From NCBI RefSeq assembly GCF_023509825.1, contig NZ_JAKQXY010000001.1, positions 186,001 to 250,000 on the forward strand: a stretch of 64,000 bases of DNA, written 5' to 3'. Of this stretch, positions 1 to 64,000 are shown in pieces. A program made the translations under genes and the position numbers. The notes beneath the pieces were generated by a model that worked only from the letters and a program-made list of their open reading frames with translations, was not told where the DNA came from and ran no database searches. The first letter of the stretch is position 1. The number at the start of each line of letters is the position of its first letter. This DNA comes from Spiroplasma attinicola (lineage in GTDB: Bacteria > Bacillota_I > Bacilli_A > Mycoplasmatales > VBWQ01).

Positions 1-15
1 AAAAGGAGAAAATAA

Positions 16-744
16 ATGCAACATATTAATATTTTGGGAACTTTCATTTTCATGATTATTGGTTATTTAATTGGATCATTTTCGCTTTCAATTATTGTTA
101 GTAAAAAAAAGTTTAAAAGAGATGTACGAGAATATCACTCACATAATGCTGGAGCAACCAATTCAACAAGAGTTTTAGGTAAAAAATGAGGAATAATAAT
201 TTTATTTGCCGATGGATTTAAACCAATGATTGCTGTTTTAGTTGCTTGAGGATTAACATTCATTCACATTGCAAATGCTAAATGAACACATTTATTTAAT
301 GATGCTTTTGTTTATTATGCTGGATTTGGTTCAATCATTGGTCATTGTTGACCACTTTATTTTGGTTTTCGTGGTGGTAAAGGTGCTGCTTCATCATTAG
401 GATTATTACTAATAATTAATCCAATTTATTTTGTTGTTGCTGTTGCTGCTTGATGAGCAATTCTTTATATTTGAAAAATGGTTTCATTATCATCAGTATT
501 AATGGTCGGAATTGCCTTTGCGATTTCTTGAATTCCTCATATGCCAGTCAATGCTTATGTATGACCACATGATATACAATACAATATGATTAGTTGAATT
601 ATTTTGTTAACTTGAATTGTTGTTATCATGCGCCATTGATCTAATTTAATGCGAATTTTCAATAAAACTGAACGAAAAGTAACAATGTTTGATCGCAAAA
701 ATAAAAAAATTACAGAAGAAAAACAAAATAATAAAACAAAGTAA
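16..744 (+). CDS. plsY: Glycerol-3-phosphate acyltransferase PlsY
   Basis: 242 codons read with UGA as Trp. PlsY is the membrane enzyme that moves an acyl group from acyl-phosphate to glycerol-3-phosphate, the first step of phosphatidic acid synthesis. The sequence shows an N-terminal membrane segment with the family motif IGSFS, then HNAGATNSTRVLG (the SGN.GATN-like loop), and later FGFRGGKGAA, the conserved glycine-rich loop that binds substrate. Hydrophobic segments alternate throughout as expected for a multi-spanning protein, and the C-terminus is a charged Lys-rich tail. An AAGGAG Shine-Dalgarno lies 6-7 bases before the ATG. A terminator follows directly, so it ends its transcription unit. 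Length matches the family plus the tail. Confidence 0.95.
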
Positions 745-765
745 TTTAAAAAAATATAAAAAAAT

Positions 766-802
766 CAATAACTCAGAATATTAATTCTGGGTTATTTTTT
801 TG
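766..802 (+). terminator. Rho-independent terminator after plsY
   Basis: A 13-base arm (AATAACTCAGAAT) and its near-perfect complement (ATTCTGGGTTATT, one G-T) are separated by a short AT loop and followed by a run of seven T. Confidence 0.85.
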
Positions 803-933
803 CAAATTTTTAAAATTAATATTGTAAAAAAATAAACTTTTCATATAATAACATATGTAATCAATTGGGTAAGAGGAGATTAATTTTTTCTAGTTGATCT
901 TAATAAATATTTTTATTAAAAACTGGAGGAGAT

Positions 934-1136
934 ATGAAAAAGGTTTTAGTACTTTAGTAAGTTTTATTTTAGCTTTAACTTCTGCAACTGGATGACTTAC
1001 ACCGCTTCTTAAACTAATTTCTGGTCTTTTTGCTACCATAACAAGACAAATGATTAATGCCGATAATGGCAAGGAGTGAAATGACAATGACCTTGGTTTA
1101 TTATTTGAAGAAAAATTTCCACTGAATAACATATAA
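934..1136 (+). pseudogene. Frameshifted small secreted-protein gene
   Basis: An ATG preceded by a strong GGAGGAG ribosome site starts MKKVLVL and then meets TAG. In the next frame the reading continues with no stop: STLVSFILALTSATGW, then about 45 more residues ending in FPLNNI and TAA. Joined, the two parts make a Lys-start, hydrophobic-core signal peptide followed by a roughly 45-residue acidic tail, so a one-base indel after codon 5 has probably broken a small secreted protein. The end of this ORF is repeated upstream of the second membrane-protein copy at about 2190-2238, so it belongs to the duplicated unit. I do not recognise the family. Confidence 0.55.
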
Positions 1137-1168
1137 TCAAAACAATATTTAGGGAAAGTAGGTTTACA

Positions 1169-2089
1169 ATGGGTTGATTTTCAATATGATTAGAAAGAAC
1201 CATCGGATTAGTAATTGGCAAAAAAAATGCAATTACAAAAGGAGAAATTGAAACAACAAGAAAAAAGTTAGATGCTATTCATAAATTACGTAGTACAAAA
1301 ACTGTAATTAAAAATAATTTTGATCTTAAACCAGCAATATTAAGATTATTATTTTTAGCTTATTGAATTGATGGCATTTTTTTGGTACTTAGTATTACCG
1401 CCAACATGTTTTATACTGGACTTTTTTTAGTTCTTGAAGCTTTTAAAATTAAAATATCTGGTGCTCCTGAAACTCCTATTAGAATTCCTTGAATTGGAAT
1501 TTTAATTATTAATCTTTTAGTAATCTTATTTTTTATTCACTGAATCAGTGACTGTTATAAACTATCATTAAGAGACAAATATCGTAATAATTATTTAAAG
1601 TTATTATGATTAGATACAATTACTTTAAATTTTTTTAATATTATTGCTAGTTTAATTTTTTTAAAAAATAAAAAGCCTATAACAAATATAAATCCAAAGC
1701 AACAAGAAATTAAACATTCTAATTTAAATTTCAAAGCAATTAAAGATTTCTCTAAAATTGAATTATTGATTTTATTATTTAATTTAATATTAATAATATT
1801 AGCAATTCCAATTGGATATTTTGTCTCAGTTAATATTATTAAATGAATTTGTGCATGCATTATTGTTCTAACTTTTACTTTTTTGCAAATTTGATCATTA
1901 TTAAAAATTACTGGAATAATAATTGTTCAAAAAATGCTTAAGAATTTATTAATTGATGATAATTATTATCTATTATTAACAATTATTCGTTTTTGAGGAT
2001 TTATTTTAAATGATTATTATATGGCTGTTTTTTTTAATATCTTAAAACTTGATGAAAACTATCAAGAATTTATTATTCAACAATGATAA
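1169..2089 (+). CDS. Multi-spanning membrane protein, tandem copy A
   Basis: 306 residues (UGA = Trp) beginning MGWFSIWLERTIGLVIGKKN. After a basic N-terminal 50 residues it has about six hydrophobic segments, near residues 62-90, 104-124, 145-157, 188-215, 218-232 and 258-275, so it should be an integral membrane protein. A charged loop at about 158-187 separates the two halves. No catalytic motif is visible and I do not recognise the family; Spiroplasma genomes carry many lineage-specific membrane proteins. The copy at 2275-3207 is nearly identical over most of its length. The weak AAAGTAGG upstream is the only Shine-Dalgarno candidate. Confidence 0.75.
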
Positions 2090-2189
2090 AATTGCTACAA
2101 TTCTTAAAGATAATTTACAATACCATAATAATGGTTATATTAAAGATTTAGGCAACAATAATGCTAAACTATGGTAAAGGAGTAAAATG

Positions 2190-2238
2190 AAAGTGAACTT
2201 ATTTTATTATTCCAAGAAAAATTTCCACTGAATAAAAT
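2190..2238 (+). pseudogene. Remnant of the small secreted-protein gene (second copy)
   Basis: The stretch ending AAAATTTCCACTGAATAAAA matches the 3' end of the broken gene at 934-1136, including its position just before the membrane-protein ATG. The signal-peptide part is absent, and the sequence before it (about 2090-2187) has only a short open frame ending in LGNNNAKLW that resembles nothing I know. It marks the left edge of the second duplicated unit. Confidence 0.5.
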
Positions 2239-2274
2239 ATAATCAAAACAATATTTAGTGAAAGTAGGTTTATA

Positions 2275-3207
2275 ATGGGTTGATTTTCAATATGATTAGC
2301 AAGAATCATCGGACTAACAATTGCTAAAAAAAATTCAATTACAACAATAGAAATTGAAACAACAAGAAAAAAAATAATTGCAACTCATAGATTATATAGT
2401 ATTAAATCGTTAATTCAATCTAATCTTGATCTTAAACCGGCAATATTAAGATTATTTTTTTTAACCTATTGAATTGACGGTATTTTTTTGGCATTTAGTA
2501 TTATAGCAAATATGTTTTATACTTGGCTTTTTTTAGTTCTTGAAGCTTTTAAAATTAAAATATCTGGTGCTCCTGAAACTCCTATTAGAATTCCTTGAAT
2601 TGGAATTTTAATTATTAATCTTTTAGTAATCTTATTTTTTATTCGCTGAATTAGTGACTATTATAAACTATCATTACGAGACAAATATCGTAATAATTAT
2701 TTAAAGTTATTATGATTAGATATTATCACTTTAAATCTTTTTAGCGTCATTGGAAGTTTAATCTTTTTAAAAAATAAAAAATCTATGATAAATGTAAATC
2801 TAAAGCAGCAAGAAATTAAACATTCTAATTTAAATTCTGAAACAATTAAAAATTTCTCCAAAATTAGTACTAAAATTGAATTATTGATTTTATTATTTAA
2901 TTTAATATTAATAATATTAGCAATTCCAATTGGATATTTTGTCTCAGTTAATATTATTAAATGAATTTGTGCATCAATTATTTTTCTAACTTTTACTTTT
3001 TTGCAAGCTTGATCACTGCAAAAAATTACCGGGTTAATAATTGTTCGTAAAATGCTTAAGAATTTATTAATTGATGAAAATTATTATTTATTATTAATAA
3101 TAATTCGCTTCCTAGGATTTAATTTTGGTGTTTCTTATATGACTGTTTTTATTAGCATTTTAAAACTTGATGAAAACTATCAAGAATTTATTATTCAACA
3201 ATGATAA
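2275..3207 (+). CDS. Multi-spanning membrane protein, tandem copy B
   Basis: 310 residues, a paralogue of the gene at 1169-2089. Start (MGWFSIWL), the central block from LVLEAFKIKISGAPETPI through the next membrane segments, and the end (LDENYQEFIIQQW) are shared almost word for word, while residues 12-60 and the loop at 160-190 have diverged. Copy B carries four extra residues in the loop (STKI insertion near residue 183). Both copies are open, so both may be expressed. Function unknown; about six membrane segments. A bidirectional terminator at 3297-3329 follows. Confidence 0.75.
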
Positions 3208-3295
3208 AAAATTTTATTAAAACAATGAGAAAAAAATAGCATTTTGTTATCTTAAAATTAATCTTTAATAATCCTAATATTTATTAAAATTAAAA

Positions 3296-3332
3296 AAATG
3301 AGTTCAATTAAATAATAATTGACTCATTATTA
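3296..3332. terminator. Bidirectional terminator between convergent genes
   Basis: AATGAGTTCAATTA pairs with TAATTGACTCATT (one bulged base) around a 4-base loop, with A-runs on the left and T-rich sequence on the right. It separates the + membrane-protein pair from the - strand acyltransferase. Confidence 0.75.
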
Positions 3333-3336
3333 AGAT

Positions 3337-4473
3337 TTATTTTTCTTCTTGTAATTTTGATTGTTGTTTTCGTTTTTCATTAATAGTTTTAAATCATTTT
3401 TTTCATTTTTCTCAGATAAAAGGTTTAAAAATAAAACGATCAAAATTTTGTGTTGCTAAAACTAAAATAATTGTTAAGAAATAACAAATTAAAATTGTTA
3501 AAATAGTACGACTATAATTATCCAAATTAGTATATGACATTAATGTTGATGCTCAGAGATAAATAAAACCTTGATGAAGAACATAAATTCATCAACTTAA
3601 ATCTGATCACCAATTAATAAATTTATTATGAAATTTAAATCCTTTAAAAATTAAAAAATAAAATCATCCTGCTAAAGTTCATAAAGGATTTAAATATGTC
3701 CGAGCAGTTCCACCATCTTTCATTCATCATTCTCATGAAAAATTAATTAAATAAACAATAACTAATCCTAAAACTCCATATAACTGCATTTTGGAATTAT
3801 ATTCTCATCTTTTCTCTTGCTCAATTAAATGTCAATAACCACCTAAAACTGCAGGAAACATAACAATGCCAAATGTAGCTCAGTCAGTATAAGCTGAAAA
3901 ATTATAATGAATAACCTTAATTAAAGCATGACCAAGAGTTGCGATAATAGTAATCATAAAGAAAAATCATAAAATTCATTTTAATAATTGCTTTCCGTTC
4001 TTATAATTTTTATCTAAAAAACTAGCAAAAAATGGAAAGATTAAATAAACAAAAATAATTGCTCAAAAATATCAAAAATTAGGTGAAATCAAATCAATAA
4101 TAACATTAACAAAAAAATCATAAAAAAAATTTGCAACAGAATCATGGGCAATAAATGAAGCAGCAATTAAATAAATTAAAGAAATTAATATTCTTCAAAT
4201 AACAATTTCTAAAGTTAAAAATAAAAATCTTTTAATTTTACTACCTTGATCATTTTTTAAAATCAAAAAATATCCGGTAATAAAAGCAAAACAAAAGATT
4301 GCTGGTCAACTAATAACTCTGCCAATTACAACAAACAAATTATCACTAGGTAAAAAATAAAAAATTTCATGAATAATAATAACAAAAAACATTGATAAAA
4401 TTCTTAATAATTCAACACCACTTTCACGGGTCTTAATATTAAGATTATGTTTAATATTAAAAAAATCAACCAT
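3337..4473 (-). CDS. Acyltransferase 3 family membrane protein
   Basis: 378 residues with about ten hydrophobic segments. The N-terminus has RESGVELLRILSMFFVIIIH, the arginine and histidine pattern at the first membrane helix of acyltransferase family 3 (OafA/YrhL type), enzymes that O-acylate sugars or other surface molecules. Later features also fit: FAFITGYFL, NFWYFWAIIFVYLIFP, and a late helix with LSWWIYVLHQGFIY. The C-terminus is a Lys/Glu-rich cytoplasmic tail. An AGAGG site precedes the ATG. It stands alone between two bidirectional terminators, so it is a single-gene unit. The substrate cannot be read; in a wall-less cell a membrane glycolipid or surface glycan is plausible (inference). 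Confidence 0.8.
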
Positions 4474-4525
4474 ATATATCCTCTAATAATTTCTATGTTA
4501 ATTCTAATAGATTCTATTTAATTAA

Positions 4526-4584
4526 AATAAAAAAGAGTTTTATCATTACTAGCAAAAATAAAATGATAAAAACTCTTTTTTCAT
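4526..4584. terminator. Bidirectional terminator
   Basis: AAAAAAGAGTTTTATCATT and its complement AATGATAAAAACTCTTTTTT enclose a 14-base loop. It ends the tkt operon on the - strand and sits just upstream of the acyltransferase gene. Confidence 0.85.
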
Positions 4585-4586
4585 AA

Positions 4587-4823
4587 TTATTTTTTCTTTG
4601 TCATTCTTTGTTGTCGTTTCATTGCTTGCATTACTGATTTAATTTGCGCTTCACTTGGTTTACGACCCATTTGTGAATACATTGCACGAATCATATTTTC
4701 ATTAATTGGTGGATTTTTTTCCAATTGTTTTTCAAAAATTCTTTTAGTAATTAAAAAACCAATTCCACCACCAATTAAAGCACCAACAATGCCAATTATT
4801 AATCCTGCTCATCACGGAATCAT
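4587..4823 (-). CDS. yneF: UPF0154 family membrane protein (YneF-like)
   Basis: 78 residues: one N-terminal membrane helix rich in Gly (LIIGIVGALIGGGIGFLITK), then a conserved block with NPPINENMIRAMYSQMGRK and PSEAQIKSVM, which is characteristic of UPF0154 (B. subtilis YneF, Mycoplasma homologues). Function of the family is unknown. The ATG lies one base after the tkt stop, and its ribosome site (AAGGAGGTAA) is formed by the last codons of tkt. Transketolase-YneF adjacency is common in Firmicutes and Mollicutes. Confidence 0.9.
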
Positions 4824-4824
4824 A

Positions 4825-6834
4825 TTATTTTACCTCCTTATTTGTTAAATACTTGATAACTTTTTGATAAATTTTATTACTTGTAAAACCATATTTATCT
4901 AAAACTGCTGATATTTCACCTGACATACCAAATTGATTTATACCAATTACTAAACCAGCAAGTCCAACATATTTATATCATGAGTCATTAACACCCATTT
5001 CAATCGCCACCTTTTTAATTGTTATTGGCAAGATTTTATTTTTATATTCTTGTTCCTGTCGATCAAATAAATAAGTTGATGGCATCGAAACAACTCGAGC
5101 ATTAATTTTATTTTTAACTAACATCTTTTGTACTTCAACAGCTAAATGAACTTCACTACCTGTAGCAATAAAAACTAAATCTAATGCTTTTGTTTTATCT
5201 TCATCACTAATAATATAAGCACCTTTGGCAACAGCATCAATATTACTATTAGTCATTTGTGGTAAATCTTGTCTTGTTAAAGCAATCGCACTAGGAAAAG
5301 TTTTTGCCATTAAAGCAACTTTATAAGCTCCAATTGTTTCTCTAACATCTGCTGGACGCATAACATTAAAATTAGGAATTGTTCTTAACATTAATAATTG
5401 TTCAACTGGTTGATGTGTTGGTCCATCTTCACCAACAGCAATTGAATCATGAGTAAAAATAAATAATGAAGGAATTTTCATTAATGCTGCTAATCTTAAA
5501 GCAGCTTTTTGATAATCACTAAATACTAAAAAAGTTGAACCAAAAGCAATTAAACCTTGATGTAAAGTTAAACCATTAACAATTGCAGACATCGCAAATT
5601 CTCGAACACCAAAATGAAGATGACGACCACGATAATTTTTACTATCATAATCTTGATCTGAAACCATTGCTTTTGTTGAACTAGATAAATCAGCACTACC
5701 ACCAATTAATGTTGGATAATGTTGTGATAAAAGTTTTAAAATTTTTCCTGAAACAACTCTTGTTGCGACAGATTCATTATTAATGATACTTTGTCAGTCA
5801 ATTTTATTAAATAAAAAGGGATTATTAAATAACTGTCCTTTGATAGCAAAACTAATTTCTTGATATAAATCAGAATAATTTTTTTGATAATCATTTAATA
5901 GTTTATTTCATTTTCGTTCTGCATCTTGACCTTGATTAATTTTTGCTTTTTGAAAATTATTGATTACTTCTTGGGGAACTGAAAATGTTTCTTTAGTATT
6001 TCATTGTAAATTTTTCTTTACTGTTGCAATATCATCCATTAATGGCGCACCATGAACTGCTGGAGTTCCTTGCTTTGTTGCCCCAAAACCAATTACTGTT
6101 TTAACTTCAATTAAAGTTGGTAATTCACTTGCTTTAGCACTTGCAATTGCTTTACTAATTGCTTGATAATCATTGCCCTCAGTAACTTTTAAATAATTTC
6201 AGTTTAAGGCTTTCATTCTTTTTTCAGTATTTTCAGAAATAACGGCATCAGTTGCTGAATCTAATTGCACATCATTTGAATCGTATAAAACAATTAACTT
6301 ATGTAATTTAAAGTGACCTGCAAAACTTAAAGCTTCTTGAGTAATCCCTTCTTGTAAATCACCATCACCACATAAGACATAAGTATAATGATCAATTAAT
6401 TTATGATTATCTTGATTATATTTTGCTGCTAAAAAACTTTCAGCAATCGCCATACCAACAGCTGTTGCTAAACCTTGACCTAAAGGTCCAGTTGCCATTT
6501 CAATTCCTAAATCTAAATCATATTCTGGATGACCTGGAGTTTTACTATCTAACTTACGAAAATTCTTTAAATCATCAATTTTATAATTATAACCAGCATG
6601 ATATAGCATTGAATACAATAAAGCACTACCATGACCAGCAGATAAAATAAAACGATCACGATTAAATCAATAAGGATTCTTTGGATTAAATTTTAAATGA
6701 TCTTTAAATAAAGCATACACCATTGGTGCCGCACCTAAAACAATTCCTGGATGACCACTTTTAGCATTATTAACTGCTTCAACTCCTAAAACTCGAATTG
6801 AATTAATTGTTAATTGATCAATATTATTTGGCAT
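4825..6834 (-). CDS. tkt: Transketolase
   Basis: 669 residues, full length. Thiamine-diphosphate enzyme of the non-oxidative pentose phosphate pathway. N-terminal domain shows [14 protein letters not shown] (substrate-binding His), [23 protein letters not shown] and the TPP/metal motif GDGDLQEG. The middle domain has HFGVREFAM with the catalytic Glu and [18 protein letters not shown]; the C-terminal domain has the regulatory fold with ATGSEV. The start ATG follows a GGAGG site. The last codons (ACA AAT AAG GAG GTA AAA TAA) double as the ribosome site of yneF. Transcribed on the same strand as, and 77 bases after, aspS. Confidence 0.97.
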
Positions 6835-6911
6835 TTTTTACTTCCTCCAACTTTAACCATTTTCCCTTATAATCTTAATGATTTTTTTCAAAAAAATAAA
6901 GTTAATATCAT

Positions 6912-8675
6912 TTATTTTTTATCATTCAAAATTTTTAATCCCAATACTTGTAATTGTTTAACATCAATCGCACTTGGACTATTAGTTAATAAATCAATAC
7001 CACTACTATTTTTTGGAAAGGCAATCGTATCTCTAATTGAATTGTTCTTAGCTAAAATCATCAATAAACGATCAATACCAAAAGCAATCCCAGCATGAGG
7101 TGGCACCCCATAATCAAAAGCATCTAAAAAGAAACCAAATTGTTCTTTAACAATTTCTGGTTTTAATTGTAAAATTTCAAAAATCTTTGCTTGTAATTGC
7201 TTGTCAAAAATTCGCACACTGCCACCAGCAATTTCATTACCATTTAAAACTAAATCATAAGCTGATGCTTTAATTTTTAGTAATTGATCAAAATCTTTTT
7301 GTTTTAAATCTAAAACTTGTTCTGGTAATAAAGGACTAGTAAATGGATGATGACAAGCAGAAATTTTATTATCAATTTTTTCAAACATTGGTCAATCAAC
7401 AATTCATAATAAACGATAAGTATTAATATTTGCTAAGAAATCTGGATGCTTTGCTTGTCGTTCTTGATCTAAACAATAAAAAGTTCTAATTGCACCTAAA
7501 ACCATCGCACCAGTATTATCAGATTCATAAGTTAAATAACAAAGGTCTTTTTCTTTTTCAGCATTTGTTGTTCCTAAAGTTGTAAGTTGTGTTTCATTTA
7601 AAATAATTTTATTATTAGTACTAAAAATAATTCGACCTTTTGTTCTTGAGTATACTAAAAAGTTCTTACCTTGATGTTGTTCAACAATTCGTAAGATTGC
7701 TTTTTTTGTTGCATCAGTAAATTTATCATTAACTCAAAAACCTTTTAAAAATAAATCTTTCACTGTTGATGGTAAATTAACAATTTTACAAACACATCGT
7801 AAATCAGGTTTATCACTACCATATAAATCAATCGCCTCTTGATAACTTAATCAAGGTAAAGGAAAAACTAAATCTGGTAAATTTAATTGCTTTCATAAAT
7901 TTGTCATTAATTTTTCAACTAACTCAATAACATCTGCTTGTTTAACAAAAGCCATTTCTAAATCTAATTGTTGAAATTCTGGTTGCCGATCAGCACGAAA
8001 ATCTTCATCACGAAAACACTTAGCAATTTGATAATATTTATCAATGCCACTAATCATTAATAATTGTTTATATAACTGTGGTGATTGTGGTAAAGCATAA
8101 AAAGCATTTTTCTTAATCCGTGCCGGAACTAAAAAGTCTCTCGCTCCTTCCGGTGTTGATTTAGTCAAAACTGGTGTATCAACTTCTAAAAAACCTTCAG
8201 CAATTAAAAAATTACGAATAATATTAAGAAATTGATGTTTAAATTTTAATTGTTGTAACATTTCTTTTCGTCTTAAATCTAAATAACGATACTTTAAGCG
8301 TAAATCTTCTAAAGCAGTAAAATTATTGGAATCATTAATGACAAAAGGAAGTGCTTTAGCTTCACTTAAAATTTTAACTTTTTCAGCAACTACTTCAATT
8401 GCACCGGTTGTTAATTTAGGATTAGCAACTTGTCGAGCAACAACTTGACCGGTAACTTGAATTACTGATTCAACTTTCATTTTTTTTAAATTATCAAAAT
8501 TAGGTTCATCACTTTTAATAACAATCTGTGTCAAACCATATCGATCTCGTAAGTCTAAAAAGATTGCATTTTTTTTAACTCTAATGGCATGAATTCAACC
8601 ACTTAAAATAACATTTTGTTTCAAATCATTTTTTGTCAAACTGCCACAATTATTAGTACGATATCCAGTATTCAT
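6912..8675 (-). CDS. aspS: Aspartyl-tRNA synthetase
   Basis: 587 residues, the usual bacterial AspRS size. The N-terminal OB fold (SGWIHAIRVKKNAIFLDLRDRYG) binds the anticodon; class II motif 2 is FRDEDFRADRQPEFQQLD; the GAD insertion lies in the middle; motif 3 is GIAFGIDRLLMILA near the C-terminus. The ATG overlaps the hisS stop as TAATG, and hisS ends with GTGAGGTTAAA, which supplies the Shine-Dalgarno, so the two synthetases are translationally coupled, as in B. subtilis and many Mollicutes. Confidence 0.97.
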
Positions 8676-9958
8676 TATTTAACCTCACTTATTTTCAGTA
8701 AATCAATAATTTTTGTTAATAATTGTTCTTGATTTTCAAATTTAATTACTACTTTTGTTTTTTTTGTTAACTGATAACAAGTTGCTTGATTAACTTTTTC
8801 TAATACTAAAAGATTATTAGTTGTTTGAATACTTTTAATTAAATTACTTTTTTGTTTATCATTAAATAAACTAAAATTACCATCAACAAAATACCTTATT
8901 TTTCGTAAATCATTTAACAAAAGTAACGATAGACTTAATCCTGTTTGAAATTGACTAATAATAAATAAATCTAATTTTTTAGTTTCAGTGAACTTTGGTT
9001 TATTTGCTAATAATAACATTAATCTTTCAATTCCAAAAGCAAAACCAATTGCTGGATAAGGATAGGGTACTCCTAACTCTTGTGCCAAATTATCATATCT
9101 GCCACCACCAATTAAAGTATTTTGACTTTTACCCAAAGCATCACTATTACTAACAAATTCAAAAATAACACCATTATAATAATCTAAACCACGAACTAAA
9201 GTTTGATTAATATTAAAATTAATTTTTAAAATTGTTAACATCTTAGTAATCGTAGCAAAATATGCTTTTTCTTCTGGCGAATAAAATTGAGCAATTTCTG
9301 GTACCGCTAAATTTAAAGTTTGAAATTCTTGAGCATCTAAAATTCGTAACGGATTAGTTTTAATTTTTGTTTGTAATTCAAGTGGTAATTTTGATTTTAC
9401 TTTCATTAAAGCTTTTGACAAAGCATGATTAAATTTAGTTTTTGTTGTTTCAGAACCAAAAAAATTAATTGCTAATTGATAATCATTAATATTTAATGCT
9501 TCTAACATTTTTGCTGCTAAAATAATTACTTCAACATCTAATAACGGATCTTTTGTTCCTAAAACTTCAACACCAAATTGGTGAAATTCACGGTTACGAC
9601 CCTTTTGCGGATTTTCATAACGATACATATTACCATAATAAAAATATTTTAATGTTTGTTTTTGATTATTATAAAGTTTATTTTCAACAACAGCACGAAT
9701 AACACCAGCTGTTCCTTCAGGTCTTAAAGCAAGATTTCTTTTGCCTTTATCTAAAAATTGATAAATTTCTTTTTCAACAATATTAGTTGTTGAACCAATT
9801 GAGCGTAAAAATAAATCTGCTGATTCAATTACCGGAGTAATAATTTCTTGATAATTAAAATTTTTAGCAACAGTTACTAACTTACTAATAATGTTACTAA
9901 AAATAATTACTTGTTGATTATATAAATCTTCTGTTCCCTTCGGACGCTGAAACTTCAT
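8675..9958 (-). CDS. hisS: Histidyl-tRNA synthetase
   Basis: 427 residues, full length. Opens with RPKGTEDLY, the HisRS signature; class II motif 2 region contains ALRPEGTAGVIRAV and FYYGNMYRYE; histidine-binding loops LVRGLDYYNGVIFEF and GGGRYDNL follow; motif 3 is IGFAFGIERLML. The C-terminal anticodon domain is present. AAGGTG precedes the ATG. The 77-base gap to rsh is too short for a T-box, so regulation by a T-box leader is not seen here. First gene of the hisS-aspS unit. Confidence 0.97.
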   Translation of the reverse strand: MKFQRPKGTEDLYNQQVIIFSNIISKLVTVAKNFNYQEIITPVIESADLFLRSIGSTTNIVEKEIYQFLDKGKRNLALRPEGTAGVIRAVVENKLYNNQKQTLKYFYYGNMYRYENPQKGRNREFHQFGVEVLGTKDPLLDVEVIILAAKMLEALNINDYQLAINFFGSETTKTKFNHALSKALMKVKSKLPLELQTKIKTNPLRILDAQEFQTLNLAVPEIAQFYSPEEKAYFATITKMLTILKINFNINQTLVRGLDYYNGVIFEFVSNSDALGKSQNTLIGGGRYDNLAQELGVPYPYPAIGFAFGIERLMLLLANKPKFTETKKLDLFIISQFQTGLSLSLLLLNDLRKIRYFVDGNFSLFNDKQKSNLIKSIQTTNNLLVLEKVNQATCYQLTKKTKVVIKFENQEQLLTKIIDLLKISEVK

Positions 9959-10035
9959 TTTTTCACCTTAAATTTATATTGCTTAATTATATTTTACAAA
10001 GATTTTTAATAAAAGAGTTTGATATACTTAAAATT

Positions 10036-12270
10036 TTACAAAATTATTCTTGTTATATCAATAATATCAGGTACCTTCTTTAATGAAGAAGTAATTTGCT
10101 GTAACCGATCAATATCGGGGACTTTGATTGTTAATTTCAAAACTCCCTTATGATTAATTAATTGATTATTAGCATCAACATTTTGAATTGATACTTTCAA
10201 AAGATTTAATAAATTAATAATATCGGCTAATAATCCTGGTCGGTCCAAATAATAAATTTTAATCCCAGCATCATAAGTTCTCATAATTGTTGCTGGTAAA
10301 TTTCAAACTGTTGGTAAAGTTCGTGCTTTTTTGTCACCTTTTGTTTCATTAATAATATTTGGACAATCGGGACGATGAACTTTAATTACTTGACCTTTAC
10401 TAATATAACCAATAATCATTTCATTAGGAATTGGTAAACAACAACGAGCTAATTGCGTTTTAATTGTCGGTGCATTTTCAACAATTACATCATTAATCTT
10501 ATTAGATTTACTTAAATTAACACTCTTTCTGGTTTTAAAATCTTTAAATTTTAATGAATCTTTAAATAAAACTTCTTTAACAGCATCTTCAATTGTATAA
10601 GTCCCATTAGCAATCGCTAAACAAAAATCATCATAAGTTGGATATTTTAAAAACTTTAAGCGTTTATAAATAACTGAGCTACTTGCAATTCTTCAGCGTA
10701 ATTTATGATCTTGAAGATATTTATCAATTTGCTCTTTAACATTAACAATTCTTTTATCATTATCAGCCACCCCTTTAGTTTTTGTTTCAGGTTTTAAAGG
10801 AGTTGTTTGAATTAAATATTTTTTGATTTTATGACGAGCAAAATTTGTCTTGGCAATTGTTAACCAGTCATAATTTGGTTTTACTGTTTTTGAAGTTTTA
10901 ATTTCAACAACATCACCAGTTTTTAAAACTGTATTTAAAGCAGAATAAACACCATTGATTCGAGCACCCATGGCAGTTTCACCAATTTCAGTATGAATTT
11001 TATAAGCAAAATCTAAAATTGTTGCCCCAAGTGGTAATGTTACAACTTTACCATTAGGTGTTAAAACATAAATTAATTCACTAAATAAATCTTGCTTAAT
11101 CTCAGTTTCTAAATCGGCATTTGCTTCTTCACTTTTAACTGTATTTAAATCCAAAATTGTTTGAAAAATATTTAATTTTTCATCAATTTCTGCTTGTTTT
11201 TTCTTAGGACTTATTTCTTCACCATCTTTATAACGTCAATGAGCAGCAGCACCGACCATGGCATAATATTCCATTTCTTCAGTTCTAATTTGTAATTCAT
11301 AAATTTCATTTTTATTAACAATTGAAGTATGTAATGATTGATACATATTATTTTTTGGTGTCGCAATATAATCTTTAAATTTACCTGGTAATGGTGTGAA
11401 TTTTTGATGTAAATAACCAAGAATTGCATAACAATTATCAACGGAATTACTAATAATTCTAATTGCTAAAATATCATGAATTTGGTTAAAATCTTTAGCA
11501 AAATAATACATTTTTCGATAAATTGAAAATAGATTTTTACTTCGCCCATAAATATCAAACTTTAACTTTTCATGTTTAACTAAAGTTTTTCTAATTTCTT
11601 TAATTGTATTATCAACTAATTGTTTTCGATTTTCTTCATCTTTTTTAACTAGATTACTAATTTTTTGATATTCTTCTGGTAATAAAACGGCAAAAGAACG
11701 ATCTTCTAACTCTGCTTGCAATTCTCGCATTCCTAAACGATGAGCAATTGAAGCATAAACTTCTAATGTTTCTTTAGCGACAACTTTTTGCTTTGTTAAA
11801 TCTAAAAATTCAATTGTTCTAATATTATGTAAACGATCAGCCATCTTAATAATAATTACTCTAATATCATCAGCTAAACTTAAATATAATTTTCTTAAAT
11901 AATCAGATTTAATTTCTGCTCGCTTTTCTTTAGCAAAATGACTAACTTTTGTTACTGCTGAAACTAATGCCGCAACTTCCTGACCAAATTCTGTTACTAA
12001 ATCATCAACACTAGTTGGTGTATCTTCTAAAATATCATGCAAAAGACCTGCTTGAATTGTTGCAGGATCTAAGTGTCATAAAGTTAAAGTATATGCCGTT
12101 GATAAAACATGATATAAATAAGGATCACCATTTTTTCTTAATTGCCCTTGATGTTTCAACTCAGCATATTGATATGCTTTTTCAATTTGAACCAAAAGTT
12201 TTTCATTTTTAATATAGCTTTTTGCTTGCTTTAATACTTCATTAAAATCTTTACAAGTAATGTTATTCAT
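10036..12270 (-). CDS. rel: Bifunctional (p)ppGpp synthetase/hydrolase RSH
   Basis: 744 residues, complete Rel/SpoT architecture. N-terminal HD hydrolase: KHQGQLRKNGDPYLYH and LLHDILEDTPTS with the HD pair, then MADRLHNIRT. Synthetase: DIYGRSKNLFSIYRKM, ILAIRIIS, PLPGKFKDYIATPKNNMYQS and LQIRTEEMEYYA. A TGS domain (VLTPNGKVVTLPLGATILDFAYKIH) and a C-terminal ACT domain (residues ~665-744) follow. The HD residues are kept, so it should both make and degrade the alarmone. I chose the ATG five bases past the apt stop; a TTG fifteen bases upstream inside apt is a weaker alternative. Neither has a good Shine-Dalgarno, so coupling to apt is likely. Pairing of apt and rel is conserved in Firmicutes. 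Confidence 0.95.
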
Positions 12271-12274
12271 ATTT

Positions 12275-12796
12275 TTAAAACTCAATTAAACTATGAAAAG
12301 GAATCTTACCAAATTTTTGTTGATCTTCAAATTCTTTTAAAGTAATTAAAGTCGCAATTGCTGCAACTTGTGCTTGTGATAATTGTACTAATTCAATACA
12401 AGCATGAATTGTTCCTGAAGTTGCAATTAAATCATCAATAATTAAAACTCGATCATTTTTTGTTAAAGCATCTTGATGAATTTCTAACTTATCAGTTCCA
12501 TATTCTAATTGATATTCAACATGATAAGTTTTAGCAGGTAACTTACCACTTTTTCTAATTGGAACAAATTTAACTTTCAAAGCAAGTGCTAAAGCACTAC
12601 CAAAAATAAAGCCACGCGCTTCTGGAGCTGCAATCGCTGTTATTTGATCTTTTTTAACTAAATCAGCAAAAGTTTTAATAACAAACGAAAACGCTTCAGG
12701 ATTAGCAAGCACAGGAGTAATATCTTTAAATTGAATTCCTGATTTTGGGAAATTAGGAACATTGCGAATCATTTTTTTTATTGTATCTAAATTCAT
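12275..12796 (-). CDS. apt: Adenine phosphoribosyltransferase
   Basis: 173 residues, standard size. Converts adenine and PRPP to AMP (purine salvage, essential for cells lacking de novo synthesis). Shows FPKSGIQFKDITPVLANP at the N-terminus, EARGFIFGSALA, and the PRPP-binding motif VLIIDDLIATSGTIHA. Sits between secDF (38 bases upstream) and rel (4-base gap), all on the - strand; the secDF-apt-rel order is seen in other Gram-positive lineages. Confidence 0.97.
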   Translation of the reverse strand: MNLDTIKKMIRNVPNFPKSGIQFKDITPVLANPEAFSFVIKTFADLVKKDQITAIAAPEARGFIFGSALALALKVKFVPIRKSGKLPAKTYHVEYQLEYGTDKLEIHQDALTKNDRVLIIDDLIATSGTIHACIELVQLSQAQVAAIATLITLKEFEDQQKFGKIPFHSLIEF

Positions 12797-12833
12797 TTTT
12801 TTTCCTTTAAATCTTTATATTTTCAAAAAACCA

Positions 12834-15773
12834 TTAATCGTTAATACCAGAAACAATATATTCATCAGGTCCAACAAAATGTTTTTTAATTTTTTCTGCT
12901 CGTTTTTGAAATCTTCTAATTCTTCATCTTTCAAAGTAAGTTCATAATCAAGGAGCAAGAAAATGGCTAACAAGAAAGGTAACAACACTTCCAAGAATCA
13001 AAGCAAGACTAACTGCTCAGAAACTTGGTAGGAAGCATAAAACGATTAATGCTGTTACAATTATAATACCGTTCGCTAGCATTGTTCTTGTTAATGATCG
13101 TTTAACACCTTCATTACTAATAGCAACAATTTCATCTTTTGTTAACTTATCATTTTTTGTTTTTGTTAAGTTTAATTTAATTTCTTTAATATTATCAAAA
13201 ATAATGACACTATTAATTAAAACTAAAATTACTACTGCTAAAATCACACCAATTGTCATTGTCGAAATTGTAATTTGTAATGTTACTAATGTTGCTAGTG
13301 TGACAAAAACTGCAAAAACTAAAGCAATAATCAGTGGAATTGAAAAACTAAATTGAAATCTAATAATAATATAAATAAAAATTGTAATTAAAGCAATAGC
13401 AATTGTAATTAGCATACTTTTAAATAACTGATTACCTGATAAAGCATTATTAGTTGTATAGTTTCAATTTGCTCAAGTTACTTCACTTTGTAAAAACTGG
13501 CGAAAATCACTAGCAGCACTATCTTTAACACTAGTTTCAATAATAATTCTAATCACATTTCTACCTGGAGTTAGTGAATTAGTCATTAATGCATAATAAA
13601 CTTTTTGATATGAATAATCATTATCATTTAAAATCTTAATAACTTCATTACGACGACTATTTGCTTCACTAATTAAATTAAAACCATCAGAATTATTAGA
13701 GTTAGTTGGATCTTGTTGGGTTGCAACTTCACCAGTAAAATCAATTCTACTATCAAAACCTTGACTAAAATTAGCACCAGCAGTGAAAAAGACAATTCCT
13801 GAAGTAACTAAAATTACAGCAAAACCAGTAATAATTCATTTTGTTAATTTATGATAATTTCATTTGCTAGCATTTAAACTAGTCGTTTTACTCTTAGTTT
13901 GAGCAACTAAAACTGCTAATTTAACTTTAGCTTGATTATAACGAGAATTCTTACTTTTCTTAGGGTTTCAACGAGTTCTTGGTGTTAAACCTAACAAAGC
14001 AGCTCTTTTTTCAAAGACATTATTTTTTAATAGTAAATATAAGACTAACCTTAAAATTAATACTCCTAAAACAATTACACCAAAAGTTGAAATTGAAGTC
14101 ATAATTGCAAAACCACGAATTGAACGAGCACCAAATCAGAAAATTGTTAAACTAACAATTAAAACAATCAAACTACAATCAAAAGCTGAAACTAATGATT
14201 TTTTATTTGCTGCTTTAAAAGCCTCATAAACACTTTTTCCTGAACGATATTCTTTTTTAAGATTATTAAATAAACCAACAATTAAATCTAGCAATAAAGC
14301 AAGACCAATAATTAAAGCAATACCAGTTTCTGGAGCAACAACATTATTTAAGAAAGTAAATGCTACTAAAGTTATAACTAAAAATAAAATAATTGTAAAA
14401 ATAGCAATAAAACCAAGGAACCGATAATTAAAAATAATCACAATTGCTAAAACTGCCAAAGCAACAGCTAAAGCAATTATCGCAATTTTTAAAGCTTGTG
14501 CTCCTAAAGTTGCATCAATTGTTAAAAACGCTTCAACAATAAAATCATTTTGTTCTTTACCAGCAGTTAAAAGATTAACAATTTGACGAACTTTGGCTTT
14601 ATTAAAAGTATTATCATTAATAGTAATTTGATTACTATTAGAATTTGCAAGACTAGCAATTTCACCAATATAATATGGTGCATATTTATAACTAATAATT
14701 GATGTATCAAGAAATTGTGAAATGTCAGGTAAAACAATTAAATCCTTAATATGTGGCAATCAAGCATTCATTGGTGAACCTTTGGGTTCTGATGGATCAA
14801 AAGGATTATTAGGGTCAAAAACATTATCTTTATTATTAGTATCAACTAATAATGGCGTTGTTGTTGAAGTATCAGAATAAATTCAATTAATCATATAAAG
14901 ACCATTTTTACTTTGATCTAATAGATTTCTTAATTGTTTACCAGCCGATGAATTTGGATTTCTAATCGCATTATACATTTTTTGTCCAGTAGCATCATCT
15001 AAACCAACTGTTTCATTTGCCAATAAAACTTTTAAAGCATCTTGTTTAGTTTGACTAGTTTCACTTTCAATTACTGATGCTAAATCTTCTAAACCAGTTA
15101 AAGTATTACGAATATAATTTAGTAAACTACCAATATCAGAATAAAAATAAACTTTATTAGACCCATCTTTAGTAATTGCTTGAATAGTACTAACTAAGTC
15201 TGATTGCGAATTAACATTAAAAACTACTTCTGGTTGATGAGAATTTTGATTAGTTGTTTCTGAAATGCTACTAAAAGCATCACTAGTAGTAATTCTTTCT
15301 TCTCTGGCACTTCATGCTTTACTATTTTCATCATATTTATTAGCTAACAAATCGTGTCCTTGATCATCTAATAAATAAATATACCCACGACGAGAAACAT
15401 TATTAATAAAACTAGCAATATCAATCCCAGCATCTTTACTAATTGATAAATTATAAAAATCACCACCATTGCTAGTACTTTTTTCAATATTAATATTACT
15501 TGTTCCTAAAGGATCAATTCGATTTTCTAATAAAGTAATAACTTTTCGACTATTACTATCTTCTTCGTGAACTCCCTCATATCTAACTTGAGTTTGATAG
15601 CCACCAGCAAATTCAATACTTAAATTACGATTACTGTCTAAATAAAAAATACTAAAAACTGCACTAACAATAATTGCAGCAGCGATAATTATTAAAGAAG
15701 TCATTCTCGTAAAAAAAGAAAAACCTCTAAGTTTCTTTTCTCGTTTTGCTTTCGTTAATGATTTTTTTTTCAT
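12834..15773 (-). CDS. secDF: Fused protein-export membrane protein SecDF
   Basis: 979 residues in one frame once UGA is read as Trp. SecDF uses the proton gradient to pull pre-proteins out of the SecYEG channel. N-terminal helix at about residues 25-45, then FAGGYQTQVRYEG (the SecD pattern) and a large external domain to about residue 430. SecD helices start at ALKIAIIALAVALAVLAIV (~residue 430), with GIALIIGLALLLDLIVGLFNNLKKE matching the conserved cytosolic-helix segment. The SecF half begins around residue 620 (IDFTGEV-like block) and ends in MTIGVILAVVILVLINSVIIFDNIKE. SecD and SecF are fused as in B. subtilis. A 137-base gap separates it from yebC, so it may have its own promoter. Confidence 0.93.
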
Positions 15774-15910
15774 AAAGCAAAATCACTTCCTAAATCTTTA
15801 AGATAAAATCAAAAAATGATTTATTAAATATCTTAATAATACTATATAAGAATACCAACAAAAGTATTAAAAGACAATTAATTTTTTAGTTGTTTAATTC
15901 AAAATCAGTC

Positions 15911-16630
15911 TTATTTTTTTAAATTACTTTCAATAAATTGGACATCATCATCATTTTCCAATAAATCAAAAAGTTTTTGATAACTAACTAAATCTTCATC
16001 ACTAACATTGATTGGTTCAAATGGTACATTTCTAACTTCATTAGTAACAAAATTTTCAATTTTTGCAGCTCTTAATGCCTGAACAATGATTGCTAAATCT
16101 TCTTGAGCAACAATTAACTGCACAATCTCTTCATCTTTACTAAAATCTAAAATCTCAAAATTAATTACCAAATCTAAAATATCATCTAAATCCAAAGGAC
16201 TAATAAATTCAATGACACCGGCTTTAAAAAATAAATGTTGAACTGAATTGCTAACACCTAATTTTGCTTGATATTTATTAAAATAACCACGAATATTAGC
16301 AGTAGTACGATTTTTATTATCAGTTAAACAATGAATAATTAAAGCAATTGTTCCTGGACCAAATCCCTCATAAATTACTTCTTGATAATTATCTTGATCA
16401 TTTTGATTATTAGCTTTAGCAATTGCCCGATTAATATTATCTTTTGGCATATTTAAACTACGAGCTTTTTCTAAAATTGTTCGTAACTTGGGATTATTTT
16501 CAATATTAGGACCGTGTAATTTAACAGCAGTATAAATTTCACGATTAATTTTTTGAAAAATTTTACCACGTTTAATATCTTGAGCATCTTTACGATGTTT
16601 AATATTAGCAAATTGTGAGTGACCTGACAT
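15911..16630 (-). CDS. yebC: YebC/PmpR (TACO1) family translation/regulatory protein
   Basis: 239 residues. Opens MSGHSQFANIKHRKDAQD, variant of the family's MAGHSKWANIKHRK signature, followed by ARSLNMPKDNINRAIAKA and EVIYEGFGPGTIALIIHCLTDNKNRT. Members were described as transcription regulators and, more recently, as factors that help ribosomes through proline-rich stretches. Length and three-domain pattern fit. AAGAAAGAG lies before the ATG; nadE ends 24 bases upstream, so the two are probably co-transcribed. Confidence 0.95.
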   Translation of the reverse strand: MSGHSQFANIKHRKDAQDIKRGKIFQKINREIYTAVKLHGPNIENNPKLRTILEKARSLNMPKDNINRAIAKANNQNDQDNYQEVIYEGFGPGTIALIIHCLTDNKNRTTANIRGYFNKYQAKLGVSNSVQHLFFKAGVIEFISPLDLDDILDLVINFEILDFSKDEEIVQLIVAQEDLAIIVQALRAAKIENFVTNEVRNVPFEPINVSDEDLVSYQKLFDLLENDDDVQFIESNLKK

Positions 16631-16653
16631 AATTTCTTACTCTTTCTTAATTT

Positions 16654-17400
16654 TTAATTACGACTTCATCATTTTGGCGCTTGCGGAATTGCTTTGCGTT
16701 TATGTTGTGTTCGTTCATGCATGGTTGTAATTTTTATCTGAACTTGATCAGATAATTTTTTAATATCGCCTAATAAAAATTGATCTAATTCTTGATAAGT
16801 AAGACCCATTTCTGCTTCATCGGTTTGACCTGCTCATAAACTAGCGCTCGGTTTTCTAGCAATAATTTCTTTAGTGACATTTAGAATTTTTGCTGCTTGA
16901 AAAATATCTTGCTTTACTAAATTAACAAGTGGTAATAAATCAACACCACTATCACCATACTTAGTAAAATAACCAGTATGTCATTCATCAGCATTACTTG
17001 TTCCAACGACTAAATAATTATTAATTTGAGCATAAGTATAAAGAGTACTCATTCTTAATCGTGACTTTAAATTACCAAAAATTGTTTTTTCTTGTTCTGA
17101 TGGAATATTTTTTGGTAAATTCTTTTTAAAACTAAGAAAAACTTCATCTAAATTAACTAATTGCGATGTTAATTTATGTTTTTTAACTAAATTATTAGCA
17201 TAATCTAAATCAATCTCTGGAGATTGACAAGGCATAAGCAAGACTAAATGATTATTAGGAAATGCTTTTTTCATTAATAAAGCAGCAACAGCTGAATCAA
17301 CACCACCACTTAAACCAACAATTACCCCTTTGGCATGAGCTTTCTTAACTTCATCTTGTAAAAATTTAACAATTTGTTCCAAATATTGTTCTAATTTCAT
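16654..17400 (-). CDS. nadE: NH3-dependent NAD+ synthetase
   Basis: 248 residues. The P-loop pyrophosphatase motif GLSGGVDSAVAALLM is at residues 28-42, followed by [45 protein letters not shown] (active site and dimer contacts) and KPSASLWAGQTDEAEMGLTY. It amidates nicotinic acid adenine dinucleotide with ammonia, the last step of NAD synthesis; no glutaminase domain is present, so it is the ammonia-only form. AAAGAAAGTG precedes the ATG, 35 bases after obg. Confidence 0.96.
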
Positions 17401-17435
17401 TATTATTCACTTTCTTTTAATCTTTCTGGCTAATT

Positions 17436-18716
17436 TTATTCTGTTTCTCAAATCATATCATAATTATAAATCTTAACACTGTCACCTTTTTTAACACCTT
17501 TTTTTCTTAATTGTTCAAAGACACCTAAATCTTGTAATTTAATTCTAAACAACAAAATATTTTGATAAGTATTCAAAGGATTTCTTTGGGCAATTCTATT
17601 GACAGCACTACCTGTAACTTCTCATTGATGGTCTTTAATCTTTGTAACAATTACTTCAGGTTCAGCATTAGGTTTTGGTTGATATTTATATAAAACATGT
17701 TCTTCTTTAACTTCTTCTGGTTCTTCTTTTGCAACAGTTTTAACAAATTTTGCAATCTCAGCAATTAAAGGTTTAAGATTCTCTTTTTTTAAAGCTGAAA
17801 TAGCAAAAACTGGTTTTTTAATTGCATCTGCTAATTTCTTAACTGCTGATAAATCTGCTAATAAATCAATTTTATTAGCAACAACAATTTCTGGCTTTTC
17901 TAAAATCTTTTTATTATATTTACTTAACTCTTGTTTAATTAATTGATAAGTTAAAAAATGATCACTTTTTTCGTCACTAATATCAATCATATGAACTAAA
18001 ACTTGACAACGTTCAATATGTTTCAAAAATTGTAAGCCCAATCCTTTGCCATCACTAGCACCAGCAATTAAACCCGGTAAATCAGCAATAACAAAACTAT
18101 CATTATTATTTGTTACTACTGCCAGTTGCGGATCTAAAGTTGTAAATGGATAATCAGCAATTAATGGTTTTGCTGCTGAAACTACTTTTAAGAAAGTTGA
18201 TTTTCCAGCATTTGGCAAACCAATCAAACCAGCATTAGCTAAAAGTTTTAATTCACAAATTATTTCAAATTCTTGACCTGGTGTGCCATTTTCTGAAATT
18301 TTTGGCACACGATTGGTTGATGAAGCAAATTTTGCATTACCACGGCCACCAATTCCACCTTTAGCGATTACTGCAGTTGCTTTATTTTTAGTAATATCAG
18401 CAATAATTGTGCCAGTTTTAATATCCTTAACAATTGTTCCTAATGGTACTCGAACAATCGTATTAGTACCATTCTTACCATGCATATTTTTTGGTTTACC
18501 ATTTTCACCAGCTAAGGCTTTAATTTCTCTTGTTTTTCTTAAGTCTAATAAAGTATTTAAACCTTCATCACCAACAAAAATAACACTACCACCATTGCCA
18601 CCGTCGCCACCACTTGGACCACCTTTAGGAACATACAATTCACGACGAAAAGCGATGATTCCATCACCACCTTTACCTGCTTTAACTTTTAATTTGATTA
18701 AATCAATAAACTTCAT
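17436..18716 (-). CDS. obg: GTPase Obg (CgtA)
   Basis: 426 residues. Glycine-rich Obg fold at 1-158 (KAGKGGDGIIAFRRE, PSGGDGGNGGSVIF); G domain with P-loop LPNAGKSTFLK, switch II DLPGLIAGASDGKGLG and NKID; C-terminal OCT domain with VTGSAVNRIAQR and DSVKIYNYDMIWE. Essential GTPase linked to large-subunit assembly and stress response. The OCT domain becomes visible only when the UGA at codon 365 is read as Trp. It follows the ribosomal rplU-prp-rpmA operon after a terminator, the classical rplU-ysxB-rpmA-obg order. Confidence 0.97.
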
Positions 18717-18833
18717 AATTATTTTTCCTAAAATTTTCTTATTTTTTTATTAAACTATCTTCAAAATAAATGATACCTTGAAAATAACAATAATTAAATA
18801 GATATTATTTATTTGTTTTGATTTTTTAACTAA

Positions 18834-18870
18834 TAAAAAAGTTCTATTTAAAATAGAACTTTTATTAACA
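18834..18870 (-). terminator. Terminator of the rplU-prp-rpmA operon
   Basis: On the - strand AAAAGTTCTATTT/AAATAGAACTTTTTT form an inverted repeat with almost no loop followed by T-rich sequence. Separates rpmA from obg. Confidence 0.75.
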
Positions 18871-18883
18871 ATTGTTAATATTA

Positions 18884-19168
18884 TTATTTTGCTTCTAAAA
18901 TATTAACTTTAGTTTTATTTTTAGCAAACTTAACATATTTAACAATACCAGTTTTTAAAGCAAACAAAGTATCATCACCACCACGACCAACATTTACTCC
19001 TGGGTGAATTTTAGTTCCTCTTTGGCGATAAATAATTGATCCTTCGTGAATTAACTGCCCATCACTTGCTTTCGCTCCTAAACGTTTAGAATGAGAATCT
19101 CTTCCATTACGAGTTGAACCAACTCCTTTTTTAGAAGCAAAGAATTGTAAATTTAATTGAAAACGCAT
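18884..19168 (-). CDS. rpmA: 50S ribosomal protein L27, Prp-processed type
   Basis: 94 residues. The mature part ([45 protein letters not shown]) is standard L27, the protein that reaches the peptidyl-transferase centre. The N-terminus carries the extension [15 protein letters not shown]; in Firmicutes and Mollicutes this is cut after LQFFA by the cysteine protease Prp to expose the functional N-terminus. Prp is the upstream gene, one base away, and its last codons supply the AAGGAGG ribosome site. Confidence 0.98.
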
Positions 19169-19169
19169 T

Positions 19170-19484
19170 TTAGTAAACCTCCTTAATAATAATGTTTTTA
19201 CGATATTGATTACTAATAGTTTTTAATTGTCAAAACATTGTTTGTAAAATCATTTGATTGTTATCCGATGGTTTTAAAACTTCAATGATAACTTTTGTTT
19301 TAGGTTCAACAATTTTTACTTCTTGTTGTGAAACTAAATTATCAAGAGCATTTAAAGTACCAAAGACAATAGCAGAGATTCCTGCACAAATAATATCTTT
19401 CCCAACTTGATCAAAATTACTATGACCACTAACTTCAACTTTAACAATCTGATCTTTTTGATAATAAAAATTAGTTTTTACCAT
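19170..19484 (-). CDS. prp: Ribosomal-processing cysteine protease Prp
   Basis: 104 residues (UGA read as Trp near the C-terminus). Catalytic His in [26 protein letters not shown] and catalytic Cys in DIICAGIS match the GHA...D(I/V)VCAA(V/I)S pattern of Prp. It removes the N-terminal extension of L27 (encoded next) and sits between rplU and rpmA as in all organisms with the extended L27. Gap to rplU 9 bases. Confidence 0.95.
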
Positions 19485-19493
19485 ATTAATTAA

Positions 19494-20045
19494 CTATTTT
19501 TTTGTTACTTTTTTAGTAGGACTGTTTACTTTTGCTTTTTTTACAGTTGATGGTTCTTTGTTAACTACTTTCTTTTCACCAGTAGTTGCTTTTTTAGTTG
19601 CAGCAACTTTTGTTGGTGCTTTCACTACTTTATTATTAGTTACTTTTTTAGTAGTTTCAGTTTGTTCTGATTTTGTTGTTTTACTTGTTGTCGCTTTAGT
19701 TGTTGTTTTGTTTTCTGTTGTTTTTGCTTTTGCAGTTGGTTTACCACTTAACAAAATATCAGTAATTTTTACCTTTGTATATGGCTGACGATGACCATAT
19801 TTAGTTTTTGAGTTTTTCTTTGGTTTATATTTAAAAACAACAATCTTTTTCGCTTTATCTTGCTTGATAATGATTCCATGAACTGAAGCACCCTTAATTA
19901 TTGGATTACCTACTGTTCCATCAATCATTAATACTTGATCAAAAACAATTTTATCTTCAGGATTACCTTGTAATTTTTCAATAAAATATTCTTGACCAAC
20001 TTCAACATTAATTTGTTTGCCACCGGTCTTAATTATTGCAAACAT
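19494..20045 (-). CDS. rplU: 50S ribosomal protein L21 with long C-terminal tail
   Basis: 183 residues; ordinary L21 is about 100. Residues 1-102 are L21 (MFAIIKTGGKQINVEVGQ, VVFKYKPKKNSKTKYGHRQPYTKVKI). From about residue 105 on there is a low-complexity tail made almost only of Lys, Thr, Ala, Val, Ser and Glu. The tail is in frame with no UGA and ends KKVTKK. It is probably disordered and positively charged, able to reach along rRNA or outside the ribosome; this is inference. The gene is led by an L21-type leader and a strong promoter. Confidence 0.95.
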   Translation of the reverse strand: MFAIIKTGGKQINVEVGQEYFIEKLQGNPEDKIVFDQVLMIDGTVGNPIIKGASVHGIIIKQDKAKKIVVFKYKPKKNSKTKYGHRQPYTKVKITDILLSGKPTAKAKTTENKTTTKATTSKTTKSEQTETTKKVTNNKVVKAPTKVAATKKATTGEKKVVNKEPSTVKKAKVNSPTKKVTKK

Positions 20046-20141
20046 TTTGCACCTCCAGCTTAGACTCGCCTTATAAGGTGGATAACCAAATTATTATCAC
20101 TTAAAACCTAAAAAAGTGCGGTTGCAACTGTTTTCACAGCA
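20046..20141 (-). promoter_or_regulatory. L21 leader (ribosomal protein autoregulatory 5' UTR)
   Basis: The untranslated region upstream of rplU holds the block GTTATCCACCTTATAAGGCG followed by AGTCTAAGCTGGAGGTGCAAA before the ATG. CCACCTTATAAGG(TGG-like) can pair locally and GGAGGTG is the ribosome site. This resembles from memory the Firmicute L21 leader family, which controls rplU-ysxB-rpmA by feedback. Not checked against a covariance model. Confidence 0.6.
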
Positions 20142-20147
20142 TTATTA

Positions 20148-20176
20148 ATTATAAAGATAATTGCTAGCAAAAGCAA
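20148..20176 (-). promoter_or_regulatory. Promoter of rplU operon
   Basis: On the - strand TTGCTT (-35), a 17-base spacer and a perfect TATAAT (-10). Predicted start about 20141, so the leader is roughly 95 nt. A second TTGCTT copy lies a few bases further upstream. Confidence 0.75.
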
Positions 20177-20260
20177 GAGAAAGCAAGAGTTATTTTTAGT
20201 AATTTAAATTGTTTAAAAAGTAATATTCAAGTTTAATTTTTAAAACAAAAATAATACACT

Positions 20261-21700
20261 TTATTTAAAAGAATTGCCAAAAATATTTGAATCATAAAAA
20301 TATAAAGTTTCCAATGCTTTATCAATATTTTTTATCATTTTTTCTTCATTTTCAGACAAACCAAAAAATGAATTCGAACTATAATCCCAACTATTTTTAT
20401 AAAAAGATTTTATTAAATTAATTAATTCAAATATTTTAGAATCAACTTGTTCTGATTTATCCACAAAAATACCAAAATAAATTCTTAACTTATAATTATC
20501 AGTTTCAATAATTTTCTTAAAAAAATAATGTAAGATTTGCAAATCACCTCTAGTATCTACTCCAAAAATAATAACATTCTTAACTTTTACAAGTTCTCCA
20601 AATAACTTTTCATAACTTTCCTTGCACTTATCAGTTTTTTCAAAATAAAAACCTTCCAAGCAAAGATTACCTTCTATCTTTATTTTGTCAAAATCTTCAC
20701 TTTCAAAATTATTAATGACATCCTTGTCATACAATTCATGAAATTTTCCATGTAAATGCTCTATACAAATTTCTTTTTTTCTTTCTGAAGAGTATTTTTC
20801 CATCATTAAATCATAATTTAATGTAAAAATTTTAGACGAATAATCTATAAAAGTATTAAATTTCTCATAATTTATTTGATAAGAACTATTTTTATCTTCA
20901 ATTAATAAACTTTTTAAAACAGAATTTTCATAATATATTTTTAAATCATTTAAAAATTTTAATGTTTGACAAATTTTGTCATAATATTTAAATCATATTT
21001 TCAAATCATATTCATCAATTAAATTAAAATTATTACATTTTTCTGAAATTTTATAACATTCAGAAAGTATATTTTCAAATACTTTATGAGTAAAAATTTC
21101 AATATTATCACCTTTTAAAAATCGAACTCAATCCATTTCTTTAGGATAACTATGAATTTGTTCTGGCTCGCATATTTCTTCTAATTGTTCTAAAAGACCA
21201 ATTAAACCTTTTATTCTTCTTAATCAATATTCAAAATTTTTATATTCTGGAGGAATTTCTTTAGTTTCTCCAAAATATGAATCCTCACCATTGTAATCTA
21301 AAAAATTTTTATTTTTTTCAGATTGCTGTCAATTTAAGTATATCTTGCCATTATCTACATAATTTGCTGAATTATTTTCATCTATATAAAGATTTATTCT
21401 TTCTGATATCTCTATAATATCAAATCACAAATTTTTACCATAATCTTTAATTGCTTCTAAAATACTATAAAATATAGTTTTTTTTAAATTATTTTCTAAA
21501 TCATCAAATTTATAATAACGTTCTATATCAAAAAAATAATTAATTCCATTACCTAATAAAATAAAATAGTTTTTCCTTTTTGAAATTATACTTTCCATTT
21601 GTTCTTGCGAAAAAATTTTTTCTCAATATTTATAGTTTTTATTATTTCCTGTTTTTAAATCATTGATGTCTAACTTATTATCTTTATTTTTAATAAACAT
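20261..21700 (-). CDS. SIR2-like/AbiH-type protein, candidate defence effector
   Basis: 479 residues with UGA as Trp. Three separated motifs match SIR2-like NAD-binding folds of the AbiH/DUF4917/SIR2_2 group: FILLGNGINYFFDIERYY (46-63, the nucleotide-binding GNG loop), FTLNYDLMM (292-300) and HLHGKF (315-320), followed by VIIFGVDTRGD at about 376-386. The middle (70-290) is helical and acidic. In known defence systems such proteins destroy NAD+ or abort infection; whether this one hydrolyses NAD is inference. It is the last gene of the - strand accessory cluster, 171 bases after the 447-residue protein. No strong Shine-Dalgarno is seen. Confidence is high that it is SIR2-like, low for exact family. 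Confidence 0.75.
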
Positions 21701-21871
21701 TATTTATAGTTTTAAACCTTTCTGATTTTCTTCATTATTTTATAATACTTAAACTCAAATTAAAGTAAAGTATGCTTTAATTTTATATTTGTAATAATAT
21801 ATATACTTATAGTAATAATTATATTTCATTTGTCTACTTAAAAAATATTCAGTCTAATATTTTAGAAAAAT

Positions 21872-23215
21872 TTAATTTATTTGTAATTTTAATCCTTTTT
21901 CTAATTCTTCTATTTCTTGCTTATAAGAACTAATGTTATTTTGAAATTTAATAAAAATATTCAAATAAATTTTTAAAGTTTCTTTTAAAATATTCAATTC
22001 ATTATTATTTAAATATCATCCATCATAATTTTCTCGATCATAATTATTTTTATGAACCGAATTATTAGTTAATAAATTAGCTGTTTTAAAAGAAATTAAT
22101 TCATCTTTATTTAAGACTTTATTTTCAATAAACTTAATTATTTTACTATTTTCAACTTGATATGGAGAAAATTTCTCTTCTGTTAAATTCTCAAAACTTT
22201 CTTCAAAAAAATATATTGATTGTTTATAATACTCTTTTCTTTCATTGATTAAAGATTGAACAATTTCATAATCATCTTTTATATCATTTATTTTTTTGAA
22301 CTGTTTATATCAATTAATTATTTTATTAAGCTTTTGTTCATTATTATTAATAATATTCTCAGTTTTTTTAATTTCATTCTCTTGATATTCATTATTTTTT
22401 TCATTTTCTTGCAGTTGTTTTAAATAATCTTTTCTTCATAAAAGTTCACGGTCAATTAGTATTTCTAAATTTAAATAAATAGGATGAAAAATTTCTTCAT
22501 TAATATAAGCAAAAATTAAATTTCTAATTGATCTAATATTATTTAAACAATTATAAAAGTCAGATTGTAAAATACAATATTTTATAATTTTTAAAGTTTG
22601 CTTAATTTCAAATGAAGTAGCATCATTTCCTTTTAAATACTTATTATTAATTTCATTAATATATGTTAATAATAAATTATTATTAAAATTAATATTCAAA
22701 ATACATTTCTTATTAAAAATAAGATTATCAATAGAATTCAATTCTTTAAACAAAAGACCATTAACTTTTGATATTTCCATTGAATTGTCATTATTAGAAC
22801 TAAATACAATAGATTCTTGATTTATTTCTCCATTAATCACATTAAATTTTATTTTTCCTTTATAAAAGAAATTTTGATTTTTAGTAAGAATTTTGGATAC
22901 AAAAATATGCCTATATTCTTGTCATCAAGAAAAATTATACAAAATTTGTTCTTCTCCATCATGAAGAAATCATCCTTCTCTTTCGTCATGATAAAAATCT
23001 AATTCAAAATTACTAATATTTCATAAATTAACTTCTTCATTATTATTAATTTGTTGTGAATTACGTAAATTAGATAAACTTTCTTTAATTGAAGAATTCA
23101 ATAAATTAAAACTAAATGTATAACATATAGAGTTAACATCATTTTCAAATCATTTATATTTAAGATTATTATTATGAATAAAAAGTAATCCTGGTAAAAC
23201 TTCTTTTAACTTCAT
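21872..23215 (-). CDS. Unrecognised 447-residue protein with coiled C-terminal half
   Basis: Starts MKLKEVLPGLLFIHNNNLKY and is open for 448 codons with several UGA-Trp codons. Residues 1-180 look like a beta-rich domain; 180-280 are helical; from about 285 (LKQLQENEKNNEYQENEIKK) to 330 heptad-like charged helices suggest a coiled coil; the end (SSYKQEIEELEKGLKLQIN) is another amphipathic helix. An NNSVHKNNYDR stretch near 380 faintly recalls HEPN-like RN..H motifs but lacks the arginine, so I make no claim. Located between the PHP-ATPase unit and the SIR2-like gene, all on the same strand, so it could be a sensor or scaffold for either (inference). Function unknown. Confidence 0.6.
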
Positions 23216-23387
23216 TTAACCTTACCTTCAATTAAAAATTATATAAAAATATAATAAACATTTTTTTCATTAATTAAAAGAGTATACAAATTTATCTTTA
23301 GACTTATAACATACAAAATAATTAATAATTAAACTGTCTTGAATTTAAATATTTTTTGTTAATATAAATTTTATTTACATCTTCTCA

Positions 23388-23687
23388 CTAACCTTTTTTA
23401 ATTTTATTTATATTATTAATTTCATTAATTATTTCTGTATAAAGATCTTTCAATTCATTAAAAGGTTTTAATACTTTATCAGGAAAGTTTTTTATATCAT
23501 CAGTACTATAATCTTCTTCTAATTTATATGTACTTTCCGTATTATATTCTAAACTTTCATAAATATCTTTAGCATTAATTATATTGTTTTTAGGAACTTT
23601 TAGTTTTGAAATATTATCACAAAATATTTCTATTATAAAATTATTATCTTCCTTTAACAAGGATAATTTAATTATTTTTTTTGTCAT
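23388..23687 (-). CDS. Small acidic protein overlapping the PHP-ATPase gene
   Basis: 99 residues, MTKKIIKLSLLKEDNNF to NNINKIKKG. Its ATG lies inside the last codons of the ATPase gene (20-base overlap) and is preceded, within that gene, by AAAGGAGA at a good distance (about 10 bases), so it is a real, translationally coupled partner rather than a shadow ORF. The sequence is acidic (KLEEDYSTDDIKNFPD) with a helical end. I do not recognise it. Coupling suggests a stoichiometric partner, inhibitor or specificity factor of the ATPase (inference). Confidence 0.65.
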   Translation of the reverse strand: MTKKIIKLSLLKEDNNFIIEIFCDNISKLKVPKNNIINAKDIYESLEYNTESTYKLEEDYSTDDIKNFPDKVLKPFNELKDLYTEIINEINNINKIKKG

Positions 23688-26013
23688 AAACTTTTATTCT
23701 CCTTTCAATTGCTTCATATCCTCCATCCATATCATCAGATATTAACTCTAGAATATTATATTCTAAACTTTCATACTCTAAGCATCCATTACTAATATTT
23801 AATTTCCCCTTTTCTCTTTTTAAATGTATAACATTATCCACATCTAAATTTACTACTAGCAAAGGATTATGAGTAACTATTATAATTTGTTTTTCATCTC
23901 TTAAAGTTTTTAAATATTCAATTAAATTAGAATAGATTTTTTTATTTGATATATTTTCTTCTGGTTGGTCTAATAATAAAAGTTCTCAAGTATCCTTTGA
24001 GTTTTGAACTATAAATTTATAATATGCAAGAGATAATTCACCTGGAGTACTTCCTATATTTTTATCAGAACTAGCAATTAAAATAGAATCTTCAGTTTTC
24101 TGCATTTTTTCAAGAAATTTTTGAAAATTTTCATTAACTTTTTCTTCATAGTTTAAAGCATTTGAATTTAAACCCTTGATAGCTTCTTTATATTTATCTT
24201 CAGTATTAAGCGTTCTAATTTTTTCTTCATTTCATCCTTTATTGAATAGAGTTTCATAAAAATCATCCTTAAAATCTTTATCATCATATTTAGTTCTTTT
24301 TATAAATTTATATCCTTGTTTATTTTCAATTTCACACCCTTTAATAGGATTTGGAAAAGTAGGAAAAACTGTACTATTTATTTTTAATTTTACTAAATCA
24401 ATTATATTGTTTTTAATTAAATTAAAGTTTTTAATATAATCTTGCTGTTTTTTATCATCACTTGTACTTTGTTTTTTTATTCTTTGATTATAATCATTAA
24501 TTTTGCTAAGTATTATATTTTTAATACTTATTTCTTTCTCTAAATCATTAGATTTTTTTTCAATGATTTTCAGCAAATTTTCTAAATCTATTATTACCTT
24601 TTTAAATGCATTATCTAATTTATTATTTTTATAATAATCATCGTTTTCTTTTAATTCTGATTCTAAACTTTCAAAAATATTTTTTAAATCTATTTTTCTA
24701 TTTTTATGAAAATTTTCAGTAGAATTTAAATAATTAATATTAAAAATAGTAATAAAAAACAATTTTGTCAATTCGTCTGTAAGCAATTCTAAATTATTAT
24801 TATGCATCTTTAATAATAAATTATTTATACTTATTTGATTTTTAATATAGAAAGTTAATTTATTAAAATAATTTGTACTTTCTGTTATAAACTTAGTATT
24901 ATTTACTTCTATAGCACCTACACCTAATGTAATTAAATCTTTAAGTAAAATTCCTTTATTTCTTAATTGAATAATGTAAGTTTGTGGAATATATTTATAT
25001 TTTATTTCTCTATTGAAATGACTTTTTATATTATATTTCTCTTTAAAAACTTTATAATAAGGAACCAATTTGTTATGTTCTCTAATTATACTTTCTAAAA
25101 TAGCTGTTTTACCTGAACCATTATCTCCTATAATTACATTAATTCCTTGTACTAAAGGCAAATGAATATTTCCTATTTCTATATTATTAATCACAGGATT
25201 TTTATAATCTCTTCTATTAAATCTTGTTTCTGGGGATGTAAAAACCATCATTAATCCTTTAAAAGTAGGAAGACATCGTATTTGGCTAAATTGTTTTTTT
25301 TCATGATTTTTATATTCTTCAGAATTTTTATCATGTCATGGATAAGCTTCTCAATCATGACAATCACTACTAATAATTTTAGCAAAAGCATCTATATTAA
25401 TTTCATTCAAACTATTAATCAAAATTCCTTCAATATTTGGTTTTTGAAATTCAAATGCACTTATATATCCACAATTAATATAATCTTTAGGATTACTACA
25501 ATGTGTATTTAAAGATCTACTACTATTTGAATTATCTAATGCATTTGTTTGACTAGAAATTAAAATAACATCAAGATTAATTTCTTTCAAAAGTTCTTCA
25601 AATTCTTTTTTTGAATAAACTTTTTGCTTTGAAAACTTATTTTTTACAACATGTGCTAAATGTGAAGAATCTATTTCGTCATTTTTAAAATTAAATAAAG
25701 CAATTATATGACCATATTTACTTTTTTCTTCTTCAAATTTAATATCAAATTCTATACCTGGAATAATATTTTTAATTTGTGAATAAACTTTAGACTTTAT
25801 TTTTTTCTTACATTCTAAAAAAATATTGTTATCAAATATATTATGATCTGTTATTGAAAATAAATTTATATTATTTTCTTCTAACTTTTGAAATAAAATG
25901 TCAAGATTATTTACTGTAGAATTTTTTACTACTTCTTCAACTTCCTTATGAGCACTTGCATATGAATGTATATGAAAATCTACAGTAATATTATTATTAA
26001 TTTTGCCACACAT
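23668..26013 (-). CDS. PHP-phosphoesterase/SMC-like AAA ATPase (TrlF-like)
   Basis: 781 residues in one frame. N-terminal PHP domain: DFHIHSYAS (H14, H16), SITDHN (D56, H57), PGIEFD (E88), YGHIIALF (H102) and SSDCHDW (D217, H219), i.e. all metal-site positions are kept. Then an SMC/ABC-type ATPase: Walker A GDNGSGKTA at 296-303, a long helical insertion (~320-600), signature-like TPGELS at 656-661, Walker B LLLLDQPEE with D682, and H-loop IVTHNP at 710-717. PHP fused to such an ATPase occurs in defence-associated proteins; from memory databases call a set of these TrlF. Predicted activity: ATP-gated nuclease or phosphoesterase (inference). AAAGG precedes the ATG. First gene of a unit with the 99-residue partner. 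Confidence 0.82.
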
Positions 26014-26084
26014 TATTTTTATTGCCTTTCCCCTTTTAATTTACTATTTACATAGTACCAAACAAATCATATATTTAAAACCCT

Positions 26085-26502
26085 TCAACCCTTCTTGTTC
26101 TTTTCACTAGCTACAAGCTTACAATATTGATACAGTGTCATTCTATCCTGAAACAACGAATAATGCGCCCTTATTGAGTTAATTATTTTACGGATTAGAG
26201 TATTAATTAAATAAATATTATTTTTATTCATCATTACAAAAATATTTTTGTAATTCATTTTTTCTATATAAAATATAATTTTTTCCTTTGTTAATTTGTA
26301 CTCTTTACTTAAACTCTCTTTAAAATTTTGATACTTTATTACTTTTTGCTCCATAATTTTTAGGATTAAAGTCTGGTTTTCTCTTATAAATCTGTTCCAT
26401 TAGTTGAGAAAATAAAACTTTACCATTTACTTTGTTTTCCTCAAATAAATTATTTAATATAACAAATATTTTTTTTAAATCCTCATTTTCAATATCATCT
26501 TT
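26085..26502 (-). pseudogene. Frameshifted OST-HTH/LOTUS-domain gene fragment
   Basis: The 5' part reads DDIENEDLKKIFVILNNLF, then VNGKVLFSQLMEQIYKRKPDFNPKNYG, the pattern of an OST-HTH/LOTUS domain (G.v.lS.l...l....P.F.p..YG). That frame stops at 26320, while the shifted frame from 26354 continues the domain as NFKESLSKEYKLTKEKIIFYI and runs 89 codons to 26085. Joined by one frameshift they give a complete LOTUS domain with an extra helical tail. Bacterial LOTUS domains are usually C-terminal to a NYN RNase domain; no NYN part is visible, so this is a decayed remnant. The 89-codon ORF alone could still be translated. Confidence 0.6.
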
Positions 26503-26660
26503 TTAAAGTTGAGTTACTGATATTAAATTTTGCGGAAGTAGAAATGGATGTATGATTTTCACTATATTGAATAATTAAATGCTTATTTTGATCTTTTGTC
26601 CATTGTTTAGCGATAAGAAAAGCACCTCTAATAATTATAAACACAAGAGTTTATTTTTGT
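26503..26660 (-). pseudogene. Possible remnant of an HTH-containing (transposase-like) ORF
   Basis: Reading the - strand gives a stop-free stretch FIIIRGAFLIAKQWTKDQNK, then SENHTSISTSAKFNISNSTL and KRWY, which looks like the helix-turn-helix of an insertion-sequence OrfA (..YNIS.STL.RW). It has no start codon and runs into the LOTUS remnant in a different frame. The evidence is a single helix-like segment; the identity is a guess. Confidence 0.25.
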
Positions 26661-26716
26661 GCCAACTTTATTATAGATGCTTATTTCAGTTCATTTTTAG
26701 TTACTTTTTCTCTAAT

Positions 26717-27190
26717 TTAGCGTTCATATTCATCAAATTTTCTTTTATTAATTTGTTCTTTTTTAATTGTTCTAGGTAAATCTTTGAAATTAACCACTGT
26801 TTTAAAAAATTTATTTTTACTATCTTTTTGTAAATTTTTAACATGATTTTGTAATTTTTCAAAATGTTCTTTATTTATTTTTCGAGATAATTTTATTTCA
26901 TCAAAATTATTGAAATCTTCGTTTCTTAAAACATATATTTGATTACATTTAATGTAAGCATCACAAGTATTACCATGTTTTTTTGAATATTCAAAATTTA
27001 CTATACCATTTAATCTTTGATTTTTTTGTTCTTTACTATGAAAGGCAGACATTGGCATTAACATCAAATGATCAGATTCAACTGAAAATATACACATAAA
27101 TCGATTATTTAAAGAAACACCATCATGACTTTCAAAAGGTTTACCAATATGGAGCACAGTGCCTACAAGTGATTTTTTAATCTTTTTCAT
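26717..27190 (-). CDS. Putative toxin of a Panacea-type toxin-antitoxin pair (copy 1)
   Basis: 157 residues. The core VGTVLHIGKPFESHDGVSLN, RFMCIFSVESDHLMLMPMSAF has the feel of a PemK/MazF-like small barrel (surface exposed ligand, conserved R, then a hydrophobic strand and LMPMS), followed by a basic helical C-terminus (HFEKLQNHVKNLQKDSK). The paralogue at 27942-28415 keeps NNRFMC.FS.E, L.LMPMS.FHS.E, F.YSK.HGNT.D.YIK and the helical segment. It starts 3 bases after the stop of a SocA/Panacea (DUF4065) gene, the classic antitoxin-toxin layout. The toxin role rests on the partner; the fold is a tentative reading. Confidence 0.6.
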   Translation of the reverse strand: MKKIKKSLVGTVLHIGKPFESHDGVSLNNRFMCIFSVESDHLMLMPMSAFHSKEQKNQRLNGIVNFEYSKKHGNTCDAYIKCNQIYVLRNEDFNNFDEIKLSRKINKEHFEKLQNHVKNLQKDSKNKFFKTVVNFKDLPRTIKKEQINKRKFDEYER

Positions 27191-27193
27191 AGT

Positions 27194-27700
27194 TTAAAAC
27201 CTAATATTACTTTCTAATGATGGGTCATTTAAATTATCTAAAAATGTTTCATTTTCTGAATAATATTTAATCATTTCTTGGTCTTTAATTTTTGAATTTA
27301 CTATAGTATTTTTTCAAATATCATCACAAGCAAGTTTAGCTAAATCAAAATCACTATATTCTTGATTTAAATCTAATATTAAAGATTCTAATTCTAATTT
27401 TTCAATATTTTTTAATTCAGTAATTTTAAAAAAATGATTTTCATCATCAATTATCTTAAAGTTATTTTTTGAATAATAATGATACATTTCTGGAATCACT
27501 GGTCCAATTGTTCATTTTTCAAAACTATTTGTTCATAATTTTTTGTCTCATGCTAGTAAAGCGTAAACATAAGTAAGATAAAGTAGATTTTGCAATCGTA
27601 AAGAAGAAATCTTTTTTTTATTTTCAAAATTACTTGTATTATACGAAAAGTTGACTACATATTCGCTAAATTTTTTGATATCAATATTTAAATTTTTCAT
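27194..27700 (-). CDS. Panacea/SocA (DUF4065) domain antitoxin (copy 1)
   Basis: 168 residues. SSLRLQNLLYLTYVYALLAW, KKLWTNSFEKWTIGPVIPEM and the later helical part match the Panacea domain (kLqkLlY...a.yl...g.plf...feaw..GPV.pe.y..y). Panacea domains act as broad antitoxins for unrelated toxins and are also found in SocA. AGAAGGGGG lies before the ATG. Followed by the putative toxin after 3 bases. Tail residues 110-168 (YSDFDLAKLACDDIWKNT) are less conserved. Confidence 0.8.
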
Positions 27701-27746
27701 ATTATTTTTGACCCCCTTCTGCAAATAATAAATTTTGAATAAATTA

Positions 27747-27752
27747 ATTATA
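27747..27752 (-). promoter_or_regulatory. Putative -10 box of TA operon 1
   Basis: TATAAT on the - strand, about 47 bases before the antitoxin ATG; the same TATAATTA motif occurs at the same place upstream of TA operon 2 (28992-28997). No convincing -35 box. Confidence 0.4.
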
Positions 27753-27785
27753 TAATCTTAAAATTAAATTATAAATAAAAATTAA

Positions 27786-27814
27786 AAGAAATATATTTAA
27801 TTAAATATATTCCT
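27786..27814. terminator. Possible terminator/palindrome after TA operon 2
   Basis: AGAAATATATTTAA is followed by its complement TTAAATATATTCCT with no loop, then T-rich sequence on the - strand. Very AT-rich, so only moderately convincing. Confidence 0.4.
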
Positions 27815-27825
27815 TTTAAATAATT

Positions 27826-27941
27826 TTAGCGCTCATAGTCATCAAATTCATTATTATCTTCATCTACTTCTTCTGCTACTTGCTGTGATTTTTTCAATGC
27901 TTTTTCATATTTTCTTATTTTTTGCATATTTTTTTGCATTA
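27826..27941 (-). pseudogene. Out-of-frame tail of toxin copy 2
   Basis: A 37-codon frame MQKNMQKIRKYEKALKKSQQ, ending NNEFDDYER, closely parallels the C-terminus of toxin copy 1 (KRKFDEYER). It is in a different frame from the toxin ORF that stops at 27942, so copy 2 has lost its original C-terminus by an indel near 27960-27975. Confidence 0.55.
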
Positions 27942-28415
27942 TTAATAATTTTTCTTTAGTAAGATACTATTAGAGCATTGTTCTTTTTCATTAAAAACAA
28001 ATAAATCTTCAAAAACAATTCTTTTCTTCAAAAATTTTATATGATTTTTTTGTAAATTTTTAACATGATTTTGTAATTTTTTAAAATGTTTTTCATTCAT
28101 TCTACGATATGCTTGTAATTCATTAAAATTATTAAATTCTTCTTTATTTAAATAATACAATTGATCATATTTAATATAACCATCACGAGTATTACCATGA
28201 ATTTTTAAATATTCAAAATTTGCTGATATTCTCAACTTTTGCTTTTTTGCTTCTTCACTATGGAAAGAAGACATTGGCATTAATATTAAATCATTATTTT
28301 CAATTGAAAATACACACATAAATCGATTATTTAATTTTTTACCATCATAACTTTTAAAAGATAAACCAATATGAATTATACTAGCATTAGCGATATAATT
28401 ATCTTTTTTTGCCAT
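27942..28415 (-). CDS. Putative toxin, copy 2, C-terminally truncated by frameshift
   Basis: 157 residues from the ATG that aligns with copy 1 (MAKKDNYIANASIIHIGLSF versus MKKIKKSLVGTVLHIGKPF). Core strands and the basic helix (HFKKLQNHVKNLQKNHIK) match copy 1. The last ten residues (CSNSILLKKNY) are unrelated, while the expected acidic DYER tail follows in another frame. An upstream in-frame ATG at 28433 would add six residues but lies deep inside the antitoxin gene. The ATG used here is within the last 17 bases of the antitoxin gene. Confidence 0.6.
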   Translation of the reverse strand: MAKKDNYIANASIIHIGLSFKSYDGKKLNNRFMCVFSIENNDLILMPMSSFHSEEAKKQKLRISANFEYLKIHGNTRDGYIKYDQLYYLNKEEFNNFNELQAYRRMNEKHFKKLQNHVKNLQKNHIKFLKKRIVFEDLFVFNEKEQCSNSILLKKNY

Positions 28416-28944
28416 ATTTAAAAAACTTAACATTATTTTCTAATGCTTGGTTATACATTATTTTATCAAGAAAAGTATCATCATTTTTTGAATAATATTT
28501 TGCAATATCTTCAGCTTTCATGATTGAACTTATATTTGTATTTTTTCAAATATTATCACAAACTAATTTTGCTAATTCAATATCAGTATATTTTTCAATT
28601 AAATCTATTATTAATAATTCTAAATTTAATCTTTCAAGATTTGTTATTTCAGAAAATTTGACAAATTTTTTTATTCTATCATATAACTGAACTCCATTTT
28701 TTGAGTAATCATGATAAATTTCTGGTATTATTGGTCCAATTGTTCATTTCTCAAAATTATTAATTCATAATTTTTTATCTCATGCTGCTAAAGCTCAAGC
28801 ATAAGCACAATAAAGTAGATTTTGTAATTTTAAAGGTGAAACTTTTTGTTCTTCAGTATTATTAATATCAAAAGTACTAACATCATAAATAAGATTAACT
28901 ATATATTCGCTAAATTTTTTGATATCAATATTTAAATTTTCCAT
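28399..28944 (-). CDS. Panacea/SocA (DUF4065) domain antitoxin (copy 2)
   Basis: 181 residues, clear paralogue of 27194-27700: same start (NLNIDIKKFSEYIVNL), KLQNLLYCAYAWALAAWDKK, EKWTIGPIIPEIYHDYSK. Its C-terminus is longer and overlaps the toxin start by 17 bases, whereas copy 1 has a 3-base gap. AAAGGGG precedes the ATG. The pair is divergent from the MBL gene at 29110, so 28945-29109 holds two promoters back to back. Confidence 0.8.
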
Positions 28945-28991
28945 ATCATCTTCAACCCCTTTCTAAAAAATGATAAGTTTGATTTAAACTA

Positions 28992-28997
28992 ATTATA
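28992..28997 (-). promoter_or_regulatory. Putative -10 box of TA operon 2
   Basis: TATAAT on the - strand 48 bases before the antitoxin ATG, in a context (TTTTAA..ATATAATTA) shared with operon 1. No clear operator inverted repeat was found. Confidence 0.4.
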
Positions 28998-29109
28998 TTG
29001 TTTAAAATTAAGTTTTAAAACAAAAGATTTAATTATTTTCTAACTTTTACTTTTAATTTTATTTATTGCCTTTATACTAATTATTAAGATAAATAAAAGG
29101 AGTTTAAGA

Positions 29110-29787
29110 ATGAGTAATTTCAATCAAAATATCAAACAATTTATTGATCCTAATATTAATAATCAAGGAACATATTTAGTAATAAAAGATAAAGAAGCAA
29201 TTTTAATTGATGCTTCTCATGCTGTTGAAAAAGCAATTAAGTATGCTAAAGAAAATAAAATTACTATTACTAATTTAATAATTACCCATGGTCATTTTGA
29301 CCACATTTTAGGTATTGATCAACTATTAATTGCTTTCCCAAATGTGACAATTTATATTAATCAATGAGATGAAGATTGTTTATTTAGTGCGAAACGCAAT
29401 TTTTCATCAAAACGTGATTTAAATATTACAGTTAAAAACCCAATTAAAAATTTAATTATTTTAAAAAGTGATATTACAATTAATTTAATCGGATTAACAA
29501 TTGATATTGTTCATATTCCAGGTCATACTCCAGGCAGTCAATATATTTTAATTAAAGAATATAATGCTGTTTTTATTGGTGATACAATTTTTTACGATAA
29601 AATTGGCTTTCATGATATTGATTATTGTGATAATAAATACTTTAAAAAATCATTAATTGAATTAAGTCAATTAGATAAAAAACTAAATGTTTATCCAGGC
29701 CATCATCAAATCTATAATTTAAAAACCATGCTATCTAATAATCAAGTTCTTAAAGAATTTTTAAAAACTAATGAAAAAGAAGGATAA
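29110..29787 (+). CDS. MBL-fold metallo-hydrolase (glyoxalase II-like)
   Basis: 225 residues. Metal-binding THGHFDH (HxHxDH) at about residues 58-64, IPGHTPGSQY with the next His, VFIGDTIFYDKIGFHDI with the bridging Asp, and PGHH near the end: a complete di-metal site. This layout is the short YcbL/glyoxalase-II-like class that cleaves thioesters. AAAGGAG lies 7 bases before the ATG, and a perfect hairpin terminator overlaps its last codons. Monocistronic. Confidence 0.9.
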
Positions 29788-29806
29788 TATTATCCTTCTT
29801 TTTCAT
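29772..29806. terminator. Terminator after the MBL hydrolase
   Basis: AAAAAGAAGGATAATATTATCCTTCTTTTT is a perfect palindrome (ref. positions 29774-29803). Its left arm lies in the last codons of the gene; it can also end the - strand gene at 29828. Confidence 0.85.
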
Positions 29807-29827
29807 TAATACCATTTATTAAAATAT

Positions 29828-29965
29828 TTATCCTTTATAATTTGAGTTATTTGGATTTTTTTGATTAGCTCTGTTATTATTTGTACTATTGTATTGACTG
29901 TTATTATGACTTTGATTTGTATTGTTATTATTTTTTTGGTTGGCTTTGTTATTATTGTATCCCAT
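29828..29965 (-). CDS. Asparagine-rich 45-residue protein
   Basis: MGYNNNKANQKNNNN onward; 20 of 45 residues are Asn and most of the rest are Gln, Ser, Lys, Thr. It contains two copies of a NNN(K/R)ANQKN block. A good GAAAGGGG site precedes the ATG and a terminator follows, so it looks like a real single gene despite its low complexity. Such Asn/Gln-rich chains are disordered or prion-like. No known family. Confidence 0.6.
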   Translation of the reverse strand: MGYNNNKANQKNNNNTNQSHNNSQYNSTNNNRANQKNPNNSNYKG

Positions 29966-30042
29966 AATTATTACCCCTTTCACTTTTCCTAAATTAATTA
30001 TAGTACTCTTAATATTAATTAATAGTCATTTTTTAAAAATAA

Positions 30043-30501
30043 TTAATTTTTAACAACTGATTTTAAATTCTTTTTTCTAACAACGAACATCAAAATAAGA
30101 CTAGCTAAGAAAACACCAACAATTGCCAAAACAAAAGCAATAATAAAGCGAACTAAAAAATAATTCGTTCCCAATCAATAACTAGATAAATATAAGCCAA
30201 GAATAAAAAAAGTAAACGGAGTTACATAAGTAAATTGATCTAATTGGTGTAACTTTAATTTATAAGTTATTAAAGTAGCAATAATTACAAAGAAAATTAA
30301 AGCAAAAGATAAAACAAACATTAATCATAAAGGTAAATGAAAACTAAAAGTAAAATCTCTTGATGTTAAAAAGTATAATACTAATCCTGGAATCAAAACT
30401 TGAATAACCAAATAAGCAAAACTAATAATAAATCTTGTTCTTTTTAAAGGCGAATGTTCGATTGTTTGTTTATTCAAATTTAATTCGTCATTATTACTCA
30501 T
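30043..30501 (-). CDS. Small integral membrane protein
   Basis: 152 residues with four hydrophobic segments (about 25-45, 55-80, 90-110, 118-142) after a polar N-terminus MSNNDELNLNKQTIEHSP, and a short basic end (VRKKNLKSVVKN). The two UGA codons are Trp in or at helices. AAAGGAAT precedes the start. I do not recognise the family; no active-site motif is visible. It follows tRNA-Gly on the same strand. Confidence 0.7.
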
Positions 30502-30546
30502 ATTAATTCCTTTTTATTTTTGATTATAACATCATTTTAAAATAAA

Positions 30547-30567
30547 AAAAGATGTTTAAAAACATCA
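30547..30567 (-). terminator. Terminator after tRNA-Gly
   Basis: GATGTTTTTAAACATC on the - strand followed by TTTTTTT: a 6-7 bp stem directly downstream of the tRNA. Confidence 0.75.
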
Positions 30568-30585
30568 ATTAATAAAAATATAGAA

Positions 30586-30660
30586 TGGAGCGGGTAATGG
30601 GGATCGAACCCATATCGCTAGTTTGGAAGACTAGAATAATAGCCATTATACGACACCCGC
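30586..30660 (-). tRNA. tRNA-Gly (TCC)
   Basis: Read on the - strand: acceptor GCGGGTG pairs with TACCCGC, discriminator T and encoded CCA. Anticodon arm CTAGT-CTTCCAA-ACTAG puts TCC in the loop. T arm has GTTCGATCC. 75 nt including CCA. Confidence 0.95.
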
Positions 30661-30739
30661 AAGCCATAAATAGTTATATCAATTATTAATAATAAAGTCA
30701 ATATCCGATTGAAAAACCCTTCAATTTTCATTATTTTTT

Positions 30740-30877
30740 TTATTCGGCTTCATCTTCTTTTGGTTTCTTATTATTTGAACCCCTATGTTTTTTTAAATCC
30801 ATAAAAATAAAGAAACCAAATCCACCAATGTGAATAACCAATAAAACGACTAAATAAATAATTGCACTAGTTGACAT
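30740..30877 (-). CDS. Single-helix small membrane protein next to the NSS symporter
   Basis: 45 residues: STSAIIYLVVLLVIHIGGFG forms one membrane helix, then a charged tail KKHRGSNNKKPKEDEAE. Its ATG is 3 bases after the symporter stop and its GGAGGC ribosome site lies in the symporter's last codons, so the two are coupled. Small one-helix subunits accompany NSS-family amino-acid importers (MetS with MetP in Corynebacterium); a comparable role is inferred from position and topology only. Confidence 0.6.
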   Translation of the reverse strand: MSTSAIIYLVVLLVIHIGGFGFFIFMDLKKHRGSNNKKPKEDEAE

Positions 30878-30880
30878 AAT

Positions 30881-32413
30881 TTACTTTGCCTCCACTTTTT
30901 GTTTTTTGCCAAAGAAACGAGCAATTTCTTTATGAAATACTCAACCTAAAGCTAGAAGTAATGGAATAACAATTCCAACAATTAAACCAATTAAACCATT
31001 AGTAAAGGCATTTGCTTCAATTCCTTTAACAACATCATATACTCCAGCACCAATATTAGCTAAAACAATCAGTGGTGCAACTAATAAAATTAATAAACTA
31101 TAAAATTTATTCCATTTAATTCACGAGTGCTGATCATTAAATTTTTTCAAACTTGGGAAAAGTTTTCAACCTAATGGACCAATACCAATTAATAAGATTA
31201 AACCAAAAATTAATAATCACATTTGAGCAATTCAAGTTCCGACAGCACTAATTAAAGCAGGAGAATTATTAAAAGTAAATAAAATTGAAAGAATCATAGC
31301 AAAGAGTGATGAAAATAATAAAGCTTTAAAACGTGACATTTTAACTTCATATTCCAAACCGTTAACCATTGATTCAACCTGACCAATTAACGACGAGATT
31401 CCTGCAAAGGCTAAGGTTAAAAAGAAAATAACAGCAACGACATTACCAAAAATTGGTACCGATTGATTAATAATGGCAAATAATTGTGGAAAAACTTGAA
31501 AAATTAAAGCAGGACCACCACTACCAAAGACATCATCAAATGCTTTACCTTGAACATTAGCAATATTTCCAATGGCACTGAAAACAATCATTGCAGTTAA
31601 AAAACCAACTAAACTTGTTCCAATCCCAACAACAAACGCATGATTAGTATTATCTTGATGCTTTGGCGCATGAGCTGAATAAATATAAATTGTTCCTGTT
31701 CCTGTTGATAACATAAAGAAAGCTTGACCAAAAGCATCTTTTCATAAAGTTGGGTTTAACAATTCTTTCGGTTTAAATTCCAGCATAACACTTAGTCCTT
31801 TACCAGCACCTTTTAAAGTTGAGGTATAAATTACTAAGAAAAGAATCATAATAAATAGTGATGGAATAAATACTTGATTAACTTTATTAATTCCTTTATC
31901 AACACCACCAATTAAAATCACAATTAAAATTGCTCAAACAACTAATACTGCTACTAAAACTTTTCAATTTAAGTTACCTAAAGCACTAAAACTAGTTGGA
32001 TTATCATTACTAATATTTAAAATATTATGATAGAAAAAATCTTGATGATTTAAACTTGAAGTAAAAGCAATGACAATATTAATTAAAGTTCAACCAATCA
32101 AAACACTATAATAACTACTTAAAACTAAAACAGTAGTTGATTGTAATCAACCAAATAATGCTCCCTTTTTTCCAGCATTTTCAGTAAAAAACTCAATATG
32201 ATTTTTTCTTGATTTATTACCTATTGTCATTTCTAAAAATAATACTGGAATGGCACAAATAACCATACAAATAATAAATGGAATAAAAAATGCTCCACGA
32301 TGTAAATACATTTGAGTTGGAAATCCTCAAATGCCACCAAGCCCAACTGTGGCGCCAATTACTGATAAAAGAAAACCAAATTTACTAATGGTTTTTCGTT
32401 TTTTAACTGCCAT
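30881..32413 (-). CDS. Sodium:neurotransmitter symporter (NSS) family transporter
   Basis: 510 residues, about twelve membrane helices. TM1 has the family core GFLLSVIGATVGLGGIWGFP (sodium site), then FLEMTIGN, and TM6 FGQAFFMLSTGTGTIYIYSA with the unwound segment; TM8 region has LAFAGISSLIGQVES. These match bacterial NSS proteins (LeuT/TnaT type), which import amino acids with Na+. The substrate cannot be told. The 45-residue protein follows. A 70-base spacer and a terminator separate it from the upstream tRNA cluster. Confidence 0.93.
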
Positions 32414-32501
32414 AAATTATTTCCTAGACTTTCTAATTTATTTATTTGTTAATAATACTATATTTTAATTATTTTTGTCTAATAAAAAATCTTAATAAAA
32501 T

Positions 32502-32540
32502 ATAAAACACATTATAAAACAAATAATGTGTTTTTGAAAT
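32502..32540 (-). terminator. Terminator of the tRNA cluster
   Basis: AAAACACATTAT and ATAATGTGTTTT form a 12-bp stem with an 8-base loop just after the last tRNA. Confidence 0.8.
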
Positions 32541-32552
32541 TTAATATTTTAA

Positions 32553-32634
32553 TGGTACCCAGAGTGGGACTTGAACCCACACGATTTCTCGGCAGGTTTT
32601 GAATCTGCTGCGTCTACCATTTCGCCATCTGGGT
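32553..32634 (-). tRNA. tRNA-Leu (CAA)
   Basis: Acceptor ACCCAGA/TCTGGGT, discriminator A, encoded CCA. Anticodon loop TTCAAAA places CAA; the closing stem pair is A-C. Variable arm is enlarged as in class II tRNAs. Last of seven tRNAs. Confidence 0.9.
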
Positions 32635-32695
32635 ATGAAATAAAAAAGAAAGAGTTAGTTAAAATCTTTCTTAATTTTATAATTTAAATAATTTA

Positions 32696-32783
32696 TGGTG
32701 CCCAGAGCGAGACTCGAACTCGCACAGCCTTTAAAAGCCACCGGATCTTAAGCCCGGCGTGTCTACCATTTCACCATCTGGGC
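32696..32783 (-). tRNA. tRNA-Leu (TAA)
   Basis: Acceptor GCCCAGA/TCTGGGC, A, CCA. Anticodon loop CTTAAGA gives TAA. Long variable arm (TGGCTTTTAAAGGCTG region). 88 nt. Confidence 0.93.
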
Positions 32784-32804
32784 AGTAATAACAAATTAAA
32801 TAAA

Positions 32805-32879
32805 TGGTGCCCCCGGCAAGGTTCGAACTTGCGACACCCCGATTAAAAGCCGGGTGCTCTACCACTGAGCTACGAGGGC
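32805..32879 (-). tRNA. tRNA-Lys (TTT)
   Basis: Acceptor GCCCTCG/CGGGGGC, A, CCA. Anticodon arm CCCGG-CTTTTAA-TCGGG gives TTT. 75 nt. Confidence 0.95.
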
Positions 32880-32886
32880 GATTTAC

Positions 32887-32964
32887 TGGCTGGGATGGAT
32901 GGATTCGAACCATCGCATGCAGGTATCAAAAACCTGTGCCTTAACCGAGCTTGGCGACATCCCA
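32887..32964 (-). tRNA. tRNA-Gln (TTG)
   Basis: Acceptor TGGGATG/CATCCCA with the U1-A72 pair usual for glutamine tRNA, discriminator G, CCA. Anticodon arm CAGGT-TTTTGAT-ACCTG gives TTG. Confidence 0.95.
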
Positions 32965-32972
32965 AGATAAAA

Positions 32973-33057
32973 TGGTGGAAGGGGAGGGATTCGAACCCCC
33001 GAACTCATTGAGATCTAATCTACAGGCAGACGCGTTTAACCACTTCGCTACCCTTCC
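32973..33057 (-). tRNA. tRNA-Tyr (GTA)
   Basis: Acceptor GGAAGGG/CCCTTCC, A, CCA. Anticodon loop CTGTAGA gives GTA. The variable arm (ATCTCAATGAGTTC) is long, as bacterial tRNA-Tyr is class II. 85 nt. Confidence 0.9.
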
Positions 33058-33058
33058 A

Positions 33059-33134
33059 TGGTGCTGGCGACAGGAATCGAACCTGCAACCCCTTGATTAC
33101 AAATCAAGTGCTCTGCCTATTGAGCCACGCCAGC
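33059..33134 (-). tRNA. tRNA-Thr (TGT)
   Basis: Acceptor GCTGGCG/CGCCAGC, A, CCA. Anticodon arm CTTGA-TTTGTAA-TCAAG gives TGT. Two bases from tRNA-Tyr. Confidence 0.95.
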
Positions 33135-33148
33135 AATTAAAATTTAAA

Positions 33149-33222
33149 TGGTGGAGCATAGCGGAATCGAACCACTGTGACTTGGTTGTAAGCCAAACAT
33201 TTTACCATTAAATTAATGCTCC
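33149..33222 (-). tRNA. tRNA-Val (TAC)
   Basis: Acceptor GGAGCAT/ATGCTCC, A, CCA. Anticodon arm TTTGG-CTTACAA-CCAAG gives TAC. First of the cluster. 74 nt. Confidence 0.95.
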
Positions 33223-33262
33223 AAAAGTGTTTTTATCTATTTATAGTTTAAAAACCTTATTT

Positions 33263-33291
33263 ATTATAATAGATATTTTTAATATTTACAA
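33263..33291 (-). promoter_or_regulatory. Promoter of the seven-tRNA cluster
   Basis: On the - strand TTGTAA (-35), 17-base spacer, TATAAT (-10), about 40 bases before tRNA-Val. Confidence 0.7.
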
Positions 33292-33374
33292 TTATTTTTT
33301 AATAAGATTTTTAAAAATTGAAACAACTTTAAATCCTAGTTTTAAATAAAATTGATAATGTTATAATTAACATT

Positions 33375-33698
33375 ATGATGAAAAAAATAAATTTGAAAAA
33401 TAAATGACAAAAATTTCCAACAAGTGATAAAACTATTATTATTTTATTTTTAGTAGCTCTAGTTTCTTTAATCGCAGGAGTAATAATGCTATTAAGTGTC
33501 AATCTTAATCAAGGAATTTTTAATGGTTTTAACTTAGTACATAACCTTGGTGTAATTGACAGTTTCCAATATTATGAAGCACATAATCTTGTTAATTTAG
33601 TATTTTTAAAAATTGGGATCATTCTGACAATTTTTATCATGCCAATTTTTGGTGGCATAAGTATTTTATGATTTATTATTAATCGCTTATTCTTTTAA
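33375..33698 (+). CDS. Small two-helix membrane protein, possibly leaderless
   Basis: 107 residues: basic start (MMKKINLKNKWQKFPTSDK), membrane helix IIILFLVALVSLIAGVIMLL, an external loop, and a second helix GIILTIFIMPIFGGISIL. There are two adjacent ATG codons (33375 and 33378) and no Shine-Dalgarno; a TATAAT box ends only 8 bases before the first ATG, so the mRNA may have almost no leader. Single gene ended by a hairpin. Family unknown. Confidence 0.65.
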
Positions 33699-33752
33699 AA
33701 AGAAAAATAATTCTTTTATACACCCTATATTTTTAATTTGTTTAATATTAAA

Positions 33753-33795
33753 TAAAAATAGTAACTAATTTTTTACATTAGTCACTATTTTTTTA
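33753..33795. terminator. Bidirectional terminator
   Basis: AAAAATAGTAACTAAT and ATTAGTCACTATTTTTTT pair with one bulge around a 7-base loop. Ends the + gene at 33698 and the - strand secreted-protein gene at 33827. Confidence 0.8.
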
Positions 33796-33826
33796 ATACT
33801 AATTAAATTTTGTAATTATTAATTTA

Positions 33827-34432
33827 CTAAACATAATCAACAATAAATCTAACAATATTAACTTGAGAACTTGTTCAACAACTATGAAAAGCCCCTGCTG
33901 TTCGAGCATAAATATAAGAACTTACTGATAATAATGTTGTTGCTTCTTTTTCATCATATTTAGCAGTAACAGTTAAAGTTATTGTTGCTGTATGATGACC
34001 TGTACCTTTTCAGTTATCGTTTGTTTCTGTTACTTCTCAAACTTTTTCTAGTTTACTAGACTTTGCTTCATTAATATTAGCAGTAATAGTAGATAAAGTT
34101 TTAGGATTTGTATAAGTATGTAAATCAAAAGTACCAGTAATAACTAATAACTTAGAATTAGCAAAAAAATCATTTCAAGATTTTGATGATGCTTTATTAG
34201 CATAAGCAGTATTATCTACTGTATTTGTTCCTGTTGCTTTAGTTTCAACACGATGATTAATATTAACATCTGCTCAGTCATAAATTGCTTCAGAACTATG
34301 AATAGGATTATCAATATTTGTATTTACTAACTTTGTTGATACATTTGTTTGATGATTAATATCTAATACTCCGACAGCTGCTGAACTAGATAGAACACCT
34401 GCAAGGCCTAATGTTGCTCATATTTTTTTCAT
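33827..34432 (-). CDS. Secreted protein, three-member paralogue family (member 1)
   Basis: 201 residues. N-terminal signal peptide MKKIWATLGLAGVLSSSAAV with small residues at the cut region and no lipobox Cys, so it is secreted or anchored by the uncleaved helix. The mature part is Thr/Asn/Ser-rich and beta-like; ITLTVTAKYDEKEATTLLSV and SSYIYARTAGAFHSCW end it. Related to 34642-35244 (very close) and 36333-36932 (more distant). Function unknown; surface exposure likely. It has its own promoter and SD hairpin. Confidence 0.75.
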
Positions 34433-34434
34433 AA

Positions 34435-34480
34435 TTGCCTCCCCTTTGCAATTGCTTTTTTACTAATTAAATTATATCTC
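34435..34480 (-). promoter_or_regulatory. Conserved promoter and SD-hairpin upstream of secreted protein 1
   Basis: TATAAT at 34471-34476 and TTGCAAAGGGGAGGCAA at 34435-34451, where TTGC and GCAA pair and leave AAAGGGGAG, the ribosome site, in the loop. Same arrangement before members 2 and 3. Confidence 0.6.
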
Positions 34481-34502
34481 TATTTTTGAATTTATTAAAA
34501 TA

Positions 34503-34535
34503 AAAAATAAGTTCTTTTTAAGAACTCATTTAAAA
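34503..34535 (-). terminator. Extra terminator between secreted proteins 1 and 2
   Basis: GAGTTCTTAAAAAGAACTT followed by ATTTTTT on the - strand. The arm ATGAGTTCTT recurs at 37864-37893. It is the second terminator after member 2, with no gene between them. Confidence 0.65.
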
Positions 34536-34577
34536 CTTTACATAGAACATATTCTTAATAATTAGATTATACAAAAT

Positions 34578-34622
34578 AAAAATGGTGACTGATAATAAAT
34601 GATTAACACAGTCACCTTTTAT
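34578..34622 (-). terminator. Terminator after secreted protein 2
   Basis: AAAAGGTGACTG and CAGTCACCATTTTT pair around a loop of about 19 bases, with a T-run on the - strand. Confidence 0.75.
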
Positions 34623-34641
34623 TAAAAACTAATTCATTAAA

Positions 34642-35244
34642 TTAATCAGCAATAAATTGAATATCATTAATTTGAGAACTGGTGAAAGAATCATGACCAA
34701 CACCATCTGTTCTAGCATAAATATAAGAACTAACTGTTAAAGAAGTCACACCTTCTTTTTCATCATACTTAGCAGTAACAGTTAAAGTTATTAATGTCAC
34801 AGTATGATGGTCAGAATTTTCTCATTGATCATTTTTTTCTGTAACTTCTCAAACTTTTTCAAATTCTCCAGATTTTGCCTCATTAAGCTGAGCATTAATA
34901 ACTGACAAAGATTCAGGATTTGTATAAGTATGTAAATCAAAAGTACCAGTAATAACTAATAACTTAGAATTAGCAAAAAAATCATTTCAAGAATCTTTTG
35001 TTGTCTTATTAGCATAATTAGTTCATTGTACAATATCTATTCCTTCTGATTTAGTTTCAACACGATGATTAATATTAACATCTGCTCAGTCATAAATTGC
35101 TTCAGAACTATGAATAGGATTGTCAATATTTGTATTTACTAACTTTGTTGATACATTTGTGTGATGATTAATATCTAATACTCCGACAGCTGCTGAACTA
35201 GATAGAACACCTGCAAGCCCTAATGTCGCTCATATTTTTTTCAT
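34642..35244 (-). CDS. Secreted protein family member 2
   Basis: 200 residues, the closest paralogue of member 1: signal peptide and residues 20-70 (INHHTNVSTKLVNTNIDNPI, AIYDWADVNINHRVE) are nearly the same, as is LLVITGTFDLHTYTNP. The C-terminal third is more diverged (VTSLTVSSYIYARTDGVGHD). Duplicate of member 1, with its own promoter, terminator and SD hairpin. Function unknown. Confidence 0.75.
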
Positions 35245-35246
35245 AT

Positions 35247-35289
35247 TTGCATCCCCTTTGCAATTATTTTTTTTATTAACTAAATTATA
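35247..35289 (-). promoter_or_regulatory. Conserved promoter and SD-hairpin upstream of secreted protein 2
   Basis: TATAAT at 35284-35289; TTGCAAAGGGGATGCAA at 35247-35263 with the ribosome site in the loop of the TTGC/GCAA stem. Confidence 0.6.
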
Positions 35290-35312
35290 CATCTATTTTT
35301 AAAATGATGAAA

Positions 35313-36218
35313 TTAATCATCAAAATTTATTTCATCTTGATAATACTTTAAAAAATGCTTTTCTAAACTAAAAGGTATCAATTTAAAATTATTAACATTA
35401 AATTGTGAAATTGCTTTCAAAAAATCATTAATATCTTCATCTTTAATCTTAACTTCAATTTGATTAAGTACATCATCTTTCTTAAGAATATTCCATTTCT
35501 TTTTAAGAAAAGATTGATAATCAAGAATATTAGCAAATTTAACTTGATAAACTTTATTAAAATCTTTTTTCATTTCTTCAATAAGAATTTCTGAAATAAT
35601 TTTACCTTTTTTAATTATTGCTACGCGATTACAAACATTTTCTATTTCACTAAAAATATGAGAACTGATAAAAATAGTAGTTCCTTCTTTTTCAAAAGTT
35701 TTAACTAATTTATTAAATTTTTCTTGCATTAATGGATCTAAACCTGATGTTGGTTCATCCATAATCAAAACTTTTGGTTTATGCATAAAAGCTGCAATTA
35801 AAGCAACTTTTTGTTTCATTCCTTTCGACATTTTTTTAATTTTTCTTGTTGCATCTAAATCAAAATAATCAATTAATTTTTTAGTATAACTTCAATCAAC
35901 ATTTTTTCTAATATTAGCAAGAACTTTTAAATAACTAATTCCTGTCATATACTCAGGAATTGCCACTTCACCAGCAACATACCCTAAATCTTTCATAATT
36001 TTGGCTGAATCTTTTCAAATATCTAATCCAAAAATCTTCCCTTGTCCATTATCAGGTTGAATAAATCCCATCATTTGTCGAATAACTGTTGTTTTTCCAG
36101 CTCCATTAGGACCAATAAAACCATAAACTTCACCAGCTTTAACTGCTAAATTAATTTCAAAACAACCAATATTTTCACCATATTTTTTAGTTATTGCTTC
36201 TAATTCAATTAGATTCAT
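35313..36218 (-). CDS. ABC transporter ATP-binding protein (ABC-2 exporter type)
   Basis: 301 residues. Walker A GFIGPNGAGKTTVIRQMMG, Q-loop region, signature MSKGMKQKVALI, Walker B VLIMDEPTSGLDP, and H-loop FISSHIFSEIE; a 90-residue C-terminal extension follows as in bacitracin/lantibiotic exporter ATPases (BcrA type). AGGAGG-like site (GGAGGTTTAG) precedes the ATG. Its membrane partner is at 36997-37791, but a secreted-protein gene with its own promoter lies between them. Confidence 0.92.
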
Positions 36219-36254
36219 CTAAACCTCCATTTAATTGATTTAACTATACTAAAA

Positions 36255-36313
36255 ATTAAATAGTGACTAATAATGAAGACCATCTTCAACATAATAGCCA
36301 CTAATTTTTATAT
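36255..36313 (-). terminator. Terminator after secreted protein 3
   Basis: GTGGCTATTATGTTGAAGA and TCTTCATTATTAGTCAC pair (small bulges) across a 3-base loop, then TATTTAATTTTT on the - strand. Confidence 0.65.
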
Positions 36314-36332
36314 TAAAAACTAATTTACTAAA

Positions 36333-36932
36333 TTAATCAACAATAAATCTAATAGTATCAACTTCTGAAGTTGTTCAACAAGCATGAACTGAACCAGCGG
36401 TTCTAGCATAAATATAAGAACTAACTGATAACAATGTTGTTGCTTCTTTTTCATCATACTTAGCAGTAACAGTTAAAGTTATTGTTGATGTTTGATGTCC
36501 TCAACCACGTCATTGATCATTTGTTTCTGAATAACTTCAAACTCGTTCTAAATCATTAGATCTTGTTTCACTTATATTAACAACAATATTATTAAATTCT
36601 TTAGGATTTTTATTAGTATGCAAAGTAAAAGCACCAGAAATAAGTAAAAATTTAGAATTAATAAAATAATCATTTCAAGATTTTGTTGTTGCTTTGTAAG
36701 CAAAACTAGTATTTTCTAATTTATGTGTTCCTGTTGCCTTAGTTTGAACTTTATCATTAATATTAATATCTGTCCATCCATAAATTGCTTCAGATGTATT
36801 AATGGAATTATCTAAATTTTGATCTGTCAAAGTTGTTACTATATTTGTTTGATTATTAATATTTAATACTCCAGCAGCAGTTGAAGTAGTCAAAGCTCCA
36901 ACAAATCCTAGTGTTACCAATATTTTTTTCAT
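36333..36932 (-). CDS. Secreted protein family member 3
   Basis: 199 residues. Signal peptide MKKILVTLGFVGALTTSTAA, then the family core (LNINNQTNIVTTLTDQNLDN, AIYGWTDININDKVQTKATG). Members 1 and 3 share the C-terminal TVTAKYDEKEATTLLSVSSY stretch and RTAG, so part of member 1 may have been copied from or converted with member 3. It lies between the permease and ATPase genes of an ABC exporter, separated from the ATPase by its own terminator. One Trp is TGG rather than TGA. Confidence 0.75.
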
Positions 36933-36934
36933 AG

Positions 36935-36980
36935 TTGCATCTCCCCTTGCAATTATTTTTTACTAAGCACTTAAATTATA
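36935..36980 (-). promoter_or_regulatory. Conserved promoter and SD-hairpin upstream of secreted protein 3
   Basis: TATAAT at 36975-36980; TTGCAAGGGGAGATGCAA at 36935-36952, again a TTGC/GCAA stem with AGGGGAG in the loop. Confidence 0.6.
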
Positions 36981-36996
36981 CATCTTAATATTAAAT

Positions 36997-37791
36997 TTAA
37001 ACATCCAAATTTTTTCTCTTAAATAAATAAAATGAACCATAAAATAAAGTACCAGTAAGAAATATCAATAAAATAAACTTTCAAATAAATTGTAAATTAG
37101 CGTTTTTAATTAATTGATTATTGTCAAACAAAGAAAAAAAAGTAAGATATTTTAAATAATGTAAAAATTTTACATCAAAAGTATTAGCAAAATCACCAAG
37201 TAAAAATAAAACAATAAAAAAAGCTGGTACCAAAGCACTTACAGTAAGAACATGAGAAATTTTATTGAAAAAAACAGCAAATAAAACAATCATTGAACTA
37301 ATAAATAAAAATGATAACAATAAACCAAAATTTAATTTTATTAATATTGCTACTTCAGCACCAGCAAAATCAGAATATGGTTTAATCACAGCAATTAACA
37401 ATTGAATGATTAAGTTAAATAAAACAATAATAAAACTTGAGATAAATATTGTAAAAAGTTTTGTTAAAAAAATAGTCTTTCTTGACATTGGCAAACTCAA
37501 TCAAGAACTAATATAATTCCGATTAATTTCCGTACTAATTAATTTCATTGTCAAAGCAATGGCAAAAACAACAGCTAATCCCTCACCAAGTGGCCCAAAG
37601 AAACTTATCATATGTAAAAGATCTATCGCACCTTCATAACTAGTTTCACCATTATGATAAAAAGTTGTATCTCAAAAATACTTAGTAAAACTCATACTAA
37701 GAATTGAAATTAAAGCAAAAATAATGGCAAAAATTACTGTAATTCAAATTGTATTTTTTATTTGAATTTTTAAAAATTTAAAATTAATCAT
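36997..37791 (-). CDS. ABC-2 type transporter permease
   Basis: 264 residues, six hydrophobic segments (about 13-35, 68-90, 112-135, 150-175, 182-202, 238-255). The stretch LSLPMSRKTIFLTKLF is the usual cytoplasmic coupling region of ABC-2 permeases. It should pair with the ATPase at 35313-36218 as an exporter. AGGGAG precedes the ATG; the C-terminal end is basic. Substrate unknown. Confidence 0.85.
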
Positions 37792-37863
37792 AAAATTAAT
37801 CTCCCTTTAAATTGATATTTTATATTATATTTAAAAAAATCTTAAATCGTAAAAATATTTACA

Positions 37864-37895
37864 TAAAAAATGAGTTCTTAAAAAGAACTCATTTA
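37864..37895 (-). terminator. Terminator
   Basis: ATGAGTTCTT and AAGAACTCAT pair around AAA/TTT, with TTTTTT after it on the - strand. It ends the 37910-38161 gene; arms nearly match 34503-34535. Confidence 0.8.
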
Positions 37896-37909
37896 AAATA
37901 TTATCCTGT

Positions 37910-38161
37910 CTAATCTCTTCAGAAATATAACTTTATATTATTTGGTTCACCACAACTGCAAACCCCTTGATATAACCCTTCAGAAGCTACTTCAATATTT
38001 GCTGCAAAATAATCAGAATAACCTTTTGCTAATGACGCTTCAACCATTGGTCCTTTGCTTGCTGTTAATAACAATGTTTTTCCTTGATTTAATAAATTGT
38101 CAATTTCAGCTTTTGATGTATCTTGATTAATTACAACAACATCATTTAAATTTTTAGCCAT
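37910..38161 (-). CDS. Hypothetical protein with CSCG motif
   Basis: 83 residues: MAKNLNDVVVINQDTSKAEID, LLNQGKTLLLTASKGPMVEA, ending VCSCGEPNNIKLYFWRD. It may be a small soluble alpha/beta protein; the CxCGEP near the end could bind metal, but two Cys are not enough to say. GGAGG lies before the ATG. Located 35 bases downstream of pgi on the same strand, possibly in one transcript. Unknown family. Confidence 0.6.
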
Positions 38162-38196
38162 AATAATTTCCTCCTTATTTTATCAATTATAATCTT

Positions 38197-39510
38197 TTAT
38201 TTATTTTTTCCTAATAATTCAAACATATTTTTCTTATAAACTTCAACACCTGGTTGGTTGAAAGGATTTACTTGTAATAAACTAGCACTCATTGCACAAG
38301 CACGCATAAAGAAGTAAGCAGCAAAACCAAACATTTCACTATCTATTTTTTCTCATTCAAGAATAATATTAGGAACATTACCAAATTGATAACCACTATG
38401 AGCAGCAATTGTTGCTTGACATGCTTTATAGTTAATTTCATTTAATGAATATTTGGTTAAATAATTTAATTGATCTTCATCGTTTTCAAATTTAGGAATA
38501 TTAACATCTAAAGTTGGTTCTTTAAGTGTAATAACAGTTTCAAAGAAAATTTTTGAGCCTTCTTGAATAAATTGTCCCAAAGAATGTAAATCAGTTGTGA
38601 AAAGCACACTAGCAGGAAATAACCCCTTATTTTCTTTACCTTCTGATTCACCAAATAATTGTTTTCATCATTCAGCAAACATTTGTAATTGTGTTTCATA
38701 AGTTGCTAAAATTTCAACACTTTTATTTCTTTCTTGATATAAATAATAACGACTAACAGCATATTTATAAGCTGGATTAGCTAGAATTTTATCATTTTTA
38801 CATTCTTGATAGGCCTTTTGAGCACCAATCATCACTCTTTCAACATCAAGTCCAGCTACTAACATTGGAAAAATACCAACTGGTGTTAAAACTGAATATC
38901 TACCACCAATGTCATTTGGTACAACAAATGTTTGATAACCTTTATCTTTTGCTAATTGATGTAAAATTCCTGTTTCTTTATCAGTAGTAACAATGATTCG
39001 ATTTCTAACAACATCTTTTGCTTTCTTTTGGATATTAACCATCAAATCATAAAATAAGCGAAAAGCAATTGCTGGTTCAGTCGTTGTTCCAGATTTTGAA
39101 ATAACATTAATCGCAAATTCTTTATCTGTCAAATACTCTAATAATTGTGATACATAAGTTGAACTTAAGGTATTACCACAATAAATAACTTTAACTGGTG
39201 CTTTTTGATTATATAAACCTTGTACCATTTCAATTGCGGCTCGTGATCCTAAATATGAACCACCAATCCCAATTACTAATAAAATATCAACTTCTTCTTG
39301 TAATTTTAAAGCTAGGGTATTCATTTTTTGTCATGATGCTTGATAATCTAAATCGCGTTCATAACGCAATGGCATATCAATTCAACCACAAAATTCATCT
39401 TCATTTGCAATATTTGCTTCTAATTTTTGATGAATTGTTGTTACTTGATCTTGATATTTTAATAAGTCTTCAATTTTAATTTGAGCATTTTTTAAATCAA
39501 CATTTATCAT
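38197..39510 (-). CDS. pgi: Glucose-6-phosphate isomerase
   Basis: 437 residues. Motifs: [17 protein letters not shown] (phosphate loop), [34 protein letters not shown] (the family signature), and catalytic Glu/His/Lys regions in [19 protein letters not shown] and [10 protein letters not shown]. Glycolysis: glucose-6-P to fructose-6-P. AAAGGAGA before the ATG. Feeds sugars to glycolysis along with tkt elsewhere in this window. Confidence 0.97.
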
Positions 39511-39544
39511 TATTTATTATTTGTCTCCTTTAACATAATTAATA

Positions 39545-39576
39545 AGAAACAGCAACTTATAAAGTTGCTGTTTACC
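39545..39576 (-). terminator. Hairpin upstream of pgi
   Basis: AAACAGCAACTT/AAGTTGCTGTTT is a perfect 12-bp stem with a 3-base loop between the S1-domain gene and pgi. The T-run after it is short. Confidence 0.65.
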
Positions 39577-39628
39577 CATTTAAAGAATTTAACTTTTACA
39601 AGTTTATACTTTTAATTAATAATTAAGT

Positions 39629-39958
39629 TTACGCTCTTTTTGATTCTAAGTTAAATTCTTTTGTACTTAAACTCAACTTTTTGTTTGCTTCATTAATTTC
39701 AATAACCCTAGCAGTAAATGGCTGACCAATAGTGAAATAATCAGAAACATTACGAACAAACTTTGGAGTAATTCTACTAATATAAACTAATCCAGTATAT
39801 CCATTTCCGCAGTCAACAAAAACACCGTATTCTTTAAATCCTGTTGGTGTTACTTGGATATCTTGATTAACTGCAAAAACTAATTGTTTTGAAGTATCAT
39901 CACTTGCTTGATTATCTGTTGCATTATTTAAATCAACAGATTTATCGTTACTAATCAT
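39629..39958 (-). CDS. S1-domain RNA-binding protein
   Basis: 109 residues. After a polar N-terminal stretch of about 28 residues, an S1 domain: VNQDIQVTPTGFKEYGVFVD, GYTGLVYISRITPKFV and ITIGQPFTARVIEINEANKKLSLS-type end match the five-strand OB pattern. Small single-S1 proteins such as YugI/general stress protein 13 act on ribosomes or RNA. It is a single gene, with AAAGAGG before the ATG and a hairpin behind. Confidence 0.85.
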   Translation of the reverse strand: MISNDKSVDLNNATDNQASDDTSKQLVFAVNQDIQVTPTGFKEYGVFVDCGNGYTGLVYISRITPKFVRNVSDYFTIGQPFTARVIEINEANKKLSLSTKEFNLESKRA

Positions 39959-40072
39959 AATAATTACTTTCCTCTTTCTTTAATAAAAAATTTATTTTTA
40001 TTAATTTAATATTTTTAATTACAAAAGTAATTATACCATCTTATTAATTTTAACAAGTCCTAATTTTAAGAA

Positions 40073-40678
40073 TTATTTATTAATTTTCAAAAAATTTGTT
40101 TTTTTTATTGCCTTAATTTAATGATTAGTAATTAAAACATTAAAAGCAATATCTCAATCATTAACAAATTTAATCTTTTCAGTAACTTTTTGAACCTTAT
40201 ATGCTAAAACCAATTTTAAACCTTTAAAATTACTTTTACTTAAAAATCGATCATAATAACCTTTACCGTGTCCAATTCGATAGTAATCTTCATTAAAAGC
40301 AACTAAAGGTAAAATTAGTACATCAATATTAGTAATATTAACTTTTTGACTATTAACTTTTGGTTGATAAATTTTTCATTGATTATCAACTACTAAATCA
40401 GAAAGACTATCAATATAAAAAAAATCAAGATTATTACCATTCATTCTCGGCAAAGCAACTTTTTTCTTTGCTGCTAATAATGTGGTAATAATTTTAATTG
40501 TATTAACTTCATAAGACAATGAATAATATAAAGCAAAAACTTGATTATTAGCAAAATACTTACTATTAATAAACTGTTGATAAATTTCTTCATCTCATTG
40601 TCTTTTATCATTCGCACTAATATTTTTTAAAATTTGTAAATATTTATTTCGCAATTGTTGTTTAATATTTCTATTCAT
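40073..40678 (-). CDS. fthC: 5-formyltetrahydrofolate cyclo-ligase
   Basis: 201 residues. KKVALPRM and the ATP/folate motif IGHGKGYYDRFL near residue 135 are diagnostic of 5-FTHF cyclo-ligase (MTHFS), which recycles 5-formyl-THF to methenyl-THF. N-terminal basic patch binds phosphate. The ATG lies inside the end of sufU (8-base overlap), so it is coupled to the Fe-S genes. A long AT spacer follows. Confidence 0.92.
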
Positions 40679-41126
40679 TATTTTTTACCTTATTTTTCAT
40701 TAAGAAAATTTCAGTAATTGCTTCACTAATAATTAGAGCACACTTAATTCGGTTTGGTTGTTTTAAGACATTTTTAAAAGCAACTAAGTCTTTTAGTAAT
40801 TTTTCTTGATAACTCTTACCTTGTAACATTGCTTGGTAATTACTATTAATAACTTTTATTTGATTAACTTTTTGACTAATAATCAAAGCATTAAAAATAT
40901 CAATTGATGATGTTGATATTGCACAACCAATTCCTTCAAAACGAGCATTAACAACTGTATCTTGATTAAAAGTTAATTCAATATAAAAATCATCAACACA
41001 AGCATTACGATTATGGTGAAAAACTAAACTATCTTTTGTTTTTAATAATCCTTTACTAATAGGATTACTATAATGACTAACAATTAATTTACGATAATGC
41101 TCATTTTCATTATTTAAAGAAGTCAT
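40671..41126 (-). CDS. sufU: Iron-sulfur cluster scaffold SufU
   Basis: 151 residues. Three Cys and the ligand Asp of SufU/IscU proteins are kept: NACVDD (C43, D45), GIGCAISTSS (C68) and RIKCALI (C129). SufU receives sulfur from SufS in Gram-positive bacteria through a zinc site. The ATG lies 17 bases inside sufS, so the pair is translationally coupled. Confidence 0.92.
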   Translation of the reverse strand: MTSLNNENEHYRKLIVSHYSNPISKGLLKTKDSLVFHHNRNACVDDFYIELTFNQDTVVNARFEGIGCAISTSSIDIFNALIISQKVNQIKVINSNYQAMLQGKSYQEKLLKDLVAFKNVLKQPNRIKCALIISEAITEIFLMKNKVKNNE

Positions 41127-42393
41127 TTAAAAAATCACCACCATCTTTAAAACCTTGTTGTAACGCTAAAACTAGTTTATCAACATCTTTTTCAGTATTA
41201 TAAATAAAAAAACTAACTCTTAAACTTGAAGCAGATTTAATTACATCTGATAATAATCGGGCACAAAAATTACCACTTCGCAAACAAATATTTTTATGTC
41301 CTAAATAATTAGCAACATCTTCAGCAAAAACATTATTAACATTAAATAATAAAGTTGCAGCACCTTGTCTTTCATTATAAATTATAACTTTATCAGCTAA
41401 ATTCTTTTTAAATTGACTAAGGGTATATTGTTTTAATTGTTTTTGATGTTGAGCAATAGTTGTTACACCAACTTTTAATAAATATTCAATTGCTATCTTA
41501 AGCCCAAAAACACCTGCTAAATTTGGTGTTCCAGCTTCAAAAACATCAGGTGGTTCTAATAATGTAAAATGTCCATCTTTATCAATACGACCACTCATGC
41601 CACCGCCTAAAATTAATGGTTTTAATAATGGCAATCATTTTGCTTTTGTTCATCAGACAGCAATTCCAGTTGGACCAAAAATTTTATGACCGGAAAAAGC
41701 AAAAAAATCAATTGCTCAATCTTTAACATTTGTTTCAATATGACTAACTGCCTGTGCACCATCAATTACAACTAAAATTTTTTCAAATGGTCACTCGACT
41801 TCACTTAAATTTTTTAATTGATAATTATTAATTACTTTAGTTATTGCTTTAACATCATTAACAGTAGCAAAAGAATTATTAACATTGGCAAAAGCAACAA
41901 TTCGTGTTTTATTAGTTAGTGCTTTTTTTAAATTTTCAATTGTAATTAAACCATCATCTGTTACTTCAATAAACTTTAAAATAATCTTTTTTTCTTGAGC
42001 TAAACGATAAAATGGTAGTAATAAAGAACTATGTTCAGAAACTGTTAATAAAATTTCATCTCCTGGTTTTAAATAAAAACTTAAACTATAAGCAATTTGA
42101 TTTAAAGCAAATGTTGTTGAAGCACAAAAAACAACTTCATTCGGTTGGCACTTAATTAATTGAGCAACAGTTTCACGAGTATCTTGATAAATCTTATTTG
42201 TTTCATATCCTAAAGGAAAATCACTACTATGACTATTAGTGCTATAGTTTTGATAATAATTAGTCACCGCATCAATAACTACTTTTGGCTTCAAAGTTGT
42301 TGCAGCACTATCAAAAAAAACTAAATCAGGATGATTTTTAAACCAAGGAAAATCATTTTTTATTTTAAAATCATTCAAATTTTTAGTTGCCAT
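41110..42393 (-). CDS. sufS: Cysteine desulfurase SufS
   Basis: 427 residues. PLP Lys at 237 in FSGHKIFGPTGIA; active-site Cys at 377 in LRSGNFC; VFFDSAATTLKP near the start; SEHSSLLLPFYRL in the cofactor fold. It supplies sulfur from cysteine. The gene starts a sufS-sufU-fthC unit. Among Mollicutes SufS-SufU is the usual minimal Fe-S set. AATGGAGTAA before the ATG. Confidence 0.96.
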
Positions 42394-42550
42394 TTTTACT
42401 CCATTTATTTATATAATAAAATTATAAAACATTATTAAGCTAATTATGATAAAAAACTAATAAATAGGACAGTTTTTAAAAGAAAAAAATATTGTTAAAA
42501 TATTTATTAAATCAGAAAATTTGAGTTAATTAATTAAAGTTTTATGATAA

Positions 42551-42556
42551 TATAAT
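42551..42556 (+). promoter_or_regulatory. Putative -10 box of the lipoprotein pair
   Basis: TATAAT about 50 bases before the lipoprotein ATG. The region 42394-42550 separates divergent genes; apart from AT-rich sequence I see nothing else in it. Confidence 0.4.
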
Positions 42557-42605
42557 TTTAATAAATCTATTTAAGTAAATATTTAATTTGAATGGAAGTG
42601 AACAA

Positions 42606-44648
42606 ATGCGTAATATGTTGGCTTTACTAGCAGCTTTTACATTATCAACATCGGCAGGAGCTTCTGTTGTTGCTTGTGGAAGTTCAACAAGTCATACAAC
42701 ACCAACTATCTTTAAATGAATCGATGCAATTAATGGTAAAAACGGTAAAACAGCAAGTGATTTTTTTGAAGATTTATTAAAAAATCCTGATACTGGCGTT
42801 GGTCAAACTTTATATAAAGATATTGTTGATTATATTAGTCTTTCAATTTTAAAAACTAATGCAATTTTTGAAAGTGATTATCAATTTGCTCGATTATCAG
42901 TTGAAAACCAAATTACTAATACCCAAGATTCATTAAAAGCAAAATATGGTCATGGTTGAGAAAAACAATGAAATAAATTTTTAAAAGATCCAGCACAAGG
43001 TGGCGATGGTGACACAGGTAGTTATCAACGTTATTTTGACATTCTATTAAAATCAAAAGCCAACACAATTGTTACTCAATATTATGTTAATGATAATTAT
43101 CATAATTACCAATATTATAATAGTACTGAAATTAGTATTTGATTGAATGATATGTACAATAAAATGTCTCCAAGTGGAACAATAGCAGATTACCTTCAAA
43201 ATGGAATTTACAAAGACCGAGTTTGAATTGTTGCAAGAAGTGTTTCAAGTGCCACAGCAATTGCTGATGCTGAGAAAGATTTAGAAACTGCAATTCACAA
43301 TGCTTCAAGTGCAAGTAATATTCAATTAGTAAATCGAGTAGCTAAAACAAAAGATGATCAAGAATTACAATCTGGCGATGACTATTTAATTGATCCTTCA
43401 GATACTATTAAAGGATTATTAAGTAATCAACAAGCAAAAATTGCTCAAGTATGAATGAAAAATCAAGGACCAATTTGAACTCGTCAAATTGTTGTTCCTT
43501 TTAATGATAATATTAAAAGTAGAGCACTAAAAACAGCAATTACTGCTGATAGTTTTAGTGAACATGCACCAGAATTAAATAATATTATTAATGATATTAA
43601 AACCAATGGTTTTGAAACAGCTTTAAAAAATCAATCTCCAGGAAGTATTAAAAATGTTACTACTTCATCAGAAACTGGTGATTTGGGATTAGTAACTTTA
43701 AATAGTGAACCTAGCAATATTAAATCTTCATTTTTATATTATTTATATCGTTATGTAACAAGTACTGAAGGAGTTGGACAAAATATTAGTACGACTACCC
43801 CTTACCAATTATCTGAAGCAAATACTACTTCTGGTTTAACAAGTTTAATTACAAGTATTAATCGAACAAGAGTTACTAATACTACGACACAAACAAGTCA
43901 ATATAATGATTTAGTATGAATGAGTGACAATGATTCAGTAGCAAGATATAGTGGTACCGATGAAAATAAAATATCAATTTTTATTGATGCTGATGGCATT
44001 CACTTTGTTCAAACTCCAGGTATTGCCTATACTTCAACAGTAAGCACTGAACCAATTCAAGAAACTATTACTAAATATACTCAATTAGTTTCTAATGAAA
44101 ACCAAGAAGTAACTTGAGATGATGTTAAAAATTTAAGTGATCGTTCTGGTGGATTAACTAATACACCTTATCTTGATTTTTTACAAACTCAATATTTATT
44201 ATGAAATGCTAATAATCTAACAACTTACTTTGATTTAAATGAAAGTTTAAAAAACTTTACTAGTGGTTCAAGTGATATTTCTAGTAATTCTTGATGAGAT
44301 TACATTTTATACTTTAATAAAAATATTGATAATATTCATTGAAACTTACCTGAATTATTAAATACAGGCGCAATTGCAGCAGCAGATGATAAAATTTATC
44401 ATTTTGTTGACTTAATGAAACAATGATTTACAACAACTTTTAATATTAGATGAAATCGTTTACAAGGGACAAATATTGAAACTTTAGTTAAAAATATTAA
44501 TGACTTAAATAATACTTGAGATAGTGATAAAGAAACTAAAGACAATGGTCCACCTGCTCGTTTAAATGCTGAAGATATTAGAACTTATTTAGATCAAGTT
44601 GCTGGTCAAACTATTTGATGATATGACCCAAATAATATCCAAAATTAA
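42606..44648 (+). CDS. Large lipoprotein (680 residues)
   Basis: Signal peptide MRNMLALLAAFTLSTSAGASVVAC with the lipobox VVAC and Cys at residue 24, so it is lipid-anchored outside the membrane. The mature chain is rich in Asn, Asp, Ser, Thr and Trp (many UGA). It has no motif I can name; ISIFIDADGIHFVQTPGI near residue 460 is unusual. GGAAGTG lies before the ATG. Eighteen bases separate it from the second lipoprotein, so they are expressed together. Confidence 0.85.
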
Positions 44649-44666
44649 AAATGGAAGAGTGGAAGA

Positions 44667-46343
44667 ATGAAAAAAACTAAAAAACTATTACCATTAATCG
44701 GTTCTTTAACTTTACTAGCAGCTCCAGTTGTTTTAGTTAGTGCTTGTAGTTCTGAAGTTAATCGTTACAATGCTGCTCTGCCAAAAGACATCCAAGACCG
44801 ATTACTTTTTGATTTTATTGGTGTTAATTATAATGTTGATGCTAAATCACATTTTAATAATATTTATAAACAAGGTATGGAATTTTTGAAAAAAGAAGTT
44901 GAAGGAATTATGGCAGAACAAGAATTCTTGAATTTCTTTCAAGATAAATTAGGTTACTCAGAAGCTGTATCTAAAACAACTTTTGAAGAAATTAAAGATA
45001 ATCTTGGACTTAATATCTTAGCAACAGAATATTTTAATACAATTAATAATGGTCAAAATTTTGATAATAAAGATACAACAAAATTAATCTTTCAAACTGA
45101 TAATTGACATCAATTTGGAACAACGCGATTTAATTATGGTAATGTTCCATATTACTCTGAACACAATCCTAATAATATCTTTTCAAATTCAAATTTATAT
45201 ACAGATTTAGACGATGCAACTAAAGATGCAGAAATTAAAGCAGTTGCAAAACACGCTGATGAAAACTTCAATCTTGAACTTTCTAGTTTAACAGCAAATA
45301 ATCTTAAATGAAATAGTCCAACAACTCCTGCTGCACCTGTACCAGTATTAGGTTCTGATAATGATATTCAAAACTATCAAAAAAGATTAGAACGTTTCAA
45401 GTGATGATTACGTTTTCGATACCAACAATATTATTATTCAGTTATTTTGCCTGAATTAAATCAAACATTATTTACTATGGCTAATATTTTAGATTCAATT
45501 TTAAAAGTTGATGCTGCAAAAAAAACAATCGCAATTGATAATGGTGTCTTTGCAACGCAATTACAATCATGAGCACCGAATGCTAAATGAACATCAAATT
45601 ATCGTTTAGTATGAGATTATACAACTAATGAAAAAACAGCAATTAATATTAATGCTAATTGAGATGCAACGACAAATCCAACTAAATTACCTGAATTAAT
45701 GTCAGATAATCAAACTTTAAACACAAATTTCTTAAATGAACTAGCAGGAACTGATAAAACATTAAAAAATTCTGCGGATGCAATTTTTGGAATTAATGGT
45801 TTTGTTAATGATACTAGTTCAAAACTTTACAACACACAAGTCAAAGATGCTACTGTTAGTGGCTGAGCTAGAAACCTTGATGGTAGTCATTATTGAGGAC
45901 AAAATAATAATGGAACTTTTGCTTATACTGCTCCAATTTATTGAATTGATGTTGTTCAAAATCTTAACTTTAATTTTTATCAAAATCAAAGCCAAGCTAG
46001 TCAATGACTTGTTAGTGATCCTAATCAACTAATAACAAAGTGAAATAACAATCCTGATAATAGTACAATATCAAGTACAAACTTTTCACAATATATTCGT
46101 GCTGATTATCTTAATGGTGACTCAACACCAACTCAAGACCAATATATTACTACTCAAGAGATGAAATGAAATATTTTCTGACAAATGATTTATTGACTTT
46201 CTGCTCAAGTAGACAGTAATCCAAACAAAACTCAAGCAGCTGATAATTTTACAACAGCAGCGAAAGTACTTTTCCCAAAATTTATTAAAAAAACTAATAT
46301 TTACAACATTGACTTTTGAAATGCTGTAAGTTCATACTACTAA
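44667..46343 (+). CDS. Large lipoprotein (558 residues)
   Basis: Signal peptide MKKTKKLLPLIGSLTLLAAP, lipobox VSAC at residues 24-27. Mature part: FIGVNYNVDAKSHFNNIYK, a long helical start, then Asn/Trp-rich region and many UGA codons. Ends FWNAVSSYY. Family not recognised. GGAAGA before the ATG. A terminator follows, so the two lipoproteins form a two-gene operon and may be partners on the cell surface (inference). Confidence 0.85.
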
Positions 46344-46351
46344 TTAATAAA

Positions 46352-46392
46352 AAATAAGAAAGATGAAATATTAATTCCATCTTTCTTTTATT
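46352..46392 (+). terminator. Terminator of lipoprotein operon
   Basis: AAGAAAGATG and CATCTTTCTT pair across about 12 bases and are followed by TTATTATA. Confidence 0.75.
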
Positions 46393-46457
46393 ATAAAATA
46401 ATATTTTACTTTACTTTTTTTATATAAGTTATAATTAAAGTATGAATGAGGTGAATT

Positions 46458-46913
46458 GTGTTAGAAAAACCTGATTGTCTTTTCTGTCAAATTATTAAAG
46501 AGCAAAAAAATCTTATCTATCAAGATAAATTAACAGCAGCATTTCTCGATATATTTCCAGTTGAAAAAGCTCATATCTTAGTTGTTCCTAAAAAACATTC
46601 TGATACTTGACTGGAAACTGATAAAGCAGATCTTATTGCAACTAATGTTACTGCTCAAAAGTTAGCCAAAAAATTATTAAACATTTTCCCTAACAAAATT
46701 CAAGGTTTCAACATTGTTATTAATAATGGAAAAATAGCTAATCAAATGGTATTCCATTTTCATATTCATGTTATTCCCAAATTTAATGCTAATCAAGGAT
46801 TTGAAATTATTCATAAACGTAATGAAAATGAAATGAAACAACTTGAAATGACAAGAAAAATATTAAAAGAAAATCTAAATGAAAGAGAGAATGAGTATGA
46901 GAAAAAGTATTAA
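46458..46913 (+). CDS. HIT-family nucleotide hydrolase/transferase
   Basis: 151 residues from GTG, preceded by GAGGTG at 5-6 bases. CLFCQIIKEQ at the start, DIFPVEKAHILVVPKKH, and the HIT motif HFHIHVIPKF (HxHxHxx). Members hydrolyse AMP-linked nucleotides (HinT-like). The Cys pair CxxC at the start is common in the bacterial group and may bind zinc. No upstream ATG in frame. It overlaps the next gene by 23 bases. Confidence 0.93.
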
Positions 46914-47265
46914 GAATCAATTAACAGTTGGTAAAATTTTAATTGTTCTTGGTGGAATTTGACTTATTGTTTATAGTATTCTTGCTGTTGCAAAAGTTTA
47001 TACGCCAAATAAATATGGTTGAATTCTTGATTGACAAGTAATGCTAACAATTGGGATTCTTTATCTTATCTTGCCATATTCAGTTAAACCAGATATTTGA
47101 ACAAGAATTTGATCAATTGCTGTTTGTGTGATATCAGTTCTTGCCATTGTCTATTGTTTTACTCGTAGTGGCCTTGATTATAGTTTAGTTTGAACTTATC
47201 TTAACCCTTTACCACATTTTATTATTATAATTGGGACAGTATTTTGATTTATTCAAGGTAAATAA
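46891..47265 (+). CDS. Small four-helix membrane protein
   Basis: 124 residues from the first ATG (a second ATG at 46897 is also possible; the 23-base overlap with the HIT gene supports coupling). Four hydrophobic stretches: ILIVLGGIWLIVYSILAVA, VMLTIGILYLILPY, SIAVCVISVLAIVYCF, and FIIIIGTVFWFI. Five Trp are UGA. Family unknown. A long hairpin follows. Confidence 0.7.
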
Positions 47266-47307
47266 AATTAAAAAATTAAAAAGATGTAATAAAAATGAGT
47301 CAAAATC

Positions 47308-47375
47308 AAATGCATCGCAAAAAGTAAGTAAAGAAAAAGTCTTTGCTAAAATATTTTTGGAGATGCATTTTTTAT
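47308..47375 (+). terminator. Long-armed hairpin downstream of the membrane gene
   Basis: AAATGCATC (47308-47316) pairs with GATGCATTT (47362-47370), then TTTT. The interior also pairs partly (CAAAAA with TTTTTG), so the loop is long and structured. GGAG in the right half is enclosed. It probably terminates, but is also just upstream of a 35-codon ORF (47374-47481). Confidence 0.5.
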
Positions 47376-47444
47376 GCAAAAAAATATATTTATTAAAGAC
47401 TCAAAATTGATTCAAAAAATTGTTAATAAACATATTATTGAAAC

Positions 47445-48485
47445 TTATAAATCAAAACTATTTTTATTAAAAATATGATAGATTTTAATGGCATTGTTTA
47501 GGTAATCAAACTGAATATCATTATTAGAGTCTTCTTGTTTTAAAAGCTCTCATGTTTGTAATTCATTATTATCTTTGGCATTGTAATGATATTTTTTCAT
47601 AATAATTGAAATATTATCTTGACTAATATAAATACTTGGTAAGTATGGCATTTCTTTAATTAAATTTTGTAATTCTTGTTTTTGTGTTTCAGAAAGATTT
47701 GCTGGTCATTCGTATTTATTGTTATTAGGAATTAAAGTAATTCTCTCAACTTGTTTTTTAAGTTTAGCAGCAAAAATCAAGTAGTTTTTAGAATTTTTGT
47801 CACCAATATTTTTTGTAACTAAATCAAAAGATCCTAGTTTTGTATATTTAGTATAGTTATTTTTTTGACTTCTTTCAGAAAAATCTACTGAATTAAAAAG
47901 AAAAAGAAGTAATAATCCATAAATAATTCCAAAAATTGGACCAAAATATAAAATAGCAAGTAAAAAACCTTTAAAATTATTTTTTTTCATTTTGGTAATG
48001 ATTCCTCAAGAAAAATCTAAATGATTGATTTTTCCGTTTACAACTAAGCGATTTTTATTTTCTTCAATTCAAGATAGTTGAATACATTTTTTATTACTTT
48101 TTGATTTTTTTAAATAAATTTCTTGACAAATTGGCGTGACATTGAATAATTGTGTAACATTAGTAACTTCAAGATTATTGATTTTTTTTAGTTGATAACT
48201 ATTTTTTTGAAGATAATGTTCATATAAATCTTTTGGTAAATATTTAATACCGACTCTTAAACTTACAAATAAATTAAAAAATGTTAAAATAGTTCAACAA
48301 CCTAATAAAATTCAAGTTAAATATCTATGTTCTTGAAAAAAAGGCAGTTTAGCAGCTAAAGAGGCTCATTGTCCTACAAAAATAATTGTCAATGGAATTC
48401 ATAGTCAATTACAAAAAATTAATAAAAATAATCGCAGTTTAGGATTTATTTGAATTATTTTAATTTCTTTTTTTACATCATTCAT
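47445..48485 (-). CDS. Membrane protein (346 residues)
   Basis: One frame from MNDVKKEIKIIQINPKLR to FNKNSFDL; seven UGA codons would break it under the standard code. Two membrane helices near residues 21-40 and 56-78, a soluble stretch, a third helix at about 170-195 (GFLLAILYFGPIFGIIYG), then a soluble C-terminal domain of 150 residues. An internal ATG at 47990 (MKKNNFKGFLLA) could start a shorter form, but the frame upstream is open, so I keep the long one. No recognised domain. Confidence 0.65.
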
Positions 48486-48595
48486 TATTAATATTCCTTA
48501 CTTTTAAAATATCATCATAATTATTTTTCACTCAATTTTAATTATAAAACTATGAACTTAAAGTAACAATTAAATTCTACAAGAACCCAAAAATA

Positions 48596-48634
48596 AAAAG
48601 TAGTAAGTTTTTTTAAATACTTACTACCTTGAGT
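48596..48634 (-). terminator. Terminator after yhaM
   Basis: AAGGTAGTAAGTA and ACTTACTACTTTTT pair on the - strand with a loop of about 10 bases and a T-run. Confidence 0.8.
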
Positions 48635-48673
48635 GAACTCTAATAATTAACTTTTTTATTTTGATTAAATAAA

Positions 48674-49636
48674 TTATTTTTGATTTTTCTTTGCTGGTTT
48701 ATAAAAATTTCTACCTTCCAAAACTAAAATACGATTTGTTGTTTCACCAGGATTAACTTCTTTTAAATTTTCATCAATAATAGCAATTTTTGCATCCAAA
48801 TCATCAATATGATGAACAATTTCAGCTTCTAATGTTTTTGGTAATGTTGGTGAACCAAATTCATATTTACCATGACTTGCTAAAATCATATGTTGCAATA
48901 AGATAATACTAGGGTCTTGATCATTAATTTTCAAATCATGACAAGCAACTTTAACTTGTTCGCTGCCAATAACAATATGACCTGCCATTGAACCTTGAAA
49001 AGTAAAATTAGTTACTAACTGTGAACTTAACTCTCAAATCTTACCAAAATCATGCATAATAATTCCGGCATAAAGCAAATCGGAATTAATATTACGATCA
49101 GCATAAATCTTAACAATTTCTTTAGCAACTTTTAACATTGTTGTTGTATGTCATAATAAACCACCACGAACACTATGATGAATTCTAACTGCTGCTGGAC
49201 GAGTAATAAAGTCTTTTTGATATTTTTTCAATAAATATAAAACAACTTTTTTTAAAATTGCATCATCAAAACTTTCAACTGTTTCAATAATATTTTTTCA
49301 TTCTTTTTCAATTTTAATTGGAGCACTCAAAATTAAATCTTGATAATATAATTCAGCTTCTTTATCTGATAAAACTTGATAATTATTAATTTTTAATTGT
49401 AAATCATTATTATAAAGCAAACTATTAACATCAACTTTAACTGCTTGACCCATCTTTAATGCTTGTAAATCTGCTTCTTTTGCATCTCATAATCGAGCAT
49501 TAATTGTTCCTGAATTATCTTGTAATAGTAAATTAAGATAAGCATTACTATTACTTGCCACACCTTGTCAAACTCGTTTAACTAGGGTAATTAATTCATA
49601 TTTATTGTTAGCATCAATATCTTTAATTTTAGTCAT
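48674..49636 (-). CDS. yhaM: 3'-5' exoribonuclease YhaM
   Basis: 320 residues. N-terminal OB domain (YLNLLLQDNSGTINARLWDA), then an HD domain: HHSVRGGLLWHTTTML, MHDFGKIWEL (HD pair), GSMAGHIVIG and HMILASHGKYEFGSPTLP. Same domain order as Cbf1/YhaM of Gram-positive bacteria. The ATG lies 8 bases inside the phosphohexomutase gene. The last codons are basic (PAKKNQK). Confidence 0.93.
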
Positions 49637-51326
49637 CTTTTAGTTGCTCCTTTGTTACTGGTATTTTTAAGTATTTTTTTGCTAATTCTTGATACATATT
49701 ATTCATTTTTGCTTTTGCTGTTTTAAGATCTTTATCAATGCAAACAAAATAAAATTTAATTTTTGGTTCAGTGCCACTTGGTCGTACTGCAAATCAAGAA
49801 CCATCAATAAAATAAAACTTTAATAAATTTTGCCCTGGCATATCATAAAGACCATGTAAATAATCTTCTTGCTTTGCTAAAGCAATATTTGCCAAACTAG
49901 AAACTTCAGAATTTCTTAAAGTATCCATCATATTAATAATTTGCTTTTGTCCCGTTTGTCCCTTTAAAACAATATTAACCGTATAACAATAATAATAGCC
50001 AAATTTTTGATAAATACAAGTTAAAACATCAACGAGTGTTTTTTGCTGTTTTAAGTAATATCAAGCAGCTTCTGCTAAAACCATTGCTGCTTGAATACCA
50101 TCTTTATCTCTAGTAATATCTTTAATTACATAACCATAAGCTTCTTCAAAACCAAAAACAAAATTAATTCCTCTAGCTTTTTCTTTTAAAATTTCAGCAC
50201 CAATTCATTTAAAACCAGTTAAGGTTTTAATTACTTGACAACCATAACTTTTAGCAACTTGATCTGATAAAGTGCCAGTAACAAAAGTATTATACATAAC
50301 AGGATTAATTGGCATTATTTTTCTCATTTGATAATGACTTAAAAGATATTCTAACAAAATTGGAGCAGTTTCATTACCATTTAATAAAATATAATCACCT
50401 TGATGTTTAACTGCAATCCCAATTCGATCAGCATCAGGATCATTTAAAATTACTAAATCAGCATGATATTTTTTTGCATATTTAATTGCTAAATTAAAAG
50501 TAGCCTTAACTTCTGGATTCGGTGAAACAACACCTTTAAAATCAGGATCATAATCTGCTTGCTCTTGAACAATAATCACTTGATATCCTGCTGCTTCTAA
50601 AATTGGAACAACTCATTCTCTTGCTGTGCCATGTAAATTAGAGAAAATAATTTTAAGATTGCGTTTTTCATTAGGATAAAATTGCAAACTTTTAATATCA
50701 TTACGATATTGTTCTTCAACATTAGTTGGGACTTCTTTAATTAAACTTTGATCATAGCGAAAATTAAAATCAAATTGATCTTGTAAATCTCGAATATTTT
50801 TAGCAATAACAGTTGTCACATCAGGTAATAATTGACAACCATTTTCATCATAAATTTTATAACCATTATATTCTGGTGGATTATGACTAGCAGTAATGAC
50901 AATTCCAGCAAGAGCATTAATTTTTCTAATACTATAAGATAAAACCGGTGTTGGACGCAACTTATTATCTTTAAATAAATAAGCATTAATATTATGATGA
51001 GCTAAAACTTTCGCAGTTAATAAGGCAAATTCAGTTGAAAAATGACGATTATCATGGGCAATCACAACACCACGAGTTGCTAACTGTTGCCGAGAAAATA
51101 CCGCATTCAAATATTTAACAACAGCGGTTGTTGTTTTAATAATTGTTACTTCATTAATTTTGTTTGAACCTGGACCAACTGTACTTCGTAAGCCAGCTGT
51201 GCCAAATTCTAATTCATTACTAAAAGCTTCAATAATTTCTTGTTGATTCATTTTTGCTAATTGCTCTTGGAGATGTTTAGGTAAAACTTGTCGTTTTCAA
51301 ATTTGATAATTTTCAGGTAAACTCAT
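49629..51326 (-). CDS. pgcA: Phosphoglucomutase/phosphomannomutase
   Basis: 565 residues. Catalytic phosphoserine loop TASHNPPEYNGYKIY, metal site NDPDADRIGIAV, substrate loop FGFEEAYGYV, and phosphate loop RPSGTEPKIKFYF are all present in order. FGTAGLRSTVGPG at the start is the family N-terminus. It converts glucose-1-P to glucose-6-P (or the mannose forms). AAAGGAAT before the ATG; coupled to yhaM. Confidence 0.95.
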
Positions 51327-51417
51327 ATTATTCCTTTCTGAAACTAACTTTCTTTTAATTATATAATAATTCCATCAACTAAAAGATTTTAATTTTATTC
51401 TAACTAGAAATAAAAAA

Positions 51418-51462
51418 AATAATTGTCAATATTTTTATTAAAAAATTAACAATTATATAAAA
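51418..51462 (-). terminator. Terminator after metK
   Basis: ATAATTGTTAATTTTTTAAT and its near complement ending GACAATTATTTTTTTT on the - strand. Confidence 0.7.
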
Positions 51463-51484
51463 ATTAAAATCTTTTTTTAAATTC

Positions 51485-52687
51485 TTATTTACTTTTTGGT
51501 AAATACTTTTTTAACTCACTAACTTTATCTAATTTTTCTCATGGTAAATCCAAATCATCACGACCAAAATGACCAAAAACTGCTAATGGTTGATATTCTT
51601 GATTTAATAAATCTAAATTAGTAATCATTCCTTTAATACTTAAATCAAAATTATCATAAATAATTGCAATTAATTGCGATTCTGTTAAACCTTGAGCAAT
51701 TGTATTATAAGTATTAACAAAAATTGAAACTGGTTTTGGCAAACCAATTGCATAAGCAATTTGAATTTGACAAACTTCTGCTAAATTAGCAGCAACAATA
51801 TTTTTTGCAATATAACGAGCAAAGTAAGCACCACTGCGATCAACTTTCGTTGGATCTTTGCCAGAAAAAGCACCACCACCATGTGGTGCTTTGCCACCAT
51901 AAGTATCAACAATAATTTTTCTACCTGTTAAACCTGTATCGCTAGCTGGTCCGCCAATAACAAATTTCCCCGCTGGATTAATTAAAATTTCAAAATTTGA
52001 ATTTAATTGGTATTTTTTAACAACATAAAAAATAATTTCTTCTTTAATAAATTTTTCAAATTGTGCTTTATTATAATTTGGTGTATGCTGAATACTCATT
52101 AAAATTGTATTAATTTTTAAATCTTTGGGATTTTCTTGATCAATTGTTACTTGTGCTTTCATATCAGGTCGAGCATCTTTAAATAAACCTTTTTTTCGTA
52201 ATTCATTAGCTCTAATTAATAATTGATGTGCTAAAGTAATTGCCAACGGCATATAAGTTTTTGTCTCTTGACAAGCAAAGCCAAACATCATTCCTTGATC
52301 ACCGGCACCAATTTCGTGATCTTTTTTTTCAACAGCATGAAAAATATCTGGTGATTGTTCATGAATCAAAACTTTAATTTCACAATTATTAATATTGAAC
52401 CCAATTTCATCATTAACATATCCTAAATCAGTTAAAATTTTCGTTGCTTTTTGTTTAGCTACTTCTTTGACATTAATCATTGCTAATTTATCACTATGAA
52501 CTTCGCCACCAATTAAAAGAAAATTTTTTGTAATAAAAGCTTCACAAGCAACTTTAGCATTTTTATCAATTGATAAAATTGCATCTAAAATGCCATCAGA
52601 AATTTGATCACAAATTTTATCTGGATGGCCTGATGAAACTGATTCACTAGTAAATAAATGGTGATTTGAATAAGTTTTACTTGTCAT
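51485..52687 (-). CDS. metK: S-adenosylmethionine synthetase
   Basis: 400 residues. Full set of motifs: SESVSSGHPDKICDQISD at the start, GAGDQGMMFGFA, GKFVIGGPASDTGLTGRKI and GGGAFSGKDPTKVDRS. Makes SAM from methionine and ATP. The leader region is only 39 bases from the hydrolase stop, and I see no SAM riboswitch. GAGGTC precedes the ATG. Confidence 0.98.
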
Positions 52688-52725
52688 GTTGATGACCTCT
52701 TTCTTAGATTTGACATTTTATAAAA

Positions 52726-53697
52726 TTAAAGCAAATTAGTTACTCAAGGCTGAATTATTTGAGTAAAAAGATCTTTTATTTCTGGTTCATTAATTAAAGC
52801 ATGTTTACCAGAACTAACAAAATGATATTTTTGCTTTGCTTTTCATTTCCGATTTAAAACTTTTAACTGACGCTGATCACTAAAGATATCATCGCTACTT
52901 TGTAAAATTAAAGTTGGTTGTTGTAAGTTACGAATAACTCTTGGGGTTTTTTTATTAAGATGTTTAAATTGTCATAAAAAATTAAAACTTCAAACTTGTT
53001 TTAAAGTATACCTTTGACTCATATTAGTAATATAAGCATCATTACTTGAAATATCTTTTGGATCAATATAAAGTGGTAATGTAATATTGCGATTAAAGAA
53101 AAAAGCAAAAAACAATTTAAAAAATACTAATAAAGAAAAAGGATAAAGACTATTTTTTGTAATTAAATTACTAATAATTAAACCATCAACTTGGGAATTA
53201 TTTTTACAAGCATAACTAGCAATTGTTGCTCCAATTGCTTCGCCAAATAAAATAATCTTATGATTAGGATACTTTAATTTAATGGCACTAACAACATCTT
53301 TTGTATCATTAATATTAGTATTTAATGAACGAAATTTTTCATTACTAACATTCTTACCAACACCACGACGATCAAAAGCAATTAATGACCATTGTTCTTG
53401 TTGACAAAGATTACTTAACAATTTAAAATCATCTTTTTGTCCTTGCAAACTATGAACACCAACAATAATAACATTACTTTTTTGGTTAATTTCTTGATAA
53501 ATTTTCAATTGATATTGATCTCTTGTTAAAATAAATTCATCTCGTAGTTCTGAAGCTTGAATAACATTAACTTTATCTTTGGGAATTTTTTTAATCCTAA
53601 TTATTCTTAAAAGTAACAATAAGCAAACTAATAAGACAAGAAAAATAATGCCATATAAACCATTGTTAGCAATAAAAAAATTAAAGAAGTTTTTCAT
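52726..53697 (-). CDS. Alpha/beta-hydrolase-fold protein lacking the nucleophile serine
   Basis: 323 residues from ATG (an in-frame GTG 9 bases upstream is less likely because AGGTG would then be too close). One N-terminal membrane helix (GIIFLVLLVCLLLLLRII), then an alpha/beta hydrolase: GVHSLQGQK (oxyanion region), IAFDRRGVGKN, and the nucleophile elbow FGEAIGATIAS, where GxSxG should be; Ser is replaced by Ala. Later LILQSSDDIFSD (acid) and SSGKHALINEP (His) are present. So the family is clear but ordinary hydrolysis is doubtful. Gene order metK-hydrolase-ymdB, all - strand. Confidence 0.8.
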
Positions 53698-53714
53698 TTT
53701 AATCACCTAATGTT

Positions 53715-54548
53715 TTAATACAAAATTAATTGTTGATTTTCTGGAGTAATAAAAATTCGTTCCAATTTTAAAGCAACATTAGTTTTATCATCTGTTGTTA
53801 ATAAAACGGCACAAAACTGCCCTTCTCCTGTTGCTGGTTGAAATTTAGCAGGTAACAAAGTTCTTTCACGATAAATAACTTCTTCTGGATTAGCTCCAAT
53901 AATTGAATTATAAACACCTGACATACCAATATCACTAATATAAGCAGTTTTTTTTGGTAATAAGCGATTATCTGCTGTTTGAACATGAGTATGAGTACCA
54001 ACAAGAGCAGTAATTTTACCATCAAAATATCATGCTAAAGATAATTTTTCAGCAGTTGCTTCAGCATGAAAATCAATAATATGAATATCACTACGTTCTT
54101 TTTTACTACTTGCTTCTAGTTTTAATAAATTTTCTAAAGCAAAATACGGATTATCAGATTTATCCATAAAAGTGCGACCAATTAAATTAGTAACACGAAC
54201 CTTCTTTTTATTCTTTGCCGTGACTAAAATTGTCCCATTACCTGGATGATATGGACTATAGTTTAATGGTCTTAAAAGATCTTTATGATTTTTAATATAA
54301 TTAATTGCATTTGTTGTTGGAGCAAAAATATGATTACCTGAAGTAATAACATCAATTCCTAATTGCTTTAATTCTTGATAGTGTGGTAAAGAAATTGACT
54401 TACCATGAGTAACATTTTCACCATTAGCAATAATAAAGTCAAGGTTTTCATTTTGTTCTTGTAAATAATTCTTAATTTGAGGAATTCATTCTTGAACCAT
54501 TCTGCGACCATCTTGACTATAAATATCACCGATTATTAAAAATTTCAT
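53715..54548 (-). CDS. ymdB: YmdB-family metallophosphoesterase
   Basis: 277 residues. IIGDIYSQDGRR (metal Asp), IIANGENVTHG, ITSGNHIFA, DIHIIDFHAEATAEK, and GTHTHVQTADNRLLPKKTAYISDIGM correspond to the TIGR00282/YmdB motif set. YmdB is a cyclic-nucleotide phosphodiesterase in B. subtilis that controls motility/biofilm genes. Length is standard. Stops 17 bases before the hydrolase ATG. Confidence 0.95.
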
Positions 54549-54577
54549 TATTTTGCTCCCATCTTTTAAGGTTTCAG

Positions 54578-54892
54578 TTATATTTTATCAATTTCTTGTA
54601 ATTTTAATATAAATTGATATTCTTGATGCTGATCATAAATTTTTTTTCTTGCTTGATATTTTTTAAATAAGTGCAATTTTTGTTCATAATCATCTAATAT
54701 TTCCATAGTTTTAATTAAACTATCATAAATAGCATTTCGTGAAACATGAAAGATATCAGCAATTTCTTGTAATGAAAGATTTTGAAAAAAATATTGCCGA
54801 AAATATTCCTGTTGTTTTATTGTTAATAAAGATTGATAAAGAGTAAATAGACTATAATACCTTTCAATTTTTGCTAAATCTAATCTACTCAT
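54578..54892 (-). CDS. ylxM: YlxM-like SRP-associated helix-turn-helix protein
   Basis: 104 residues from ATG inside the ftsY stop (ATGAGTAG). Domain: YSLFTLYQSLLTIKQQEYFR, NLSLQEIADIFHVSRNAIYD is the sigma-70 region-4-like HTH of YlxM (UPF0122). Members bind the SRP and stimulate its GTPases. GGAGAA is 4-6 bases before the ATG. Follows ftsY, here rather than ffh, so it is next to the receptor gene. Confidence 0.9.
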   Translation of the reverse strand: MSRLDLAKIERYYSLFTLYQSLLTIKQQEYFRQYFFQNLSLQEIADIFHVSRNAIYDSLIKTMEILDDYEQKLHLFKKYQARKKIYDQHQEYQFILKLQEIDKI

Positions 54893-55886
54893 TTGCTTCT
54901 CCAGCAAATAAATCACGAGTTAAATTATATAAATATTGTTCTAAATCAAACTCTGCTAAATCAGTTACTTTTTCTCCTAAACCAACTAATTTAACCGGAA
55001 TATCTAAATATTCTTTAATTGCTAAAATAATTCCACCTTTTGATGTTCCATCCATTTTTGTTAAAGCAATTGCCGAAATAGGAACAATTTTAGCAAATTC
55101 TTGAGCTTGAATCACACCATTTTGTCCCGTAGTTGCATCTAAAACTAAAATTACTTCATCGGCTTCGTGCCCTAGTTTTTGTTTAATAACTTTATTAATT
55201 TTATTCAATTCTTGCATTAAATTAACTTTATTTTCTAATCTTCCTGCTGTGTCAATTAAAACAACATCATAATTATTTTTTAATGCTTGATCAAGACCTT
55301 GAAACACAACACTTGCTGGATCTTGTTTTGGACTTATTGGTTCTTGAATTGCAACGCCAATTTTTTCTGATCAAAGTTTTAATTGTTCTACTGCTCCAGC
55401 CCGAAAAGTATCAGCAGCAACTAACAAAGATTTTTTGCCTTCTATTTTTAACTTTGCTGCTAACTTAGCAATTGTTGTTGTTTTACCATTGCCATTAACA
55501 CCAACAACTAAAAAACATGTTACAGTTTTTTGATTAAAATTAAGTTTCGTTGAAAGTACTTCACCATCAGTGTAAATCATAAACATTTTATCTAAAATAA
55601 TGTCATTAATATCTTCTGCTTTAGTAATTTTCAACATTCTAGTTTCATCAGCAATTTCTTTAACAATTTTAGCTGAAACTTTTGGTCCAACATCAGAAGC
55701 AATTAAAATTTCTTCTAATTCATCAAAGTATTCTTGATTAATTGTTCGATGTCTACTTGCTAATAATTTTAATTTTGTTGTAAACGATGAACGAGACTTC
55801 TTTAATCCTTGTTGATAATTATTATCTTGTGATTTTTTTTCGTTATTATGAAGTAATTTTGCTTTTAATTTTGCAAAAAATGCCAT
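54885..55886 (-). CDS. ftsY: Signal recognition particle receptor FtsY
   Basis: 333 residues. NG domain: [15 protein letters not shown] (P-loop), [21 protein letters not shown], and [10 protein letters not shown], then [12 protein letters not shown]. Its N-terminal segment is short (about 50 residues, basic), with no long acidic A domain. The ATG is preceded by AGGTG; an in-frame GTG nine bases upstream is less likely. It docks SRP-ribosomes at the membrane. Confidence 0.97.
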
Positions 55887-55982
55887 TTTTTTCACCTTAT
55901 ATTTTTAATATTACTAAAATTAATTATACAATAAAGTAAAGGAATTTAAAAATGCGATCAAAAGTTATTATTGATTAATTTA

Positions 55983-56016
55983 AAAAAATAGTAAGAATTA
56001 CCTTACTATTTTTTGT
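55983..56016. terminator. Bidirectional terminator
   Basis: AAAAATAGTAAG and CTTACTATTTTTT with a 7-base loop. Ends the long permease gene. Confidence 0.85.
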
Positions 56017-56018
56017 TC

Positions 56019-59000
56019 TTAGTTAGTTTGTAATAATGAAATTAAATTCATTTTGCTTAATTGGACAATATTAATAATATATGTTGAGAAATAAATCAAA
56101 GCAATAATTGCAAAACTAATCGGAATTATTCACCAAATAAAGGCAAATGGTAAAGCTAAACCAGTAATATTAATAACAATCTTAATAAAAGCAAAAACAA
56201 TTAAATAGCCTAATCCATATCCCGCTAGATAACTAAGGAAAACTCAAGGTGTAAATACTCCTAAAGTAAAGGAATTAATTTCAGTATTAGTATAGCCTTC
56301 TGCTTTCATTTGATTCATAAATCGCCGAAATTGCTCTAAAAATGTATCAGTAATCATAATAACAATTAAAATTGAACAAATAATTGTCACAATAATAAAT
56401 AAAAGACTAGCAAGAGTAGCAATATCAGTCATTTTATTTAACATCTCTTGTTTTTTCGCTATTAAATCATTATCAGCAACAATTGGTTCTTCAGCATTAC
56501 CTAAAGGTGAACCATACATTGAATAATCATCAGCCTGTCGTTTAAATGCCATTCGACCAACAAGATCATAAATATTATCAGAAGCACTTAACTTACCACT
56601 AAAATATTGATAAACATCCTTGCTATCATCTTTGCTATCAATACGATAAACTGGATCTTTTGTCTCACTGCGATCATTATAATAACTATAACCACTAAGT
56701 AAATTAGCTCATTTTTGATCAATATAAGCTCTTGGAGTATCATAAGAGTTTTGCATACCAATAATATGATATTTAGTAATTGGAGTGGAACTACCAACAA
56801 TACTGCTTCATCATTCAGGAAATTTATTAGCAACTTCATTTTTTAAACTATCACTTTGTAATGAATCACTAGCAACTAAAATACCTTTTTCCAACATAGC
56901 ACCATATCACTCAGGAATTCTTGCTGTTAATAAATTAACTGGATTAAGTTCTTTTCCTTTATAAACATCAGCAATATCAAATGAAAATGGTTTAATTCAT
57001 GTTGCACCAGTGCCATGACGCGCAATATTTTCAATATCAAAAGAGAAATTAGCATTCTTATAAACATGGTCTGCTAACATACCATTTTTAGATTGAGCAT
57101 CAATATCATCAGGTAATTTTAATCAAATCTGATTAACATCATTTCAATTCTCAGGTGTTTCTTTTGTTATTTCCTTACCTTGAGAATCATAAAAACCATC
57201 ATAATTATAACCAAAAGCATCATTATAACCAGTATCACCAATTGGTTTTTGTCCACGATAATTTCAACGATTAGCATTATTATTTCAAAGTGTTTTTGAA
57301 TCATTAGTTTGTGTTAAAGGATCTGAACCATAATATCAACTTGTTTTTGGCACTGGTCTTAAAACACCTTGATTATTACGATAATATAAAGTTTTAATAT
57401 TTGGTGCCGCATTAATTGTTTCACCAACTGATAAATGATATTTAGCAGCAAAAGACTTATTAATTACCATTGGAACAATGTTCTTTGAACTATCATATTT
57501 TAATTGTTTTACCAAATCTGAATTAATAACTAACATTTTAGTTTCAGGATTAATTCCTGAAACATCAAGAAAACCAGCTTTAACTAAATTACTATCAGCA
57601 GAACCCAATTGTAATTGGGTTAATAACTCATCTTCAGCACCACCAATTTTATCATTATGGAGTGGATTATAAACAATGTTATTATGACCAATACTAAAGT
57701 AATCATAAGCATCTGTACTCTGATTATCTAGAATTTGTCTAATAAAGCCTGGTAAAGTTTCTTTTAAAATTTCTGGAATCGCATCAATACCTGGTGGTAC
57801 TCCTGGATTAGTAACATTTAAAATTCCTGGTAAAAGTGTACTAGCAAAATTAATAACACTAGAAGAAAAGTTCTTATCACGACTTTGATCAATACTTGCT
57901 AAATCTTTCATCATCGAATTACTAAAACTTCTGCCACCTAATCAACTATAATTTCAAGCAACAAGATTTAAATCTAATGGTCCGTTAGTTAAAGTTGATA
58001 AATACTCACCAACACGATCAATCATATTTTGATCTTTATTATTTGAGTCATAAAACTTAATAATATTAGCAAAATTATTACTATTTTCATCGCCTTGATA
58101 ATCTAATGGATTGTAATATGCTAATTTATTACCCTCTGAATCATTAATAATAATATCATTTGGTCATGGCATAGTTGCAGCAACCGGATAATAATTTTCA
58201 TTATTTAAATTATCCAAATTACTTCAAGCAGAAAGGCCATACTTACTTAATGGCATATTAGGAATTGGATCTTGGTACTGATAATAATTTTGATATTTTT
58301 GAGTTTTAAAATAATTATTTTTCATACCACTAATTGTTGCTGGAATTGATATTGTTGCAGTAATTGCTAAAGTAGCAATAGATATTACTAATGAAGTAAT
58401 CGCAATTTTCTTTCAATTAGTTTTTGTTAAAGATAAAAGAAAACGACCTTTAAAACCTAAATTTGATTGTGAATTACTATGAACTTTTGTATTACTAATT
58501 GAAATATCAAGATTATTTTGAATTAATTGCAAAGCTTGTTGCTTTAACAAACGATATCCACTAAGTAAAGTAGCAACTAAAACAAAACCAGCAATTAAAG
58601 CAATAGCAACAACTAAAGGAACAGCATTAAAACTAAAAACATTATAAGGTAAACTAAACATTGTATTGAAAAGTTCCGTAAAGTAAATTTGAAATACTAA
58701 TCCAATTAACCAACCAATTGGCACTGCTAGTAAACTAACCAAAATTGGATAAGCAATATAAGAACTAAGAATTTTTCCTGTTGAATAACCTGTTGATTTT
58801 AAAATTCCGACTGAAACTTGATCTTTTTGAATTGCCTTTTTAATAATTAAATAAGTAATAAAAATAATAATTACTACTAAAAAAACAACACCAATAATAA
58901 CACCAGCTTTAAAACCAGCCAAAGTAGCATTAAGCACTTTATTTCCTCTATTATAATTAGAAAACTGATTATTATCTTTAGTAACAACTAAATTATTCTC

Positions 59001-60839
59001 AATCTGATATTTACTTGGAATATTATCATTATTTTTACTATACTTTTCAATTAAATATTTGTCATAATCAGCCTGATTACGATCATCGACTTTATTATTG
59101 TTAAAAATTGTTCTTTGATAATAATCATTAAAATAAGGAATATCAAAATCGTCAACTTGAACATTTTCTCAAGGAAGAAAATACATCAAACTATTATTAG
59201 TTACCGTATTAGTGCCAAATCAATTTTCCGTATGATAAGCATCAGGTAAAACATAAGCAATAAATTCTGTTCTTGTATTAGGAACAGGATCAAGTAGATT
59301 AAGCGTTGGATAAATATTGCGAGCATCGCTACCAATGCCACTAACCATAAAAGTTTTGTTATTAATAACAATTGAGTTACCAGGCTTAATATTTTTTTGT
59401 CTTGCATATTGTGGCGAAATCACAACTTCATTTTTATTTGAAGGAGCAAGACCTTGAAAAATCTTTAAATTGACATTATTATGATTTTTTTTTGTTCCCA
59501 AATCAACAAGCTTAACATTAACTGGTTGTCCAGTTTTTGCATCTGCTCCAGCAGGACCAACTAATTGATTAACAATATTAATACTACGATTTTGTAAAGC
59601 AGCAGCAGCAGCAGCAAAATGATAAGAATAAGTGTTTAATTCATTATATTTCTTGTCGTTATCTTCTTCATCATTACCTTCAGTAACATTATCAGTCTTA
59701 ATGTTTCCATCAACAACATTATTAAAAGAATAAACTGAATGATAATTTTGTGAAAAATTACTAATTATTTCCTTATTATTTAAATTTTCTGATGTAGACT
59801 CAAAATCACGATAAATTGTCATTCATTGACCATTCATGCCATAATTTTCAGTACTATCATCATTAGTAGTAACATATTTAGGGTTAACTGAAAGATCATC
59901 TTTTAAAAAGATTTTTTTTGCCAAAACTTCCTTACCTTCATCGGAAGCAACATTAACATCATCTGGAATGTTAAAATCTTTATCAGAATCAGAACTTTGA
60001 TAGTTAACTTTGTGTTTTATTAATCAATTTGTAAAATCATCAGACGACAATGTTAATTTAGAACTACTACTATTAACTTCTATTCATTGAGCAAAGTAAG
60101 TTTGCAAAGAATCTAAAATTTGTTTCGCAGAATAATTAACAAATAAATTATTATACAAGTCTTGAGCTGCTGAAAGATAATAATTTGCTAAAGTTGCATT
60201 ATTTGTTGTTTGCGCTTTTGTCATTAATTGACCATAAAGACTAGGCTTAACATACGAATCTTCAATGTTAAAAGTTAATGGTCTTTCAGGATTACTTCAC
60301 TCAAAACTAGTAATACCATTAATCATATTATTAGTTCGCTGGTATTCAATTTTTAAATCAGTAGATTCTAAAGGATTAATTTGTTGACCAATAATTGAAT
60401 TATCAAAGTAAACAGCCGATGATGATTCTTTGTCGTCTTCCTGATAATAAAGCCGACCAAGTTTTAAACTAAATGCTTGATCAACAATTTGAACTGACTT
60501 ACTAACACTTAATGGCAAAACAGCATCAAAATTATCTTTATTCATTTCAAGATAAGTTTCTCCCTGACGAATTCTTTGATATGAAACTCATGAACCTGTA
60601 ACAATCGCAGTTGAAAAAGCAGTTAACAATAATAAAATTATCAATTGTAATTTTGATTTTCACGCTGATATTAAAGTATGTTTTAAAAGTAAATAATTAT
60701 TCAAGAAAGCAAAACTAATCTTTCTTTTTTGCTTTGCTTTTTCAAAATTTTGGTTAAGAAGTGGAGCAGTTTCTTCTTCAACAATTGACGGGACATCAAT
60801 AATTGATTCTGTTTCTTGTTCAAATTCTTCTTGATGCAT
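56019..60839 (-). CDS. Large FtsX-type ABC transporter permease
   Basis: 1606 residues in a single frame. The N-terminal 45 residues are soluble (MHQEEFEQETESIIDVPS), then a membrane helix near 65-85. A large outer domain of some 540 residues follows. About residue 635-770 has a FtsX-type set of three helices (GVIIGVVFLVVIIIFITYLI, then ILKSTGYSTGKILSSY, a match to the FtsX/MacB coupling loop). A second outer domain (approx. 830-1420) and a final set of helices (ATLASLLFIIVTIICSILIV and the end) complete it. Two copies of the permease fold resemble large mollicute FtsX-family permeases. No ATPase gene lies next to it in this window. Substrate unknown. Confidence 0.8.
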
Positions 60840-61016
60840 ATTTTCTCCTTATTTTTCAAATATTATTCTTTGAAATAATAAAAATTAATTTATTCAGATA
60901 ATAACATAATCAGAAAGGGCAATCAATAATTTAATAATAATCATTGTTTTTTTAAAATTATTTAGTAATATAAAGTAAAATGATTTTAAATAGTTAAATT
61001 ATTCGGCGGTGAAATA

Positions 61017-63011
61017 ATGAGAAAATTACTAGTAAATCTTACAGGAATCTTAACTTTTAGTAGCAGTGCCTTACCATTAGTAGGCTGCACATTTAACTCT
61101 TATGCTAACCAAGTTATTAACAAAGTTGCAGCAAATCTAGCATCTGAAACAAGTAACGTAATTAAATCTTTAATTGCTGCTAAAAATCTTGATGCTGATA
61201 CTCAAGCAACAATTAGTGCCGCCTTACAACCAACAATAAAAAATAAATCAATTATCAAAAATCAAACAGAAATAACTGAAATTAATAATTGAAATCAATT
61301 TCAAGCTAATTGAGGTCTTAATAATAATATTAAAACCAAAGGTTTTACAAAAGATAGTTTCATTGTTGCTAGCGGCCAAGGTAGTTTAACAAAACAAATT
61401 AATAGTATAAACAGTACTAATCAAACATTATCATATTTTGATTATATTAGTGCTTTAAATGTTATTGATAATTCAACACTTTATGGTCTTTTATTTGGGC
61501 AAAATGCGATTGCACAGCCAATTGTCAAAAATTTTCTTACTAGTTTAAAAACTGGTACTTTAGCAGAACCATGATCTTCATTGCTTAACAATTTAATTAA
61601 TGACTATCAAGGAAATGTTTTAGAACCAATTACACAATTACTAAACGAATTAGTTGATGGTTGAAGTGAAGTAACAACACCAGATGAACTTGTAAACTTT
61701 TTTCAAAATTGAAAAGACGACCAAGGTATACCATATAGTGAATGAGTAAATTCTAATGCGGCATGAAAACTTACTGGTTTTACAAATTGAAAATCTAATG
61801 ACATAAACCTTTATCGTGGCGGAGTAATTATTAATCACCTATTTAAAGAAATGGGACTTGAAAATTCAGAAAAAATTACCAATCCACAATATATTGGCGC
61901 TATTATTAGTGATAATCTTAATAATCCAACTAATCAATTATTAGCAGCTTTTCAACCTTATCTTGATTTATTATTAACTAATCCAAAATACTTATTGCAA
62001 CTTATTACAGGGCTTGTCCCTTTAATTAAAGACTTAATTTTTAATGCTCCTGACTTAACTCAAGGAATTGAACATTTAACACTTGGTAACACTCATCCAA
62101 CTAATAAAAATAATAATAGTTATAATTTAAAAACAGTTTTTACTGATTTAAAAACAATTATAAATGATAAAACAAAAGTTGAAGCACTTGCAACAAAACT
62201 TTTATCATCACCATTTCTTTATGACATAAAAATTTCACTTTCACTTCCTCCTTCAGGCAGTTTTGATGTTCCATTACCTGCAGGACTAGATGTCAAATCT
62301 GATACTAAAAATGAATTAATTACAACAATAACTAATCTTTTAACTGGTTCAGATTTTGGCAATACTTTTAATGATATTTTCAATGTTATTGAAAAATTAA
62401 ATGATCAATTTCAAGGTTCAGATGGTATTGACTTAAACTTAAAAAATATTAAAAATCTTTTAACTAACAAAGATAATGGTCTATTAACACTATTAAGCGA
62501 TGTCGCTGATACAATTGCTAATATTATTAGTCCCAATAATCCAGAAGATGAAATTACTAATGAACAATTAGCAGCTTTATATGAAAGTATTGGTGGTCAA
62601 ACACCAAAAAATAATACAACAGAACTTACTTTTAGAAAAAACTCAATTCTATGAAAATTACAAACTGAATTAGCAAATAATCAATCAGATTTGAGTAATA
62701 TAGTTAAAGTTATTTATCGAAATGACCAATATAAAGGTGTAACTAACATTATTATGGATCAAAATGAAAATTGAATTAAAGAAAATTATACAAATTATTT
62801 AAGCTCAAATTATGCAAAAAGTAATATATCTAATATTAACTATCAAACAACAAAAAATGACAGTCAAACAATTACTAATATTAGTTATGACTTCGTCTAT
62901 GAAATTGGAACAAATAAATACCACTTCTTTATCAAAGGTGCTGCAATTGATAATAACGATGATTTTTCTGGAACTCATAACTTTAAATTCACAGATATTT
63001 ATAAAATATAA
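61017..63011 (+). CDS. Lipoprotein (664 residues)
   Basis: Signal peptide MRKLLVNLTGILTFSSSALP and lipobox LVGC (Cys near residue 24). The mature protein opens with helical SYANQVINKVAANLASETSN and is Asn/Thr/Leu-rich, with amphipathic helix patches (LIKDLIFNAPDLTQGIEHLT). It might belong to the MOLPALP-type Spiroplasma lipoproteins, but I am not sure. GGCGGTGA lies 5 bases before the ATG. Divergent from the large permease gene, so surface and transport functions sit back to back. Confidence 0.85.
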
Positions 63012-63082
63012 ACAACTTTACCTTCCTTTTAAATTAAAAGAGATTTTATTTACTGAGAAAGAGAAAAAATAAAAAAAATCCT

Positions 63083-63110
63083 TGCTTTTTTAAGATTATT
63101 TGTTAGAATT
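63083..63110 (+). promoter_or_regulatory. Possible promoter for an untranslated RNA
   Basis: TTGCTT, a 16-base spacer and TAGAAT. It sits after the lipoprotein stop and before a gene-free stretch that ends in a good terminator. Confidence 0.4.
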
Positions 63111-63116
63111 ATTATT

Positions 63117-63360
63117 AGGATTTAAGATTCCTTAAGTCCTTTTATAATAAGGTAATATGTAACTTTTTAAGAATACTTGAATATATAAACAATATATAAT
63201 AATTTAAATTAAAAATTAATCTAAAACCCCTAATTTAAACTCTATACCCCAATAACCTTAAGTTTTATTTATAAAATAAATTAATCCCCCTTTTTTTATA
63301 ATTCATATTGCCTTAGATATTCTTGTATCACAAGAGTCATCCCGACTCTTGTTTTTTTTA
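63117..63360 (+). ncRNA. Candidate small RNA or 3' UTR
   Basis: About 240 bases with no plausible ORF between a promoter-like sequence and a strong terminator. It holds unusual C-rich patches (CTAAAACCCCTAAT, CTATACCCCAATAACC, AATCCCCCTTTT) in otherwise AT DNA, which can be loops of a structured RNA. No match to tmRNA, RNase P or SRP RNA that I can see. It may simply be the long 3' end of the lipoprotein mRNA. Confidence 0.3.
63331..63360 (+). terminator. Rho-independent terminator
   Basis: CAAGAGTC-ATCCC-GACTCTTG followed by eight T: the most GC-rich and most classical terminator of the window. Confidence 0.9.
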
Positions 63361-63363
63361 TGT

Positions 63364-63404
63364 CAAAAAAGAGTTTATTAAATTTAATAAACTCTTTTTA
63401 TCTT
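63364..63404. terminator. Bidirectional terminator
   Basis: AAAAAGAGTTTATTAAATTTAATAAACTCTTTTT is a near perfect palindrome just after the + strand terminator, ending the - strand RloB-like gene. Confidence 0.85.
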
Positions 63405-63413
63405 TATATTTTA

Positions 63414-64000
63414 TTATCTTTCTTTATCATCCGAAAAATCAAACAAAGAAATATTTGAATCTAATGATTTTAACTTTGTATCAATATTTCTAAAGTTTTC
63501 TTCATTAAACACTTTCTTAATAAAATGATCATGTTCTTTAAACAATTCTTTTAAATTACTTTTATTTTTAAATTTAGGTGACATAGAAAAATGATTTAAA
63601 TAAAATATTTCAAAGTTTCAACCTTGAGGTAAAAATCAAATTGCAAAATTTTCTTTAGTTCTTTTATCTGTAACTAAATATTCTTTTAATTCTTCAAAAA
63701 GTTTATTTTCAAGATTAACAATTTTTTTATTTTCATTTTGAATACTAGGTTGATTATCATTATCTTTTCAAAGTATTATTTTATCGTACTTTGATTTTAT
63801 TCCAGTTCTTTTCAAAAACTTCACTGTTCTTTCAATATTTAAAATACAATTAATTTCTCTTTTAATAAAAATAATTTCTGTAAATTTAATAAACTTTGGT
63901 TGATATTGTTTAATATATTTATTTAACTGACAAAAATAATTCTGTTCATCCAAATGTGTTGTTTTTCCCTCACAACAAATTACCAATAAAGCTAATGACT
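63414..64000 (-). CDS. RloB-like protein (5' end outside the window)
   Basis: Partial, 195 codons visible, open at the window edge. Near the visible start SLALLVICCEGKTTHLDEQN has the LIvcEG..TE..Y pattern of RloB proteins. The C-terminal part (FAIWFLPQGWNFEIFYLNHF) fits the family order (..W.P..FE.WLL.H). RloB genes, often paired with the ATPase RloA, sit in restriction-modification and phage-defence islands. The ATPase would be expected just outside the window on the right; I cannot see it. Confidence 0.6.

What the first reader, a model, noticed from the sequence alone, without database searches (positions are those of the whole stretch)
23668..23687. PHP-ATPase overlaps a 99-residue ORF by 20 bases with its own SD
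The small ORF start is inside the ATPase coding end and is preceded by AAAGGAGA within that gene. Such tight coupling is a hallmark of paired subunits or toxin/immunity-like partners.
Basis: seen in the sequence. Interest (0 to 1): 0.55.

Follow-up and report, generated by a model that had tools for sequence, protein, structure and literature searches.

The report
Small partner gene of PHP-ATPase
A tiny gene that starts inside the end of a large nuclease-like ATPase gene is real: in every case examined, one branch of these probable anti-virus proteins is followed by such a gene, so the two products most likely work as one machine.

Summary
Read with genetic code 4 (TGA=W), a 781-aa PHP-ABC ATPase (26013..23668, minus strand) overlaps a 99-aa ORF (23687..23388) by 20 nt, with AAAGGAGA upstream of the ATG inside the ATPase gene. 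The small ORF is not a chance ORF. All 17 loci of this ATPase branch that I examined (16 intact, one with an in-frame stop) carry a 93-122 aa ORF at the same place and in the same relative frame. Of 16 distinct small proteins, 15 are supported as homologous by leave-one-out profiles (two weakly); one (L071) is positional only. Seventeen relatives outside the branch, picked from hit lists, lack such an ORF. A tree separates paired from solo ATPases by one branch (98/97). In 392 phylum genomes the small-protein profile hits the 11 that carry the ATPase plus one unrelated ORF. Several pairs sit in or beside BREX, R-M, GmrSD or AbiH genes. Best reading: a two-subunit variant of the PHP-ATPase anti-phage nucleases (Ppl/TrlF-like), with a small acidic protein as co-translated obligate subunit. 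Its regulatory role is inferred; toxin/immunity is not shown. It matched no family convincingly in the Pfam, NCBIfam, PADLOC and PHROGs scans run.

The parts
23668..26013 (-). PHP-domain + ABC (SMC/OLD-like) ATPase, 781 aa, table 4 (4 TGA read as Trp): HxH 14/16, TDH 56-57, GIE 88, DCH 217-219; Walker A K302, C-loop G658, DQPE 682-685, H-loop H715
   Evidence: motif names and metal-ligand roles recalled
23388..23687 (-). conserved small partner protein, 99 aa, acidic (pI 5.2), predicted b-b-b-a-b-(a)-long helix
23668..23687 (-). 20-nt overlap; partner ATG lies across the TAT codon of the invariant C-terminal Tyr776 of the ATPase
23698..23705 (-). Shine-Dalgarno-like AAAGGAGA inside the ATPase gene (codons of residues 770-772, E-R-R), 10 nt before the partner ATG

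Best explanation
The two ORFs encode a two-subunit, probably anti-phage, nuclease: a PHP phosphoesterase/exonuclease fused to an SMC/OLD-like ABC ATPase, plus a small acidic protein that is its obligate partner. The partner's start codon and SD are embedded in the last codons of the ATPase, so its translation is probably coupled to the ATPase and it can bind the nascent or finished ATPase at fixed stoichiometry. By analogy with Ppl, NTP bound by the ATPase (DQP, with Gln where ABC ATPases usually have the catalytic Glu, so a slow switch rather than a motor) keeps the PHP nuclease off until phage-made DNA ends or nucleotide depletion release it; the partner is proposed to set or relieve that inhibition, or to recognise the trigger. 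Shown: conservation, position, frame, homology, clade restriction and co-occurrence. Inferred: physical complex, nuclease activity, defence role, direction of regulation.
For: 17 of 17 loci examined of this branch carry the ORF, 0 of 17 solo relatives do. Leave-one-out profiles: each of 15 small proteins ranks second of 1848 ORFs, behind only one true member left in the background; window E=3.5e-6, weakest L026 0.059 and L045 0.025. Independent find: G584's copy at E=1.8e-10 with a profile not containing it. Co-occurrence: ATPase in 11 of 392 genomes; small-protein profile in the same 11, which are in the profile by construction, plus one unrelated ORF. Tree: paired/solo split on one branch, 98/97. 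Neighbours: BrxL, PglZ and an Eco57I-type methylase upstream (L044); methylase and ResIII, type III-like (L045); EcoRI-type methylase + GmrSD/HNH (L029); AbiH (L028); Eco57I or D12 methylases (L056, L058, L048); AAA_21 ATPase (L070). ATPase relatives in family libraries are TrlF, Spaf_1101, Ppl, GajA, PtuA and AriA. Ppl is described as a PHP 3'-5' ssDNA exonuclease held off by bound NTPs and needing 3'-OH ends (PMC12904381, passages). Small proteins are acidic in 15 of 15 (pI 4.1-5.2).
Against: No experiment shows interaction or defence. The window's ATPase has Ser where 10 of the 16 intact members have His in the AHQ motif, and 5 of 16 have Gln in place of His in the GHII motif, so PHP catalysis is not certain in every member. 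L071's small ORF is not recognised by the profile, and L056's is not recognised by the A4 profile in its own record. Between L056 and L058 the small gene has 8 silent and 8 replacing codon changes, against 31 and 6 in the last 200 ATPase codons: weak constraint. The fold model of the partner is of middling confidence (pLDDT 70.6, from 2 sequences; the other four models 42-55). Some pairs lie, by eye, among housekeeping genes (L026, L030, L047). The neighbours scanned for families were chosen by eye.
Confidence: 0.66

Rival explanations
1. Toxin-antitoxin-like pair: the PHP-ATPase is harmful when active and the small acidic protein is its neutraliser (immunity), lost or displaced on infection.
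For: Tight overlap, acidic small protein in 15 of 15, no orphan small protein recognised in 392 genomes.
Against: 17 solo relatives exist without such a gene; no convincing antitoxin family match; no data on toxicity.
Confidence: 0.2
2. The small protein is a specificity or sensor subunit (like LmuC/middle component of Lamassu/ABC-3C) needed to activate the ATPase on a phage structure, not to inhibit it.
For: Fast divergence (13-36% identity to the window copy) while the ATPase C-terminus is better kept (31-51%); a small protein, LmuC, accompanies the SMC-like ATPase in Lamassu (PMC10586767, passages).
Against: No sequence match to ABC-3C middle-component families in Pfam; the effector is fused to the ATPase here.
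Confidence: 0.3
3. The overlap is mainly an expression device: the small protein is an unrelated or weakly selected passenger.
For: Low identity among small proteins; 8 silent against 8 replacing codons between L056 and L058.
Against: Homology, fixed frame and position over deeply diverged ATPases and one-branch restriction.
Confidence: 0.05
4. The fixed relative frame reflects a programmed +1 frameshift that makes an ATPase-partner fusion in addition to the free partner.
For: Overlap is 2 mod 3 in 17 of 17 loci; an A8 run lies in the window overlap.
Against: No common slippery motif seen by eye in the overlaps shown; an ATG is available at each site; common descent explains the frame.
Confidence: 0.04

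Closest known systems
Ppl (E. coli single-gene anti-phage protein, NF042955 / PDLC02208)
   Same: PHP domain plus NTPase in one polypeptide (PMC12904381, passages); weak profile match, 33.5 bits over residues 432-773
   Different: 882-position model, cut-off 1000 bits not approached; described as a single-gene system in the passages read
TrlF family (NF045780; trlR-trlF-trlG operon of Photorhabdus)
   Same: PHP + ABC ATPase, best family match, E 2.5e-42
   Different: 146 bits against cut-off 350; the TrlF-type genes examined have no overlapping small ORF. The 79-aa TrlR of Photorhabdus is the first gene of its operon and a putative regulator, not a downstream overlapping partner (PMC7554251, passages)
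Spaf_1101 family (NF045781)
   Same: Nearly whole-length weak match, 52.9 bits, residues 39-778
   Different: cut-off 475; the one plasmid example examined (L052) is solo
Lamassu / ABC-3C (LmuB + small LmuC + effector)
   Same: SMC-like ATPase with Glu-to-Gln change at Walker B and a small partner gene (PMC10586767, passages)
   Different: Effector is a separate protein there, PHP is fused here; no match of the small protein to a middle-component family in Pfam
Gabija GajA, Septu PtuA, PARIS AriA
   Same: Related ATPase profiles in PADLOC: best 40.7, 32.3 and 24.4 bits
   Different: Partners there are helicase, HNH or TOPRIM proteins (partly recalled; PARIS and Gabija), not a ~100-aa acidic protein

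Membership tests
TrlF family (NF045780) | score at or above the curated cut-off (350 bits) | tested here: not met
   145.6 bits
TrlF family (NF045780) | PHP domain and ABC ATPase motifs | tested here: met
Ppl (NF042955) | score at or above the curated cut-off (1000 bits) | tested here: not met
   33.5 bits
Ppl (NF042955) | single-gene system | tested here: not met
   a conserved second gene overlaps the ATPase; that it is functionally required is not tested
Ppl (NF042955) | ssDNA 3'-5' exonuclease released by NTP depletion | not testable with these tools
   needs biochemistry
Spaf_1101 (NF045781) | score at or above the curated cut-off (475 bits) | tested here: not met
   52.9 bits
Lamassu / ABC-3C | small middle component of a known MC family | tested here: not met
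   no such Pfam family at E up to 1 for 13 members; only sequence profiles were tested
Lamassu / ABC-3C | separate effector protein | tested here: inconclusive
   PHP domain is fused to the ATPase; the 447- and 479-aa genes downstream in the window have no match in 12 of 12 other paired genomes
Toxin-antitoxin pair | ATPase toxic alone and neutralised by the small protein | not testable with these tools
   needs expression assay
PHP-ABC ATPase with overlapping small partner (the group defined here) | homologous ~100-aa ORF at the 3' end of the ATPase, same relative frame | tested here: met

The most novel reading that the evidence does not exclude
The pair is a mobile 'guard' module that plugs on to restriction and BREX operons: a PHP-ABC ATPase nuclease is held by a small acidic, possibly DNA-mimic-like subunit, and is released when a phage disables or overwhelms the resident modification system, as PARIS is said to do on sensing Ocr (passage), but with a fused PHP nuclease and a new partner family.
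Probability: 0.12. Interest if true: 0.8.

Novelty: new variant of a known kind. Interest (0 to 1): 0.5.

Why it matters
Ppl, the relative with a published mechanism, is described as a single-gene system. A whole branch of PHP-ABC ATPases that carries a second, unrecognised subunit in each case examined changes what must be cloned to test it and gives a natural handle on how these nucleases are kept off. The partner matched no family convincingly in the Pfam, NCBIfam, PADLOC and PHROGs scans run, so automatic annotation may leave it nameless.

Tried and rejected
Chance ORF: rejected by the 17 of 17 / 0 of 17 contrast. The 17 solo loci were picked by me from hit lists that are far longer (55, 254 and 923 plasmid records and 1 and 7 phage records), so they are a sample, not a census.

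The downstream 447-aa and 479-aa genes as further subunits: no match in the 12 other paired genomes. Upstream 111-aa ORF (26354..26019): single copy in the own genome, no family at a cut-off; no evidence that it belongs.

Orphan small protein in G350 (E 7.5e-5): it is the N-terminus of a 643-aa ORF that I read from memory as threonyl-tRNA synthetase (TGS domain), without a PHP-ATPase in the 12-kb stretch fetched; treated as a chance or fold-level match. Two further weak hits elsewhere in paired genomes (G441 E 0.043, G179 E 0.175) were not followed.

L071's ORF: kept as positional only; the profile does not find it. L056's small ORF is not found by the A4 profile in its own record but is in the leave-one-out test (E 0.0012).

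Family scans of the small proteins gave only isolated weak hits: Pfam best 0.0076, one member per family; PADLOC best 0.0015, one member each, to Cas12a, AbiEii and Cas6 models; PHROGs best 0.028; NCBIfam 0.091, far under its cut-off.

Fold of the small protein: Foldseek against PDB gave nothing better than E 0.42; VIA-align 2 gave at best Z 5.1 over 73 residues to a ribosomal chain, with other ribosomal and reverse-transcriptase chains below. Too weak to name a fold. ATPase model: pLDDT 34.5, not used.

Scans of genome contigs with single proteins found no relative, nor did one viral scan. No solved-structure sequence relative of the ATPase or of the small protein (best E 1.8).

SD selection by codon choice: a first count took the first Arg after the DGG motif, not the invariant one; the corrected count is AGG in 5 of 16 paired and 2 of 15 solo genes, so no evidence. 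No terminator-like site in 20000-27300; promoter-like sites no more than in shuffles.

Literature: searches showed no paper in their listings on a small partner of a PHP-ABC ATPase; several listings were cut (20 of 38; 20 of 385; 12 of 1,027). Two defence surveys (BREX; Dnd) hold no 'PHP' in the main text, nor does a Streptococcus survey. Krishnan et al. 2020 (ABC-3C) is not held, so prior description there cannot be excluded.

Full report
What is there. The genome appears to use TGA as a sense codon: with table 4, but not with table 11, the pieces 25351..26013, 24232..25251 and 23668..23862 join into one 781-aa ORF, 26013..23668 on the minus strand. A 99-aa ORF, 23687..23388, starts 20 nt before that ORF ends. 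AAAGGAGA lies at 23705-23698, with 10 nt between it and the ATG.

The large protein. It is a PHP domain followed by an SMC/OLD-like ABC ATPase. Best family matches are TrlF (145.6 bits, cut-off 350), Spaf_1101 (52.9, cut-off 475) and Ppl (33.5, cut-off 1000), with weaker matches to GajA, PtuA and AriA. None of these curated cut-offs is reached. The PHP core residues (HxH, DH, E, D of DxH) are present in 16 of 16 intact members of the branch; the last His of DxH in 15 of 16; two further His positions are variable, and the window lacks one of them (the assignment of metal ligands is from memory of PHP structures). All 33 ATPases aligned have DQP at Walker B, that is Gln where ABC ATPases usually carry the catalytic Glu (recalled); the same kind of change is noted for Lamassu LmuB (PMC10586767, passages). 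Some loci were picked with a script that required DQP, so the 33 of 33 is partly by selection.

The small ORF is conserved. Homologous ATPases were sought in 296 class genomes, 392 phylum genomes, 160 genomes of the order of G288 and viral contigs. I examined 17 loci of the window's branch: window, L026-L031, L046-L049, L070, L071 and the viral L044, L045, L056, L058 (L057 is a near copy of L056 and was not counted). Each has an ORF of 93-122 aa that starts between 50 nt before the end of the ATPase and 1 nt after it (overlaps, in that order: 20; 14, 29, 17, 29, 17, 20; 20, 8, 50, 11; 17; 8 or 29; 23, -1, 20, 20). Start sites were chosen by me where several in-frame starts exist. The overlap is 2 mod 3 in all 17. 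In eight members shown (window, L027-L031, L046, L047) the ATG sits across the TAT codon of the invariant C-terminal Tyr, just after the conserved Arg. L044's ATPase has an in-frame TAG, so that copy may be broken or misassembled.

Controls. Seventeen relatives outside the branch (L032, L033, L050-L054, L059, L072-L076, L078-L081), picked by me from longer hit lists, were scanned by the same rule: none has an ORF of 60-160 aa there; L059 and L072 have longer, different genes. L077 (PHP and ATPase as separate genes) and L034 (fragment) were left out of both sets. A maximum-likelihood tree of the 33 full ATPases puts the 16 intact paired ones on one side of a single branch (98/97; 0 of 500 label shuffles as low); several end branches are long, the tool warns that some long branches meet, and the root is a midpoint.

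Homology of the small proteins. With the left-out member removed from the model, each of 15 proteins ranked second among 1848 ORFs, behind only L058, a true family member left in the background; E-values run from 6e-15 to 0.059 (window 3.5e-6). L070's copy was found independently in G584 at 1.8e-10. L071's ORF was not found. A scan of 392 phylum genomes gave 12 with a hit at E up to 0.001: the 11 that carry the ATPase (these copies are in the model, so that part is by construction) and G350, an unrelated housekeeping ORF. So no orphan small protein was recognised. Pfam, NCBIfam, PADLOC and PHROGs give no convincing name (NCBIfam was run on the window copy only, PHROGs on five members, Pfam and PADLOC on 13). 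All 15 are acidic, pI 4.1-5.2. Constraint looks loose: between L056 and L058 8 silent and 8 replacing codons differ, against 31 and 6 in the last 200 ATPase codons. AlphaFold2 from two sequences gives strands 2-13, 16-23, 26-32, helix 39-45, strand 52-57 and a long helix 70-98, mean pLDDT 70.6; fold searches are inconclusive.

Neighbourhood. The window pair lies in a block (20261-28944) between the L21 leader/rplU operon (genes named by eye) and a gene read by eye as a metallo-hydrolase, with a weak SIR2_2-like gene and two Panacea-type genes. Elsewhere I scanned 20 neighbours, chosen by eye, from 11 loci: BrxL, PglZ and an Eco57I-type methylase upstream, the ATPase starting 8 nt after brxL (L044), a methylase and a ResIII protein (L045), EcoRI-type methylase and GmrSD/HNH (L029), AbiH (L028), Eco57I-type methylases (L056), D12 methylases (L058, L048), AAA_21 (L070, L048) and AAA_13 (L027) ATPases; L031 and L046 gave only DUFs, and 3 of the 20 gave nothing. 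L026, L030, L047, L049 and L071 were not scanned and by eye lie among housekeeping, conjugative or capsule genes. The pair thus often, not always, travels with defence genes.

Mechanism. The relative with a described mechanism is Ppl, a PHP 3'-5' ssDNA exonuclease kept off by NTPs bound at its PHP and NTPase domains and needing 3'-OH ends (PMC12904381, passages only). The paired branch keeps the same modules and adds a subunit probably made by coupled translation. I think it most likely that this acidic protein binds the ATPase and gates it. Whether it inhibits (immunity-like) or senses (LmuC-like) is open. The complex, the nuclease activity and the defence role are inferences.

Novelty. The parts are of a known kind; the conserved overlapping partner and its confinement to one branch were not seen in the literature listings searched (several listings cut), and the ABC-ATPase survey most likely to mention it could not be read. 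I file it as a new variant of a known kind.

Noticed in passing
26717-27724 and 27942-28944 (-): Two tandem, by eye related two-gene cassettes: a Panacea/SocA-like gene (176 and 181 aa, Pfam E 3e-7 and 2e-6) followed by a 157/163-aa gene, one of them with a very weak PemK match, E 0.15. Looks like a duplicated Panacea toxin-antitoxin pair with an unnamed toxin.
   Followed up: no
20261-23215 (-): 479-aa gene with a weak SIR2_2 match (E 0.0062) and, by eye, an AbiH/SIR2-like motif near its start, plus a 447-aa gene of no family; no match in 12 other genomes with the PHP-ATPase pair. Possibly a separate two-gene defence system.
   Followed up: partly
26019-26644 (-): 111-aa ORF ending 5 nt upstream of the ATPase, and by eye a transposase-like HTH fragment at 26450-26644; the 111-aa ORF is single copy in the own genome.
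   Followed up: partly
L044:130-10668: PHP-ATPase pair sits 8 nt downstream of brxL in a BREX-type locus (Eco57I-type methylase, PglZ, BrxL) on a contig classed as viral; the ATPase has an in-frame TAG.
   Followed up: partly
L056/L057/L058:3895-6631: Viral contigs with neighbours that look phage-like by eye carry the pair beside DNA methylases: a possible phage-borne inter-phage defence cassette.
   Followed up: partly
L077:1343-3959: A small Vibrio record of class Tectiliviricetes carries a PHP-like gene (annotated as similar to DNA polymerase III alpha) and an ATPase gene as two separate genes: the fused parts may occur split.
   Followed up: no
33827-36932 (-): Three related proteins of about 200 aa with near-identical N-termini (signal-peptide-like by eye) repeat along this stretch.
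   Followed up: no
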